Part shown: in pieces, positions 1-64,000 of the stretch
How the letters are laid out: every line of letters starts with the position of its first letter
How positions within the stretch are numbered: position 1 is the stretch's first letter
Notes under the pieces: model-generated
What the model was told of the DNA's origin: nothing
What the model saw: the letters and a program-made list of their open reading frames with translations, nothing else
Database searches by the model: none
Translations under genes and position numbers: made by a program
DNA from: Cliona cf. orientalis
Lineage: Eukaryota > Porifera > Demospongiae > Clionaida > Clionaidae
Direction: 5' to 3'
Assembly (NCBI GenBank): GCA_963930775.1
Contig: OZ005706.1
Location: forward strand, 2,126,545 to 2,190,544
Length of the DNA: 64,000 nucleotides

Positions 1-156
1 CCACTCACTGAAGCTCAACAAGGACTAACTATATAAGAATCTGTTGTCAATTAGTATCCAGTTACTATATGTTTTGACTTAGACATAATAAAGTACAAAT
101 TGAAAAGTTTTGCTCTCTTGCTCTGTAGCACTGTATGTGTATCTCGGATAACTTAC

Positions 157-2863
157 AAGTCGTCAGGGCAGTTCTTTGGCTGTTGTAGTCGATGACCTGT
201 CGTTAGCATGCCGAGAAGTTCCTCAGCTTGTACCTCCTCATACGGTAGCTTTCCCAGTGTCATTATTTCCCATAATACTACTCCAAACGACCACTGTGAG
301 GGGAGGGGAGAAAGAGAGAGGGAGGGGGGAGGGAGAGAGAGGGAGAGAAAGAGAGAGAGAGAGAGAGAGGGAGGGAGCGAGCGAGCGAGAGAGCGAGAAG
401 AGAGATAAGAGAGAGAGAGATGCATTGTCAGACATCATCCCACAAGCCATTGTATAGATACGCAGTGTAATAATAACAATACATGGATAGAGTTAGGACC
501 ATCGATTTAATAGTGTCCCAATTATGGTATTGTCGTTGCTAGAAAAGCACACACATCTGTAGCTGACCATGCATGCGCCGGGCGTGGGTGGGCCGGCCGG
601 CTGGATGGATGGCTGGGTGCGTGGCTAACACTCGCCTAACACCTGCTATGTAGTCCCCACAACTGCCACACACACACACACACACACGTAGCTACACATG
701 CACACACACACACATGCACATGGCTGAAGTAAGGCAATTGTTACTCCACACTGAAACCCCAAAAACGTACATGTACATATACATGAAGTATGTTTTAACT
801 GTCACATGACTAATACAAAATGCAGCTGCATCATCCACATATGGGATACAGGGTCATGCACTCGAGTTGTCAGTTGAAGTTCAAAAGGTTAAAGGTCTAC
901 GTCTGCATATCCCTTCCAATCATTGCATGACCTTAACTACATAATAATATATCATCCCAAGAAACCAAGATCATGTTATTGTGTATCCCAAGCACTACCA
1001 TACATGTAAATACTATTTTGAGCAAAATGTACTTTCTTTGCAGTCAACAATCATGCTGTGTACACGTAAATTTCTAAAATCATTTTATCAATTAGTGCTA
1101 TCAAGAGTATCTATTATACATGCATACTCTTGGTGCTATGTATTCGTGTATAGACAAACAATACATGTACGTACCACGTCAGAATAGTGCGAGTATTTCC
1201 TGTCGCTGAGCACCTCAGCGGCCATCCACTTGACGGGGCACATCTCTCCGTCGGGCAGTCTGTTGTACTCCTCCGGGTACAGGTCCCAGCTCAAACCCCG
1301 CTCACCGATCTTCACCTGAAGATTCTCATGGACGCTAAAGGGAGTGTGTACAATGTACGTGTACGTGTTTGTGTATGAGTGTGTGTGTGTGTGTGGAGGG
1401 GGGAGGGGGGAGGGGGAGGGAAAGAATACATGAATACAGTAAAGTTATCGGCAAGAGTGCATTGTTTATTGGGAATCTGAAACACAGATGATTGTGAAAT
1501 CATCGATACAAGGGTACAGCTGTTATTATTTTAGCGGAATCCCACTAAAGCAAAGCTAGAGTACTGGTACTATATATAAATAACCAAAGGTCAGAGGTGT
1601 CCAGGAAAGTGTTGTGCACTTTTACTAATTCAATTTCTGGGCTGGAATGCACAACTAATTAGTGTCCTTTCCCTTATTGTAATTTCTAGTTTGATTCCCA
1701 CAACTCTCAATAGGGCCAAACTGCTTTCACACAGGATGGGAGGAGACACAACTAATTTGTAGACAAAGGAGGGAGTGGGTTGGTTCCCATGAAAGTGCAG
1801 TCAGCATAACCATAGTCAGCCGGCCAGCCGGCCAGCTAGCCAGCTAGGTAGCCAGGTACTTGAGCAGTTCTTTTAGTTGAGGGACATTCCTTCGTGCTAA
1901 TAATATTCCATATATGGAAATGTATACACGTTGGAAACCCCACCGCACGTACACATCCGTGCACACATACCCATGACTTCGAGAAAAGATGGTTCACTCG
2001 CTAAAGTGATTTTAGTCTCAGATGTTAGGCACATTGGCTGTGTTTTGTCTATGAATAAATCATTACTGAATGATATTGTATACGTACCTAGCCAAGGGAT
2101 TTGTATGGAGAGCTCCAGGAATAGGATAAGGATTAATCAAGGGAGGCACAGTCTTTTTTCAGGAGAGAGTTTTTAACTATGATACAGGGACTACAGATAG
2201 AGTCTGGATTAAGGAGGTGTCCTTATTAACTCTACATGTTGTAAGTGCATGCACATAGGTCATGGAGTCTGATAGTCCGTCTGTCTGTCCGTCTGTTACG
2301 ATGCTACATGTAACTTCTCCGTAGCATGTTTATGTCTACGGCAAAATAAAGTATCATAAAGTGTCTTTATGGTGATTTCAGCGTTTTGGTGCGTGGCTTT
2401 TGGCTGGAAAAACCACGTTTAAAAGTTTGGCGTTATTTCAAGCATGATATTATTTAAACAGTCTATATCACTAGGTTTACTGTTAGCCAAAGGCTATTCA
2501 TGTATATCCTCTTAGTCTGTATATATGTAAGTATATATGTGGTGAGGTGGTACTATACGGAGAAGTTTTACCAAAATCATGATGCATAACTTATCGAGTA
2601 GGCGTGTAGTACTGTATGCATGAGAACTGACTAGATATTCCTGGCTGCCAAGTCTCTGTGAGTGATGCCTTTCTTGGTGAGGTGGTACATCCCTCGAGAT
2701 ATCTGACTGGCCATCGCCACCAGATCTTGAGTGGTAAGCACCTGTCAGTCAGCGAGGGGACCGAGTGGGTGAGGGGATCAGAGTGCAGTACAGCATGAGT
2801 GTTTGTGTGTGTATATTATGTCAGAGAGAGAGAGGGGGGAGAGGGAGGGAGGGAGGGAGGGAG

Positions 2864-2915
<52 letters not shown>

Positions 2916-5149
2916 GGGGGGAGAGAGTAGGAGAGAGAGAGAGGGAAGGAGGGAGAGAGAGAGAAAGAGAGAATGAAGTTACTGTAATGTTTCAACAGGA
3001 AACCATAACAATAAGTACTTCCTCCACAACCTCATCACTACTTATACCCACATACACAATGGTCACAATACTGCTACAGTATTATAGTGATTCCAAGCCA
3101 GGAACAGTGGTAAATGATAAATACAATTTTACCACTAAACAACATAATTATCCTTCTACAGTCTAACCACACAGGAGGGAAGCAATTCAACATAGCCCCA
3201 CAAGAATACCACAATATCTACTAACAAATTAATTATCTAGGGAGATTCAACAAATTCGTTACTGTCTATAGATCTTGCCTATTAGAACATCAATATTAGA
3301 ATGCTTAATTCCACCAGTGTTGGTGTTGACAAGAATACTACCATTCTTATTCCGCCAGTGTTTGTGTATACAAGAATGAACACATATGGCATGGCTATTA
3401 TCCAACCAAGAGCCTCAACAGATAAACGAGGAGGAAGCTTAGCTTACAACTTTCGAGGTCTCCCCACAGCCCAACCCGCCCCACCACCTGGTCTCCCCGC
3501 CACCTGGGACCCGAAATTCACAATACAAATGTCTGACTCACCATTCCAGCCTTTGGCTCCCTCGCTCTAACCAGCAGCTGCTTCAGAGGCCCCAGAGAGG
3601 TCTTCGGGAAGAGAAGCATGGGCTGCTCCGTGTCGCTACAGTGACAGGCCAGCAGAGGGAGGAGGAGACGGTGAGAGACACTGCGGATGGCCAGGCCACC
3701 CTCTATCAGAGAATTCACCACAATCTCAGGAGTGTTATCTGTGCGTGGAGATAAGCAATAATTGTGATTTCTTTATCTAGTTGATACTCAACCCTCTCCC
3801 CCCCCCCCCCCCCCCAACTCTCTCCCTCTCCCTCTCTCCCTCTCTCTCTCTTTCTCTCTCCAAGATACTCACCTTTAACCGTCTTAATGATGACAGGCAT
3901 GGCTCCTTCCACATCATCCTCGGCGTTACTAAGGTAACCTTCATACACGACACCAAACACTCCTGTACAAAGCAGGGAGGGCAATGGCAGGTGGTGCAAC
4001 AAAATTTGATAAAAAAAACGAACAAAAAACGAAATTAGCTTAACAAGTAGAGAGTATAAGTGCTGACCACATGACAGGTGGAGCAGATGTTGGCCGGCTG
4101 CCCACAGCAGACTAACAGTCGGGCACTAAAAAAGCCAACCCAATAGGTCTCTAACGGTTTCTGTTGGGGAAAAAACTATGGTATGGCCAGCTACATAGCC
4201 TATATAATGGGCTATAATATAGTATTATAAAGATTCCCAGAGTGAGTATGTTCAGGCATGTTTGCAATGGAAAAACAGCTAGGACTAAAACCACAAGTGT
4301 ATAGTACAAGTAGCTAATTTAATAAGCTATAATAATATTATACATGTACATGCAGGCAACTTGCACAGGAACGGCAGTACAAGGTTGATTCTTAAGGTAG
4401 TCTGGCTGTTTGCAAGGATGCCTAAAATAGCCTTCATGCATCTGTCAGTACCAATATTTGAGTATTTGATATGTACAATGTCATTATATGGGTACTTTTG
4501 ACCACTGTGGTCGTCCAAACACCAATCAGGGGTTGGCTAAGTGGTAAGACAATGGCGAACGTTTATTGACCTCCCAGTCCAAACAGTCGACCTTTGAACG
4601 GGAGAGCTAGAGCATAAACTGCACGCACATTGCATGCGTGACACATGTACATGTAGGCTTCTAAGCTTTTAGGCTTGAAAAGGGCCATACGTAAAAAGGT
4701 TTTGATAGTTATTTTTTCAGGCTCAGTGTTCTAGTTGTACTTCCTCGTTGCTCAATGTAGTGTCTGGGAGAGAAAATGGAGACAGCTTTATGATTTTTCG
4801 CCATGCTGCAGCTATAAGCAAGAAGTCTTGCTAAGCTGCGCTTTATATCGTTGGACAATAAGCCGACAGGAACAATAAGAAAAAGTCTCTATCACCAATT
4901 TATGTAGACATAAGCATCAGCTCACTACATTAAGCTTGCCCTAAGACAATACATATATACATGTATAGGCTAGTGCCAGGCTTAGGGGGAAAAAAACAAT
5001 GGGAAAAGCCAGTGGACGCCAGGGCAACGGTCTAGCGCATCTTGGCAAACCAGATATGGGAAAGCATACCTACATCCATAGCTAGAGTGAAAACAGTGAG
5101 ATAGGAGATGAAATGTGGTGTGCACCCAAGGACTTCAAACCAGCATATC

Positions 5150-5187
<38 letters not shown>

Positions 5188-5983
5188 ACACCATCAGTTG
5201 GCTACACCTACAAGTACAGCATGTATGGTCAGTCAGCTTCACTTAAAGGGACAGGCCATGTACATGTACATGTACATGTACATGTACAAGGGATGCTGGA
5301 TACCAGCTAGTACACTAAGCTGTAAGGGTGCAGTATCACCACAACAAAAAGAGAGAGAGTAGGCAATCTGTTCTGTGTATGTGTACAAAATTCTGATACA
5401 CTCTCACTTTCTGCATGTTGTATGATATACCTGTAAATAAACTAGGATATACTTTCAAATTCACTCATACATGTAGACATTTCACTATAAACACACATGT
5501 ACATACATGTGTGTATGTATATACATGCACACAAAGGCCACATTCACATACAAAAACACATACTCTTTCTCATACACAAAAATTAATGATTATTTACATA
5601 CAGCACTACCATACTGAATCTTACATGTAACATACATTTTACAGGAATACATGCACCCCACCCCATACATGTATGACTAAAATTTATGGTGCTGGCATGC
5701 AAAGGCTAGCTATCCCATATCTGTAGCGCAGGTGGGTGCATAATATTTTATACACGTAGCAACAGTGTGGAAAAACAGCCACTTTCATGTTTGGCAGGTC
5801 AGCAGTATAGTGGTAGTAGAGTAGTGAGTGTAGGAGTTAAGCCCAAAACACCTTTAATTATTTTAATTAAAGGATACTCCCTTATTACTATTGAGTAACT
5901 ACCAAATTCATAATAATACTATGGCAAAAGATTCAGCCAATCATGCTAGCAAATGCCTTACCCGCTCCCTCCCTCCCTCCCTC

Positions 5984-6040
<57 letters not shown>

Positions 6041-9000
6041 CCCCTCCATCTCTCTTCTCCCTCTCCCCCTACTCCTCCTATTGCTCACCCTCCATAATGA
6101 TGTGTCCCATTGATATCCTCTTTCTGTCCACAAACAACTCCTTGAACGACTGGAGACTCTTAATACTCTTGGTGAGGTCATTTGGTGGCATTGTGAAGCT
6201 ACTTCGCGAATTCCTTGGACTATTCTGTAGATTAGTGATGTGCATCTGCGTCATGTGACCCGGGGACATCTCGTATTGAAGCTTGGCAGGTAGATTACTG
6301 TTCGGTCCGCTGACGTCACTGCCGGGGGGATGGTGGTGATGGAGGGCGTGGCCACCTGGACCGTTTCTAGGATACAGGTCCATGACAGTCATGTTTATCA
6401 CATCCTCCAGGTTGAGCTCGTTAGGACTATGTGAGAGAGAGAGGGGGAGAGAGAGAGAGAGAAAAAGAGGAAGAGAGGGGGGGAGACAGACAAACAGGAG
6501 GGGGAGAGAGAGATTAATAACAATTAGCATGCCAGAATGGTGCAAACAGCAAGACAGTCAGTTGCCATAGTGACGGAAGAACAACTAAGTACATGTACAT
6601 TCTTGACCTCAAGATTCGACCCAAGGTTATCTGTCAACAATAATTTGTCTTATCAGCTATCCTTCTCAGGGACTATAATATTGTGTGCATAGTTTATGTA
6701 GCACACTGAAGCTCTATGTCCTCAAACTCAACACAGCAGCTCTTCAAAGGCAAGGCAATCTGTCTCTCAAATCCAACAGTGATTGAAGCCGACACCCATA
6801 CCCTTCAAATTAAACTACACCCATTGCTAGGCAACAGCTAATACACACACACATACATATATGTCCTATGGTTATAGGTGCCACCATAAGTGTATAATTC
6901 AGCAATCTTTACCCAATTTCCCCATGCACTCTTCCTAAGTGCTTCTACTACATACATGTATGTACATTATGTTTACACGTATCTTGTACCATGTTCCATG
7001 TTCATCCATACCACAATAATATTATAATACTTCCCACACTATATACTGACTACAGCTATACATGTATATGTTATGTACAATGTAGCAATCAATGTAGAGT
7101 TATCCTGGCCCCAACGACAGGGATGATCTCAGCCAACTACTACTACAGGATGTGTACAATGTACATGTACAATGTATGTACAGAGCTTGCAAAGAAGCCC
7201 TACACACTACAGACCACTTCCTCCACTTGCACTGCACACAGCCTATGGCTAGCCTGGCCTAGCCTAGTACATCTTAGCCTGGGGCAGTAAGCTACATGCA
7301 CAGCAACGCTGCAGCATGAAACAGGCCTTTGATTAAGGTGCAGCTCTTGTGATATCACACTGATTCAGCAGATTTCCAGGAATTTATTTAGAGGGTTGGG
7401 GGCCACAGGGATTTCCTGCTCCTGTGGTTGATCTCCCGCTCCCTGGAACTATTTCCAATTTGTACATAACTATTATAGAGAATAATTGTTGAAGTGCTGG
7501 GAACATATCTGATTTCCCCTTCTAAGAACCAATAATTTACAATTTTGTAACCCCTTGACCCCCAATTTTCTGGAACAGACATCTACCCGCAAAATTGACC
7601 GAATTTCAAACACCAAAGACAATGCCAGCTACATGTACATGTAGCTAGCTACATAGGTAGGAGGTACTTACTCTTCTGTGTCCTCTCCCCTTCTCTTCAG
7701 GAACCAGTTCCTGACCATAGCACAGTGGTAGCAGAACGTCACCACAATCACGAGCACGATGATGCCCACCACCGAGCCCACGACGATGTAGAATATCTGA
7801 TTCCCAAACAGCGACTCGCCCTCTTGTCCGGGAGTGGGCTGCTGGTTACACTGCAGTACAGAGCAGTTGCAGAATATAGTGCCGGTTACGTTGAACTCCA
7901 TGCCTTGGAGGGCCTCTAAGCCTTCAACAGCAGCTGAGGTGAACTTAAAATTGAGAGTGAAGTTCGCAGTACCTTCCTTCCGTGTCGTGCAAGGAAATTT
8001 GATAGTGAAATCTGTGGGATAAGAGAGAGAGATAAAGATAGAGATAGAGAGAGAGAGAGAGATTGAGAGAATGAATATACATGTATGATGGTGTAAATGA
8101 GAGAAAATACATAACAAAGATGAACCACTGCAGTATTAAGTACCAGTCACTCAACAGTGAACTGAAATACAGGCCAAATCGAATTCAACAGCATGAGGTT
8201 CAAAAGGGGAGGATCAAAGCGTCCACTTTTAAGTGTACATGCCTATAGGCATGGCATGATATGCATGTAGCCTGTGCTAATGAGATTAAGAAGGAGACAT
8301 TGAATAGAGAGCCATTACCCTGGAGTCTGGCCCAGAGCTACATACACACCCATCATTATCACTACTGTAATGTAGAGCTCACTACTGAAGGGAGGTTTAG
8401 CATTCCACAGTAATTTCTGTCAACCACCATTTCACTCCAGTGCCTTTCATGGCCCCTCTTCAAAGACAGCTAACTGCATCAAGCTACACACTACTGCAGA
8501 TGTCTCCCCCTTTTCTCTCTCTGTACACAAGTACAGGAGTGTCCATTGAACAAAGAGGGGCACACAATACTAACTGTGACAGTAAGCTACACAGAATTCC
8601 ACACCAGGTGTACTGTACAACCACATGACACATGGTCCTAGCTATGCACCCCAATTGTTTAGGCCCTGCTTAAAGCTTTAATTTTTGTTGGTTGATGACC
8701 CCTCTCATCACTGGCCTAGCTACCCTATGATCACCTACATCCCTCTGGTAGCTGGAAATTTGTCTTTAAACTTTTTTGTTGCTAGGCAATGGGAAACAAA
8801 ATTAATAGCAGAACAGGTGTGCTATATACATGTAGATGTGGGTACACTTGAAACAAAACATAACTATTATTATTAAATTTTTGTACAGGACTCATCTCCA
8901 GACTTCCTGATTTCTGGCAGTGGAATTGTGTGCATGTATCACTATGGTAGTCATCAAGCTATGCTTTGTATTGTGCACATTATTGCAAGCAAAATAATAA

Positions 9001-9930
9001 TGAAAAACATAATAAAGCTAACATAGGAAGCATTGGAGACAGAATGGCTAGGCACATTTTCCCCACCCTTGTACTGGGATAGCAGTTTGTTTCTTTAAAA
9101 CACAATCTAGTGGGTCACTGAAATTTGATACATTGAGCTGCTGAGATGATTGATTGGGGAGGGGGCAAAGGACACAATCAAATCATCTGATCAGCAGTGA
9201 TAAGAACAAGGAGGCAGAGTTCCCATGGGACAAGAGCTCATGGCAGCCAAAAAAAAGCAAATCTTGCTTCCTGTCTTTCTCAACATAATAATATAGCACT
9301 CACTAAACCATTACAGGTGGCATCAGCTGCACGATTAATTCCATTAGCTTTGATCGCACATTCTGCATTAAATTGCAGCCACATACTATGCCAGCAGGTA
9401 TAGTTTAGTATTGCCATGCCACCTGTGGGTCCACTAGCCCTACATACATGCCTTCCCCTATACCTATAAAAAAGAGAAATTTTGTAGGATAATGCAGCAC
9501 CCTATCAGTGCATAACATTCCTCAACTCAGGCAACCCTACATATGTAGCAATTCACAGAACAAATCTACAGCCAATGCAAATCAAGTTAGGCCTATTAGC
9601 TATCCCTATCACAGTTCCTGGGGTACAAACTACATACCCATTCACACACCCACACTACACATGTATAACATACACCATCCCAATACCCAGCCAATTAGGG
9701 CAAGGAGAGACAGCAAGGGTCAGGGGGTTCAGTTAGGGAGAGTGAGGGGATGCCAAGTTAGACACAATAGAGGAGGAGGAGAACAATAGATGTGAGAAGA
9801 TGCACTAGGATGGGAGAACATACCTGTAGTAGTGAAGAATCCAGTTAAGTCCATATCATCAATTTCTATTCCACTGAATACCTCTGAGTCATTTGAATAG
9901 GTGGTGAATGTATACAAGAGAGAAATCTCC

Positions 9931-9996
<66 letters not shown>

Positions 9997-10672
9997 CTGA
10001 CATGGAAGGTGTACCAAACACAAAATAAACATTCTTACAGCAATCATCACCCATTTTGGTTCGTCACACCAAACACAGCTCCATCTTCACACCTCACTGA
10101 AAACAACCAGCTACAAACTCGCGGTGCCAACAATCATCATGTTCACAGCTATTCAACTACAGCTCCGTCCCAGCTTAGTAGATTCCCGACATAGCTATAC
10201 CATGAAACCAGGTGCTAAAAGTGCAACTGCAGACAGCTGCTTCGGTCTAATTGCCATGACAACTTTTTATGTATACCACAAGCTTATTCAGAAAACAGCT
10301 TTATACTGAGAATTGCCACTTCATTACAATAAATTCACTCCTCCTCTACATGCTTAACTTTCTATAGCATGACAATATTAAAGTAATTTTGTGTACTAGA
10401 GAGCTACTAGTAAACATCAAGAGTAATTCCTATTAATCAAATGTGCAATTAGAGGAGTGATAGATCTACAATGGTAATACCACTTACTGTATTCATCACC
10501 ATCCCACTGTCGTCAGTAATGAGCCAGCTTGAAGTGACTCCTGTGGCCACGCCCATCTCAGGCAGCATCCTTGTATTCTTAACCTTTATTGTATTGTCAC
10601 GGATAAAGTACACACCACGCTGTAAGCTGGCACTGCCAGAAGGAGGCGGGGGATCATCTGCATGAGGGAGTA

Positions 10673-10705
<33 letters not shown>

Positions 10706-11200
10706 TGGGGGGGGGGGGGGGGGGGGAGGTGAGTGTACACAACTCAATATTCTGGTGGTGAAAAGTGACCTATGCTGGTACAAAAGATTATTAACTCCAC
10801 CACAATCGAGAGTGCTTTCCCAAACTGTTTGTTGGCTTTGCCATCTCCTCTCCTTCAGCTAGCTCCTCCCCCCCTCTCCCTCCCTCCCTCCTCTCTCTCT
10901 CTCTCTTCCTTCAATGAGTAGTACACCACCATAATAATATTATACACCTTAATTAAATTTTGTCAAAAACTGAGAGTCAATTGTGATAAATCCCTCAATT
11001 ATCACATTAGCTCCCTATAAAGTCATCACTTCCCTGTACTCAGCTCCCATCATTAACACCTATCAAAGATCCTCTGGTTGCTAGGCAATGTCCAGAGACT
11101 AGGCACAAATGAAAGAAACCCTCAAGAGTCACGTTTGGCAGCCAGAAGCAAGAACACACAACAAGACTTCACTAAAGTGTCCTTCAGTCCTACACTACCA

Positions 11201-11231
<31 letters not shown>

Positions 11232-11541
11232 GGATAACACACTATCTTAGAACAGTCACACACCACCTCGATGTTCTGCAAATAATTACACCGCTACCAT
11301 AGACAACGGAGTTTCGTGTCTTGTCACAGTGACACTTACTGGTAATCGGAAAGTCCAGCCGCATCGCTTCGGGTTCAGGGATGTACCAGTGGACTTTTGT
11401 TGCCCCTGAAACGCCGAGGCACACAGACATCACTAATAGAATCGACAGAAGCAGAGAAGACCTCGAACCACCGCCACCAGTCAACAGCCGTCCGCTACCG
11501 CCCGATCGATAGAGCTTCTGAAAATCGGCGGCTTTCGACAT
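157..11541 (-). CDS. RYK: RYK-like receptor pseudokinase (3' end beyond window)
   Basis: This gene encodes a Wnt-receptor-type RYK protein. Exons I can join: 11340-11541 (start, signal-anchor/signal peptide), 10488-10657 and 9824-9929 (WIF-like ectodomain), 7672-8011 (end of ectodomain with FPCTTRKEG, then membrane segment around [19 protein letters not shown]), 6089-6426 (cytoplasmic linker ending [14 protein letters not shown]), 3873-3962 (glycine loop GVFGVVYEG and VIIK lysine), 3542-3738, about 2643-2741 (HRDLAARN), 1175-1315 ([13 protein letters not shown], then [10 protein letters not shown]) and 157-293 ([14 protein letters not shown] to NCPDDL). Phases agree at the joins I checked. 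The HRD motif is intact but DFG is replaced by GER, matching the family's pseudokinase character (human RYK also lacks DFG). A short exon between HRDLAARN and VKIG (family spacing about eight residues) was not found. The last exon ends in a GTAAGT donor, so coding continues left of the window. The linker is unusually histidine/proline-rich. Confidence 0.88.
306..420. repeat. GA/TC microsatellite at a splice acceptor
   Basis: A purine-rich (GA/GGGA)n tract. Read on the minus strand it is a long TC tract lying directly before the acceptor of the last visible RYK exon (ends at 293). Open frames across it are low complexity and not genes. Confidence 0.85.
1316..2640 (-). other. RYK intron sequence, missing small exon expected here
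   Basis: No recognisable exon found, although RYK homology requires about eight residues between the HRDLAARN exon and the exon at 1175-1315. It holds a TG/G-rich tract near 1379-1425 and a GCCGGCCA-type short repeat near 1820-1850, otherwise unremarkable AT-rich sequence. Confidence 0.5.
2825..2980. repeat. GA-rich microsatellite in RYK intron
   Basis: Long (GA)n/(GGGA)n tract upstream, on the transcript, of the exon ending at 2741. The ORF across it is pure repeat. Confidence 0.85.
3963..6088 (-). other. RYK intron, no gene seen
   Basis: About 2.1 kb of intron. Contains a (CA)n tract at 5155-5190, five tandem copies of the palindromic step TACATG near 5258-5287, and a long (TC)n run at about 5970-6050 just downstream, on the transcript, of the exon ending at 6089. 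No protein-coding signal seen. Confidence 0.6.
6427..7671 (-). other. RYK intron, no gene seen
   Basis: Intron between the membrane exon and the linker exon. The acceptor-proximal 6430-6510 is a GA tract on plus (TC on the transcript). The rest is AT-rich with TACATGTA steps. No coding signal recognised. Confidence 0.55.
8012..9823 (-). other. RYK intron, no gene seen
   Basis: Starts with a (GA)n/(GATA)n tract at 8020-8065 next to the acceptor of the 7672-8011 exon. The remainder is AT-rich unique-looking sequence; short open frames lack recognisable motifs. Confidence 0.55.
9932..9995. repeat. (GA)n microsatellite abutting a RYK acceptor
   Basis: About 30 uninterrupted GA units. On the minus strand this is a TC tract ending directly in CTGCAG at the acceptor of the exon that ends at 9929, so it forms the polypyrimidine tract. 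Confidence 0.9.
10672..10730. repeat. TG, GA and poly-G tract at a RYK acceptor
   Basis: (TG)n followed by GAGAGAGA and a run of about 19 G on plus. On the transcript it is a C/T/CA-rich tract just upstream of the exon ending at 10657. A poly-C run of about 30 nt lies in the same intron at 11200-11229. Confidence 0.85.
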
Positions 11542-12029
11542 TATTTACTTGAACGTATATTAAAACGCCACCGATAGTAGTTAGAAAGATCACGAGTAGA
11601 TCGAACAGAATCGGTAGCTGTCATGAAAAGTGTCTCGCAGTCATACGCACCATGTATGCATCCACGATCACTGATGCACCTTCATGAATCATAATTTCCA
11701 TGACCCGCAAAACCGACAAAGTCCTCAATTTTTCTTTATGCTTGTGTTCTATTTATCCGTCAAACCGTATAGTCATGCATAAACAAGGTTTCAGGTAAAG
11801 GTCGTATGCAAATTTTAAATTGTGATCTGCCTATCTGCTGCCTATCTATGGCAAAGATATACTGTAGCCACAATGGCTAGCTAGCTACATGATCACAGAT
11901 ATTAATATTAATGATGGATATAAAAAGTTAACAATCACAGTGTCAGATTCACAGTAAGCAAGCAAATGAAATTTTTTTTTACTAAGCCATGAAATCCAGA
12001 GTCAGCTCAGCACACACGATGGGTTCTCC
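11542..12029. other. Intergenic region between RYK and a small minus-strand gene
   Basis: Contains the presumed RYK promoter (RYK starts at 11541 on minus) and the 3' flank of the gene ending at 12030. I see no convincing TATA box or further gene. Confidence 0.5.
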
Positions 12030-12577
12030 TCACATGATCCCCATATCCTTTCGAAGCCTCTCCTGTGCCACATGACACACCTCATTCTTAAGCAAACTGT
12101 AGCCATCCTTCATCAGTTCCTCCATCCTTGACTTGGCCTGGAATGTTTTTTATACAAGAGACCATCAACTGAGCTCAAACCGAAACATGATATAATTTCA
12201 GGACCCGGGAGTGACAACTCTTTCCATTAGGACGGCGGGCTATGACTATGATAGCTTTAATAATTATACGTCATATTGTCTTAAGGGCTTACTTTATCAA
12301 GAGTCCAACCAGAAAGAGGTTTTCCATACAACTGCTTTGTCCACTCAACACCTTCCAATTTAAAAATTTCATGGGGTGGAGAGTGAATGGTTTTGATCAC
12401 CTTCAATTCAATCTTATAAAGATGAGCCTTGGAGTCACTCATATATTCCAGGATGTGATGTTTCTGATCATTTGTTCGCAGCAGTAGAGCCGAGTGAGCC
12501 AAGTACCTGAACTTTTGCCAATTTTCAGTACCAGGATTAAGGGGCCTCCGAGCAACAAATACGTGTTCGATCTCCAT
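12030..12577 (-). CDS. Small two-exon protein, possible permuted papain-like fold
   Basis: Exon 1 is 12293-12577 (ATG at 12577, MEIEHVFVARRPL) and exon 2 is 12030-12137, joined in phase 0 through a GTAAGC donor and a TTCCAG acceptor, giving 130 residues. The longer open frame back to 12598 begins with TTG, so the ATG at 12577 is preferred. I do not recognise the family. A histidine in LAHSALLL followed by HHILEYMSD, and a later cysteine in KNEVCHVAQERL, recall the His-before-Cys order of LRAT/PPPDE-like permuted papain enzymes; this is only a pattern-level suggestion. It is transcribed away from the filamin gene, whose ATG lies 201 bases off, so the two may share a promoter. Confidence 0.7.
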
Positions 12578-12778
12578 GCCTGTAAGGCCAGGGTGCAAAG
12601 GGCACGCAAATGCGCATGCGCGCGCATGACGTGATGTTGATCGTAATTATGAAATTACGTAACTGTTATGAATCACTTTAGTAGACACGCCCACTTTGTA
12701 TGTTGAGATCCACCCACCTCACCAGTTGCAGTGCAGCAGCAATTCCCAGGAACCAGAAGAAGAAAAGTTTGCAAGAGA
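12578..12778. promoter_or_regulatory. Putative bidirectional promoter
   Basis: The only sequence between the divergent start codons at 12577 (-) and 12779 (+). It contains a CpG-containing palindromic GCATGCGCGCGC-like stretch near 12610-12628, resembling an NRF1-type GCGCATGCGC site. No mapped start sites; the assignment rests on spacing alone plus that motif. Confidence 0.4.
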
Positions 12779-15700
12779 ATGGCTGAAGCAGATTGGAAGC
12801 AAATACAAGAGAGAACATTCACAAAATGGTTCAATACCAAACTTGCACTTGGTGGACCTTCAAACGGTCAAATAACCAGCTTGCAGACAGATCTCAAAGA
12901 TGGCCTCAAGCTTGTACAGCTACTGGAAATTCTGACACCAAAGAGATTTAAGGGAATTAACAAGCAACCAACTCATAAGCAGCAAAAGTTAGGAAATTTG
13001 ACCATTGTCTTTAAATATCTGAAGGATGAAGCAAAAGTCAAGACGATTGACATGATTGGTAAGCTGAATATTAGCTAGCGGCACACTTAATTATACAAGA
13101 ATACCCGTACTGCATGTGGTACAGTGGCGCCGCTAACTGGGTGAAAGTGACATGATTGAAGGTGACTGCACAGGCCAGGTGGGGATGCATAAAGCATGCA
13201 GTTCACTGTACAGTATAGTACTAGCACAACAGGTACTATTGCATGTAGACAGTCTATATACAAGCACTGGCATACTTGTTACTGGCTGTGGCAGTGAAGT
13301 GAAACGTGCATACAGTGGGTCTGCACCTTGGTAGGTAAATAATAATCTGATCGATATGAAGGGTGAGTACACTGGCGTATGTATTGGGTGCAGGCAAAGC
13401 CATGCATAATATGCAACCCCCAACCCCCCCCCCCCCCCCCCCCCCCACCTCGTGACGCCACTGCTGTGGTAGTTCTGTGTGTACATGTATCTCAGGATAT
13501 TATTATGCTGTAGATCTATGACTGCATTAAAATTAAATATTGATTGCTGCACAGTCCACAAGCATATAAATTATGATCATGCTTAATGATCTCGAGCTTT
13601 GTGGTTGTCAATAGTTTGCATGCAGGGCTGGTTAGTGGAATAATAATTATATTATTATACAGTATTCATTGTTATAGTAGGCATGCATGAATGCCATTAG
13701 GGATATTATATTATTCACTAAAGTTGAATATCTGATAATCAACTCTTGCTTCTTAATATTACCAAAAATGGTCAAAGAGGTACACCAGCCTCAATCATTA
13801 TTCCGTAACTGTTGTGTGCAATCGCTCTTTAGTAGTTGTTAGATCAATGAGTGAATTCCATTTCTACAGAACCTTTAAATGTGCACAATGGTGAAATGAA
13901 GTGGATACTTGCTCTTATGTGGAGGCTGATCAGGCACTTTCATATGAGGTCCCACGGCAGCGATTCACATCTGGAGCAATTTATACTGGCATGGGTCCAA
14001 GCTCAAATCCCGGATCAGAATATCAAAAATTTCACAAAAGATTGGAATGATGGCGTGGCACTTTGTGCCTTAGTTGAACATATAGAGCCAGGTGCTTGTC
14101 CAGATTATCCCACTCTTGATCGTGAGAAAAAATGTGAGAACTGTTCTCATGGTATAGAGCTCGCAGACAAAAAGCTTGGAATTGCAAAAATTATTGAGCC
14201 TGAGGACCTGAGTGATTCAGATGTTGATCCCGAAAGTATCATGACATACATATCTCTTTTCTTCAAACCTGCCAATGAGCGTCTTTTGAAGTGGGTAAAA
14301 GACAAAATGCCTGAGCTAGACAGAGAGGGAAAGGTCACCAATCTCGACACCGACTGGAAGAACGGAGTGAACCTCGCTTGCCTTTTAGATGCACTTCAGC
14401 CAGGGTGTTTTCCAAATTGGCGAGGTTTGAATCCAGCAAATGCATCAGAAAATTTTGCCCTGGCAATGAAATGTGGCGAGGAGCGTTTTGGATTAAAACC
14501 AGTCCAGAACTCTGATGGAAGTGTGGACGAGCTAAGCTTAGCTACGTATCTTACTCACCTACAGCGATCTAGCGCTGTTGACGTTGTATGTGAAGGTCCA
14601 GGCTTGAGTAAGGCCTTTATGGGAAGGTCTGCCGCTTTTGAAATTGACGTTACACATGTACAAAGAGAAACGGGAGATTCTGAGCCAAGTATCACTATCA
14701 CCGACAGCAAGAACACTGCAATTGAGCCTCAAATCAAATCAAATGGGAAAGGAAAATTTCGAGTCGAATACAAACCGTGGTCGACTGGTAAACTCAAGGT
14801 AAACATCAAATGGAAAGGTAACCCCATACCGGGTAGTCCATTCAGTGTTGATGTCATGGACATGGCAACACTGAGCTTTAGCCCCAAGCAAAAGTGCATC
14901 AAGATTGGTGACCCGATTATTTTTGAAGTAAAAGGCACCAGTGCTTATGGAGACGATGATCTTGACATACTCCTTCAAGATGCCAGTGAAGCAACAGACC
15001 TGGACGCCAAGGTAGACAGCATCGTACTAAAGAGTGAAGGAATTGTGAAATGCTCCCTTAAGGAGGCAAAGCCTGGAAAATACAAGGTCGCCACAAAAAT
15101 TGCCGGAGTTAACGTTCCAGGTAGCCCATTTCAAATTGAAATAGCCGATCCCCGGCAATATGAAATTCAGCTGCCTGAGAATATTAAAGACGGACATCTC
15201 ACGTTAAACAAATCTTCCATATTTACTGTCATAGGACGAGATGCAACTTCCAGCTGTCTCGTGGCAAAGCTGCAAAGTCCAGGAGCTTCAGAGCCGAAAG
15301 AGATAAGCTTGTCCCAACACAAAGGCTCTGTCAGTGGAAAGTTTACACCAACTGAAGGTGGTGTCTACAAAATCTATGTTACATGTGCTGGGGAGAATAT
15401 TCCACGTTCACCTATCCAGCTTACTGCCACCGACCCACACCGATGTTTCTTTGATAGCAATCTTCCACAGTTTGTCCAAGTTGGTGCACCTTGCAAAGTG
15501 AATCTTAGCACCAAAGGAGCAGGGCCTGGTGAGGTGACGGTCAGTTCTTCACAAATGGAAATTTTAGCTGTTAACGGTGAACAAAGCAATGATCACTTCA
15601 CTATTCAGTTTATTCCAAAGAAAATTGGAGAGTCAACCATCGATGTAAAATTTGATGGAGTTTCTTTGCCGCCAACTCCCCACATCTTATCAGTCTGTGA

Positions 15701-18134
15701 TGCAAGCAAGTGCACTGCTTCTGGCGAAGCCTTTGAAACCGGCCGTGCAAAGTGCAATGAACAGTTTGCAATCACAGTTGAGACAAAAGGTGCTGGTAAA
15801 GGAGAGCTAATGGCCAAACTCATGCACGGCTCAAAGATAACTTGCACACGTACTCCTGAATGTGACAGCGATGGCACCTGTAACTTCCCATTGATGTCAT
15901 ACGAAGCTGGAGCACATTTACTGAATATCCTCTGGGGAGGTGTCCACATTCCAAATAGCCCATTCACAGTAAAGGTATCATGTGATGCCACACAGTTTAT
16001 TGCTCAAGGAGAGGGGCTCAAGGAAGCCACTGCTCACAGACCCGCTAAGTTTGAACTGAAAGGTCCACAAAGTGGTCTGCTCGAGGAAGATATGCTGCAA
16101 GTGAAGATTAGAGAAGCCCGATACGAAAGTAAAATGGTCAGCAAAGGAGAATTCAATCCCACGAGTGAAGAAGCTCTGGTGTGCGCGACTGAAACCAAAA
16201 AGGGAGTGTATTTAGTCCAGTACAGTGTACCAGCTCACGGTAACTTCACTATCTATGTGACAATCGACGACAAATCAGTTCCAGGGAGTCCCTTCAATGT
16301 CAAAGTTCATCCAGATCCATCAAATTGTAAGGTCTTTGGAGATGCACTTGAACACCCACACAGCCTAGTGCTCGGCAAAAGCATAAAGTTGAAGGTGGAT
16401 ACAACTGAAGCGGGAACTGGTGAACTTACTGCAACAGCAACTGATCCTGCATCATCAAAAACACAAGTGATGCTTAGATCAGATTGGAAAAACAAAGTTT
16501 ACGAGCTAAAAATCGACCCAAAAATGATTGGAGAACACAAAATCGAGGTTCACTGGAACAATGAACATGTTCCTGGAAGCCCTTTCTCGTTCGACATCTG
16601 TGATCCTATAAAGGTCAAAGTTCTCAAATTACCATCTACCTCCGCTGAAGTTGGGAAGCCTATCACATTCCTGGTTGATCCTAGAAAGGCTGGAAAAGGT
16701 CAACTTCAGTGCACTGTCAAAGTGACGAGTGTTAATGATGATCAACTTCGCGAATTTGCAATCGAACCCAAACTCCAAGATAATGGTACATACTCTTTAG
16801 AGTTCATTCCACATGAAATTGGTCAAATGCAATTGAATCTCACGTACAATGGTGAAAATATTCTTCCTGGACCATGGGAGTGTGAGATAGCCAATCCTGT
16901 TCTGAAACTGCATAGTAGCAACTCACATGAGAAGCAAAATCAGCCAGTGAAATTTGAGGTGAGTGGATTAACGAAGAAAGTGGCAAACAAACTGAAGGTT
17001 AGCATCAGCCATCCAAGACACAAGAACCCAAAAATTCACAACGATTCTGAGCAGCATGATGGTCGTAGTATTATCTACCACTTTATGCCATCTCAGCTGG
17101 GAAAGTATGACATCCACGTGAAGATTGATGGTAAAGATATTCATGGCTCTCCGCTCAGTGTGCAAGTTATAAATCCTGAGGCATGCATTATCGAAGGAGT
17201 GATCCCTGATACTATTTTTCTACAGCAAAGAAAGAAATTCACGATTGATACATCACAAGCTGGACCCGGTGAGCTCTCATGGGAGATCAAGAATCGAGAG
17301 AAAGATGGCCAAAGTAGCATGCCTAAACTTGACTGCAAAATTAAATGTACCAATCCCAAGAATGCAACTGTGGAAGTGAATGGAGTAGAACCTGGAAAGT
17401 GTGAGCTTATCCTCAAGTGGGGTTGCTATGCAATTCCACAGATGCCCTTGGATGTTACGGTATATGATCCATCACAATCCTCATGCAAATTTGAAGCAAT
17501 TACAAGTCCAGGAAAAGCGAAGACTAGTGATAGAGTACCTGTGCTTATTGACACCACTAAAGTAGGTTGCTGTGAACCAACAGTTAAAGCAAGAGGGCCA
17601 AGTACTGAGTACTGTGTAGACCTCGAAAAGATTGGTGAAGGAGAGTATAGGGCCTCTTTTATTCCAAGCGAAGAAGGACATCAAAACGTTGAAATACTTG
17701 TTGATGATGTAATGATGCCTAGTTGTCCACTTACATTCAAAACGTACTCACCCACAAACAAGCATCATGATAATGCCAGTGTTACATTTGATGTTGGAGT
17801 TGAGACAAACGATACTGATACAAGCCAGCTCCATCTAGAAACAGTCAACCCCAAAAAGAGATATCGAGTCAGAGTGAAGGAAGCGAAGCCAGGAGAGTGG
17901 AAGACAACCTGCACAGAAGAGGATAAAGGAGGGCAGGAGCTTCGAGTTTTGCGCAGTAAGTCAGAGCTCATTGGACAGCCAATCAAGATTTCAGTCAAAG
18001 ATCAAAAGAAGGCTGGTGGATTCAACTATCGTAAGATGGTTGTTTTAGCATTACTAATGCTATTAGCATTACTAATGCTATTGATAGCTATAGTATCAGT
18101 GAAGACCATTGATTCAGAAAGTAGACCAGTCTAG
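12779..18134 (+). CDS. Filamin/jitterbug-type protein with C-terminal membrane segment
   Basis: Two exons: 12779-13058 and 13870-18134, joined at split codon G|AA through a GTAAGC donor and TTTCTACAG acceptor; 1514 residues. The in-frame GTG at 12731 is not used as start because ATG at 12779 gives MAEADWKQIQERTFTKWFN, the usual CH1 beginning. Order: three calponin-homology domains (about 1-115, 120-230 and 235-345; the last two show KDWNDGVALCALVE and TDWKNGVNLACLLDAL), then about twelve filamin Ig-like repeats, most ending in the typical PGSPF or similar turn, then a hydrophobic helix made mainly of L, A, I and V close to the C terminus, followed by about 12 polar residues. Filamins cross-link actin; three CH domains are known from Drosophila jitterbug. 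The terminal membrane anchor is not a feature of filamins I know. Nearly the whole protein lies in one 4.3-kb exon. Confidence 0.93.
13123..13462. mobile_element. Short TIR element in filamin intron
   Basis: Bounded by CAGTGGCG at about 13123 and its inverse CGCCACTG at about 13455, with an internal poly-C run at 13425-13447. Resembles a non-autonomous DNA element. TSD not clear. Confidence 0.45.
13463..13869 (+). other. Rest of filamin intron 1
   Basis: AT-rich intron sequence ending in TTTCTACAG. No gene or repeat recognised. Confidence 0.5.
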
Positions 18135-18373
18135 CAGGAATTAGAAGTTGTAGCGTAGCTAGCTTAGTTAGCTTGATATTAGATGATAGCCAATGATTGC
18201 AATATTTATTAGCCTCCATTATTATGTAGTTGCCAAAATTATAATTGTACCCTTATGTAAAATTAATACACGATGCAATTAGAAAATCTCGTTCCCATTC
18301 TCGATCTCCGGAGCCACATTCCAGTTCCTACAGGGCATTCAACCTTTGAACTCTATAGCTGCTGATTCAGACC

Positions 18374-21300
18374 ATGATGGCAGGGCATAGTCATGCTCAC
18401 TCTCCAGGGGAAGAAGCTGGCTGTTCTTGTGCACTTCACTCCTCTGGAGTTTCACAGTCTATGCAGGTCTGCCTCAGTGTGCTCTAATCATTGTCTACTT
18501 TGAAGAGGCTGAGCAACGACTTTTTATCTGTTGTTCATTTTAACTTACTGCTGGAGGACCGTTATCTTGCATACTTGAAAATATTCCTATGCCAGAGGAT
18601 TGTTTCCATTTAAACCATAATATCAAGTTTAATCATTGAAGCCTGAGGCTGGAACTCTTGGTTACTTTAGTAAACTTTTTGTAGGAGCTTGAGTTTGAGA
18701 GGGGGATCTGGCCAGCTGCCATGGACGGAGAGCTGAGCAAGGTGGAGAGACTGATCAAGAGTGGAGTCTGCCCCTCTGTCCCTGACTCATCTGGCTACAC
18801 TGCTCTGGTTAGAGCACCACATACCATACTAGCTACTGCACAGGGGGGACATCCCTTCACATCTCCCACTCCATGCCTCACTTATTCTCTCTTACACACA
18901 CTGACACACATGATATATGCAGTTCACAGATTGAGGCCTTCACATTCGTTCATGTTTGTATTGATAGCATCTAAACTGTATTAAAGTACCTCAGATCCTT
19001 CCATTCCATTCGTATCTATATTGATAGCAGCTGAACTGTACTAGAGTGTCACAAATCTGATCCTTTGCCCCTTGCATATCTGTGCTGATAGCAGCCGAAC
19101 ATGCATGCATGCTCACACACATACCACATCATTCACACACACATAGCACTATGCTAGTCGCAGTGGACACTTGAAGATCTGCCAGCTATTGATCTCTTCT
19201 GGGGCCAGCGTCAACGCTCAGACTCCCGGGGGAGTCACTCCTCTTCATCGTGCAGCCTACTGTGGCCACGTTGAGGTGGCTAGGCTGTTACTAGAGCAAG
19301 GTGGAGATACTGGACTCGTGGATAGTGACGGGAGAACAGTGCTACACAAGGTTAGTTCTTTCATAATTATTCAGGAGTTCACTGTATTATTATGAAAATT
19401 TTAGTAGACACTGGTAGCTCTTTCCATGGACACTTGTAAGGGAAGAACAGTGCTATGCACGGTTTGTCCTTTCACATTCAAGGGTTCACCACTGTATAGA
19501 AATATTTTAAGGGGAAGGCAGCATTTAACCTAATGTGATAAGTTTTTTTTATCATTTCCAAGTGTATAGTTGACAATCCATGACATTGTAATTTCCTATC
19601 TTAATACTGCATTCATCAAGGCTATACTAGAGTTCCAATGAACATACTGACACTATTTTTATCGTCGGGACCACTTCCCCCCACTATCACTACCCTATTA
19701 CTATCTATTATCTGAGCAGCTGAGCTTCCACCCAATGCTTCACGTAGACCTGCATACTTTAGCTCAATCCAAGAGTTAGTTTCTGGCATAAATACATGCA
19801 CTTGATTGACTGTAATATCATCTCCTTCACTGTTATCATCACCTCCTAGTGTCAGCAAAGCTCCATTGATGCTAACGGCTGCTGAGCCTATTAGTGGACA
19901 TTCTGGTAGCTCTTTCCACATTTGTAGCTCTGAGCTTGACGAATTTGAAGGAGCTGGTTCTTTGACTTTCTCTCTGTTTGGTCTGAAGCTGATGAGATCT
20001 TTTGTGTTGGCGTATGTAACTTTTCTGCTGCCATCTTTTTCTGCCGCTTCTCCTACTAAGAAGCAGTAGTCACCAATGACTACAGATGGTGCTGCTGCAT
20101 AGGGGTGAAGCAGTTGGGCTGATCTGTGCCACTGACAGGTCTCACTACTGTAGATTTCGACCAGCTTGCAGGGGATGGGCTCTTGGCAATCATCCACTAT
20201 AGCCCCTCCACAGACAATAATGGCTTTATCTGTGCTTATGACTATTGGCGTAGTTCTTGCTGTTGGCATTGGTGGGATCTTCTCTTCCCACTTTTTGTTC
20301 TGCTGCTCATAGCTAGAGATATTTGCTGAAACCCTTTGAATATTGCAGCCTCCAACGGTAATTAGCTCCCCTTGAAAGTAGCTGAGGCCGTAAAGAACAA
20401 CTTTGCTTTGGCTGTGTAGCTTCCAAATATCACCAAGAAGGTCGTACTCAAGGACTGTGAACATATCCAGATCTGCCGCTACTCCTCCTCCAACGTAGAT
20501 CTTTTGACCGCTCACGACAATTTGTGGTCTGTACCAACTCACTGGCACATCAGTGCATCTCTTCCACTCTATCCTTGTGCTGGGGCTGATTTCTCGAAGC
20601 TGCATCAAGTTAGGTAGCTAATTAAAGTAAGCAAGCTGCAAAAGATCTGCTCATTTATACTTTCAGCATGCCGGCGTAGTGTTATGCCATTATTTTGTGA
20701 ATACATAGGTATTGAGCCAAGATATTGAAGAAATAGGCATACTCAGCCAAATGGTTGCAGTAAACAAGTTCACTGTACTATGGTATCAATGCTCTATTAT
20801 CATACCATGCATACCACCACTGACTATCTCATGATAGAAACTAACTGCTTATCTTGCCAAGGCCATTGTCTCGGTCTCATGCATAACTTGCTTTTCTCCA
20901 CCCTTGGGCTTACTCATTATGACTTAGGGACCAAGTAGCTATATAACTCACTTGTTTTAGCAGTTGAGGGTCAATAAATTTAGCCATATCAGCTTCTTCT
21001 CATTGTGGAAACCACTGGAGCCTGTGCTTGAATGACTATAGCTACTGTAGAATTGACGGGTAAACATCCCTAAGCTGGAGGTGACATGTTTATGTTTGAG
21101 ATCTCGCGGTTCATTGGTTGTAAATTATCAGTGGGAGTTGCTGACAGGAAGTGCTTGAACAAATAGTTATTTCTCTCTTCTTTGTGCATGGTATGTTTTG
21201 TGTGACATGCTGTGTACACTGTGTACACTGCCCAACCCATGCAAATTAATTGTGATATGCTTGGAGCATTAATGGATAGCTCAGTGGCCATTAGATATTT

Positions 21301-22358
21301 TGGCCCATAATAGCTGTATATGGGTATATTAGTTATGTAATACTGCTGAGCAGATCATGCTCAGGGGCGGAGAAATGGGGGGGGGGGGGGGGGGGGGGGG
21401 GTTGGGGCAGGGGGTTCAGCCCCCTCCCACTTTGGAAATAAAGGGCTGGGGCTTACCCTCCCCCCCCCCCCCCCCCCCCCCCCCCCCCATTTTATCACAT
21501 GGCCATACTACAAAATTACAGCAACATACAGTAGTTCTGTCATAATTCTAGGTGCTTGCAAAAGAGTGCTTGAGTAAAAATTGCTACTAAATCAGTCCAA
21601 AAACTGCTGCCAGATTGCATCAGAAATGCTCTCAGAGAGTTGAAATTTCCAAAATTTTCTGGGGGAGCGTGCCCCCAGACCCCCCTAGGTGGGCTGTGGG
21701 CTTATGCCCACAGCCTAACTGTTGTCACAGTACACAGTCAAAGGCCATACTACAAAATTACAGCAACATACAGTAGTTTTGTCATAATTCTAGGTGCTTG
21801 CAAAAGAGTGCTTGAGTAAAAATTGCTACTAAATCAGTCCAAAAACTGCTGCCAGATTGCATCAGAAATGCTCTCAGAGAGTTGAAATTTCCAAAATTTT
21901 CTGGGGGAGCACGCCCCCAGACCCCCCTAGGTGGGCTGTGGGCTTATGCCCACAGCCTAACTGTTGTCACAGTACACAGTCAAAGGCCTGAGCCCCCCCC
22001 CCCCACCCACCTTTTCCTACCTGTTCTCTGCCCTCAATTCTGCATGGCACAATAAAATAAATATTATAGCTATAGCTTGTAATAATTGATGCATTCAGGG
22101 GTTGAGATCTTAGTCTACTTTTAGATTTATCAGTCCTGTGTGTATACAAAGTGCATGTAGCTATGGATGATTGAATCTAACAGTGATCATGATGTATTGA
22201 TTATTATCCAGGCTGTTGAAAGGGGACAGTATGACGTGGCAGCGCTTTTAGTAGCAGCAAGACCAGATTTGGCTAACGTAAGAGACAAGAGAGGTCTGTC
22301 AGCAATAGACCTAGTGAAGACTCCCGATGATAGATGGTCAGTACTCCTTACTCCTTAA
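18374..22358 (+). CDS. ANKRD39: Ankyrin repeat domain protein 39
   Basis: Four exons, all in phase 0: 18374-18466 (ATG; short Cys/His/Ser-rich N terminus), 18685-18807 ([20 protein letters not shown]), 19147-19350 ([15 protein letters not shown] and [19 protein letters not shown]) and 22212-22358 ([13 protein letters not shown] to stop). The protein is 188 residues, close to the vertebrate ANKRD39 length, and the FERGIW block followed by four ankyrin repeats is the family pattern. The role in animals is poorly known. Intron 3 is 2.9 kb and contains a full kelch gene on the opposite strand plus a tandem repeat. A GTCAGT sequence in the last exon could act as a donor, but the uninterrupted frame ends where the family ends, so the stop at 22356-22358 is preferred. 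Confidence 0.88.
19622..20987 (-). CDS. Kelch-repeat beta-propeller protein nested in ANKRD39 intron
   Basis: The main exon is 19622-20599. A 12-codon first exon at 20952-20987 ([12 protein letters not shown]) can be joined in phase 0 using a GTGAGT donor and GATGCAG acceptor, giving 337 residues; alternatively translation starts at the ATG just inside the acceptor. Six blade-like units can be counted by their strand-turn motifs ([43 protein letters not shown]), each followed by a W or Y about 30-40 residues on. No BTB or BACK domain is present, so it is a stand-alone propeller, probably a protein-binding scaffold. It lies entirely in the last intron of ANKRD39 on the opposite strand. Confidence 0.82.
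20988..21500. other. ANKRD39 intron with homopolymer G and C tracts
   Basis: Includes CAGGGGCGGA at about 21362, a G run at 21377-21400 and a C run at about 21461-21488, which could pair as a long hairpin. The CAGGGGCGG start is shared with an element at 54847, suggesting the same short transposon family. No gene seen. Confidence 0.5.
21501..21984. repeat. Exact-length 242-bp tandem duplication
   Basis: Two head-to-tail copies, 21501-21742 and 21743-21984, differing at only a few positions (for example GGAGCGTGCCC versus GGAGCACGCCC). Each unit contains inverted GGGGGAGC...GCCCCCAG and TGGGCT...AGCCCA-like arms. Likely a recent slippage or unequal-exchange duplication of a short transposon part. 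Confidence 0.9.
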
Positions 22359-22561
22359 GAATTTATTAATTTTATTGATTGTAAAGTTGTATACAATGTC
22401 ATGGTATGGACTTAACTGTAGCATAAATTATTGCAATATCAGGAATTTTTGGTCTATTGAAAAATTGTGATAATAAACAATGAATATCATGCATATATGT
22501 ATGCATGCTGATCTGATCAAAGTAGCATACTAGGCTTATACTACCTACTCTATAACTACTG

Positions 22562-23875
22562 TCATGGACTGTCTTCCAATAGTTTGTCTATCACATCGGC
22601 TTTGAATTTCTCTTGTTCTAAAAATTTGATACGGTGTTCAGCTATACTAACTAGATTATCAAGACCTTTTTGTGCACTCGTTTATGCTTTAAGAGCACGA
22701 TGGACATTTCCTTCATGGCGGAGCAGCTCAGCTTTTACAAGATCTTGTTCACACTGTCTAATAGTTATAGATTTAAAGTTTTTCCGAGAAAGAGCACTCA
22801 ATGCGTCATTTGCTTTTCTGATGTTTTCAGATGAAATTGTGGTTGGTGGTTCAACAGTTGGTGACGGTTTTGATCCAAAAGCTATTCCCAAGTGATGTGC
22901 TGCTTTAGATAGATACAAGGAGGGACAGCAAGAGAAAGCAAAAGGATCATCGTCTGAAATACAGTCCAAGGCTGCGGCATACAGCATTTCAGTTTTTTCC
23001 TTATCGCAGCTTGATGTAGCGGACAGAATCTTCGCATTCCTAAGTAGGAGTTGTACCCTGTCGTACCCTCTGCTAATGAATTGGAGCCTGGACTCAGCCA
23101 TGTGGAAATAGTCTATGGCTTCGTGATTTTTGCCAATGATGAGCGATAACTGAGACAATCGCTGGTATAGTCTTCCCTCCAAAATGGTTTGATTAGTTAC
23201 TTGTGGATCTTTGCATAGTTCCAAGGCTGGTTTTAAGAGATTGGAGATGCAATTTTTGTGATCTTTGTCGTTGTGAATGTATGCTACTGACTCAAACCAC
23301 AGTCCAATAATCTGATACTCAACGACGATTGGTGCTTGACACCGCATTCGTGTGGTTAATGTGTAGAATGACTCATACTGACCTTCCTGCAGGTAGAACC
23401 ATAAACGATGATTAAGTTTATCAAATTTACTTCCCTTTAGATAACCCTGTAGCTCAATGTGGGGTAGCGGTTTTTCGACTTGACACGCCTTTTCTGTGTT
23501 ATAAGTGGCTTTGCTGATAATATTTTTGATTCTTTCCCTTTCATTTTGAGAGAGATTCCTCATTAGTTCTTGAGCAAGTTCCTGATGGCCACTGTGCTCG
23601 CGTTCCAGTGAAAGACAAGCTACAAATTTACAAGTGGCTAGGCTTCCCTTCTTATTCAAGATCACGAGCAATTCCCTCGCTTTTTTCGAGTCTCCATTAA
23701 TTTTATGTAACTTTTCCAGCTCCTTCCGAGTTACAAAGCTGAGCTCTGGGTTGACCAACTCCGGGATTAGTTCCTCCACCTTCACATAGCGGTAGATCTC
23801 TCTAGCATGGGAGAGCACAAGTTTTTTCACTAATTTTGAGCGTGACCCCCTAGTTGCACGTCCAGATCTTTCCAT
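22562..23875 (-). CDS. CARD domain protein with helical TPR-like region
   Basis: A single exon with ATG at 23875. Residues about 14-105 look like a death-fold CARD (SKLVKKLVLSHAREIYRYVK, then VEELIPELV, ARELLVILNKKG and FVACLSLEREHSGHQELAQEL). The rest is alpha-helical and TPR-like (LEGRLYQRLSQLSLIIGK, NHEAIDYFHMAESRLQ). CARDs mediate homotypic assembly in apoptosis and innate immunity; the partner here is unknown. The first stop is TAA at 22682-22684 after 397 residues, but the same frame continues for 39 more codons in a coiled-coil-like style (AEHRIKFLEQEKFKADV) to TGA at 22562-22564. This suggests a recent nonsense change, readthrough, or a sequence error. Confidence 0.8.
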
Positions 23876-24188
23876 AATCTAGTAGCAGTAGAGATAATAG
23901 CCTCGGCATCACCTCGCCAATCGTGTGTGTTTACTCGCGGAAGCATGGGTAGTAGCATGGTAGTAGTAACGAGTAAGCCCCTATCATTACAGCAGCCGCA
24001 ACTACAAATTATACGGAAAGGGTCGTCAATTTAATTAGTAGTAATCTTAGTCATCGCTTCCCTGGAACCAGTGAACTGTCTTGTTAGATACTAAAAAAAT
24101 GACACACTTCAAAAAAAGGGGGAGAAAAATCAACTAAATCAACTCAATCATTATAGCCAAGTCAATATTCATAGCATCTATAAGCCAG
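23876..24188. other. Intergenic region before the NTF2-like array
   Basis: Holds the presumed promoter of the CARD gene and the 3' flank of the first array copy. Its right part repeats at 36990-37040 and elsewhere, so the duplicated block begins near 24140. Confidence 0.5.
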
Positions 24189-25390
24189 TTAGCTACTGTT
24201 GGAATTGAATATGTCGATGTAGAGACACCACTTTCCATCAACCTTCTTCCAAATCACCACATACCTGCACAACAAAGTAACATCAGTAATAATATGCAAA
24301 CATAAAGAACATACTAGCAGAATGATAGCTAACTCCTATGGACTAGAGCTAGCAAGGTTTCGTCTAGGCAGAAAAAATAATTTTTTGGGAGACTCGGAGC
24401 AGCACCAAAAAGTACACACTCCCCTCTCTTCCAACACCTCTTTCTCTAGTCTCACAAGCCATGCAGGCTAGAGAGTGTGGGGATGTAGCTTGCAAGACTT
24501 CTCTCTCTCTCTCTCCTTTCCCTCTTTTCTCCTTTCTTTCTTTCCTTTGTGAGGGGAGCTAGCCTTCCCCCCACTGGTTGAAACCCTGGCAGCGGCTAGA
24601 CTCTGGACTGGTTGCTGGCGTAAGGATAAGCCATGATAACTATAAGTCTGATAGTGCAGTATGTGACATTGCCATAGGGATTGATTGGTGCTTGGTCAGT
24701 GGCCCCCACACAGATATATAAAATAATTGGCACGTACTTTCCCTGATCAAAGACTGAACCATCTTCCTTGTAGAAACAGTAGTGGCTTCTCTCATAGATA
24801 GTATCTCCTCCACCCATGGGACCAACTTCATCGATTGTCAGAAGGAGCTTCTTTGCACCAGCAGCCATCACAGAATTAAACACTTTTGCTGCACCTAACA
24901 AAAGATGATGGAATAATTATTATACGCAATCATGAAAATCCCACCCTTAACTTCTCATTGCCATTGGCTATATCAGTATAATAGTGCTGTGTGAAGTGAT
25001 GGGCCATGTACTTTTTAAATAATAAGACTGCTGATCAATCTTTCATTTTAATAGGGTCGTCAAATGACCTACCTTGTTGTCCTTCGACGACATCACTTCC
25101 AGTTGGCATGACTTTACAGTCGCTGGTGTAGAGAGCTCCTATGGCTTCGGCGTCTCCTTTGCCAAAGGCATCCATGAATTTGACGTTGGCTGCCTGGATT
25201 TCTGCTTGCAATCCTGCAACCCAAGCACATACACTATTAAAGCTTTATTTATCAAGGGAGATGGAGATGGGCGTCACCTCACATGATTGAGACTGTAGTA
25301 TTTTGCCCCAATGTATGCAGTTTTCTAACTATAATATTTTATAGATCTAGCCTGTTGCACGAATTTTCGAATTCGCTACTTACCAGCCAT
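24189..25390 (-). CDS. SnoaL/NTF2-like (DUF4440-type) protein, copy 1 (type A)
   Basis: Four exons: 25384-25390 (ATGGCTG only), 25073-25213, 24738-24894 and 24189-24264; 126 residues with all phases consistent. The pattern is that of small NTF2-fold proteins of the DUF4440/SnoaL type: N-terminal helix AEIQAANVKFMDAFGKGDAE, ALYTSDCKVMPTGSDVVEG, a central GPMGGGDTIYERS strand, then VVIWKKVDGKWCLYIDIFNS. These proteins form a conical barrel with a ligand pocket; some are enzymes, most have no known function, and no function can be read here. The tiny first exon (two codons plus one base) is shared by all complete copies in the array. Confidence 0.85.
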
Positions 25391-25905
25391 TTCTCGTTTC
25401 ACGCACAAGGTATATTATTATATCAATCAGACAGAGAGAAGCACTGGTCAACCGGTCTTGTTACTTTGTTTTCTCCAGGCCACTTCCGGTCACGTTATTT
25501 GCATACGTGGGTGGGGCTCATTACTGGCTCCTATATAGGCCCTACGCATATGCGCATGGTTAAGCTCACGCGTACGCAATGCCGAATGTGCTCACTATGT
25601 TGACGACCTTTTACCACATGCAGCTACTTTTTGAAGCAATTGTAATACATTGTTTTTCAGGCCTAGAGATGGCAGTAATAATTAATATAATACTGGGATA
25701 AGGGAGTACTGTAAGGTACACTTTACATCCCTACATCTTTAATATCTGTGTGCATCATAGTGTGCGGCTGCTCAGTTGCCTGTCCATCATTCTTCCATGC
25801 AGCTGTGTGCCCTTCCAGTCTTCATTGCAGTAATGATATATAATATCATCACTAGACTATCTAGTATCTTTGCTCCTAACAAAATGGGGGGATTATAAGT
25901 ATTAT
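25391..25905. other. Spacer between array copies 1 and 2
   Basis: Promoter side of copy 1, closely matched at 36474-36980 upstream of copy 4. Ends at the 7-bp target duplication of the inserted TIR/LINE composite. No additional gene. Confidence 0.5.
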
Positions 25906-26222
25906 CAGGAGCATATGAGCCGCCCGAAGGGCGGGGAAGGAGCGTCCGACTACCGTAGGGTTGGCTGTACTATGTGTTAGGCGAAGTCCTTAAGGCTACA
26001 CTTCCTTATTTGGAATGTGCAGGTGGTGTGGTGCATAGCAGATTACTTTTGTACAAGCCACACTGTACTAGCTAATTGACTTTTTTTTTTTTTTTTTTTT
26101 TTTTTGTCTATAACAATTTCTGCAGATAGTATACAGTGGTTACATGAATAGCTGAGTAGCTAAAGTGAACATGAAACCAAAAAATTAGTGTAAGTACAAA
26201 GTTAATATAAATTTTATTATTA

Positions 26223-29045
26223 TCATGGTAAACGAGAGATATATGAAGAGAGTGTAGGTGAGGAGACAGTTGAGTGGGGTAGCGAGTTCCACAATGGGAT
26301 AGTTCCAGGAAAAAAAGAGTTTTGGAATTGATTAGATCTCGCAAATATATTTCTGAACTGCAGGGGATGGGAGAAACGATTGCTGTAGTGGATGACCCTC
26401 AACTCCAGCGGGGACTCCGGCATAATTGTGAGATTGTTTACAATCTTGTACATGTGGTATAACCTAGCACGAGATCGCCTCTCTGCAAGAGCAAGAACAC
26501 CACTCTGAGTGTACAAGTGGTCCCTGTCACAGGTCCAATTTTTGAGGCAGACCCGAAGAGCAAAACGCTGCACCTTCTCAAGGGATTCAATATCCCCGAG
26601 GAGATAGGGACTCCAAACGACTGAGCAATACTCTAGATGGGGACGAATAAAAGACTTGTAAAGCTGGAGGAGAGTGGCCGAGTCAGCATGTTTACCAAAC
26701 CGTCGGTATAGAAGGCCGATGAGTCTCCTGGCTTTAATACACAAATTGGCCACATGGGTGGACCATGACAGGTCAGAGCGGATCTGCAAGCCCAGGTACC
26801 TCACAGATGAGACTGTTGTAAGGGGAGTACCTCCAACAGTGATGGCGGGGGAAGGAAGATTGGAGTTCTTTTTCCTAGAGATAAGCATTTGGCAGCATTT
26901 GGCAGGTTGTAAAGAGAGCAAAGAGCTGTCGATCCACGATACAATGGCAGAGACATCACTCTGGAGAATGGAATAATCCACAGATGAGAGAATTGGTCTG
27001 TAAAGGGCGATGTCATCAGCAAAGAGGGAGATTTTACTGCCCGAAGAAATCTGACTGGCTGTCTCATTGATAAAAATTAAAAACAGTAAGGGTCCTAGGA
27101 CAGAGCCCTGTGGCACCCCCGAGATAACAGGCAGGGAAGACGATTGCTCACCCCCAACAACAACTATCTGTGAACGGCAGGTAAGGTAACTTCGAATCCA
27201 TTGCACAACATACGGGTCAGATCCAATCTCCTCAAGTTTATGAAGTAGGAGGCGGTGGGAAACACTGTCAAATGCCTTCCTCAAGTCAAAGAAGATAGAG
27301 CATACTTCATTACCCATTTCAAGTTGATCCAGCCAGTCATGCGTCACAGTTAGCAAAGCAGACACGGTGCTTCTCCCAGGCAGGAATCCCCATTGTCTAA
27401 CTGACAAAGGATAGTTAACAGTACGGAAGTCAGACAAGAATTGGTGGACATGACGCTCCAAAAGCTTGCTCACAACAGACAGGATGGAGATAGGACGGTA
27501 GTTGGAGGGTGCGGACATAACCACTGATTTAGGGACAGGAACAATGCGAGCAAGTTTCCACGATTCAGGAAAAGATCCAGTGGATATGGATAGATTAAAT
27601 AATCTAGTGAGACTAGGCACCACAGCATCAACAGTACCCCTCAACATCCTCACAGAAATGCCATCTGGGCCGGTGGACTTGGAGGGATCAAGTCCAACAA
27701 CTAGGTCATAGACCTCAGCTTCAGTACAGAGAAGTTCCGGTGGGCAACCAGAGGTTGGCAGAGATGATGGGGTAGCTATAAGTGGAGGAGATTTGGTGTT
27801 GAAGCAGTCGTAGAAGAAGTTGTTCAGGAGAGATGCCTTTTCACAGTTGTCAGTGATTTCTGCACCATTGGAGAGCAACGTAGGAATAGAGCATTCTTCT
27901 TTGTTCAGTAGTTTGATTGACTTCCAGAAGTCTTTAGAATTTTGAGACTTTAATTTGCGAAAGTATCTGGCTTTACTGAGGCGCAGCATAGCAGTGACGC
28001 GGTTTCTAGCAGCTCGGTACTTTTGGTGCATTGATCTAGTACTTGGAGACCGTTTGTGGGCCTTGAATAGGGCATTGCGTCGCCGAATTGCCTGAGTGAT
28101 CGATTTGGTAAGCCAGGGCAAGTTCCGTCTTGACCGAAGGGTGGACTGCGGGATACACTCAACCATGATTTCTAGGAATCTGGCTTTCCAATTGGACCAG
28201 CAGATGTTCACATCGCTTGAAGCAAATAACGAGTCCCAGTCGGTTGCATCAAGACGTTCACAAGCTCTGTCTAAGTTAGCGAGCGAGTATCTCCAGACCT
28301 TGCGATGGGTTTTCTTTGGGTTAGCCTTCGGAGGACCTGCAGCAATAGAGGCACAGAGGCCACGATGATCAGAATTGGCCAATGGAGGGATGGTTGTACA
28401 ACTGAGGAGATATGTGGGAGTTGACAAAAAGACCAAATCAATAAGTGACTCAGAGGTGGATGAGAAGTGAGTTGGTTCAGAAACAACTTGGGTGAGATTT
28501 AAACTGGAAGCAAAACTCTGGAGTTTAAGTAACAAGGGACAGTTAGTGTTGCATAAATTAACATTAAAATCTCCCACCAAAATAAAATTAGATAAAAGAG
28601 ATACATCAACATGCAGACATAAATAATTAAGTAAAGTATCAAAAATACAGGCAGGTGCACTAGGAGGACGATAAAAAAGACCTACAGTGACTGGTGAAAT
28701 TAATGAATTAATAGAAAGAATAATAAGCTCGAGCTCAGATGGCCCTGAGAAAAGTATATTATAAGAAAAAGATCTTATTACAAAAATCAAAACACCACCA
28801 CCTTGCCTATTTCTATCATGTCTAACAATGTCATAGTTATCAATACAGACTTCAGAATTTAAAATTTGTTTATCAAGCCATGATTCAACAATGCAAATGA
28901 GGTGGGGCTTATGAACTAAAGTAAGGGCTCTGAGCTCTTCAATCTTAGGGAGTAGGCTACGAGCATTAAAATACATGACAGAAATAGCACCTATCTTAGA
29001 TAAATGATGGGATGATATATTTACTGAACAGCCTCCCCTAAAAAA
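26223..29045 (-). CDS. LINE ORF2: endonuclease and reverse transcriptase
   Basis: The first ATG is at 28976 (917 residues to the stop at 26223), but the frame is open back to a TTTTTTA heptamer at 29039-29045. The N-terminal third is an APE-type endonuclease (VMYFNARSLLPK, ICIVESWL, LVGDFNVN, SDHRGL). The reverse transcriptase follows, with [53 protein letters not shown] and the catalytic FADDIALY. The C terminus has no recognisable RNase H. This order fits the CR1/L2/Jockey group. No internal stop is present, so the enzyme could be functional. Confidence 0.88.
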   Translation of the reverse strand, partial: FFRGGCSVNISSHHLSKIGAISVMYFNARSLLPKIEELRALTLVHKPHLICIVESWLDKQILNSEVCIDNYDIVRHDRNRQGGGVLIFVIRSFSYNILFSGPSELELIILSINSLISPVTVGLFYRPPSAPACIFDTLLNYLCLHVDVSLLSNFILVGDFNVNLCNTNCPLLLKLQSFASSLNLTQVVSEPTHFSSTSESLIDLVFLSTPTYLLSCTTIPPLANSDHRGLCASIAAGPPKANPKKTHRKVWRYSLANLDRACERLDATDWDSLFASSDVNICWSNWKARFLEIMVECIPQSTLRSRRNLPWLTKSITQAIRRRNALFKAHKRSPSTRSMHQKYRAARNRVTAMLRLSKARYFRKLKSQNSKDFWKSIKLLNKEECSIPTLLSNGAEITDNCEKASLLNNFFYDCFNTKSPPLIATPSSLPTSGCPPELLCTEAEVYDLVVGLDPSKSTGPDGISVRMLRGTVDAVVPSLTRLFNLSISTGSFPESWKLARIVPVPKSVVMSAPSNYRPISILSVVSKLLERHVHQFLSDFRTVNYPLSVRQWGFLPGRSTVSALLTVTHDWLDQLEMGNEVCSIFFDLRKAFDSVSHRLLLHKLEEIGSDPYVVQWIRSYLTCRSQIVVVGGEQSSSLPVISGVPQGSVLGPLLFLIFINETASQISSGSKISLFADDIALYRPILSSVDYSILQSDVSAIVSWIDSSLLSLQPAKCCQMLISRKKNSNLPSPAITVGGTPLTTVSSVRYLGLQIRSDLSWSTHVANLCIKARRLIGLLYRRFGKHADSATLLQLYKSFIRPHLEYCSVVWSPYLLGDIESLEKVQRFALRVCLKNWTCDRDHLYTQSGVLALAERRSRARLYHMYKIVNNLTIMPESPLELRVIHYSNRFSHPLQFRNIFARSNQFQNSFFPGTIPLWNSLPHSTVSSPTLSSYISRLP

Positions 29046-29644
29046 GGAACATTTGCACTAGGGGAGTTAGTGGTGTTGGCAGAATTGATGGGTTGGGTTG
29101 AGGAAGCAGGGGGATTGGACCCGGTTGGCATGGGAGCAGGAGTAGCTGCAGCCTGGGATGGTTCGGAACTGGGTGGAGGGAGTGGGATATTATTGTCAGA
29201 CTGCTGGGTCGTTGGGATGGTATCTGAAAAACTGTATAAAGGTTCCAACTTCCAGTCGACCTGTAGTTGGACTGAGGTCCACTTGTTCTCGAGCTGGCCC
29301 AGTATTTCTTCGCCACCCCGAATTACAAACCACTATTGTGCTTTATTTCTAGTTGAATTGGGGTGGCTCATTCTGAACTTTCTTTTGACGGTAAAACTGG
29401 AATCGGCCAATTTGGTCAGAGAAGCAATGGTCTTCGACACAGCACGAGTGGTAGCACTAGGGTGGGTACCCCAAATTTTTCTCGCTCCAGAAATTGGAGC
29501 ACGGTTCCTCCTGGTAGTGGATTGATGAGAATGGCTTTCAGGTGAATTTTCTTCGCCTACAGGCTTAGACGACGATTGCGAAGCAGACACGTGCGGTGGC
29601 GCTCGAGGTCTTTGTTGCGGCTTCTTCCGTCGGCGTGGTGGCAC
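29021..29644 (-). pseudogene. LINE ORF1 with one in-frame stop
   Basis: ATG at 29644; basic N terminus (MPPRRRKKPQQRPRAPPHVS), TAG at 29333-29335, then the same frame continues (VIRGGEEILGQLENKW, then a Pro/Gln/Ser/Thr-rich tail) to TAA at 29021-29023. It is 208 codons end to end. The composition fits an ORF1 nucleic-acid-binding protein but no known ORF1 domain is visible. The stop means either a degenerate copy or readthrough. Confidence 0.6.
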
Positions 29645-29874
29645 TCAGTATGTAGTGTGGTTGTGGACTGTGTACTACGGGCGGTGCTATCACTATGGAG
29701 CTTAACCAATGGAAATACCCTGCAGCTGGCCACTCCATATAAGGTCAAGCACTGCTAATGAACTTCGCCTAACACATCGGACACGCAGTCGGACGCTCCT
29801 TCGCCGCCCTTCGGGCGGCTCATATGCTCCTGGTATTATATTATGATGTCATATGGCATCTATATATAAGCTAG

Positions 29875-31364
29875 TTAACTACTGTTGGAATTGAAGATGT
29901 CGATGTAGAGACACCACTTTCCACCAACCTTCTTCCAAATCACCACATACCTGCATAACAGAAATACTTCCCAGTATTAAACATCAAGATACAAAACATC
30001 ATGATCATATTATTCAATGCACAATGTCATGGCAGGATAGCAATCCTATGGACTAGAGCTAGACACTACAATAGTCTCGTGCCCTGACCCTAGCTCCTAT
30101 GCCCCCTGGACTGCATGACTGCTAAGCAATAATAATATTATGATCAGATAGATGCAGAGTATCGTTTTGATTGAAACGAGGGATTGGTGGTCATGGCTCC
30201 CACACAGATACAAAACGTACGTCTAGACTGCACGTACTTTCCCTGATCATAGACTGAACCATGGGCTGGCCTCTATCTAGACAGTATCCCCTCCACCCAT
30301 GGGACCAACTTCATCACTCGTGATAAGGATTTTCTTTGCACCAGCATCCATCAAAGAAGAAACACTTTTGCTGCACCTAATAAAAAATGATGGAATAATT
30401 ATTACTGGTAATACTATGTGTAATCATGAAAATCCCAATAACTTGAGGTTCATTGTTAATGGTCATGCCTACTCCTAACATGTCCCATCTAGCCCTCTGT
30501 ATACAATTTTTAACAACACTAATAATAGTATTGCTGTGGAATGTGATGGCGCTTTGGCCCATGTATTTAATAAGTGGTGACGGTCTATAGTATATAATCA
30601 ATGTTTTATTAAATTTTGGGGTCGTCAAATTGAATACATACCCTGTTGTCCTTCGATAATATTGCTTCCAGTTGGCATGACTTTGCAGTCGCTGGTATAG
30701 AGAGCTGCTACGGCTTCAGCATCCCCTTTGGCAAAGGCATCCATAAACTTGACGTTGGCTGCCTGGATTTCTGCTTGCATCTAGATTGTGCCTCAGAACC
30801 CTCAAGAGCCAATTAATTTCCAATCATCTATCCCATCAAAATTTTGTAACAGTTTATTTCGCCCTCAAAATCAGAACCATCAGGAAATACTAGAGCTCTG
30901 TAGAGCGCATACCCCGCGCGCTCTGTAGCTACTGTAGCGCAGTATTGAGGTATAGCTGTTTCATGACTTGACGACCCTTTCCAACACTGAGCTTGAGCAT
31001 GCGCAGTCGCATCAGCATACTTTTATGCTAAAGAGTGGGTGTGGTCGATAAACCACAGACAAGCTGAACAGAAAATGCACGATTTGCAGCACCAGTAAGC
31101 CTTTTTGAGCAATTCGAAGCGCGTACATACCAGTTTTTTTTACCGATATCTACCGACTAGTGTTACTTACAGCACGCACAGATGCCTAGAACGCCAGATC
31201 TGGCGATTTTCGTGCCGACAACGACGACAACGACGACGACGACAACAGACGATTGCTTTACCCCTTGCGCATGCGCGCGGGGTAATAAACCATCCAGATT
31301 ATCAAAATTAATACTCTCTTCCGTAGGGTTGTATCTTGACTAGACCATAATACTTATCAACCAT
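29875..31364 (-). pseudogene. SnoaL/NTF2-like copy 2 (type B), pseudogene
   Basis: All four exons are traceable (31358-31364, about 30642-30782, about 30240-30380, 29875-29951). It is disabled in several ways. Exon 3 has a one-base loss near 30357 (GTGTTTCTTCTTTGA where copies 5 and 8 read GTGTTTCGTTCTTTGA), giving a stop, and lacks the segment coding for the CFYKADG part. The exon 1 donor is ATAAGT instead of GTAAGT. An about 375-bp TIR element sits between exons 1 and 2. Confidence 0.82.
30910..31284. mobile_element. TIR element inside pseudogene copy 2
   Basis: Ends are the 12-base inverted repeat TACCCCGCGCGC / GCGCGCGGGGTA. It contains CGCCAGATCTGGCG-like and (ACG)n sequences. An inverted, diverged relative lies at about 42140-42310 and 48380-48540 (GCATGCGCAAGG, CCAGATCTGGAGATCTAGGCG). 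Absent from copies 5 and 8 at the same place. Confidence 0.6.
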
Positions 31365-32129
31365 CACTATGTAATCTACTTCACCCAAGTGCTGCACAAC
31401 GGTCTGCACTAAATCTTGTGATGACGCTAGACTAGTAGCTAGTTGTATACGTACTCTGGGCCACTATAATATATTATTATACCTCTTTCTCAGAGGGTGC
31501 GCGGTCACAGGCCAAAGTGTTAGTTTAATTGTAATTGTAGATCGACTGAGACATCGGGAACATTCTATTGTAGCTAGTATAGTAGTACTGAGCATGCGAA
31601 TTTTGACAGTGTCATCCTATGGCCATCGTCATCCTGCTGCCGCAGTAAATCTTAGCTAGCTATTAGTTTACTCATATGAGAGTTCTTCTTTGATATTAAA
31701 AATTACGTACTATTATTCATTCATTGCTGTACATATCATCCCGGAATCATAATTATACTCTCCAGTGAGCTTGATCAGGAGTGAAGAATTCCTCCACCAC
31801 CGCTGAACGTTTATGATAAAAAAATGGCTCTACATTGGAGTTGGAGCAGGGTGCAAGTATAGGAATGTACGTAACATGTACCTTGTTCCTATACTGCCGT
31901 CTCTACTCAATTTTAACTAAGTCTTATTATTATAGTTTCGAACTATCCAGTTAAAATGACAGTTGTTTTGTAAATTGTACACCTATAGCATTGGGAAATA
32001 GAAAAGACGGAGCTCAGGAGACTATAATAATATTATTATTATACAATATTAACATTAATTGACTCGATCAATATACAGGTATAGCTGAGTCAATATAATA
32101 ATATTCATGCGTCAGATTGCACAAGCCAG
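31365..32129. other. Spacer between array copies 2 and 3
   Basis: Recurs after copies 5 (39285-39950) and 8 (45040-45700), and in inverted orientation at about 34040-35255. No gene seen; it presumably carries the copy 2 promoter remnants and copy 3 3' flank. Confidence 0.55.
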
Positions 32130-33866
32130 TTAGCTGTTGTTGGAATTGAAGATGGCGATGTAGATATACCACTTTCCATCAACCTTTTTCCAAATCGCCA
32201 CATCCCTGCATAACAGTGTATACTGATAAATTGTAAACTCAAACCACAAATATGACACTGTATTAGCTAAATGCATAGCAGGGGCACCTAGCTATACGTA
32301 GTCCCATGGACCACACCCTCCTACTTCTGCAGTACTACATCACATTAATCATTGCGGAAGTAGGAGGGTCTGGTTCACAAGACTAAGACCCTTCCATGGC
32401 CACATGTACCCTCTGACTATGCAGCTGGCTACTTGTACTATATTTAGCTAAGTCGAGAATTATTATAGGGGACTACCGTAGACTCTGGTTAATAAGCGCA
32501 TGCGCTTATAGCGGTAAACGGAATGACAGTATGCGCTTAATAAAGGATATGCGCTTATATGGCACATAACCACGCCCACAAACGTTTGGGCACGTGATGG
32601 ATGCGAGGCCCGCTAGCGCTAGCGCTCGCTCGATCGAGCACTTTAGTTGCCGCTCAAGATGACGAGTGCTGGCGATTTGTCGATCTTCTTGCATGATAAC
32701 GTTATTCGTGGCCATCATTTCTCCAAAGATACCCGACTCCAAATACTTTCCAGCCGGTCAAGGTCAGGTTCATAGAACGCCACGCCTATTAAGCGCATGC
32801 GCTTAATAAACAATAGCTTATGACAAGAAGAGGGCATGCGCTTAATAAATAATGTGCGCTTAATAGCGAGGTGCGCTTAATAACCAGAGTTTACGGTATA
32901 ATAGAGTTGCATGAAGCTATCAACTCCTACTCTGGCCCTGTGGTAACATACTTTCCCTGCTCAAACACCGTGCCATCACTCTTGTAGAAACAGTGGTGGC
33001 TTCTGTCATAGATAGTATCTCCTCCGCCCATAGGACCAACTTCATCGGTGTTGATAAGTAGCTTCTTTGCACCAGCATCCATCAAAGAACGCCATACTTT
33101 TGCTGTACCTAAGGGAAATAGCAAGTGATCTTATAATAATATTCTTCTTCTAGTAGTTGATTTGCTAATGCAAATGTAAATTTATGAGTGCTCTATATAT
33201 ATAGCTACTACAATACGGGTATGAACATGGGGCAACATCTAGATCTGTGGTAGTTCGGCTGCTATCAACACTCTTGCACAGATATGAATGAATAAATGCG
33301 ATTGAAGGTCTCCATATTATATACATAGCTACTAGTATAGACTAAGCTCACATGGCCACGAGTACAAAGACCCACCCATCAACATAGCAATACTTAATGA
33401 TCAAGATTCTAGTGATTGGTCCTTTATTTAGGGTTATCGAATTGAATATGTACCTTGCTGTCCTTCGACTACGTCAGTTCCAGTTGGCATGACTTTGCAG
33501 TCACTGGTATAGAGAGCTGCCATGGCTTCGGCGTCCCCTTTGGCAAAGGCATCCATAAGCTTGATGATAACTGCCTGGATTTCTTCCTGCAATCCTGTAA
33601 TTTCAATTTTGTCTATCTTTTAAGGGACTGGAACACATGCAGAAATTAATCGAAAATTTGCTGAAAGTACCCATCTAGATTGCGCCTCAGAACCCTCAAG
33701 AGCCAATTAATATATAATCATCTACCCCATCAAAATTTGGTTTATTCCACCCTCAACTTGAATATAACTATCGGGAAATATCAACAAAATTTTATTATGA
33801 AAACTGTCCGGATTATTCTCTTCCGTAGGGTTGTATCTTTACTAGACCATAATACTTACCAGCCAT
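32130..33866 (-). CDS. SnoaL/NTF2-like copy 3 (type C)
   Basis: Exons: 33860-33866, about 33452-33592, about 32952-33110 and 32130-32206. All frames are intact. It differs from type A in the helix (EEIQAVIIKLMDAFAKGD), the central strand (GGGDTIYDRSHHCFYKSD) and the last exon, which begins with Asp instead of Tyr and ends IAIFNSNNS. Intron 3 has been enlarged by a 421-bp TA-flanked transposon. Confidence 0.83.
32476..32896. mobile_element. TA-flanked non-autonomous element (Tc1/mariner-like)
   Basis: Ends are inverted repeats CCGTAGACTCTGGTTAATAA / TTAATAACCAGAGTTTACGG with TA on both sides. The same intron of copy 10 reads GGGGACTATAATAGAG with a single TA, an exact empty site. Internally it has several direct and inverted copies of ATGCGCTTAATAA and the symmetrical block GCTAGCGCTAGCGC. 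The minus-strand ORF inside shows no transposase motif. Confidence 0.82.
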
Positions 33867-34039
33867 CACTATGTAGTCTACTTCACCCAAGTGCTTCAAG
33901 ATGGTCTTACTAAACCTTGTGATGACGCTAGACTAGTAGCTAGTTGTATACTCTGGGCCACTATATACCTCAGGCTGAGGCTCTTTCTCAGAGGGTGCAC
34001 GATCACAGGCCAAAGTGCTAGTTTAATTGCAATTATATT

Positions 34040-35255
34040 GACTCAGCTATGATATAATATTATTATTATTGATTGAGTTGATTAATGTTACTAAGTCTAG
34101 TTCTTGTAGTCTCCTGAGCCCTGTCTTCTATTTCCCAATATTATATAGGTGTATAATTTACAAAACAACTTTCATTTTACCGTAACTGGATAATATTATT
34201 ACAATTTGAAACTAGCTACAATATTCAATATTCAAGGCTTAGTTAAAAAAAAACCATGCAGTATAAGTTGTAAAGTTGAGTAGAGATGGCAGTGTACGTA
34301 TATAGCTATAGGAACAAGGTACATGTTACACCCTGCTCCAACTCCAATGTGGAGCCATTTTTTATCATAAATTAAACGTTCAGCGGTGGTGAAGGAATTC
34401 TTCACTCCTGCATGATCAAGCTCACTGGAGAGTATTTATGATTCTGGGATGATATGTACAGCACCGAATGAATACAGTGGAACCCCTCTTAACGGCCACC
34501 CCTGATGGGCGGCCGCCCTGTCTATAACGGCCACTCACCTTGGTCCCGATTGCATCTCCATATAAGATAGTACTTAAGAAACCCCTGGTTGGCGGCCACC
34601 CCTCTACTCCGTACAACGGCCACGTATTGTGGCCCCAAATGATGCTCACCAATACGTATTGACCTCGCACTACGGCCAGCTCCACCCACTTTAGCCAAGG
34701 TAAAGGTCGTCACCGGCCAGCTCCACCCACTTTAACGATCATTAGTGCGCATGATCTCATACTACGGCCAGCTCCACCTACTTTTTTTTTTATTAATAAT
34801 CATCAGTCAGTACAGTTTACAATAGGCCATCTGAGATTAGCTTATGTACTATAGTTTTCAGTCGCTCGATGTATAATGTAGATCCGTAAAAGTGGTATTT
34901 GCATGCAGGCTAACCTTCCTTCACTGTACAAGCCTTAACTCTGCTAGGCAGAGCACACTTAAAGAATATTTTAATCCTACTTAATATTTTTATTGCATAA
35001 TTCAAGTTGTGTTGTTATTTTATCAATTTATGGAAAAAAAAACCCTGAGTTAAGGCCACCCCTCTATAAAGGCCACTACCTCATTCCCCAATGGTGGCCG
35101 TTATAGAGGGGTTCCACTGTAATGATTTTTAATATCAAAGAAGAACTCTCATATGAATAAACTAAGATTTGCTGCGGCAGCAGGATGACACTATCAAAAA
35201 TTCGCATCCTCAATGTTATTATACTAGCTATAATAGAATGTTCCAGAACACAGGG
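34040..35255. other. Inverted spacer segment between copies 3 and 4
   Basis: Relative to the spacers after copies 2, 5 and 8, this block is reversed: it starts with the GACTCAGC...GAGCCCTGTC end and finishes with TTCGCATCCTCAAT, all in opposite orientation, while sequence on both sides stays in the normal orientation. It contains the pogo-like element. Confidence 0.7.
34475..35119. mobile_element. TA-flanked pogo/Tigger-like non-autonomous element
   Basis: Termini CAGTGGAACCCCTCTTAACG and inverse GTTATAGAGGGGTTCCACTG, with TA duplicated at 34473-34474 and 35120-35121. This resembles pogo/Tigger ends (CAGTNGAACCTCTATTAACG type). The matching spacers elsewhere lack it. No transposase frame; internal copies of the ACGGCCAGCTCCACC motif. 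Confidence 0.75.
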
Positions 35256-35295
35256 TTGTCTGTACGTAATTCATGTGTCAGATTGCACAAGCCAG

Positions 35296-36473
35296 TTAGC
35301 TGTTGTTGGAATTGAATATGTCGATGTAGAGACACCACTTTCCATCAACCTTCTTCCAAATCACCACATACCTGCACAACAGAGTAACATCAGTAATAAT
35401 ATGTGAACATAAAGAACATACTAGCAGAATGATAGCTAACTCCTATGGACTAGAGCTAGCAAGGTTTCGTCCAGGCAGGAAAAAAAAATTTTGGGGGGGA
35501 CTTGGAGCAGCACCAAAAAGTACACACTCCCCTCTCTTCCAACACCTCTTCTCTAGTCTCACAAGCCATACAGGCTAGAGAGTGTGGGGATGTAGCTTGC
35601 AAGACTTCTCTCTCCTTTCCCTCTTTTCTCCTTTCTTTCTTTCCTTTGTGAGGGGAGCTTCCCCCCCCCCCCCCCCCCCCCCCCCCACTGGTTGAAACCC
35701 TGGCAGCGGCTAGACTCTGGACTGGTTGCTGGCATAAGGATAAGCCATGATAACTATAAGTCTGATAGTGCAGTATGTGACATTGCCATAGGGATTGATT
35801 GGTGCTTGGTCAGTGGCCCCCACACAGATATATAAATCAATTGGCACGTATACTTTCCCTGATCAAAGACTGAACCATCTTCCTTGTAGTGGCTTCTCTC
35901 ATAGATAGTATCCCCTCCGCCCATGGGACCAACTTCATCGATCGTCAGAAGGAGCTTCTTTGCACCAGCAGCCATCACAGAATTAAACACTTTTGCTGCA
36001 CCTAACAAAAGATGATGGAATAATTATGCACAATCATGAAAGTCCTACCACTAACTTTTCATTGCCATTGGCTCTCCACATAGCAATATCAGTATAAGCT
36101 TATTTATTATAGTGCTGTGTGAAGTGATGGGCCATGTACTTCTTAAATAACTAGTGATCAATCTTTCATTTTAATGACCTACCTTGTTGTCCTTTGACGA
36201 CATCGCTTCCAGTTGGCATGACTTTGCAGTCGGTGGTGTAGAGAGCTCCTATGGCTTCGGCGTCTCCTTTGCCAAAGGCATCCATGAATTTGACGTTGGC
36301 TGCCTGGATTTCTGCTTGCAATCCTGCAACCCAAGCACATACACTTTATTCAAGGGAGATGGAGATGGGCGTCACCTCACATGATTGAGACTGACAGTAT
36401 TTTGCCCCAGTGAATGCATTTCTAACTATATAGATCTAGTCTGTTGCACGAATTTTCGCTACTTACCAGCCAT
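35296..36473 (-). CDS. SnoaL/NTF2-like copy 4 (type A)
   Basis: Near-duplicate of copy 1, including introns and flanks. Exons: 36467-36473, about 36183-36323, about 35852-36000 and 35296-35371. An in-frame 9-base loss in exon 3 removes three residues, so SHYCFYKED becomes SHYKED. Otherwise intact. A poly-C run at about 35660-35686 has grown in intron 3 compared with copy 1. Confidence 0.82.
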
Positions 36474-37040
36474 TTCTCGTTTCACGCACAAGGTATAATC
36501 AATCAGACAGAGAGAAGCACTGGTCAACCGGTCTTGTTATTTCGTTTTCTCCAGGCCACTTCCGGTCACGCTATTGCATACGTGGGTGGGGCTCATTAGG
36601 CCCCCCCCCACGCATGCACGTCACGCGCTACTGCCACATGTATAATATGTGCTCACTATGTTGACGACCTTTTACCACATGCAGCTGCTTTTCGAAACAC
36701 AATTTACATTGTTTTCAGGCCTAGAGATAGCAGTAATAATTAATAATTATAATATAATACTGGGATAAGGGAGCAGGGATAGTACTGTAAGGTACACATG
36801 ATCCCTATATCTTTAATATCTCAGGTGTGCATCGCGGTGCAGTCATCATCAGTGTGCACCATTCTTCCATGCAGCCCTTCCAGTCTTCAGTGCAGCAATG
36901 ATATATAATATCCATCACCAGACTATTGAAGTATTGCTAGTATCTTTGCTCCTAACAAAATGGGGGGATTACACTGTGACGTATTATCATTACTGAAATC
37001 AACTATGGCAAAGTCAATATTCACAGCATCTATAAGCTAG
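36474..37040. other. Spacer between copies 4 and 5, with empty transposon site
   Basis: Same sequence as the spacer right of copy 1, but GTATTAT at 36981-36987 is single. It is the pre-insertion allele of the LINE-bearing element at 25906-29832. Confidence 0.7.
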
Positions 37041-38278
37041 TTAGCTACTGTTGGAATTGAAGATGTCGATGTAGAAACACCACTTTCCACCAACCTTCTT
37101 ACAAATCACCACAAACCTGCATAACAGAGATACACATCAAGATGCAAAACATCATGGTCACATTATTATAATGCACAATGTCATGGCAGGAGAATATTAT
37201 GATAGCGATCCTGTGGACTAGAGCTAGACACTACAATAGTCTTGTGCCCTGCGGACCCCAGCTCCTATAGCTAGCTATATATATGCCCCCTGGACTGACT
37301 GCTAAGCTATAATATGAACAGATAGATATGTGCATATCATAGTATTGTGTTTTGATTAAATTGAAACAAGAGATTGGTGGTCATGGCTCCCACACAGGTA
37401 CATCTAGCCTGCATGTACTTTCCCTGATCAAAGACTGAACCATCGGCCTTGTAGAAACAGTAGTGGGCTCTCGCATAGACAATATCCCCTCCGCCCATGG
37501 GACCAACTTCATCACTCGTGATAAGGATTTTCTTTGCACCAGCATCCATCAAAGAACGAAACACTTTTGCTGCACCTAACAAAGGATGATGGAATAATTA
37601 TTACTGGTATGTGCAATCATGAAAATCCCAAGTTTAACTTGAGGTTCATTGTTAATGGTCATGCCTACTCCTAACATGGCCCACCTAGCCCTCTGCATAA
37701 CTATATTATCAGTATTGCTGTGGAAAGTGATGCCGGGCCCATGTGTTTCATAAGTGGTCTAGTGATCAATGTTTTATTTGAGATTGTCAAATTGAATACG
37801 TACCCTGTTGTCCTTCGACAACATCACTTCCAGTTGGCATGACTTTGCAGTCGCTGGTATAGAGAGCTGCTACGGCTTCAGCATCCCCCTTGGCAAAGGC
37901 ATCCATAAACTTGACGTTGACTTCCTGGATTTCTGTTTGCAATTCTGCAATCCAAACATAATACTTAGGTAGATGGAGATGTGCATCATCACATAATATT
38001 ATTGAGAATGGTCCAATGGGCTATTCCAACGATCTAGAAATTAATCAAAATTTTTCTGAAAGTAGCTACCCATCTAGATTGTGCCTCAGAACCCTCAAGA
38101 GCAAATTAATTTCCAATCAACTAACTAGCTACCCCATCAAAAATTTGTTTATTTCGCCCTCAAAATCGGAACCATCAGGAAATTATATTATTATTAATTA
38201 TGAAAACTGTCCAGATTATTAAATATATTCTCTTCCGTGGGGTTGTACCTTTACTAGACCATGATACTTACCGGCCAT
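37041..38278 (-). CDS. SnoaL/NTF2-like copy 5 (type B)
   Basis: Exons: 38272-38278 (ATGGCCG), about 37803-37943, about 37420-37576 and 37041-37117. Frames are intact. The conserved Trp of the VVIWKK strand is Cys (VVICKKVGGKW), and the helix starts EVNVKFMDAFAKGD. The Trp change in a core position could weaken the fold, so it may be on the way to becoming a pseudogene. Confidence 0.78.
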
Positions 38279-38396
38279 CACTATGTTGTCTACTTCACCC
38301 GAGTGCTTCACGATGGTCTTACTAAATCTTGTGATGACGCTAGACTAGTAGCTAATTTTATACTCTGGGCCACTAGTATTATATATATATATCACT

Positions 38397-39233
38397 ATAA
38401 AAACTCAAGGGTTGTTTCAATCCATTTGGGTTAGGCCACACAAACTTGATTGTTAGTTTCTCGTCACCGCCCGCGTCTGTTTCAACCTACCGCTTCTGCC
38501 TTCATTATTGCCTTGAAACACCAGCCACACCTCTTTTTGGCTAATTATTTGGGCGGTTCCAGGAAACCACACCCTCAAAATGCCATAATATTGAACAATG
38601 AATAATGAATAATGACCGCCCGCCCGCATAGAAATATAAAAACGGGTGGACGAGAAACTAACAATGTAGTTTGATTGGCCTTACCTCAGTTGCAAAAGGA
38701 ATGTGGCCAATTGTAAACAGAATAACTAACATTCAGTCGTATAGCTCATTGACTACTATAATGGTTAAGTAATGTAAAGTATTTTATTTCTACTACATCA
38801 GTAATGAGTTAATCAATTGAGTTATTGAACCAGTAATGAGTTAATCAATTGAATTATTGTAGCAATATCTCAATTGATTAACTCATTACTAATGTAGTAG
38901 AAACTAAAATACCTTACCATAGGCGTAGGAAGATGATTTGGTAAACGAGTGCTCTGATTCCCATGTGTACACTAAATCGATAACAAAGAACAATTCAGAG
39001 AAAAGTGTGACTTTGTGTGTGTTCTACTCAAATTTCATGGGTGCACCAGCACCCGGTGCACCCATGCTTCCTACGCCAGTGCTTACATTACTTAACTATT
39101 AGTAGTCAATGGGCTATACGACTGAATGTGAGTTATTCTGTTTACAATGGGCTAATAGTATGTGAGTTACTGAGACATTTCTTTTGCAACTGAGGTAACC
39201 CAAATGGATTGAAACAACCCTTGAATTTTTATA
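38397..39233. mobile_element. Foldback element with nested small TIR element
   Basis: Outer ends CTCAAGGGTTGTTTCAATCC and its inverse. Long inner inverted arms lie at about 38712-38778 and 39085-39150. A central palindrome is built from GAGTTAATCAATTGA. A smaller element at 38922-39077 with GGCGTAGGAAG ends is nested inside. The duplicated block after copy 8 has only a TA repeat here (45009-45038), so the whole piece is an insertion into (TA)n. Confidence 0.7.
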
Positions 39234-39956
39234 TATAATATAATAATATATATATATAATTATATATTATAATATTATTATACCTCTTTCTCAGAGGGTG
39301 CATGTACGATCATAGGTCAAAGTGTTAATTAGTTTAATTACAATTGCAGATCTATTGAGACATCTGGAACATTCTATTGTAGCTAGTATAATAGTATTGA
39401 GCACGCGAATTTTTGACAGTATCATCCTGCTGCCGCAGTAAATCTTGTTAGTTTACTCATATGAGGGTTCTTCTTTGATGTTAAAAAATTATTATTCATT
39501 CAGTGCTATATGTATCATCCCGGAATCATAGCTAATTATTCTCCAGTGAGCTTGATTGGGAGTGAAGAACTTCATTCTCCCCATAGTGAAGGAATTCCTC
39601 CACCACCGCTGAACGTTTGTGATAAAATAATGGCTCCACATCGGAGTTGGAGCAGGGTGTAAGTATAGGGATGCACGTAACATGTACCTTGTTCCTATAC
39701 TGCTGTCTCTACCAACTTACATTTTTAACAACGTAAGTCTTAAATTATTATAGAGTTTCGAATTATCCAGTTAAAATGATAGTTGTTTTGTAAATATTAT
39801 TGTATACCTACAGCATTGGGAAATAGAAAAGACAGGGCTCAGGAGACTATAATAATATTATACAAGTAATATTAATTGACTCGATCAATATAGTATTACG
39901 GTACTGGTATAGCAGAGTCAACACCCAATATTCATGCGTCAGATTGCACAAGCCAT

Positions 39957-41717
39957 TTAGCTGTTGTTGGAATTGTAGATGGCGATGTAGGGGCACCACT
40001 TTCCATCAACCTTCTTCCAAATGATCACATACCTGCATAACAGTGTACTGATAATAATTGTAAACTCAAACCACAAATACGCGATACTGTACGTATTAGC
40101 TAAATGCACAGCAAGAGTGTACACCTAGTTAGCTACCGGCGTAGCCCCATGGACCACACCCTCCTATTTTCGCAGTGCTTCATCGCATTAAGCATTGAGG
40201 AAGTAGGAGGGTCTGATTAACGAGACTAAGCTAAGGTTGTATATCATGACAGTTGAAATTATCAACTCCTTCTCTGGCCCTACAAACCTATTATTATCAG
40301 ATTGTGGTACATCTAGAATACTGATAATAATAGACAATGTCCCTTATATAATATGAAGCAATTAGGGATTGCTAGTCGGTTATATAGCTATTAATATTGT
40401 TACATGAAGATGCAAAACATTAATTTTGGTATGTTTGCATGATGGTGACATACTTTCCCTGCTCAAACACTGCACCATCACTCTTGTAGAAACAGTAGTG
40501 GCTTCTCTCATAGATAGTATCCCCTTCGCCCATGGGACCAACTTCATCGATGGTCATAAGTAGCTTCTTTGCACCAGCATCCATCTTAGAACGCCATGCT
40601 TTTGCTGTACCTGATATTAGTAAGGGAAATAATTAGTAAGTGATCTTATGAAAAGATGAAGTAGGGATCCACGATTCAGCGACTATATATATATTATCAT
40701 GATAGCAAAAGTAGCACGCCATGGACCTACGCTTAACAAAGTTAATTTTGGGTGATTAAGGTGAGAAGTCATGCCAGTCTTGAGTTAGTATGAAAAAAAG
40801 AAGAAATCAATGAGGAATTGCACTTTTTTTACAAACTTAAAAACAACTGGTTCAGGTGTATCTGATTGTTTCCATGGATGTTTTGGGGCTTGATAGATAG
40901 ATATTCTGGCGTAGATCACGAATATGAAAGTTAAATTCAAGTTATTCTGAGTATTATTATGGTATATCCGGGGCCATAATATATTAGCTATGGCCCACCC
41001 CTCAACATAGCAATACTTAGCTAATGATCAAGATTCTAGTATTCAGCTAGTCCTTTGTCAAATTGAATAATATTATGTACCTTGCTGTCCTTGGACTACG
41101 TCAGTTCCAGTTGGCATGATTTTGCAGTCATTGGTATAGAGAGCTGCCATGGCTTCGGCGTCCCCTTTGGCAAAGGCATCCATAAGCTTGACGAGAACTG
41201 CCTGAATTTCTTCCTGCAATCCTGCAATTCAACTTTGTCTATAGCTATCTATTAAGGGACCGAGAGTGATTACAAGCCTATAGGAGTTGCTTTATCTTGC
41301 TTAATTAATATTCCACCCATATTCCTGATTATCTTTTGTTGAATGTGGCTTCTAATATCCTCGTGAAAGATATCAAACATAGCATTGGATCTTTACTACA
41401 TAGGCCTACTCTATAGAAAGTAGACATTTATTTATAGCAGCGAGGGCTATTCTGTAGCAGTTCTTTCAGATGCATGGCTCTAATCATAATGATCAAGTAT
41501 TATTGCGCATACGCGCTCTGATATGAGAGAAATTTCCTTTATATTTCCGTAGCCCATGCCCTGAGACCGAGAGTGGAAGTGGATGTGGTCGAACATTATA
41601 GATATATATTATTTAATATGCAGGCATTGCTGTGACTACAGCATGAATTCAATACATTCTGCTACACGCGTTACTATCTATGCTGTCATAATAATTATTA
41701 AATCACTTACCCGCCAT
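39957..41717 (-). CDS. SnoaL/NTF2-like copy 6 (type D)
   Basis: Exons: 41711-41717 (ATGGCGG), about 41080-41220, about 40455-40612 and 39957-40033. Frames intact. Type D features are a helix with EEIQAVLVKLMDAFAKGD, the central strand GEGDTIYERSHYCFYKSD with Glu in place of the middle Gly, and the end IAIYNSNNS. The last exon reads CPYIAIYN where others have CLYIDIFN. Confidence 0.8.
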
Positions 41718-41810
41718 CGTTTCACACACGAGCTTATTAACTTAACTTGAATACTCTACACTGAGCCTCCAATTAACCTTTTGCTTTCAGCTGTCACGTT
41801 TGGTATGCGG

Positions 41811-42077
41811 CCACATTATTGGGGCGAGCCTGAGCGAGCCCCACATAAACGGTATATCCCTGCGCAAAAAGGGGCGAGCCTGAGCGCTACATAAACATAC
41901 ACAAATTAGTGGGGCGAGCCCAGGGGCGTAGCCAGGAATTTAGGTAAGGGATCGAGGTGCCACATTATTGGGGCGAGCCTGAGCGAGCCCCACATAAACG
42001 GTATATCCCTGCGCAAAAAGGGGCGAGCCTGAGCGCTACATAAACATACACAAATTAGTGGGGCGAGCCCAGGGGCC
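41811..42077. repeat. 149-bp tandem duplication of a GGGGCGAGCC-rich unit
   Basis: Sequence starting CCACATTATTGGGGCGAGCC occurs at 41811 and again at 41960. The paralogous block at about 48176-48290 has one copy only, so the duplication followed the block duplication. Confidence 0.8.
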
Positions 42078-42993
42078 GGTGCTGGACTACGCGCGCGCGA
42101 TTTTAAGCCACGCCCACTTATTACTGGTACATGGTACGTTTTACTCCGCGCGCATGCGCAAGGATTAAAGTAATCGGTTTTGTCTGTCGTCGTCTGTCGT
42201 CAGCACAAAAATCGCCAGATCTGGAGATCTAGGCGTCTGAGCGACTCGTAAGTATAGCATATCCGTCGATATCGTCGAAAAACTGGCTTCATTATGCGTT
42301 TGGCAAGCATCGCAAACACACCTATCAACACCACCCACCATGTACTTTCTGCTCATGCGCACAACCTGGCACAATTTGTAGGTAAAGGTCGTTAACATGC
42401 TGCGGAGTTCGAGCCACATCGACGCTGCAGCGCCGGCGCGGGCCCTGTAGAGTTCAAGTTTTTAAAGGTACGAATTTGGAAATGATTAATAATAAGATCA
42501 ACAACCGTGTATTAAAACACAAATTAAAGAGTAAAGATATTCAGTCCAGTGTACAGGGAAAGTTACATAATCTTGTAAAAAAGGATTCATTTAATTGTCA
42601 CTATGAAGGTGGGATTCGGAAGTGATGAGGTCAATGGCAGTGATGTGAGGTACAGCTGCATGACCCTAGATGACCATGCTCCCCTAATAGCTTGAATTAA
42701 CCAGTAAGATCGAAGTTCAAATTGTCAGGCGTTCTGAACATGTACCTTGTTCCTATACTGCCATCTCTAGCTACTCAATTTTACAACGTACATTTTTAAC
42801 CAAGTCTTGAAGTTTCGAATTATCCAATTAAAATGACATTTGTTTTGTAAATTGTACACCTAGCATTGGGAATAGAAAAAATGGGGCTCAGGAGATCTAG
42901 ACTATATACAAGTAATATTAATAGACTCAATCAATATACAGGCATAGCTGAGTCAATAATAATATTATTCATGTGTCAGATTGCACAAGCCAG
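42078..42993. other. Spacer between copies 6 and 7
   Basis: Contains a dispersed repeat related to 30910-31284 and the intact TTAA at 42462-42465 that serves as empty site for the element at 48702-49704. No gene seen. Confidence 0.55.
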
Positions 42994-43563
42994 TTAGCTG
43001 TTATTGGAATTGAAGATATCGATGTAGAGATACCACTTTCCATCAACCTTTTTCCAAATCACCACATACCTGCATAACAGTGTACTGATAATAATCGTAA
43101 ACTCAAACCACAAATATTAGCTTAATGTACAGCAGGGGCACCTATAGCTAGCTATATGTAGTCCCATGGACCACACCCTCCTACTTCCACAGTGCTGCAT
43201 TACATTAATCATTGCGGAAGTATATAGAAGAGTCTGGTTCACAAGACTAAGACCTTCCATGGCCACATGTATACCCTCTGACTATGCAGCTGGCTACTTA
43301 TGCTATATTTATAGCTAAGTCGAGAATTAAAGATCTGTATTATAGGGGACTATAACCGTATAGAATTGAAGCTATCAACTCCTACTCTAGCCCTGTGGTG
43401 ACATACTTTCCCTGCTCAAACACTGCACCATCACTCTTGTAGAAACAGTAGTGGCTTCTCTCATAGATAGTATCCCCTCCGCCCATGGGACCAACTTCAT
43501 CGATGGTGATAAGGAGCTTCTTTGCACCAGCATCCATCACAGAATGCCATGCTTTTGCTGTAC
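42994..43563 (-). pseudogene. SnoaL/NTF2-like copy 7 (type C), 5'-truncated
   Basis: Only exons 3 (about 43407-43563) and 4 (42994-43069) remain. Exons 1 and 2 are missing because the intron 2 sequence runs at about 43670-43678 directly into the last exon of copy 8. It matches copy 10 closely. Intron 3 has ATAACCGTATAG where copy 10 has ATAATAG, possibly an excision scar of the transposon still present in copy 3. Confidence 0.82.
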
Positions 43564-43654
43564 CTGATATTATTAGTGAGGGAAATAATTAAGTGATATC
43601 TTATAATAATAATTATTCTAGTGGTCCTCTTCTAGACTAGCTATGAGTGATCTA

Positions 43655-44909
43655 CTACAATGTGGGTATGAGTATGTAGAGACACCACTTTCCATCAACC
43701 TTCTTCCAAATCACCACATACCTGCATAACAGAAATACTTCCCAGTAACATCAAGACGTAAAAACATCATGATCACATTATTATAATGCACAACTTGATG
43801 TCATGGCAGGAGAAATTATGATAGCGATCCTGTGGACTAGAGCTAGATAGCTACTATAATAGTCTTGTGCCGGGCCTGTGGACCCTAGCTCCTGTGCCCC
43901 CTGGACTGACTGCAAGCTATAATATGAATAGATAGATACGTGCATAATATTATCATAGTATTGTGTTTTGATTAAGTTGAAACGAGAAATTGGTGGTCAT
44001 GGCTCCCACACAGATACAAAAGGTACGTCTAGCCCGGCTGTAGTACTTTCCCTGATCAAAGACTGAACCATTGGCCTTGTAGAAACAGTAGTGGCCTCTC
44101 TCGTAGACAGTATCCCCTCCGCCCATGGGACCAACTTCATCACTCGTGATAAGAATTTTCTTTGCACCAGCATCCATCAAAGAACGAAACACTTTTGCTG
44201 CACCTAACAAAAAATGATGGAATAATTATTATTGTTACTGATTATGAAAATCCAAATTTAACTCGAGGTTCATTGTTAATGGTCATGTCTTCTCCTAACA
44301 TGGCCCACCTAGCCCTCTGCATAAGGCATGCCATATTATATAGCAACATAATATCAGTATTGCTGTATAAAGTGATGGCCCATGTGATCTAGTGATCAAT
44401 CTTTTATTTGGGGTCGTCAAATTGAATACGTACCCTGTTGTCCTTCGACAACATCACTTCCAGTTGGCATGACTTTGCAGTCGCTGGTATAGAGAGCTGC
44501 TACGGCTTCAGCATCCCCCTTGGCAAAGGCATCCATAAACTTGACGTTGACTTCCTGGATTTCTGTTTGCAATTCTGCAATCCAAACATAATACTTAGGT
44601 AGATGGAGATGTGCATCATCACATAATATTATTGAGAATGGTCCAATGGGCTATTCCAACGATCTAGAAATTAATCAAAATTTTTCTGAAAGTAGCTACC
44701 CATCTAGATTGTGCCTCAGAACCCTCAAGAGCAAATTAATTTCCAATGGCAACTAACTAGCTACCCCATCAAAAATTTGTTTATTTCGCCCTCAAAATCA
44801 GAACCATCAGGAAATATTAATAATATAATTATGAAAACTGTCCAGATTATTAAATTTATTCTCTTCCGTGGAATTGTACCTTTACTAGACCATGATACTT
44901 ACCAGCCAT
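43655..44909 (-). CDS. SnoaL/NTF2-like copy 8 (type B), chimeric last exon
   Basis: Exons: 44903-44909, about 44434-44574, about 44047-44205 and 43655-43731. The last exon matches type B up to CLYI, then switches to sequence from copy 7 intron 2. The new frame reads ILIPTL and stops at TAG 43655-43657, replacing the usual DIFNSNSS end. The rest is intact. The new tail lacks the conserved Asn-Ser end. Confidence 0.75.
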
Positions 44910-45007
44910 CACTATGTAGTCTACTTCACCCGAGTGCTTCACGATGGTCTTATTAAATCTTGTGATGATGCTAGACTAGTAGCTAATTTTATACTCTGGG
45001 CCACTAG

Positions 45008-45008
<1 letters not shown>

Positions 45009-45038
<30 letters not shown>
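45009..45038. repeat. (TA)n tract, empty site of the foldback element
   Basis: About fifteen TA units flanked by CACTAGTAT and ACCTCTTTCTCAG, the same flanks that surround the 0.84-kb foldback element at 38397-39233. Confidence 0.8.
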
Positions 45039-45041
<3 letters not shown>

Positions 45042-45700
45042 CTTTCTCAGAGGGTGCATGCACGATCATAGGTCAAAGTGTTAGTTTAATTGCAATTGCA
45101 GATCTATTGAGACGTCTGGAACATTCTAGATCTATTGTAGCTAGTATAATGGTATTGAGCATGCGAATTTTTGACAGTATCATCCTGCTGCCGCAGTAAA
45201 TCTCGTTAGTTTACTCATATGAGGGTTCTTCTTTGATGTTAAAAAATTATTATTCATTCAGTGCTATACGTATCATCCCGGAATCATAGCTAATTATTCT
45301 CCAGTGAGCTTGATTGGGAGTGAAGAACCCCCATAGTGAAGGAATTCCTCGACCACCGCTGAACGTTTGTGATAAAATAATAGCTCCACATCGGCATTGG
45401 AGCAGGGTGTATAAGTATAGGAATGTACGTAACATGTATATACCTTGTTCCTATATACTGCTGTCTCTACCAACTTACATTTTTAACAACGTAAGTCTTA
45501 TAATATAGTTTTCGAATTATCCAGTTAAAATGACAGTTGTTTATAAATATTATTCGTACACCTACAGCATTGGGAAACAGAAAAGACAGGGCTCAGGAGA
45601 CTATAATATTATTATACAAGTAACATTAATTGACTTGATCAATATACTGGTATAGCAGAGTCAATATAATAATATTCATGCGTCAGATTGCATAAGCCAG

Positions 45701-48091
45701 TTAGCTGTTGTTGGAATTGTAGATGACGATGTAGAGGCACCACTTTCCATCAACCTTTTTCCAAATTATCACATGCCTGCATAACAGTGTACTGATAATA
45801 AAATTTTGTAAACTCAAACCACAAATACGATACTGTATATACGCATCAGCTAAATGCATGCGCACAGCAAGGGTGCATAAATTTTAAAGACCAAAGCAAT
45901 GTCATTGAGTGTATAATAAACATTTTCCTATTTGCAGGATGACCAAATTTGCCAGTACAGCTACTCTGCATACACCTAGCTAGCTACCGGCGTAGCCCCA
46001 TGGACCACACCCTCCTATTTTCGCAGTGCTGCATTGCATTAAGCATTGAGGAAGTAGGAGGGTCTGATTCACGAGACTAAGCTAAGTTGTATACAGTTGA
46101 AGTTATCAACTCCTACTCTGGCCCTACAAACCTATTATTATCAGATTGTGGTACATCTAGAATACTGATAATAATAGATAATGTCCCTTGCTTCATATAA
46201 TATGAAGCAATTAGGGATTGCTTGTCGGTTATATAGCTATTGTCACATGAAGATGCAAAACATTAATTTGGTATATTTGCATGATGGTGACATACTTTCC
46301 CTCCTCAAACACTGCACCATCACTCTTGTAGAAACAGTAGTGGCTTCTCTCATAGATAGTATCCCCTTCGCCCATGGGACCAACTTCATCGATGGTGATA
46401 AGGAGCTTCTTTGCACCAGCATCCATCACAGAACGCCATGCTTTTGCTGTGCCTAATATTAGTAAGGGAAATAATTAGTAAGTGATCTTATGAATTGAAA
46501 ATTAAGGAATGAAGTATAGGGATCCACGATTCAGCGAGTATATATCATGATAGCAAAAGTAACACGCCATGGACCTACGCTTAACAAAGTTAATTTCGGG
46601 TGACTAAGGTGAGAATTAAGTCACGCCAGTCTTGAGTTAGTCTTGGATAAGATGAAAGAAAGAAAAAATCAATGAGGAATTGCACTTTTTTTTACAAACT
46701 TAAAAACAGCTGGCTCAGGTGTATTTGATTGTTTCCGTGGATGTTTTGGGGCTTGATAGATAGATATTCTGGCATAGATCACGTATATGAAAGCTAAATT
46801 CAAGTTGTTTTGAGTATTAGCGTAAGTCATCAACTCTCGACCGTCTAAGACGTTCGGGACTGTAACTCGGGCTCTGTACGTGCTATGAACCTCGAACAAA
46901 ATCCATTCGGTAGATAATTCATTTGTCTAATAAACGATCACTTACCATGTATGAATCTCGTTTCTGCAGTTCACCATGAGCGAGTATGCTGGACCCATGA
47001 TTTTATGAATTGGCGACCGTTTCCACCTGTTGTCGACCGCCCAGTAATTTGCAACAGCGCTAAAGTCGACCGATGGCCGATTTTTATAATAAATGTGCAT
47101 GCAAGTAGTAGATACTTAAAATAATACTTTCATCATGATTATTACTTACTATTATCATAAATATCAAGTTTTCATATCGAGTGAAACTTTTATATATGCA
47201 GGATACACAATATTAACACCATCGCCATACGTTCATAGTGTATGGCAAACCGCGACCACAACCGAGACCACCGTATAGTAGATATCGGTCGACAATAAAA
47301 GGTGGTCGACTAATGATGACTTACGCTATTATGGTATATCCGGGGCCATAATACTATTAGCTATGGCCCACCCCTCAACATAGCAATACTTAGCTACTGA
47401 TCAAGATTCTAGTATTCAGTCCTTTATTTAGGGTCGTCAAATTGAATAATATTATGTACCTTGCTGTCCTTGGATTACGTCAGTTCCAGTTTGCATGACT
47501 TTGCAGTCATTGGTATAGAGAGCTGCTATGCCTTCGGCATCCCCTTTGGCAAAGGCATCCACAAGCTTGACGACAACTGCCTGAATTTCTTCCTGTAATC
47601 CTGCAATTCAACTTTGTCTAGCTATCTTTTAAGGGACCAAGAGTGATTACAAGCCTATAGGATTTGCTTTTATCTTGCTTAATTAATATTCCACCCATAT
47701 TCCTGATTATCTTTTGTTGAATGTGGCTTCTAATATCCTCGTGAAAGATATCAAACATAGCATTGGATCTTTACTACATAGGCCTACTCTATAGAAAGTA
47801 GACATTTATTTATAGCAGCGAGGGCTATTCTGTAGCAGTTCTTTCAGATGCATGGCTCTAATCATAATGATCAAGTACGTATTATTGCGCATACGCGCTC
47901 TGATATGAGAGAAATTTCCTTTATATTTCCGTAGCCCTTGCCCTGAGATCGAGAGTGGAAGTGGATGTGGTCGAACATTATAGATATATATTATTAAATA
48001 TACAGGCATTGCTGTGACTACAGCATGACATTCTGCTACACGCGTTACTATCTATGCTGTCATAATAATTATTAAATCACTTACCCGCCAT
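45701..48091 (-). CDS. SnoaL/NTF2-like copy 9 (type D)
   Basis: Exons: 48085-48091, about 47461-47601, about 46294-46454 and 45701-45777. Frames intact. It is the duplicate of copy 6; differences include FEEGKY in exon 3, a His at the start of the last exon (HVIIWKK) and IVIYNSNNS at the end. Intron 2 holds a 509-bp inserted TIR element absent from copy 6. Confidence 0.8.
46819..47327. mobile_element. 509-bp element with perfect 14-bp TIRs
   Basis: Ends AGCGTAAGTCATCA / TGATGACTTACGCT. Removing it restores GAGTATTATTATGG, exactly the sequence at the same place in copy 6 (about 40955). ATT lies on both sides. Internal GGTCGAC/GTCGACC pairs. No transposase frame. Confidence 0.8.
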
Positions 48092-48701
48092 CGTTTCACA
48101 CACGAGTTTATTAAATACTCTACACTGAGCCACCAATTAACCTTTTGCTTTCAGCTGTCACGTTTGGTATGCGGCCACATTATTGGGGCGAGCCTGAGCG
48201 AGCCCCACATAAACGGTATATCCCTGCGCAAAAAGGGGCGAGCCTGAGCGCTACATAAACATACACGAATTAGTGGGGCGAGCCCAGGGGCGTAGGCAGG
48301 AATTTAGGTAAGGGATCGAGGTGCCGTGCTGGACTACGCGCAATTTTTAAGCCACGCCCACTTATTAACTGGTACATGGTACGTTTTACTCCGCGCGCAT
48401 GCGCAAGGATTAAAGTAATCGGGTTTTGTCTGTCGTCAGCACAAAAATCACCAGATCTGGAGATCTAGGCGTCTGAGCGACTCGTAAGTATAGCATATCC
48501 GTCGATATCGTCGAAAAACTGGCTTCATTATGCTTCGAATCGTTTGGCAAGCAACACCACCCACCATGTACTTTCTGCTCATGCGCACAACCTGGCGCAA
48601 TTTGTAGGTAATGGTCGTCAACATGCTGCGGAGTTCGAGCTGTCTAGTCTCACATCGACGCTGCAGCGCCGGCGCGGGCCCTGTAGAGTTCAAGTTTTTA
48701 A

Positions 48702-49704
48702 GGTACCATTAAATTGCGTGGGCGTGAGGTGGGGGATATGACACCTAAACCACATCAAAGTCATTAGTGAGGTGCATGTTGTGTAACCACGCCCTTTTAA
48801 TTGCACAGGTCTCAGGGGTGTGGCTGCTAGAGCCGGAAGTGTTCATTTAATATCCTCCATGGACCGGAAGCCGAGCCGGAAGGGAGGGGCCAGGCCACGC
48901 CCAAAACAGCCCCACCCTGTTCCCCAAGGACCACCATTCTCAATCAAGTGCCTACTAACCACCGGATGTCCACCGGAAGCCCACAATCAATCCCAATTAA
49001 AACACACAGCTTCCTCAAGGCCAAAACACGCACAAACACTTGGAGGCCGTTCTGCCACACCGCCCACGCAAGAGCTCACCTCATTTCCTGTGTGGGCGGA
49101 GTAACAACACGTCATAGCAACCACATCCGCTTCAAACCATCGTCAGCTTCCGTCCAGCCGTACAGGCCCCTCGATCGCACCGCCGTACAGTGCCTCATTA
49201 ACAGACATGGCCTCACCTTTGACCTCCTGCCACGCCCCCAAAGCCTCCTCGCGGGGTTCAAAGGTCACCACCGCTTCCGGGACACGCCCACCTATCGCCG
49301 AGGCCAAGTCCCAGGCGCCGATGTCCAAGCACTGGCCCGTGAAGCCACGCCCAATCGGAAGCAATAAAACCTGCATTAACGCACACGCACACACTCCACA
49401 CAGTGCCAGGAACACGCCCACATGCTTAATTAGGCCTAATAAGCTTTTTTTTTTTTTTAAGTCGTTGCGGTTAATAGTTAAGAAAGAATGCTTTGATCTT
49501 GCTTTGATGTGGGCAATTACCGGCCTTTTCTTCAGGGGCCACTTCCAGTCGCTAATTACACGCGCATAATCATCCCTGGCCGATTCTGGACACGCCCACC
49601 TTCGACCAAAAGCACTCGTATGGCCTCTTCGGCCACGCCCCTTCACGATTCGCTAATTGAATTAGCCATTCCTGACGCTCACGCCCACGCAATTAAATGG
49701 TACC
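48702..49704. mobile_element. 1003-bp TTAA-flanked element (piggyBac-like target)
   Basis: Begins GGTACCATTAAATTGCGTGG and ends with the near-exact inverse, with TTAA at 48698-48701 and 49705-49708. The duplicated block has one TTAA (42462-42465) and continuous flanks, an exact empty site. TTAA targeting is characteristic of piggyBac elements. It is GC-rich, full of ACGCCC motifs, unlike its AT-rich surroundings. Overlapping open frames on both strands (longest 49143-49646 minus) show no DDE transposase motif, so it is probably non-autonomous. Confidence 0.85.
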
Positions 49705-50250
49705 TTAAAGGTACGAATTTCGGAAATGATTAATAATAAGATCAACAACCGTGTATTAAAACACACAAAAAAAAAACTATTAAAGAGTAAAGATATTCAG
49801 TCCAGTGTACAGGGAAAGTTACATAATCTTGTAAAAAAGGATTCATTTAATTGTCACTATGAAGGTGGGATTCGGAAGTGATGAGGTCAATGGCAGTGAT
49901 GTGAGGTACAGCTGCATGACCCCTAGATGACCATGCTCCCCTAATAGCTTGAATTAACCAGTAAGATCGAAGTTCAAATTGTCGGGCGTTCTGAACATGT
50001 ACCTTGTTCCTATACTGCCATCTCTAGCTACTCAATTTTACAACGTACATTTTTAACCAAGTCTTGAAATTTCGAATTATCCAATTAAAATGACCTTTGT
50101 TTTGTAAATTGTACACCTAGCATTGGGAATAGAAAAGATGGGGCTCAGGAGATCTAGACTATATACAAGTAATATTAATAGACTCAATCAATATACAGGC
50201 ATAGCTGAGTCAATAATAATATTATTCATGTGTCAGATTGCACAAGCCAG

Positions 50251-51882
50251 TTAGCTGTTATTGGAATTGAAGATATCGATGTAGAGATACCACTTTCCAT
50301 CAACCTTTTTCCAAATCACCACATACCTGCATAACAGTGTACTGATAATAATCGTAAACTCAAAGTTTAACCACAAATATTAGCTTAATGCACAGCAGGG
50401 GCACCTATAGCTAGCTATACGTAGTCCCATGGACCACACCCTCCTACTTCCACACTACTGCATCACATTAATCATTGCGGAAGTATATAGAAGAGTCTGG
50501 TTCACAAGACTAAGACCTTCTATGCATGGCCACATGTATACCCTTTGACTATGCAGCTGGCTACTTATGCTATATTTAGCTAAGTCGAGAATTAAAGATC
50601 TGTATTATAGGGGACTATAATAGAGTTGAAGCTATCAACTCCTACTCTAGCCCTGTGGTGACATACTTTCCCTGCTCAAACACTGCACCATCACTCTTGT
50701 AGAAACAGTAGTGGCTTCTCTCATAGATAGTATCCCCTCCGCCCATGGGACCAACTTCATCGATGGTGATAAGGAGCTTCTTTGCACCAGCATCCATCAC
50801 AGAACGCCATGCTTTTGCTGTACCTAATATTATTAGTGAGGGAAATAATTAAGTGACATCTTATAATAATAGTCTAGACTAAGTGGTCCTCTTCTAGCTA
50901 GCTATGAGTGCTCTACTACAATACGGGTATGAGTATGGGGCAAAGGATCTAGATCTGTGGTAGTTCGGCTGCTATCAACACTCACAGATATGAATGAATT
51001 AATGTGATTGAAGGTCTCCATACATAGCAGCTGCTACTAGTGTATAGTATATAGACTAAGCTTGAACTATGCAGATGGCCACGAGTACAAAGACCCACCC
51101 ATCAACATAGCAATACTTAATGGTCAAGATTCTATAGCTAGTGATTGATCCTTTATTTGGGGTTGTCGAATTAACACATGCACATACCTTGCAGTCCTTC
51201 GACCACGTCAGTTCCAGGGGGCATGACTTTGCAGTCACTGGTATAGAGAGCTACCATGGCTTCAGCATCCCCTTTGGCAAAGGCATCCATAAGCTTGACA
51301 ACAACTGCCTGGATTTCTTCCTGCAATCCTGCAATTCAACTTTGTCTATCTTTTAAGGGATCGAAACACATGCAGAATGACTACAAGCCTATAGATTTTT
51401 TTGATTTGCTTTATCTTGCCATATTTATATTCCCTGACCCATTTTCCTGATCATCTTTTGTTTTGCATGGCTTCTAAATCCTCATAATATTGAATGTTTA
51501 CTACGTGGGCCTATATTATATATACTCTATGGGTATAGCTAGGGCTGCCTGTAGCACTTCTGCATTTCCTCCATGGCTCTAATCAAATTTGTGGCGATAA
51601 AAAAACCATTAATGGTCACTATAGTGACGTTGTTAATGGTCTAGCATTATTGCGCATGCGCATGATAATTATTGTTACGATATGAGAGGAACTCCCTTTA
51701 TATTTCCGTAGCCCTTGCCCTGAGATTGAGAGTGGAGGTGGATGTGGCCGAACATTATGGATATAGGCCTATACAGGCATTGCTGTGACTACAGCATGAA
51801 CTTTTTAAATTTCAACATGATATTCTGCGTTTGATACTGTCCGATGATATTAATAATTATCGTTAAATCACTCACCCGCCAT
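50251..51882 (-). CDS. SnoaL/NTF2-like copy 10 (type C)
   Basis: Exons: 51876-51882 (ATGGCGG, donor GTGAGT), about 51188-51330, about 50665-50823 and 50251-50327. Frames intact. The best-preserved type C copy; VMPPGTDVVEG in exon 2 where other copies have VMPTGSDVVEG. It closes the array on the right. Confidence 0.82.
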
Positions 51883-52251
51883 CGTTTCACACACGGTACG
51901 TCGAAGTTAATTCTCTACAGCTATGTACAGCAACAATCAACCACAGGTTTGCTTCACCGTGGCTCGGGTCACGTCTGGTATGCGGCCACATTATTTGACA
52001 TTATTTAATAAAGCATCGGCGTGTCACGATTAGTCACGATATAAATATAGAGCATGCACGCACAGCAATAATATATTGCTTGCTTCTAATTCTCGTACTG
52101 GTCGTCGCTCATGATCATCGGAACGCCACAAATATCAGACTACACCTGTTATACCACACCCTGAACGATTTAATGTATCTGACTAGACACTCTACGTGAC
52201 AGCTACCGTATACCGTATATGATCTCTCTAACTGCTAGATCACGAAAAAGA
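51883..52251. other. Intergenic region between array copy 10 and RYK-like 2
   Basis: Divergent starts at 51882 (-) and 52252 (+) leave about 370 bases as a possible shared promoter. It includes GCGGCCACATTATT sequence shared with the spacers after copies 6 and 9. No further gene. Confidence 0.5.
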
Positions 52252-55200
52252 ATGTCAAAAGACCCTGATTTTCTGAAGGTCTATCATTCGGGCGGTGGCG
52301 GGCGGCTGTTGACTGGTGGAGATAGTTCGAGGTGTTCTCTACTTCTACCGGCTCTGATAGCGATGTCTGTGTGCCTCGGCGTTTCAGGGGCGATAAAAAT
52401 CCACTGGTACATCCTTGAGCCCGAATCGAACCGGCTGGGCATACCGAGTGAGTGAGTGACATAACTATTTATATACCTATTAAATTCTATCAAGAGAGAC
52501 ATATAGAACGAATAGATAAGCTATAATGAAACAGAATGTACTGCTGGTTGAAGCAGGAGTACATTAGAAAGAGTATGCAACACACATTATGTCCTCAGTT
52601 AGCGATTTACTGTTTTGCGATTATTAGATAATTATGATATAATCTATGAGGTAATCATGTAAAAATTCAGGGCCTCAATATCGATGGAGTCTTTCTGAAA
52701 CTTGAAATTCAGTGAATATGTAGAGTATCTTACGTGTGTATCCAGTGAGTACCTTACAAGCAGCGTGTTACCTTCTCTGACGAGTAGCGATGGCTGAACT
52801 TTTACGCGTTCTCTTGGCTGACGTAATCCCATGCCGCAGGGCTATCTATATTATATCGGATATAATAATATAGATAGCCCTGCGCTATATATAGCACACA
52901 CCATGAGCAGCGTGCCACCGGAACGATCTGAAGCTGTACTGCACTATCGAGTTCTCTGTGACTGAAGCTTCGAACTTGTCACTATGCTATCGACGTTGCG
53001 TACCCACTATAATGACGATCTTTACCACATACACCGTATGAAGCTACTGAGGACATGATCAAGTTTTCAAAACATATTAATGTACTCCTTGTTAAAGTGA
53101 CAATATCAGGGGCGGGGGGAGGGACTCAGACTTGGAAGCCTGGCTTGGTTTACGTATGGCTAATTTGTGACTGAAGGACACTTCAACAAGATATGGGAGC
53201 CCACTTGTCCAGAACAATAACTTCAAAAGGGTGTAATTATCATAGGGGCTCTTCCAGTAAATCATTGGATAATATCTTCAGGAAAGCCTATACTAGTATA
53301 ATATTATAATATTATTTCATACACACACTTCTCTCATTCTCCCCCCATACACACACTCCCTCATGCAGATGATCCCCTTCCTCCTTCGGTCAGTGCCAGC
53401 TTACAGCCTGGTGTGTACTTTATCCGTGACAACATAATAAAGGTGACGCCTGGGAGTGCATTGATGCTGCCTGAGGTGGCCGTGGCCACAGGAATCACTT
53501 CAAACTGGCTCATTACTGACGACACTGGGATGAGGATGGAAACAGTAAGTGGTGGTACCATTGTCATGGAATTCGGGACACTATGGTTATTATGGTCAAC
53601 TCAAAAAGGTCAAAATTGTTGCTTATATAATAATAATTATTATTATGACCTATATAATAATATTATGGGGAAACTGAATTACCACGGTATGATCTGATGA
53701 TCACGTCCATTCAATTAACTAATAGATGACATCATCACATTATTATCCATGATTACTTCCTGAATTTTGACCATAATAATAACTATAGCTACAATATCAT
53801 GCATTTGCTGCAAATTTTGACATAATACATGTGGGCATTCATGTTGAATAGTTAATTTGTTACTCTTTCATGTCAACAATCTTTTTCTCTCTCCCACCTC
53901 CTCCCTCATTCTTCCTCTCTCTCTCTCTCTTTCTGCAGGATATTTCTCTCTTCTATACATTCAAAACCTATTCAAACGACTCAGAGGTATTCAGTGGAAT
54001 AGAAATCGATGATGTGCCCCTAGATGGATTTTTCACTACCACAGGTATGTTCTCCTAGCCCTCCTAGCCCAGGTCCATCACTGATTGGTTGACTTTTGTA
54101 CCACGAGGCATTAATTAAGTAGATTGGTGGCCCATAATAAGATATCTAGAATGGAGAAATATTATAGGCTTGGTACCAAATTGAATTGAAAATTGGACTT
54201 CCAGTAGTTAATTTCTTCGTAGATTGTCCTTGGCTACATTATGGATGTCTTTGTGTATGTTCTGTTTCTGAGGCCATGTGTGAACTCTTTTTGCATCTGA
54301 AAAGCTCTCCAGTTTCAATATAGAGAGAATTGTTTCCTAATGGACAATTCCAGCAGTAGCAGCTGTGGCTCCTAATGCATCTTCTCATTTCTTCTACTGT
54401 TCTCCTTCTCCTCCTCTATTGTGTCTGACTTGGTATTCCCTCACTGAACCCTTGACCCTTGTTGTCTCTCGTTACCCTAATAATTGACTGGATATTGGGT
54501 ATAGTGAGTGTTGCCCATTCGTTGCATAACAAGTTGCCGGCTGCATGCCAGATCAAGAGGGTGTGGTTGATCATAGGGTAGGTCAATAATGAGAGAGGTC
54601 ATGGGCCAACAAAATAATAGATGTAATTATGAAATCTCAATTGGAGTGCATATATAGGACCACCTTTGGTGGTTGTACATGTGGATAGATCACCACAGTA
54701 TTGTGTGCCTCTCAATCATGATAGAGAGGAAGGGGTGAAATGGTGGTTGGTGGAAATTACTATGGAATGTGACTTCCTGTAGATGTACTGCAATGATGGG
54801 TGTGGAGCTCTGTGCAGCTGGGCCAAGATAATGTCAATATCTCAGGGGCGGCTGAGGGTAGGTCAGTTTGGGGGGGCAGTCAGGTACCCACAAGTTTTAT
54901 AACAATGTCATGTATTTATAGTACAGTTCAGTATATGGAGCTTGTAGCTAGCTAGTTTGCACCTTCATGGCTATTACATTAGAATTTTGGTTTGACGAAC
55001 TTAAATTGATGATAGTAGCTAGGTGAGTTGCCAGAAATACAGTGTACATGCATTATAATAATAATCTAGATCTAACTATAGCCATCCAGATTGGGGGGGC
55101 AAGGCCCACTGATCTTAACTTTGGGGGGGGGGGGGCGATTGCCCCCCCTGCCCCCCCTGTTCCGCCTCCCCTGTATCTCAATATCCATTTTTAATCTCAT

Positions 55201-55787
55201 TAGCACAGGCCACATGCATAATATAGGTACATGTATACACATCACATTTTTCATTTGTATACTAATCGTACATAATATTCTTTTTCTGAAGCCATTCTGA
55301 GCTAAAAAGTTTTCTTTCTCGCTATCACTAGACTTGGTATGATACAATCTCTCTCTCTCTCTTTCATTCCACAGATTTCGCTATCAACTTTCCCTGCACG
55401 AGACGGAAGGAAGGCGTCGTGAACTTCACTCTCAATTTTAAGTTCACCTCAGCTGCTGTCGAAGGCTTAGAGGCCCTCCAAGGCATGGACTTCAACATGA
55501 CTGGTGCTAAGTACTGCAACTGCTCTGTACCGCAGTGTAATCAGCATCAGTCCACTCCGAGTCCCGAACCAGAGGGCGAGGACGAGTCACCGTCACCCTC
55601 TGGGAATCAGATATTCTACATCATTTTGGGCTCAGTAGTGCTGATCATAATCGTGATCACCGTTGGTATGGTTGTGATTGTGGTGACGTTCTGCTACTAT
55701 CAGTATTCTCAAGCTCGAGATCGTGTACTTTCAGCTAATATGCATACTGACTCAGACTTGCCAAGCAAGGACATTCACCCAGTATAA
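52252..55787 (+). CDS. Kinase-less RYK-like membrane protein
   Basis: Exons 52252-52447, 53369-53544, 53939-54044 and 55375-55787, with the same splice positions and phases as exons 1-4 of the RYK gene at 157-11541; 296 residues. ATG at 52252 (MSKDPDFLKVYHSGG) is chosen by match to the paralogue; an in-frame ATG 33 bases upstream is possible. It has the signal/anchor segment, WIF-like ectodomain ([52 protein letters not shown]) and a membrane segment (IFYIILGSVVLIIIVITVG). Instead of splicing to a cytoplasmic exon, the frame reads on for about 25 residues and stops; no kinase exon follows before 56436. It could be a decoy or co-receptor for the RYK ligand. The cytoplasmic tail is short and Asp/Ser/His-containing. 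Confidence 0.87.
52835..52885. repeat. Long hairpin in RYK-like 2 intron 1
   Basis: CGCAGGGCTATCTATATTAT is followed after a few bases by its inverse ending GATAGCCCTGCG. Probably a miniature inverted-repeat remnant. Confidence 0.75.
54847..55176. mobile_element. Short TIR element with G/C homopolymers in RYK-like 2 intron 3
   Basis: Starts CAGGGGCGGCTGAGG and ends CCGCCTCCCCTG, enclosing G-rich and C-rich runs at 55093-55160. The same start motif occurs at 21362, suggesting a family of short elements. Confidence 0.45.
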
Positions 55788-56435
55788 ATCTAGTACAGTA
55801 TATGTGAAAATTTATCAATGTGGTAAAGGTCATCATATCACAATAAGAAGACTATGCAATTTTTAATACAGGACTAAACATTATATGGCATGATAATTTT
55901 TGTCAATGAGAGCAGGTGGCAAAAATATTATAGCTACGTCTACAGTCATTGTATTTTGTGCCAATCCATGACACCAATACCATGCATATGGTTGATTTAC
56001 TTTTCTGAAACAAGCAATATTTGTCCAGTAAGGGTATCGAATCATAAAATTTGGCACAGATACAGGTGAATATGGAAAATGGTTCTATAAATATTTTAAA
56101 GTTGGTCATCTGTTTTCATTTTCAAGTTACGCCACTATAAAGCATTTGATGATTACATAATATTGCATAAGCATATTATAGTGACCCTTTACCATAATAT
56201 ATACAATGACGCTACTAGGGATGTGCACATTATAACATTTCTAGGATTTTTGGTACTGGTCGCAATCGTTGCTCATGGCCCACACGCTGTGGGGAGGCAT
56301 GGATGGGGCTCATTAGCATAAGCCACATGCACATATATACTCATATCATATAGGTGTGCAAGAGTGACATCATCATGGTCAAGGATATAATATATATTAT
56401 ATATACACATTGTACATGTACAATAGTGGTCAGTT
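55788..56435. other. Intergenic region between convergent genes
   Basis: 3' ends of RYK-like 2 (+) and the supervillin/RA-PH gene (-). AT-rich with palindromic ATATATTATATAT near 56386-56404. No remnant of kinase exons recognised. Confidence 0.6.
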
Positions 56436-59400
56436 TTATGTAGACTGTTGTGCTGCAGTTTCTTTTGCCTTTGTTTCAGTTTTCTTGAGTCTTGCTCTTA
56501 TTGCTGTGTAGTTACCTCTCAGCTGTATTCCATGCTGAAATCCGAATATTACAAGCCACACATAAAATATTATAGGTTTACAGCCAGCTATATATAGGGG
56601 AACTCAATGGTGGAGAGGAGTAGCTAGATATATTAAACTAACCTTGATCAGCCTGATGCCATGGACCCACCGTGCCATGGACATGAAATCATGAGCGCAG
56701 TAAAACTTCAAATCTTTCTCTTTCCAAGAGAGTGGAGGCTTTATGAAAAAACAATCATGATTGATTGTATGATTCTCAAAATGCAACTACTCCACTTATA
56801 CCTTCATGATGAAGCAATATTTGTTGGGTATTTCGCTGTCCTTTAGGCTCGCAATGATTGGAGTATAGAGTCGGTGGTCTAGCGATGCCGATAGGTCAAG
56901 TTTGCTGCCCCTTTTTGACTCTCCAACGCTATAGATCCCCACACCTTTCAGGCAGTGTTTGCTTAGCTTCCATTTCATCTTTCTTGAGCGACCTTGCTTA
57001 GTGCTATAGAAAAGGTCGGAGGATATTTCAGGAATCTTATCTTCCTTAGCAAATGCTCTAATTGACTCTTTTGGGATCTGAAATGAAACCATCATCACAC
57101 TCTTATCAGATAAGAAAAAGTTTCCAACACATACTGGTGGATTGACACTCCAAAGGATATTCTTTGAGGCAAAATCTCTAAGCACCAATTTGGGTGGATT
57201 CTTGCTTGGCCAACGCCCAAAGATATCCTTTATCAGCTCATGGTCTTCAAGTGGACATTCTGAAATATCCAAATAATAATGATATTTGGAGAGTTAAGTG
57301 TTAGCTAATTATTCTTTATGGGATAAACTTTTTTAATAGGAACATACGTATTTTTAGAGCTTCACAAACTTCAAATAGGGCCGAAGTAGATTTCAGCACA
57401 AAACCTGAGGCTTTTGCCACCTTAAAGATCACCACAATCACCGGTGATCTCTCCTTCACTGTGACTTGGTACACCCCCTTCGAGGGACCATCTATTATCT
57501 CTACTGTCACTGATAGCTGCATGTATGACAGAGGCAACTCACAAGAAGAGCAATAATGTACCTGAGACTCACTGTTGGAGAATCAGAACTTGGTCCCATT
57601 TTCTTAGACTGCATGTGTGTAAATTTGTATTAAAGAGTGGTAGACAGGTACTAGCATATAATTACCTTCACTTGTGTATCTGGATTACTCTCCTCCAGAG
57701 TAGCTGCACAAAAGTGGAGAGAACAACAATTCAATGTTTTGTAAGGTTTTCTTAAGTTTGAAGGTCAAACCTTCTGAGGATGATAGGAGGTTTCTGTTAG
57801 CAGGAAGTAGTGGACTCGTCTCGCTTGGAGGAGTGTCAGTTGCAGCTCCGTCTGTTGTGGAAGCAGCTGCTGCCTCCCTCTCCCTCTCTGTCTCACTCTC
57901 CTGCTTGAGCTCCTTAGCTCTGGCTTGAGTGCTGGACTGAAGCAACTCACTCAAGCCACTGGTTATGTCTGACAGTTCTTGCATCGCTTGACTCACTGCA
58001 TGGAAAGATAGATCAATGGATGATCCGATCATATACTATAATATACATCCGCTAGGCCTCCTACTATTAAATAGATATGAATTTCTATCCTTGACATGGT
58101 TTCACGATCAAAGCTTAAGACTGCAATACTACTCCAAAATTTTACCAATAATTATACTGATCGACTTACATCTAACTGGTGACGTCTGCTTGCCCTCACT
58201 ACTAGCAGCAACTTCTTCAGTTTCACTGCTCTTCTTTTTTGCTGCATCTTTCTCTCCTTTTTCTACCAGATTTTCAAGCTGGGCCTGCAACTTTTCTACG
58301 CTTTCAAATGTTGCTTCTTGTGAGCGTGTGAGAGGCAGAGGCCTAGAGATAGGTGGCTCACGGGGAGAAACTCCATCAGTTTCTTCAGCTTCCATCTCAT
58401 TTGTGATGATCTCACGTGCCTTCACTAGCAACCCTCTCACATCTTCTCTACTTGATCTTTTTGGAGTAGCAGCTGCTTCAACGGGAACTGGTACATTCTT
58501 TGATTTCAAAAAGTTAGTCAGTGAAATTCTTTAGCTACTGCAGCTGGTAGCTATGTTACATACCTGCATATCAAACCACTTCCAGAAGGCTTCCCCTTCA
58601 CTGCTCTCAGTGAACAATGAGATAATAAAATCACTCTCACTTCTCCAAGAATGAAACTGAGAGATGAAATTTGCAGCAACATCAAAGGGGAGCATTCTAG
58701 TCTTCCATCTCTTGCCTTGCCATACAAACAGCTATAAATGAAACGAGAGAGAAAAAAAAATCACTTTATGAGCTAGATGCTATGCATGCACATGAATAGT
58801 AATAATGGATTGATTAAGCAGCTACTAAAGTTGATTTTAATGACTTCAGCATACCATGTTTTTGTAGCTGAGCAGATAGCATTTATCCGACTGCAGGTTC
58901 TTTTTGGTCACAGGCTGCTGTAGCTGTGTGAAGGTGACCACTCCCTTGCTCACACCACAAGAAAAGATCAGAGGGAGTGTATGAGTTGGATGCCTATTAG
59001 ATGATGGACAAAATCTCTCAGTGCCAAGCAGATTCAAAAATTGAGGTGGCTCCAAATTTTCAGGCACTATTATCACTGGCTGCATGTGTATAATAATTAT
59101 ATCAAAAGCATAATGTAGTGACATCTATATGTAGCTACCATTTTTGGGGAGGTCCCAATAGTTCTTGCTTTTTCCAGTGCACTGAGCAAGGTATTCTTTC
59201 TCTCTTCCACCTCAGCACCCACCCAGATATAAACCATCCCTTCGGACCATGTGTAGTGAGCGCCCTGTTTGTGCTCACTGTGCTCTACTAGGTAGACATG
59301 GGATGAATCAAAGGTATCCACCTCGTCTAGTGTTAGTTGCTTCAATTTTTGGTTCTCCAACAACCAAATCTTTAGATTGATATGAATGTAGTAAAACACA

Positions 59401-62400
59401 TAAAGATTATAATAATAATTACTATTGTAGCTATCAGGGCCTATTTCTTGTATGCAATACTATAGGAGACGTTCCCCCACCCCTCCTGCCCACCATACCC
59501 CTCCAAAACTATCCTCCAAAAGGTTTACTTCATGACAGGATATGTTACCTTGGTCTGGCTATTAGTAGGGGCAGGGAAATCTGGCTCATTTTGAGTGGGC
59601 AGGTAGAGAGCAGAAGACCTTTCTGCTAGTTTCAAATCAACAAATGGCCACGAAGAGAAATGTGAGTAGAACTCCCACACTTCTCCGTCCTGTATCACCA
59701 CGGTGACGGGAGTCCACTTTGGGTAGGAGCACTGGGCTACAAATAGCTAGTCAAATGAATAAAAAAGTTAACTATTATTACCATTACTGGTACCATATAG
59801 CTACACATGTATCAGGGTACCTCAGCAATACTGAAAGCATTCTTCAACTTTTTGTCCTCCCAGCACTTTCTGGGTAGCCACACAAATACACAGAGTGGTG
59901 AGTCTAGAATAACAGGAACACGGATGGTTCTCAGATGCTCGGCCGACATGCTTGAATCTTCGACCGTCTCAAATGAGGAGAGAGACTCATCAAAGGTATA
60001 CAGCAAGGCCTTGGTGAGGAAGCTGTTGAGGTAAGGAACAGCTGCTTTGTACTTCTTCAGCTTTTTTGCATCGGATCCAAGAGCAGATACAAATGAGAAC
60101 GATTCATATCCCTGAAACTGTATAAAGACCTTAATATTAATATAGAGCCTCATCACCAGGCTCCTAGTTTATTGATAGGATCATCCCTATAGGTCTTAGT
60201 CATAATAATTAATCATAGCTCTAGGTGTTGGGACAAACAAAGTTATGCTGAAATTATTACACTAGCTGTGTATCATACCTCTCTGTGCATGACCGGTCTC
60301 CCGGGCAAACACTTGGCTAACATCTGGCAGTGCTCGTAGGCTGAGCGTACTAGGGAGTTGCTGGCATTGCTGCCCACCCACTGGTAGACGTGGTGCAGGA
60401 GTGGGCCCTGCCACGCCACGTAGTGGAAGATATAGACATCCTTGGCATTGAATGAAGCTGACCCAATGGAACACATGTATCCAGCCTATAAAATTTATTT
60501 ATTACAATTATAACTCTTTAAATTTTCCATTGATAATGATTGATATGTGTTGCATACTCACTTCTTGCTTCCAAATTTGTAGACTACCTCTGGTATGTTG
60601 AGGTGGGAAGCTACTGCTTGTGGATTGCGGGGCAGACAGCAGTGCAGCAACCTTGCCCTCAGCCTTCAAGATTTCTTTAGCCTCGCTCTCTTCGCTTGGA
60701 TCACCCATCCCAAGGGATGACGTTTTGGAATCCTTTAGATGAAAAGGTGGAGCAGAGACGGGTCTACTTCGAGATTTTCTCATCTTCTCACGCAATGCCG
60801 CTGCTCCTCCTGGAGAGGACTCCTCCTTCTGGTCGATGTGTTGAAAGCTTACGTGCAAAGGCTGTCGAGCTTCACCAGAATCTATAACACTACGAGCCTT
60901 TGTTGATCTAGAATCTGACCCCGATCGAGGGTGGCCTCGTGTCCCTTTCTTTGAAGAGCTATCGCCTGATTGGTCAGCAGGTAGTAGTCCATCCAGACGA
61001 AGCCTCTCCTCAGACAATCTCCGAGATAAGTTTGGATGAACCTTAGGTAGGGGTACGATTTTATCTGTCCTTTCATCGCCCGCTAACTCAGTAGCTACAT
61101 GATCTAGGAGGTCTGCAGTCGTACGTTCAACTTCCTTATCCTCTTCCGCTTCTCGAATGGTCTCAAATGTGGTCATACTGGCACGACTGGAGAGTGAACT
61201 CTTTCTCTTCACTTTGCCGTGTGACGGTGACACGTTGGAGGGTGATCTTTCTGTAGGTCCGTCCACCTCATCTTTTAGAGCTTCCCTCAGTGCTGCTGCA
61301 GTAGTGGCGTCCTTCTCTGAGGAGGAAGGTGGAGAACTGGATGACAGCTCCTCCTCCTTGATAGGACTAGTTTTAGTAGGAGAGCTTAGATGGGGTTTAG
61401 TTTTAATGACCCTCTCCTGGCGTTGAGTCTGTTTCCATGGCGATTTGATGTAGTCAGAGCTGCCTCCAAACATCATGAGCTTGGCGCTTACATTCCCCTC
61501 TTGTACCCCTGAAGCGGGACGAAGCTTCTTGCCTTTTCCAGTTCCACCTTGATCGTCATCGTCTGGCTCTTGCAGACGGTCTCTCATCTTGAACACTTCT
61601 GTGTATCCCCTCTCCTCCCACTGACGCTCAAAGTCTTGTACCTTATGGTAAATGGCCTTTGGACCAAGTTGTTTAAGGTGCATGGACTCCACGCTAACTA
61701 GACTAACTGTTTCTTCAAGTACGTCTTCCTCTTCGTTTTCACTAGTTGCCTCCAGCACCTGTTCTGCACTGATGAGCTGTTGCTGGTCCGGAGGTAGTTG
61801 GTCAATTCTGTTCAGACTGTGCCGTTTCTCCCATCGATTTAGAACACTATCTCTTTCACCACCCTCTACTTCATTCTCTAAATGGTGTTGTGAACCTTTG
61901 TCTTCGAAACGGAGCTTCTTCACTAAACCATCATCTTTTTTCACCTTTTCTCCCAGTGATATAGCCAACCCTCCACTGTTTCTCATACTAGTTACCCGGC
62001 CAGCTTGCCACTGCTTATCTTCCCGTGCTCTGTGTGACTCTAAATCATGCACATTCTCTCCAAAATGCTCGAAATTTCGATGGTCAAGTCTCTCAAAACC
62101 TGGCGTGACGAAGCTATCTCGCTGGCGATGTCCAGACTCATCATCACTGCCTTCAGGAGATGGTAAATCATTATCTGCTGCTGTGTTTTCAGATGTGCTC
62201 AAGGAAGGTTGCTTTCCATCAGGAGCAGATTTGAAAGTGACCGTTATTGTCCTGTCAGAAGTAAGAAGACTATGTCTCTTTTCATCTTCTTCAACGACGA
62301 TAGCCTTTACTTCAGTCTCAACTATAGTGGCTCTTTCGTTCACTGCAGCTATAAAATTAAGTAAAGCGTTATCAAAATTTAATGACTGTGACATTAGAAT

Positions 62401-63836
62401 GAATGCACTACTAAGACTTACTTTGTGTTGAGATTGTTTCCTTTACCAATGCATCGGCGAGTGTCTCTGCCACGACCTCGTAGGAGGAGGTGGGTGGAGT
62501 CTGAGAACTGACTTGAGCTTGGTGTTTAGGTCCACTTGATGCTGCAGGCTCTAAGTGCAGGCTCACTTTCTTCTTTGATATTTCTTGTTTTGATTCTGGT
62601 GCCAGCTTGACGTTCGTTTTGGATACCTTTCTTTTCTTTCCACTTGATTCTTTGGTTATCGACTCCTTTCTTAGCTTAGCTGGTGGCACCTTCTGTTCTG
62701 CAGAATCTGGAGCACCGCTCAAACTTCTCTTGGGTTTCTTCTCTGATTTCTTCACTTTGCCACCTTCTGTGGTCAATTTTGTACTCGATGTCTTGATCAG
62801 CTTTTTCTTATCCTTTGATGCCGCTTTTGGGGCACCGAATTTCTTGATGAACTTTGCCCTCTTGGGAATGGGTGAATCACCACCGCCGCTTTGCCGAAAC
62901 TCCGCCTTCTTGCTCGGTGATATGCTGGATTTCTCCTCTCTTGGCTTGTTCCTGAGTTCAACCTTGGGGTTCTGGGGCTGGGTCACCTCTGGTGCTTTAG
63001 GAGGCTCCATAGCAACAGCAACATCTGTTTTAGGAATGTTAATTGTTATGTGGAATAAAGACATGAAAATAGAGGATGTGGTGATTTGTAGTAACTATGG
63101 TTAGTGATGATAGCTACACCAAAAAAATATGTCATTGAATGTTTCAGGTAGCTATAGCTAGCCATATATTACTTTATATGGTTACCTTGCTTTGGCTTGC
63201 TCTCAACGGGAGGATGAAAGAGCCCGATGCTGAGACCTGGGCGAGGCTTGAATGGTGATACGTCCTTGGGAACAAATTCATCCTGCACGACAAAACAAAT
63301 AACTCCCTAGAAACATTAATTATTAAAATTTAATTTATACTATGTAATATGGATAACACATTGATTGCAACAGCTAGCTATGGATGTATACAGTCTTGTC
63401 TCCAAATACATTCCCAGCTTTTCAATTGGCATCATGTAGCATTGAAGTCTGGAATGGGCCCAAGGACGAGTGGTGCATAAGTCATCTTACATAACCTATC
63501 CCAAATTTAGAATTTAGGGGAGCAATGCCAGCACCTGTGCTGGCAAACCAAGATTTGAATATGCATGAAAATTATGCCAAATTATGCGTGATAATTTTTC
63601 AGATTTTGTAAGGGACTGTCATGCCCAGTTTCACACATAGAAAGGCAGATTTCACCGTCAGTAACAGTTACTATGGTAGCTAAGCCAGACCACTACTGCA
63701 CCTTGTTGGAAGGTTTTTGTCGACGCCTCAGTGATCCAGCAGGAGTTATCCTTGTGGCACCGTCCAGTGAAAATGCCGAAGGAGACGCCTCAGCCGCTCC
63801 TTCAAGGAGGAGCTTCAAACCAGGCTGAACTGCAGT
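56436..63836 (-). CDS. Supervillin/gelsolin-like protein fused to RA-PH (MRL-type) module; 5' end beyond window
   Basis: Eighteen exons join in phase: 63702-63836, 63186-63282, 62422-63024, 60562-62348, 60279-60485, 59821-60111, 59549-59746, 59139-59369, 58855-59079, 58564-58731, 58170-58497, 57771-57995, 57666-57703, 57573-57608, 57348-57516, 56802-57259, 56643-56738 and 56436-56534; 1796 residues in view. The first part (four exons, about 870 residues) is Lys/Ser/Glu-rich and disordered, as in supervillin. Next come gelsolin-like repeats (HHVYQWVGSNASN, CVFVWLPRKCWEDKKLKNAF, MVYIWVGAEVEERKNTLL, LFVWQGKRWKTRMLPFDVAA). The villin headpiece expected at the end is absent. Instead a linker, a short helical segment (SQAMQELSDITSGLSELLQS), an RA domain (VTVEIIDGPSKGVYQVTVK, LFEVCEALKI, CPLEDHELIKDIFGRW) and a PH domain (MKWKLSKHCLKGVGIYSVGE, NKYCFIMK, FMSMARWVHGIRLIK) follow, ending in a basic helix. 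RA-PH in this form is typical of Mig-10/RIAM/lamellipodin adaptors that bind Ras/Rap GTPases and phosphoinositides. The fusion rests on a 66-nt intron (58498-58563). Confidence 0.85.
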
Positions 63837-64000
63837 CTGAATGAGAGGAGAGATCAATGATATTATTATGCTACGTATTATTATGCCATTTGATATAAGT
63901 CACTTATAATATAATATTGCTATATACCGGGGGGTACACAACCTTGCAACCTTGTGATTAAATTTTTTTTGCATGGGGTATACCATGCACTAGCTAATTG

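Follow-up and report, generated by a model that had tools for sequence, protein, structure and literature searches.

A predicted composite sponge protein with espin-type ankyrin repeats, gelsolin-like repeats and an RA-PH module in Cliona cf. orientalis

Gene model and ankyrin part

The window analyzed here, a stretch of 64,000 nucleotides from Cliona cf. orientalis, hosts exons 8 to 26 of a minus-strand gene on C18 (Table 1). The complete model comprises 26 exons and predicts a protein of 2181 aa, in which ankyrin repeats are followed by a long domain-free stretch, four gelsolin-like repeats, a linker and an RA-PH module. A first-pass annotation of the window had placed the gene start at 63836 and described no N-terminal ankyrin domain. 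Both points had to be revised: exons 1-7 lie upstream, beyond the window at window-equivalent positions 64066-83868 (~20 kb further), and encode espin-type ankyrin repeats. The junction between exon 8 and the preceding exon (64066/63836) is in phase 0. The block spanning it is conserved in the Ephydatia-type relative P0003 (37% over 109 aa, E 2e-10), in which the exon junctions of the ankyrin part and its junction into the window form a continuous alignment. Codon scoring favored the chosen frame over both other sense frames in 21 of 26 exons, which is weak evidence for any single exon. Among the few candidates scored, no second close copy was found in this genome; six of six genome matches for the gelsolin part and five of six for RA-PH were the gene itself.

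Table 1. Features of the gene inside the window, in transcript order.
Feature	Position	Strand	Basis or remark
Exon 8 of 26, first inside window	63702..63836	-	Conserved block directly past ankyrin domain; phase-0 junction upstream
Exon 9, past ankyrin domain	63186..63282	-	Gene model, P0003 comparison
Exon 10, Lys/Ser-rich	62422..63024	-	No Pfam family
Exon 11, long stretch without Pfam family	60562..62348	-	3' end is start of gelsolin-like repeat 1
Exon 12, gelsolin-like repeat 1	60279..60485	-	Pfam and solved-structure matches
Exon 13, gelsolin-like repeats 1-2	59821..60111	-	Pfam and solved-structure matches
Exon 14, gelsolin-like repeat 2	59549..59746	-	47% over 32 aa, E 5e-4, to villin-type genes of C19
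Exon 15, gelsolin-like repeat 3	59139..59369	-	Pfam and solved-structure matches
Exon 16, gelsolin-like repeats 3-4	58855..59079	-	Pfam and solved-structure matches
Exon 17, gelsolin-like repeat 4, C-terminal WFDMQ	58564..58731	-	Pfam and solved-structure matches
Join intron, 66 nt	58498..58563	-	GTATGT donor, CTGACTAAC branch-like motif, AAAG acceptor
Exon 18, linker from gelsolin part to RA-PH	58170..58497	-	Gene model, open-frame test
Exon 19, linker, coiled-coil-like by eye	57771..57995	-	Gene model
Exon 20, linker	57666..57703	-	Gene model
Exon 21, linker	57573..57608	-	Gene model
Exon 22, N-terminal half of RA domain	57348..57516	-	Pfam, alignments
Exon 23, C-terminal half of RA domain, LEDHEL motif	57135..57259	-	Structure matches, alignments
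Exon 24, RA-PH linker and PH domain	56802..57077	-	Pfam, structure matches, alignments
Exon 25, C-terminal part of PH domain	56643..56738	-	Structure matches, alignments
Exon 26, end of PH helical extension, tail, stop	56436..56534	-	Gene model, structure matches

Protein and structure comparisons assigned the N-terminal ankyrin repeats to the espin type. Against the PDB, a single alignment stretch covered espin from one end to the other (query 19-339, chain 6-326; chain score 248 bits); long ankyrin proteins with higher totals were matched in several stretches, each of at most 97 bits among the matches listed. The identity to vertebrate proteins named espin (P0027, P0031, P0035) was 42-44%. 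The 790-aa middle part gave no match to a WH2 family at E up to 5, although motifs as short as this can be missed. By eye, GNVSAKLMMFG in exon 11 and GNVSHMLRVFR in P0003 have in common the V and F positions of VxxLxxxFE, a short motif of actin filaments (PMC13364712); a scan with a loose VxxLxxxFE pattern flagged neither of them, only an ankyrin-repeat stretch.

Relatives in other sponges

An ankyrin-guided protein search retrieved 10 sponge-type relatives (P0003-P0012, themselves gene predictions), and these were the only ones among the best 120 of 123 matches to carry gelsolin and/or RA Pfam domains. Eight of them, all of glass-sponge type, hold ankyrin, gelsolin and RA-PH parts in that order, the combination suspected from the window recurring in predicted proteins of other sponges. 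One of the eight, P0011 of Oopsacas minuta, has a record labelled only "Espin-like". It shares the architecture of the Cliona protein but differs in sequence, its ankyrin part being 51% and its RA-PH 25% identical, and shows four Pfam gelsolin stretches compared with three in Cliona. The two remaining relatives are partial in different ways: Oscarella P0004 combines ankyrin and RA-PH parts without recognizable gelsolin repeats, and the P0003 model ends after ankyrin and two gelsolin repeats, RA-PH being absent.

Both parts of the Cliona protein found in the window align well with these two proteins. RA-PH matched P0004 at E 5e-28 (103 bits) and the gelsolin part matched P0003 at E 5e-24 (97 bits), compared with top scores of 28 and 30 bits, respectively, in 200 shuffles each. 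RA exceeded the Pfam cut-off in all seven that were rescanned of the eight three-part relatives; PH stayed below its own cut-off in these scans, with only P0010 and P0012 showing it, weakly (0.056 and 0.016). No conservation was found in the linker between gelsolin part and RA-PH in comparison with the relatives. A direct protein search with the gelsolin and RA-PH part returned nothing at E 0.01 even though the database contains the relatives, a limit of its word-based first look. The predicted Cliona protein belongs to a family that occurs in at least three sponge classes.

The RA-PH module, the join and the gelsolin-like repeats

In comparison with the PDB, RA-PH matched Grb14 (5e-13) and lamellipodin (3e-12), each in a single alignment spanning both RA and PH, as well as RIAM (1.6e-13), here resting on the PH stretch. 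RA alone is barely recognizable, its best solved-structure match being Grb7 at E 0.44; the identification consequently depends on the RA-PH pair as a whole and on the sponge relatives. Congruently, in a profile search of the joined protein for the three domains proposed at first, gelsolin passed, while RA and PH fell below the Pfam curated cut-offs.

The same first reading called the protein Ras/Rap- and lipid-responsive. In RIAM, K213 of RA is the Rap1-contact lysine, and K327, K328, K331, R332, and R333 form the PIP2-binding basic patch of PH (PMC8813058). K213 is aligned to Ala in Cliona and to Leu in Oscarella, E212 is aligned to Lys in Cliona, and this species has lost three of the five PH patch residues. 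Since K213 and these PH residues are lost, a Ras/Rap and lipid response is doubtful in Cliona; in the glass-sponge-type relatives, E212 and K213 are kept in all eight, P0011 included. RIAM K193 is kept in one alignment and stands opposite Tyr in another. A sequence scan found no LD-type talin motif before RA in the Cliona protein; the exact LDxLLxxL occurs in Oscarella only and is degenerate in the eight glass-type proteins.

These substitutions, together with the low Pfam scores, would also fit a real fusion in which RA-PH is a decaying passenger without ligand binding. We regard this as unlikely, given that RA-PH remains open and is retained by relatives from other sponge classes, that comparison with RIAM and Oscarella shows good conservation of the LEDHE motif and of the helical extension WVHGIRLIKHGIQLRGNY, and that all eight glass-sponge-type proteins possess both E212 and K213. 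Rather than a Rap/PIP2 sensor, the Cliona RA-PH is probably a structural or dimerizing module.

At the join itself, exon 17 ends at CAG/GTATGT and exon 18 follows in phase 0, with all phases consistent down to the stop at 56436, just as initially described. Exon 18 is open over 109 codons in the required frame, whereas the remaining sense frames are interrupted by 5 and 16 stops. The donor is strong, beating 22 of the 24 other model donors, and only 0.4% of 5013 GT in the 84 kb scanned equal its score. The acceptor is weak: none of the 24 other acceptors scores lower, these having helped to train the scoring matrix with a bias in their favor, and 35% of 5623 AG equal its score. Introns of 56-67 nt, to which the join intron had been likened, do occur further along, but the immediate neighbors measure 123 and 174 nt.

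This weak acceptor could also point to two adjacent genes, an ankyrin-gelsolin gene stopping inside the 66-nt intron and a short MRL-like gene starting downstream. Contrary to the early statement that no ATG exists at the head of the second part, in-frame ATGs at 58395, 57984, and 57599, all before the RA domain, would be available for the latter, so that a missing ATG is no strong argument for one gene; the P0003 model, terminating inside its gelsolin part, likewise leans toward two. An AWTAAA signal was not seen in 58700-57900, which is uninformative because none is present within 436 nt past the true stop either. The two-gene reading is nevertheless judged very improbable: eight of ten relatives carry all parts in the same order in one predicted protein, Oscarella unites ankyrin and RA-PH within one predicted protein, and a mere 66 nt separate both exon sets. 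On the evidence at hand the predicted join is real and part of a larger fusion, and we hold a single-protein architecture from ankyrin to RA-PH to be very likely.

The gelsolin part as a whole matched PF00626 at 5.4e-15, with gelsolin (2e-16) and villin as closest solved relatives. Taken singly, repeat 4 passes the Pfam cut-off (8e-5), whereas repeats 1 and 3 narrowly miss it (1.5e-3 and 5e-4) and repeat 2 has no Pfam match, yet shows the similarity to villin-type genes given in Table 1. Four gelsolin-like repeats connect the protein to the gelsolin/villin/supervillin superfamily, from which it differs by the divergence of the repeats, the missing headpiece, and the ankyrin and RA-PH parts before and behind them. 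The initial label "supervillin-like" found no support. None of five genome-wide PF02209 villin-headpiece matches lies on C18, where the model ends past PH; one of them terminates a supervillin-like gene on C12, its headpiece being matched equally by villin (7e-15) and supervillin (8.5e-15) among PDB entries and flanked by repeats that we take to be supervillin-like in appearance. The gelsolin part resembled a 3.1-kb piece of this gene at chance level only (best E 3.3), and among solved structures supervillin turned up with its headpiece alone, which limits the comparison of repeats. In supervillin, too, a long domain-free region precedes the gelsolin-like repeats. Despite this shared layout, descent from a supervillin ortholog through loss of the headpiece and acquisition of RA-PH is highly improbable in light of the espin-type ankyrin N-terminus, the headpiece gene of that type on C12 and the chance-level similarity to the 3.1-kb piece of it.

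Comparison with known proteins and proposed role

Espin carries WH2 and a C-terminal actin-bundling module. The sponge protein resembles espin and espin-like proteins (ESPN, ESPNL) in its N-terminal ankyrin domain and the subsequent long domain-free region, but it ends in RA-PH, and the vertebrate espin matches list no gelsolin, RA or PH domain. With the MRL proteins (RIAM, lamellipodin, Mig-10) and Grb7/10/14 it shares the RA-PH tandem with the Grb/MRL helical extension, differing by the partial loss of ligand residues; neither group is known to include proteins with an ankyrin or gelsolin part. PH and gelsolin domains also occur together in villidin and the class-4 coronins; there, however, a coronin domain comes first, PH precedes gelsolin and a headpiece is last, and neither RA nor ankyrin is described for them (PMC3203266). 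No description of the combination of ankyrin, gelsolin, and RA-PH was found among the open-licence PMC papers listed.

Three actin-related parts that are normally found in separate animal proteins appear to be strung together in one sponge protein. Overall, we assign a probability of roughly 0.7 to the complete reading, in which a predicted composite of ~2181 aa with espin-type ankyrin repeats, four gelsolin-like repeats and an MRL/Grb7-type RA-PH also has the role proposed here. It is most likely a sponge actin-membrane adaptor of espin type. As a mechanism, we tentatively propose, at a little under even odds, a membrane scaffold for actin bundles. Its ankyrin domain would hold a partner, either cargo or motor, as espin does, for which binding to a myosin-III-type tail peptide is reported; the gelsolin-like repeats may hold actin, and RA-PH would serve membrane docking or dimerization. 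We infer both the actin binding and a microvillar location of the Cliona protein.

Choanocyte collars of sponges are used to study how animal microvilli arose, espin and villin being among the proteins followed (PMC4942974). With a sponge espin homolog that also has gelsolin and RIAM-type RA-PH modules, entries named "espin" in gene lists of sponges may stand for a different machine. Such a molecule would also tie Rap/integrin-type membrane signaling to actin bundling, and whether the composite is a sponge invention or the ancestral state becomes testable. A further step, which we consider rather unlikely, would be an ancient pan-sponge composite in which an espin-type bundle organizer is physically coupled via gelsolin repeats to a Rap/integrin-type RA-PH adaptor. 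The collar microvilli would then have one molecule for work that other animals divide among espin, villin, and RIAM; had the animal ancestor already possessed it, the separate espin and MRL genes could have come from it by fission.

Gene model and splice structure of the join

The window corresponds to C18:2126545-2190544 (C18 being the contig that carries it) within the 217 Mb of genome searched. All exons listed by the first-pass annotation were found on the minus strand, with phases consistent through to the stop at 56436. Its central proposal, a gelsolin-like part spliced in phase to an RA-PH module, was likewise borne out at the sequence level: the exon ending in WFDMQ closes at 58564 with the donor GTATGT and is followed by a 66-nt intron in phase 0 and the next exon from 58497. 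The gene extent ending at 63836 had to be revised, as in the model the protein does not start in that exon, the acceptor of which joins an out-of-window exon in phase 0. Reading the next 20 kb revealed seven further exons, all in phase, from window-equivalent 83868 (ATG) to 64066 (numbering extended on C18), and the complete model comprises 26 exons and 2181 residues. Intron 2 spans 14.8 kb and contains an independent kinase-kelch gene, likewise on the minus strand. By eye, a kelch-like frame at window 19622-20617 (minus strand) resembles this nested gene.

Within the exon after the join, 109 codons are open in the required frame, with 5 and 16 stops in the other frames. The join donor scores above 22 of the 24 other donors of the model. 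The acceptor, left out of the matrix, scores lower than all 24 others, as does the similarly treated acceptor after the 14.8-kb intron; the exon 7-8 join combines a middling acceptor (12/24 lower) with a weak donor (3/24 lower). The argument that no ATG heads the second part carries little weight: in-frame ATGs exist at 58395, 57984, and 57599, thus codons alone do not exclude a separate second gene.

Domain composition and sponge relatives

The seven upstream exons encode an ankyrin domain (Pfam Ank_2, 1.9e-56) sharing 42-44% identity with vertebrate proteins named espin. Against the PDB, query residues 19-339 align with espin end to end in a single stretch, the chain scoring 248 bits; summed scores are higher for ankyrin-1, an ankyrin-1/2 chain, and NOMPC, but are made up of several stretches of at most 97 bits each among those listed. 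No Pfam family was found in the middle ~790 residues. The profile check of the joined protein recovered the expected gelsolin domain (PF00626 5.4e-15; DUF7904 1.2e-13), while RA and PH, scanned as cut pieces, remained below the Pfam cut-offs (RA_2 6e-4, PH 7e-4). The gelsolin part matches gelsolin (2e-16) and villin (2e-11) in the PDB and holds four repeats, the second being detectable only against gelsolin and villin-type sequences. For both Grb14 (5e-13) and lamellipodin (2.9e-12), a single aligned stretch covers the RA-PH pair, whereas RIAM (1.6e-13) is matched chiefly via PH; RA alone gave no convincing match among solved structures (best E 0.44, Grb7).

A search with the ankyrin region and whole-protein length as query returned 123 matches; among the 120 listed, ten carry gelsolin and/or RA families. 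These are P0003 (EukProt Em0021g45a, by its name presumably Ephydatia muelleri), P0004 (Oscarella lobularis, NCBI), P0011 (Oopsacas minuta, NCBI, named Espin-like), and seven unnamed ENA proteins, which are probably from glass sponges because they are 63-75% identical to P0011. The species of P0003, P0004, and P0011 belong to Demospongiae, Homoscleromorpha, and Hexactinellida, respectively. P0003 is closest to the focal protein (34% overall), the other nine reaching 23-25%. A protein of another sponge, P0020 (Sycon ciliatum), has an ankyrin domain (40% identical over 76%); in place of gelsolin/RA-PH, its C-terminus carries a calponin-homology domain.

BLAST with window pieces placed ankyrin, gelsolin, and RA-PH in this order in eight of the ten relatives, whereas P0003 runs from ankyrin to gelsolin, where its model ends, and P0004 from ankyrin to RA-PH with no gelsolin found. 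P0003 also reads through the exon joins of the ankyrin region and through the 7-8 join, by which the gene enters the window. Real scores (RA-PH to P0004 103 bits and to the eight 63-79 bits; gelsolin to P0003 97 bits) compare with 28 (RA-PH) and 30 bits (gelsolin) for the best of 200 shuffles. The gelsolin part alone matches the eight weakly (best E 5e-9 to 1e-5). Nine of the ten were rescanned with Pfam (P0003, P0004, P0005, P0006, P0008, P0009, P0010, P0011, P0012), P0007 being taken from a precomputed domain list. Of these eight, the seven that were rescanned all pass the RA_2 cut-off and score 4e-19 or better for PF00626; PH appeared in two of those seven, below the cut-off, although the RA-PH alignments still run through it. 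In P0004, PH passes (6.7e-8) and RA_2 falls just short (26.5 of 27 bits). The gelsolin-RA linker showed no sequence conservation among the relatives compared.

All domain families are already known. No description of the ankyrin-gelsolin-RA-PH combination was found in the open-licence PMC literature searched; a protein deposited in the databases as Espin-like has this architecture. Restriction of the combination to sponges is provisional, because the search scored only the 7992 candidates sharing most words, at lengths of 0.55 to 1.75x the query.

Related genes in the same genome

The designation "supervillin-like" was abandoned. None of the five villin-headpiece matches genome-wide lies on C18, and supervillin orthology of the focal gene is rejected. 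Contig C19 has three of the five, and villin-type frames were recognised at two of these loci; the remaining two are on C12, the first accompanied by LIM-like frames and the second supervillin-like (all by eye). The supervillin-like label is tentative; villin and supervillin tie for its headpiece in the PDB. All six genome-wide matches to the gelsolin part are the focal gene's own exons; since this search also missed the villin genes, it shows only the absence of a close copy. RA-PH had one other, weak match (E 0.01), a Grb-like C11 gene (RA 3.8e-16, SH2-like end just under the Pfam cut-off). The paralogous ankyrin gene on C18, behind which lie kinase-like frames and a Pro-rich stretch, is perhaps another espin-type fusion. 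The filamin-like frame possibly encodes a protein with a transmembrane tail; its hydrophobic C-terminal stretch looks membrane-anchor-like by eye.

Features in the window and in further genome loci (L numbers; C7 and C11, other contigs)
Feature	Location	Strand	Remarks
Protein kinase + kelch gene	L010 4906-7280	-	in 14.8-kb intron of focal gene; Pkinase 1e-30, Kelch_6 1e-22 (Pfam)
Filamin-like frame, 1427 aa, one exon	window 13851-18134	+	two CH + 11 filamin stretches (Pfam)
Reverse-transcriptase open frame, LINE-type element	window 26223-29057	-	by eye
RA-PH gene, Pro-rich region, SH2-like end	L032 C11:36001-42000	-	K213-equivalent lysine kept
Paralogous espin-type ankyrin gene	L031 C18:1335001-1345000	-	0.85 Mb from focal gene; 74% in one exon
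Third espin-type ankyrin gene	L027 C7:726831-730034	-	56% over 78 aa

Ligand residues and proposed role

According to PMC8813058, K213 of RIAM contacts Rap1, K327, K328, K331, R332, and R333 contact PI(4,5)P2, and dimers involve a helical extension, with other regions required as well. In the alignment, the focal protein has Lys at E212 and Ala at K213 and Oscarella P0004 has Leu at K213, whereas Glu-Lys is retained in all eight glass-sponge-type proteins. The focal protein keeps two of the five basic PH residues. It also retains the helical extension, as does P0004, while the eight preserve it less well. As K213 is lost here and kept in the eight, Rap sensing may hold in some family members and be relaxed in the focal protein. 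PMC4942974 reports enrichment of espin homologs in the choanocytes of freshwater sponges. The focal protein would serve as a scaffold of actin bundles at the membrane.
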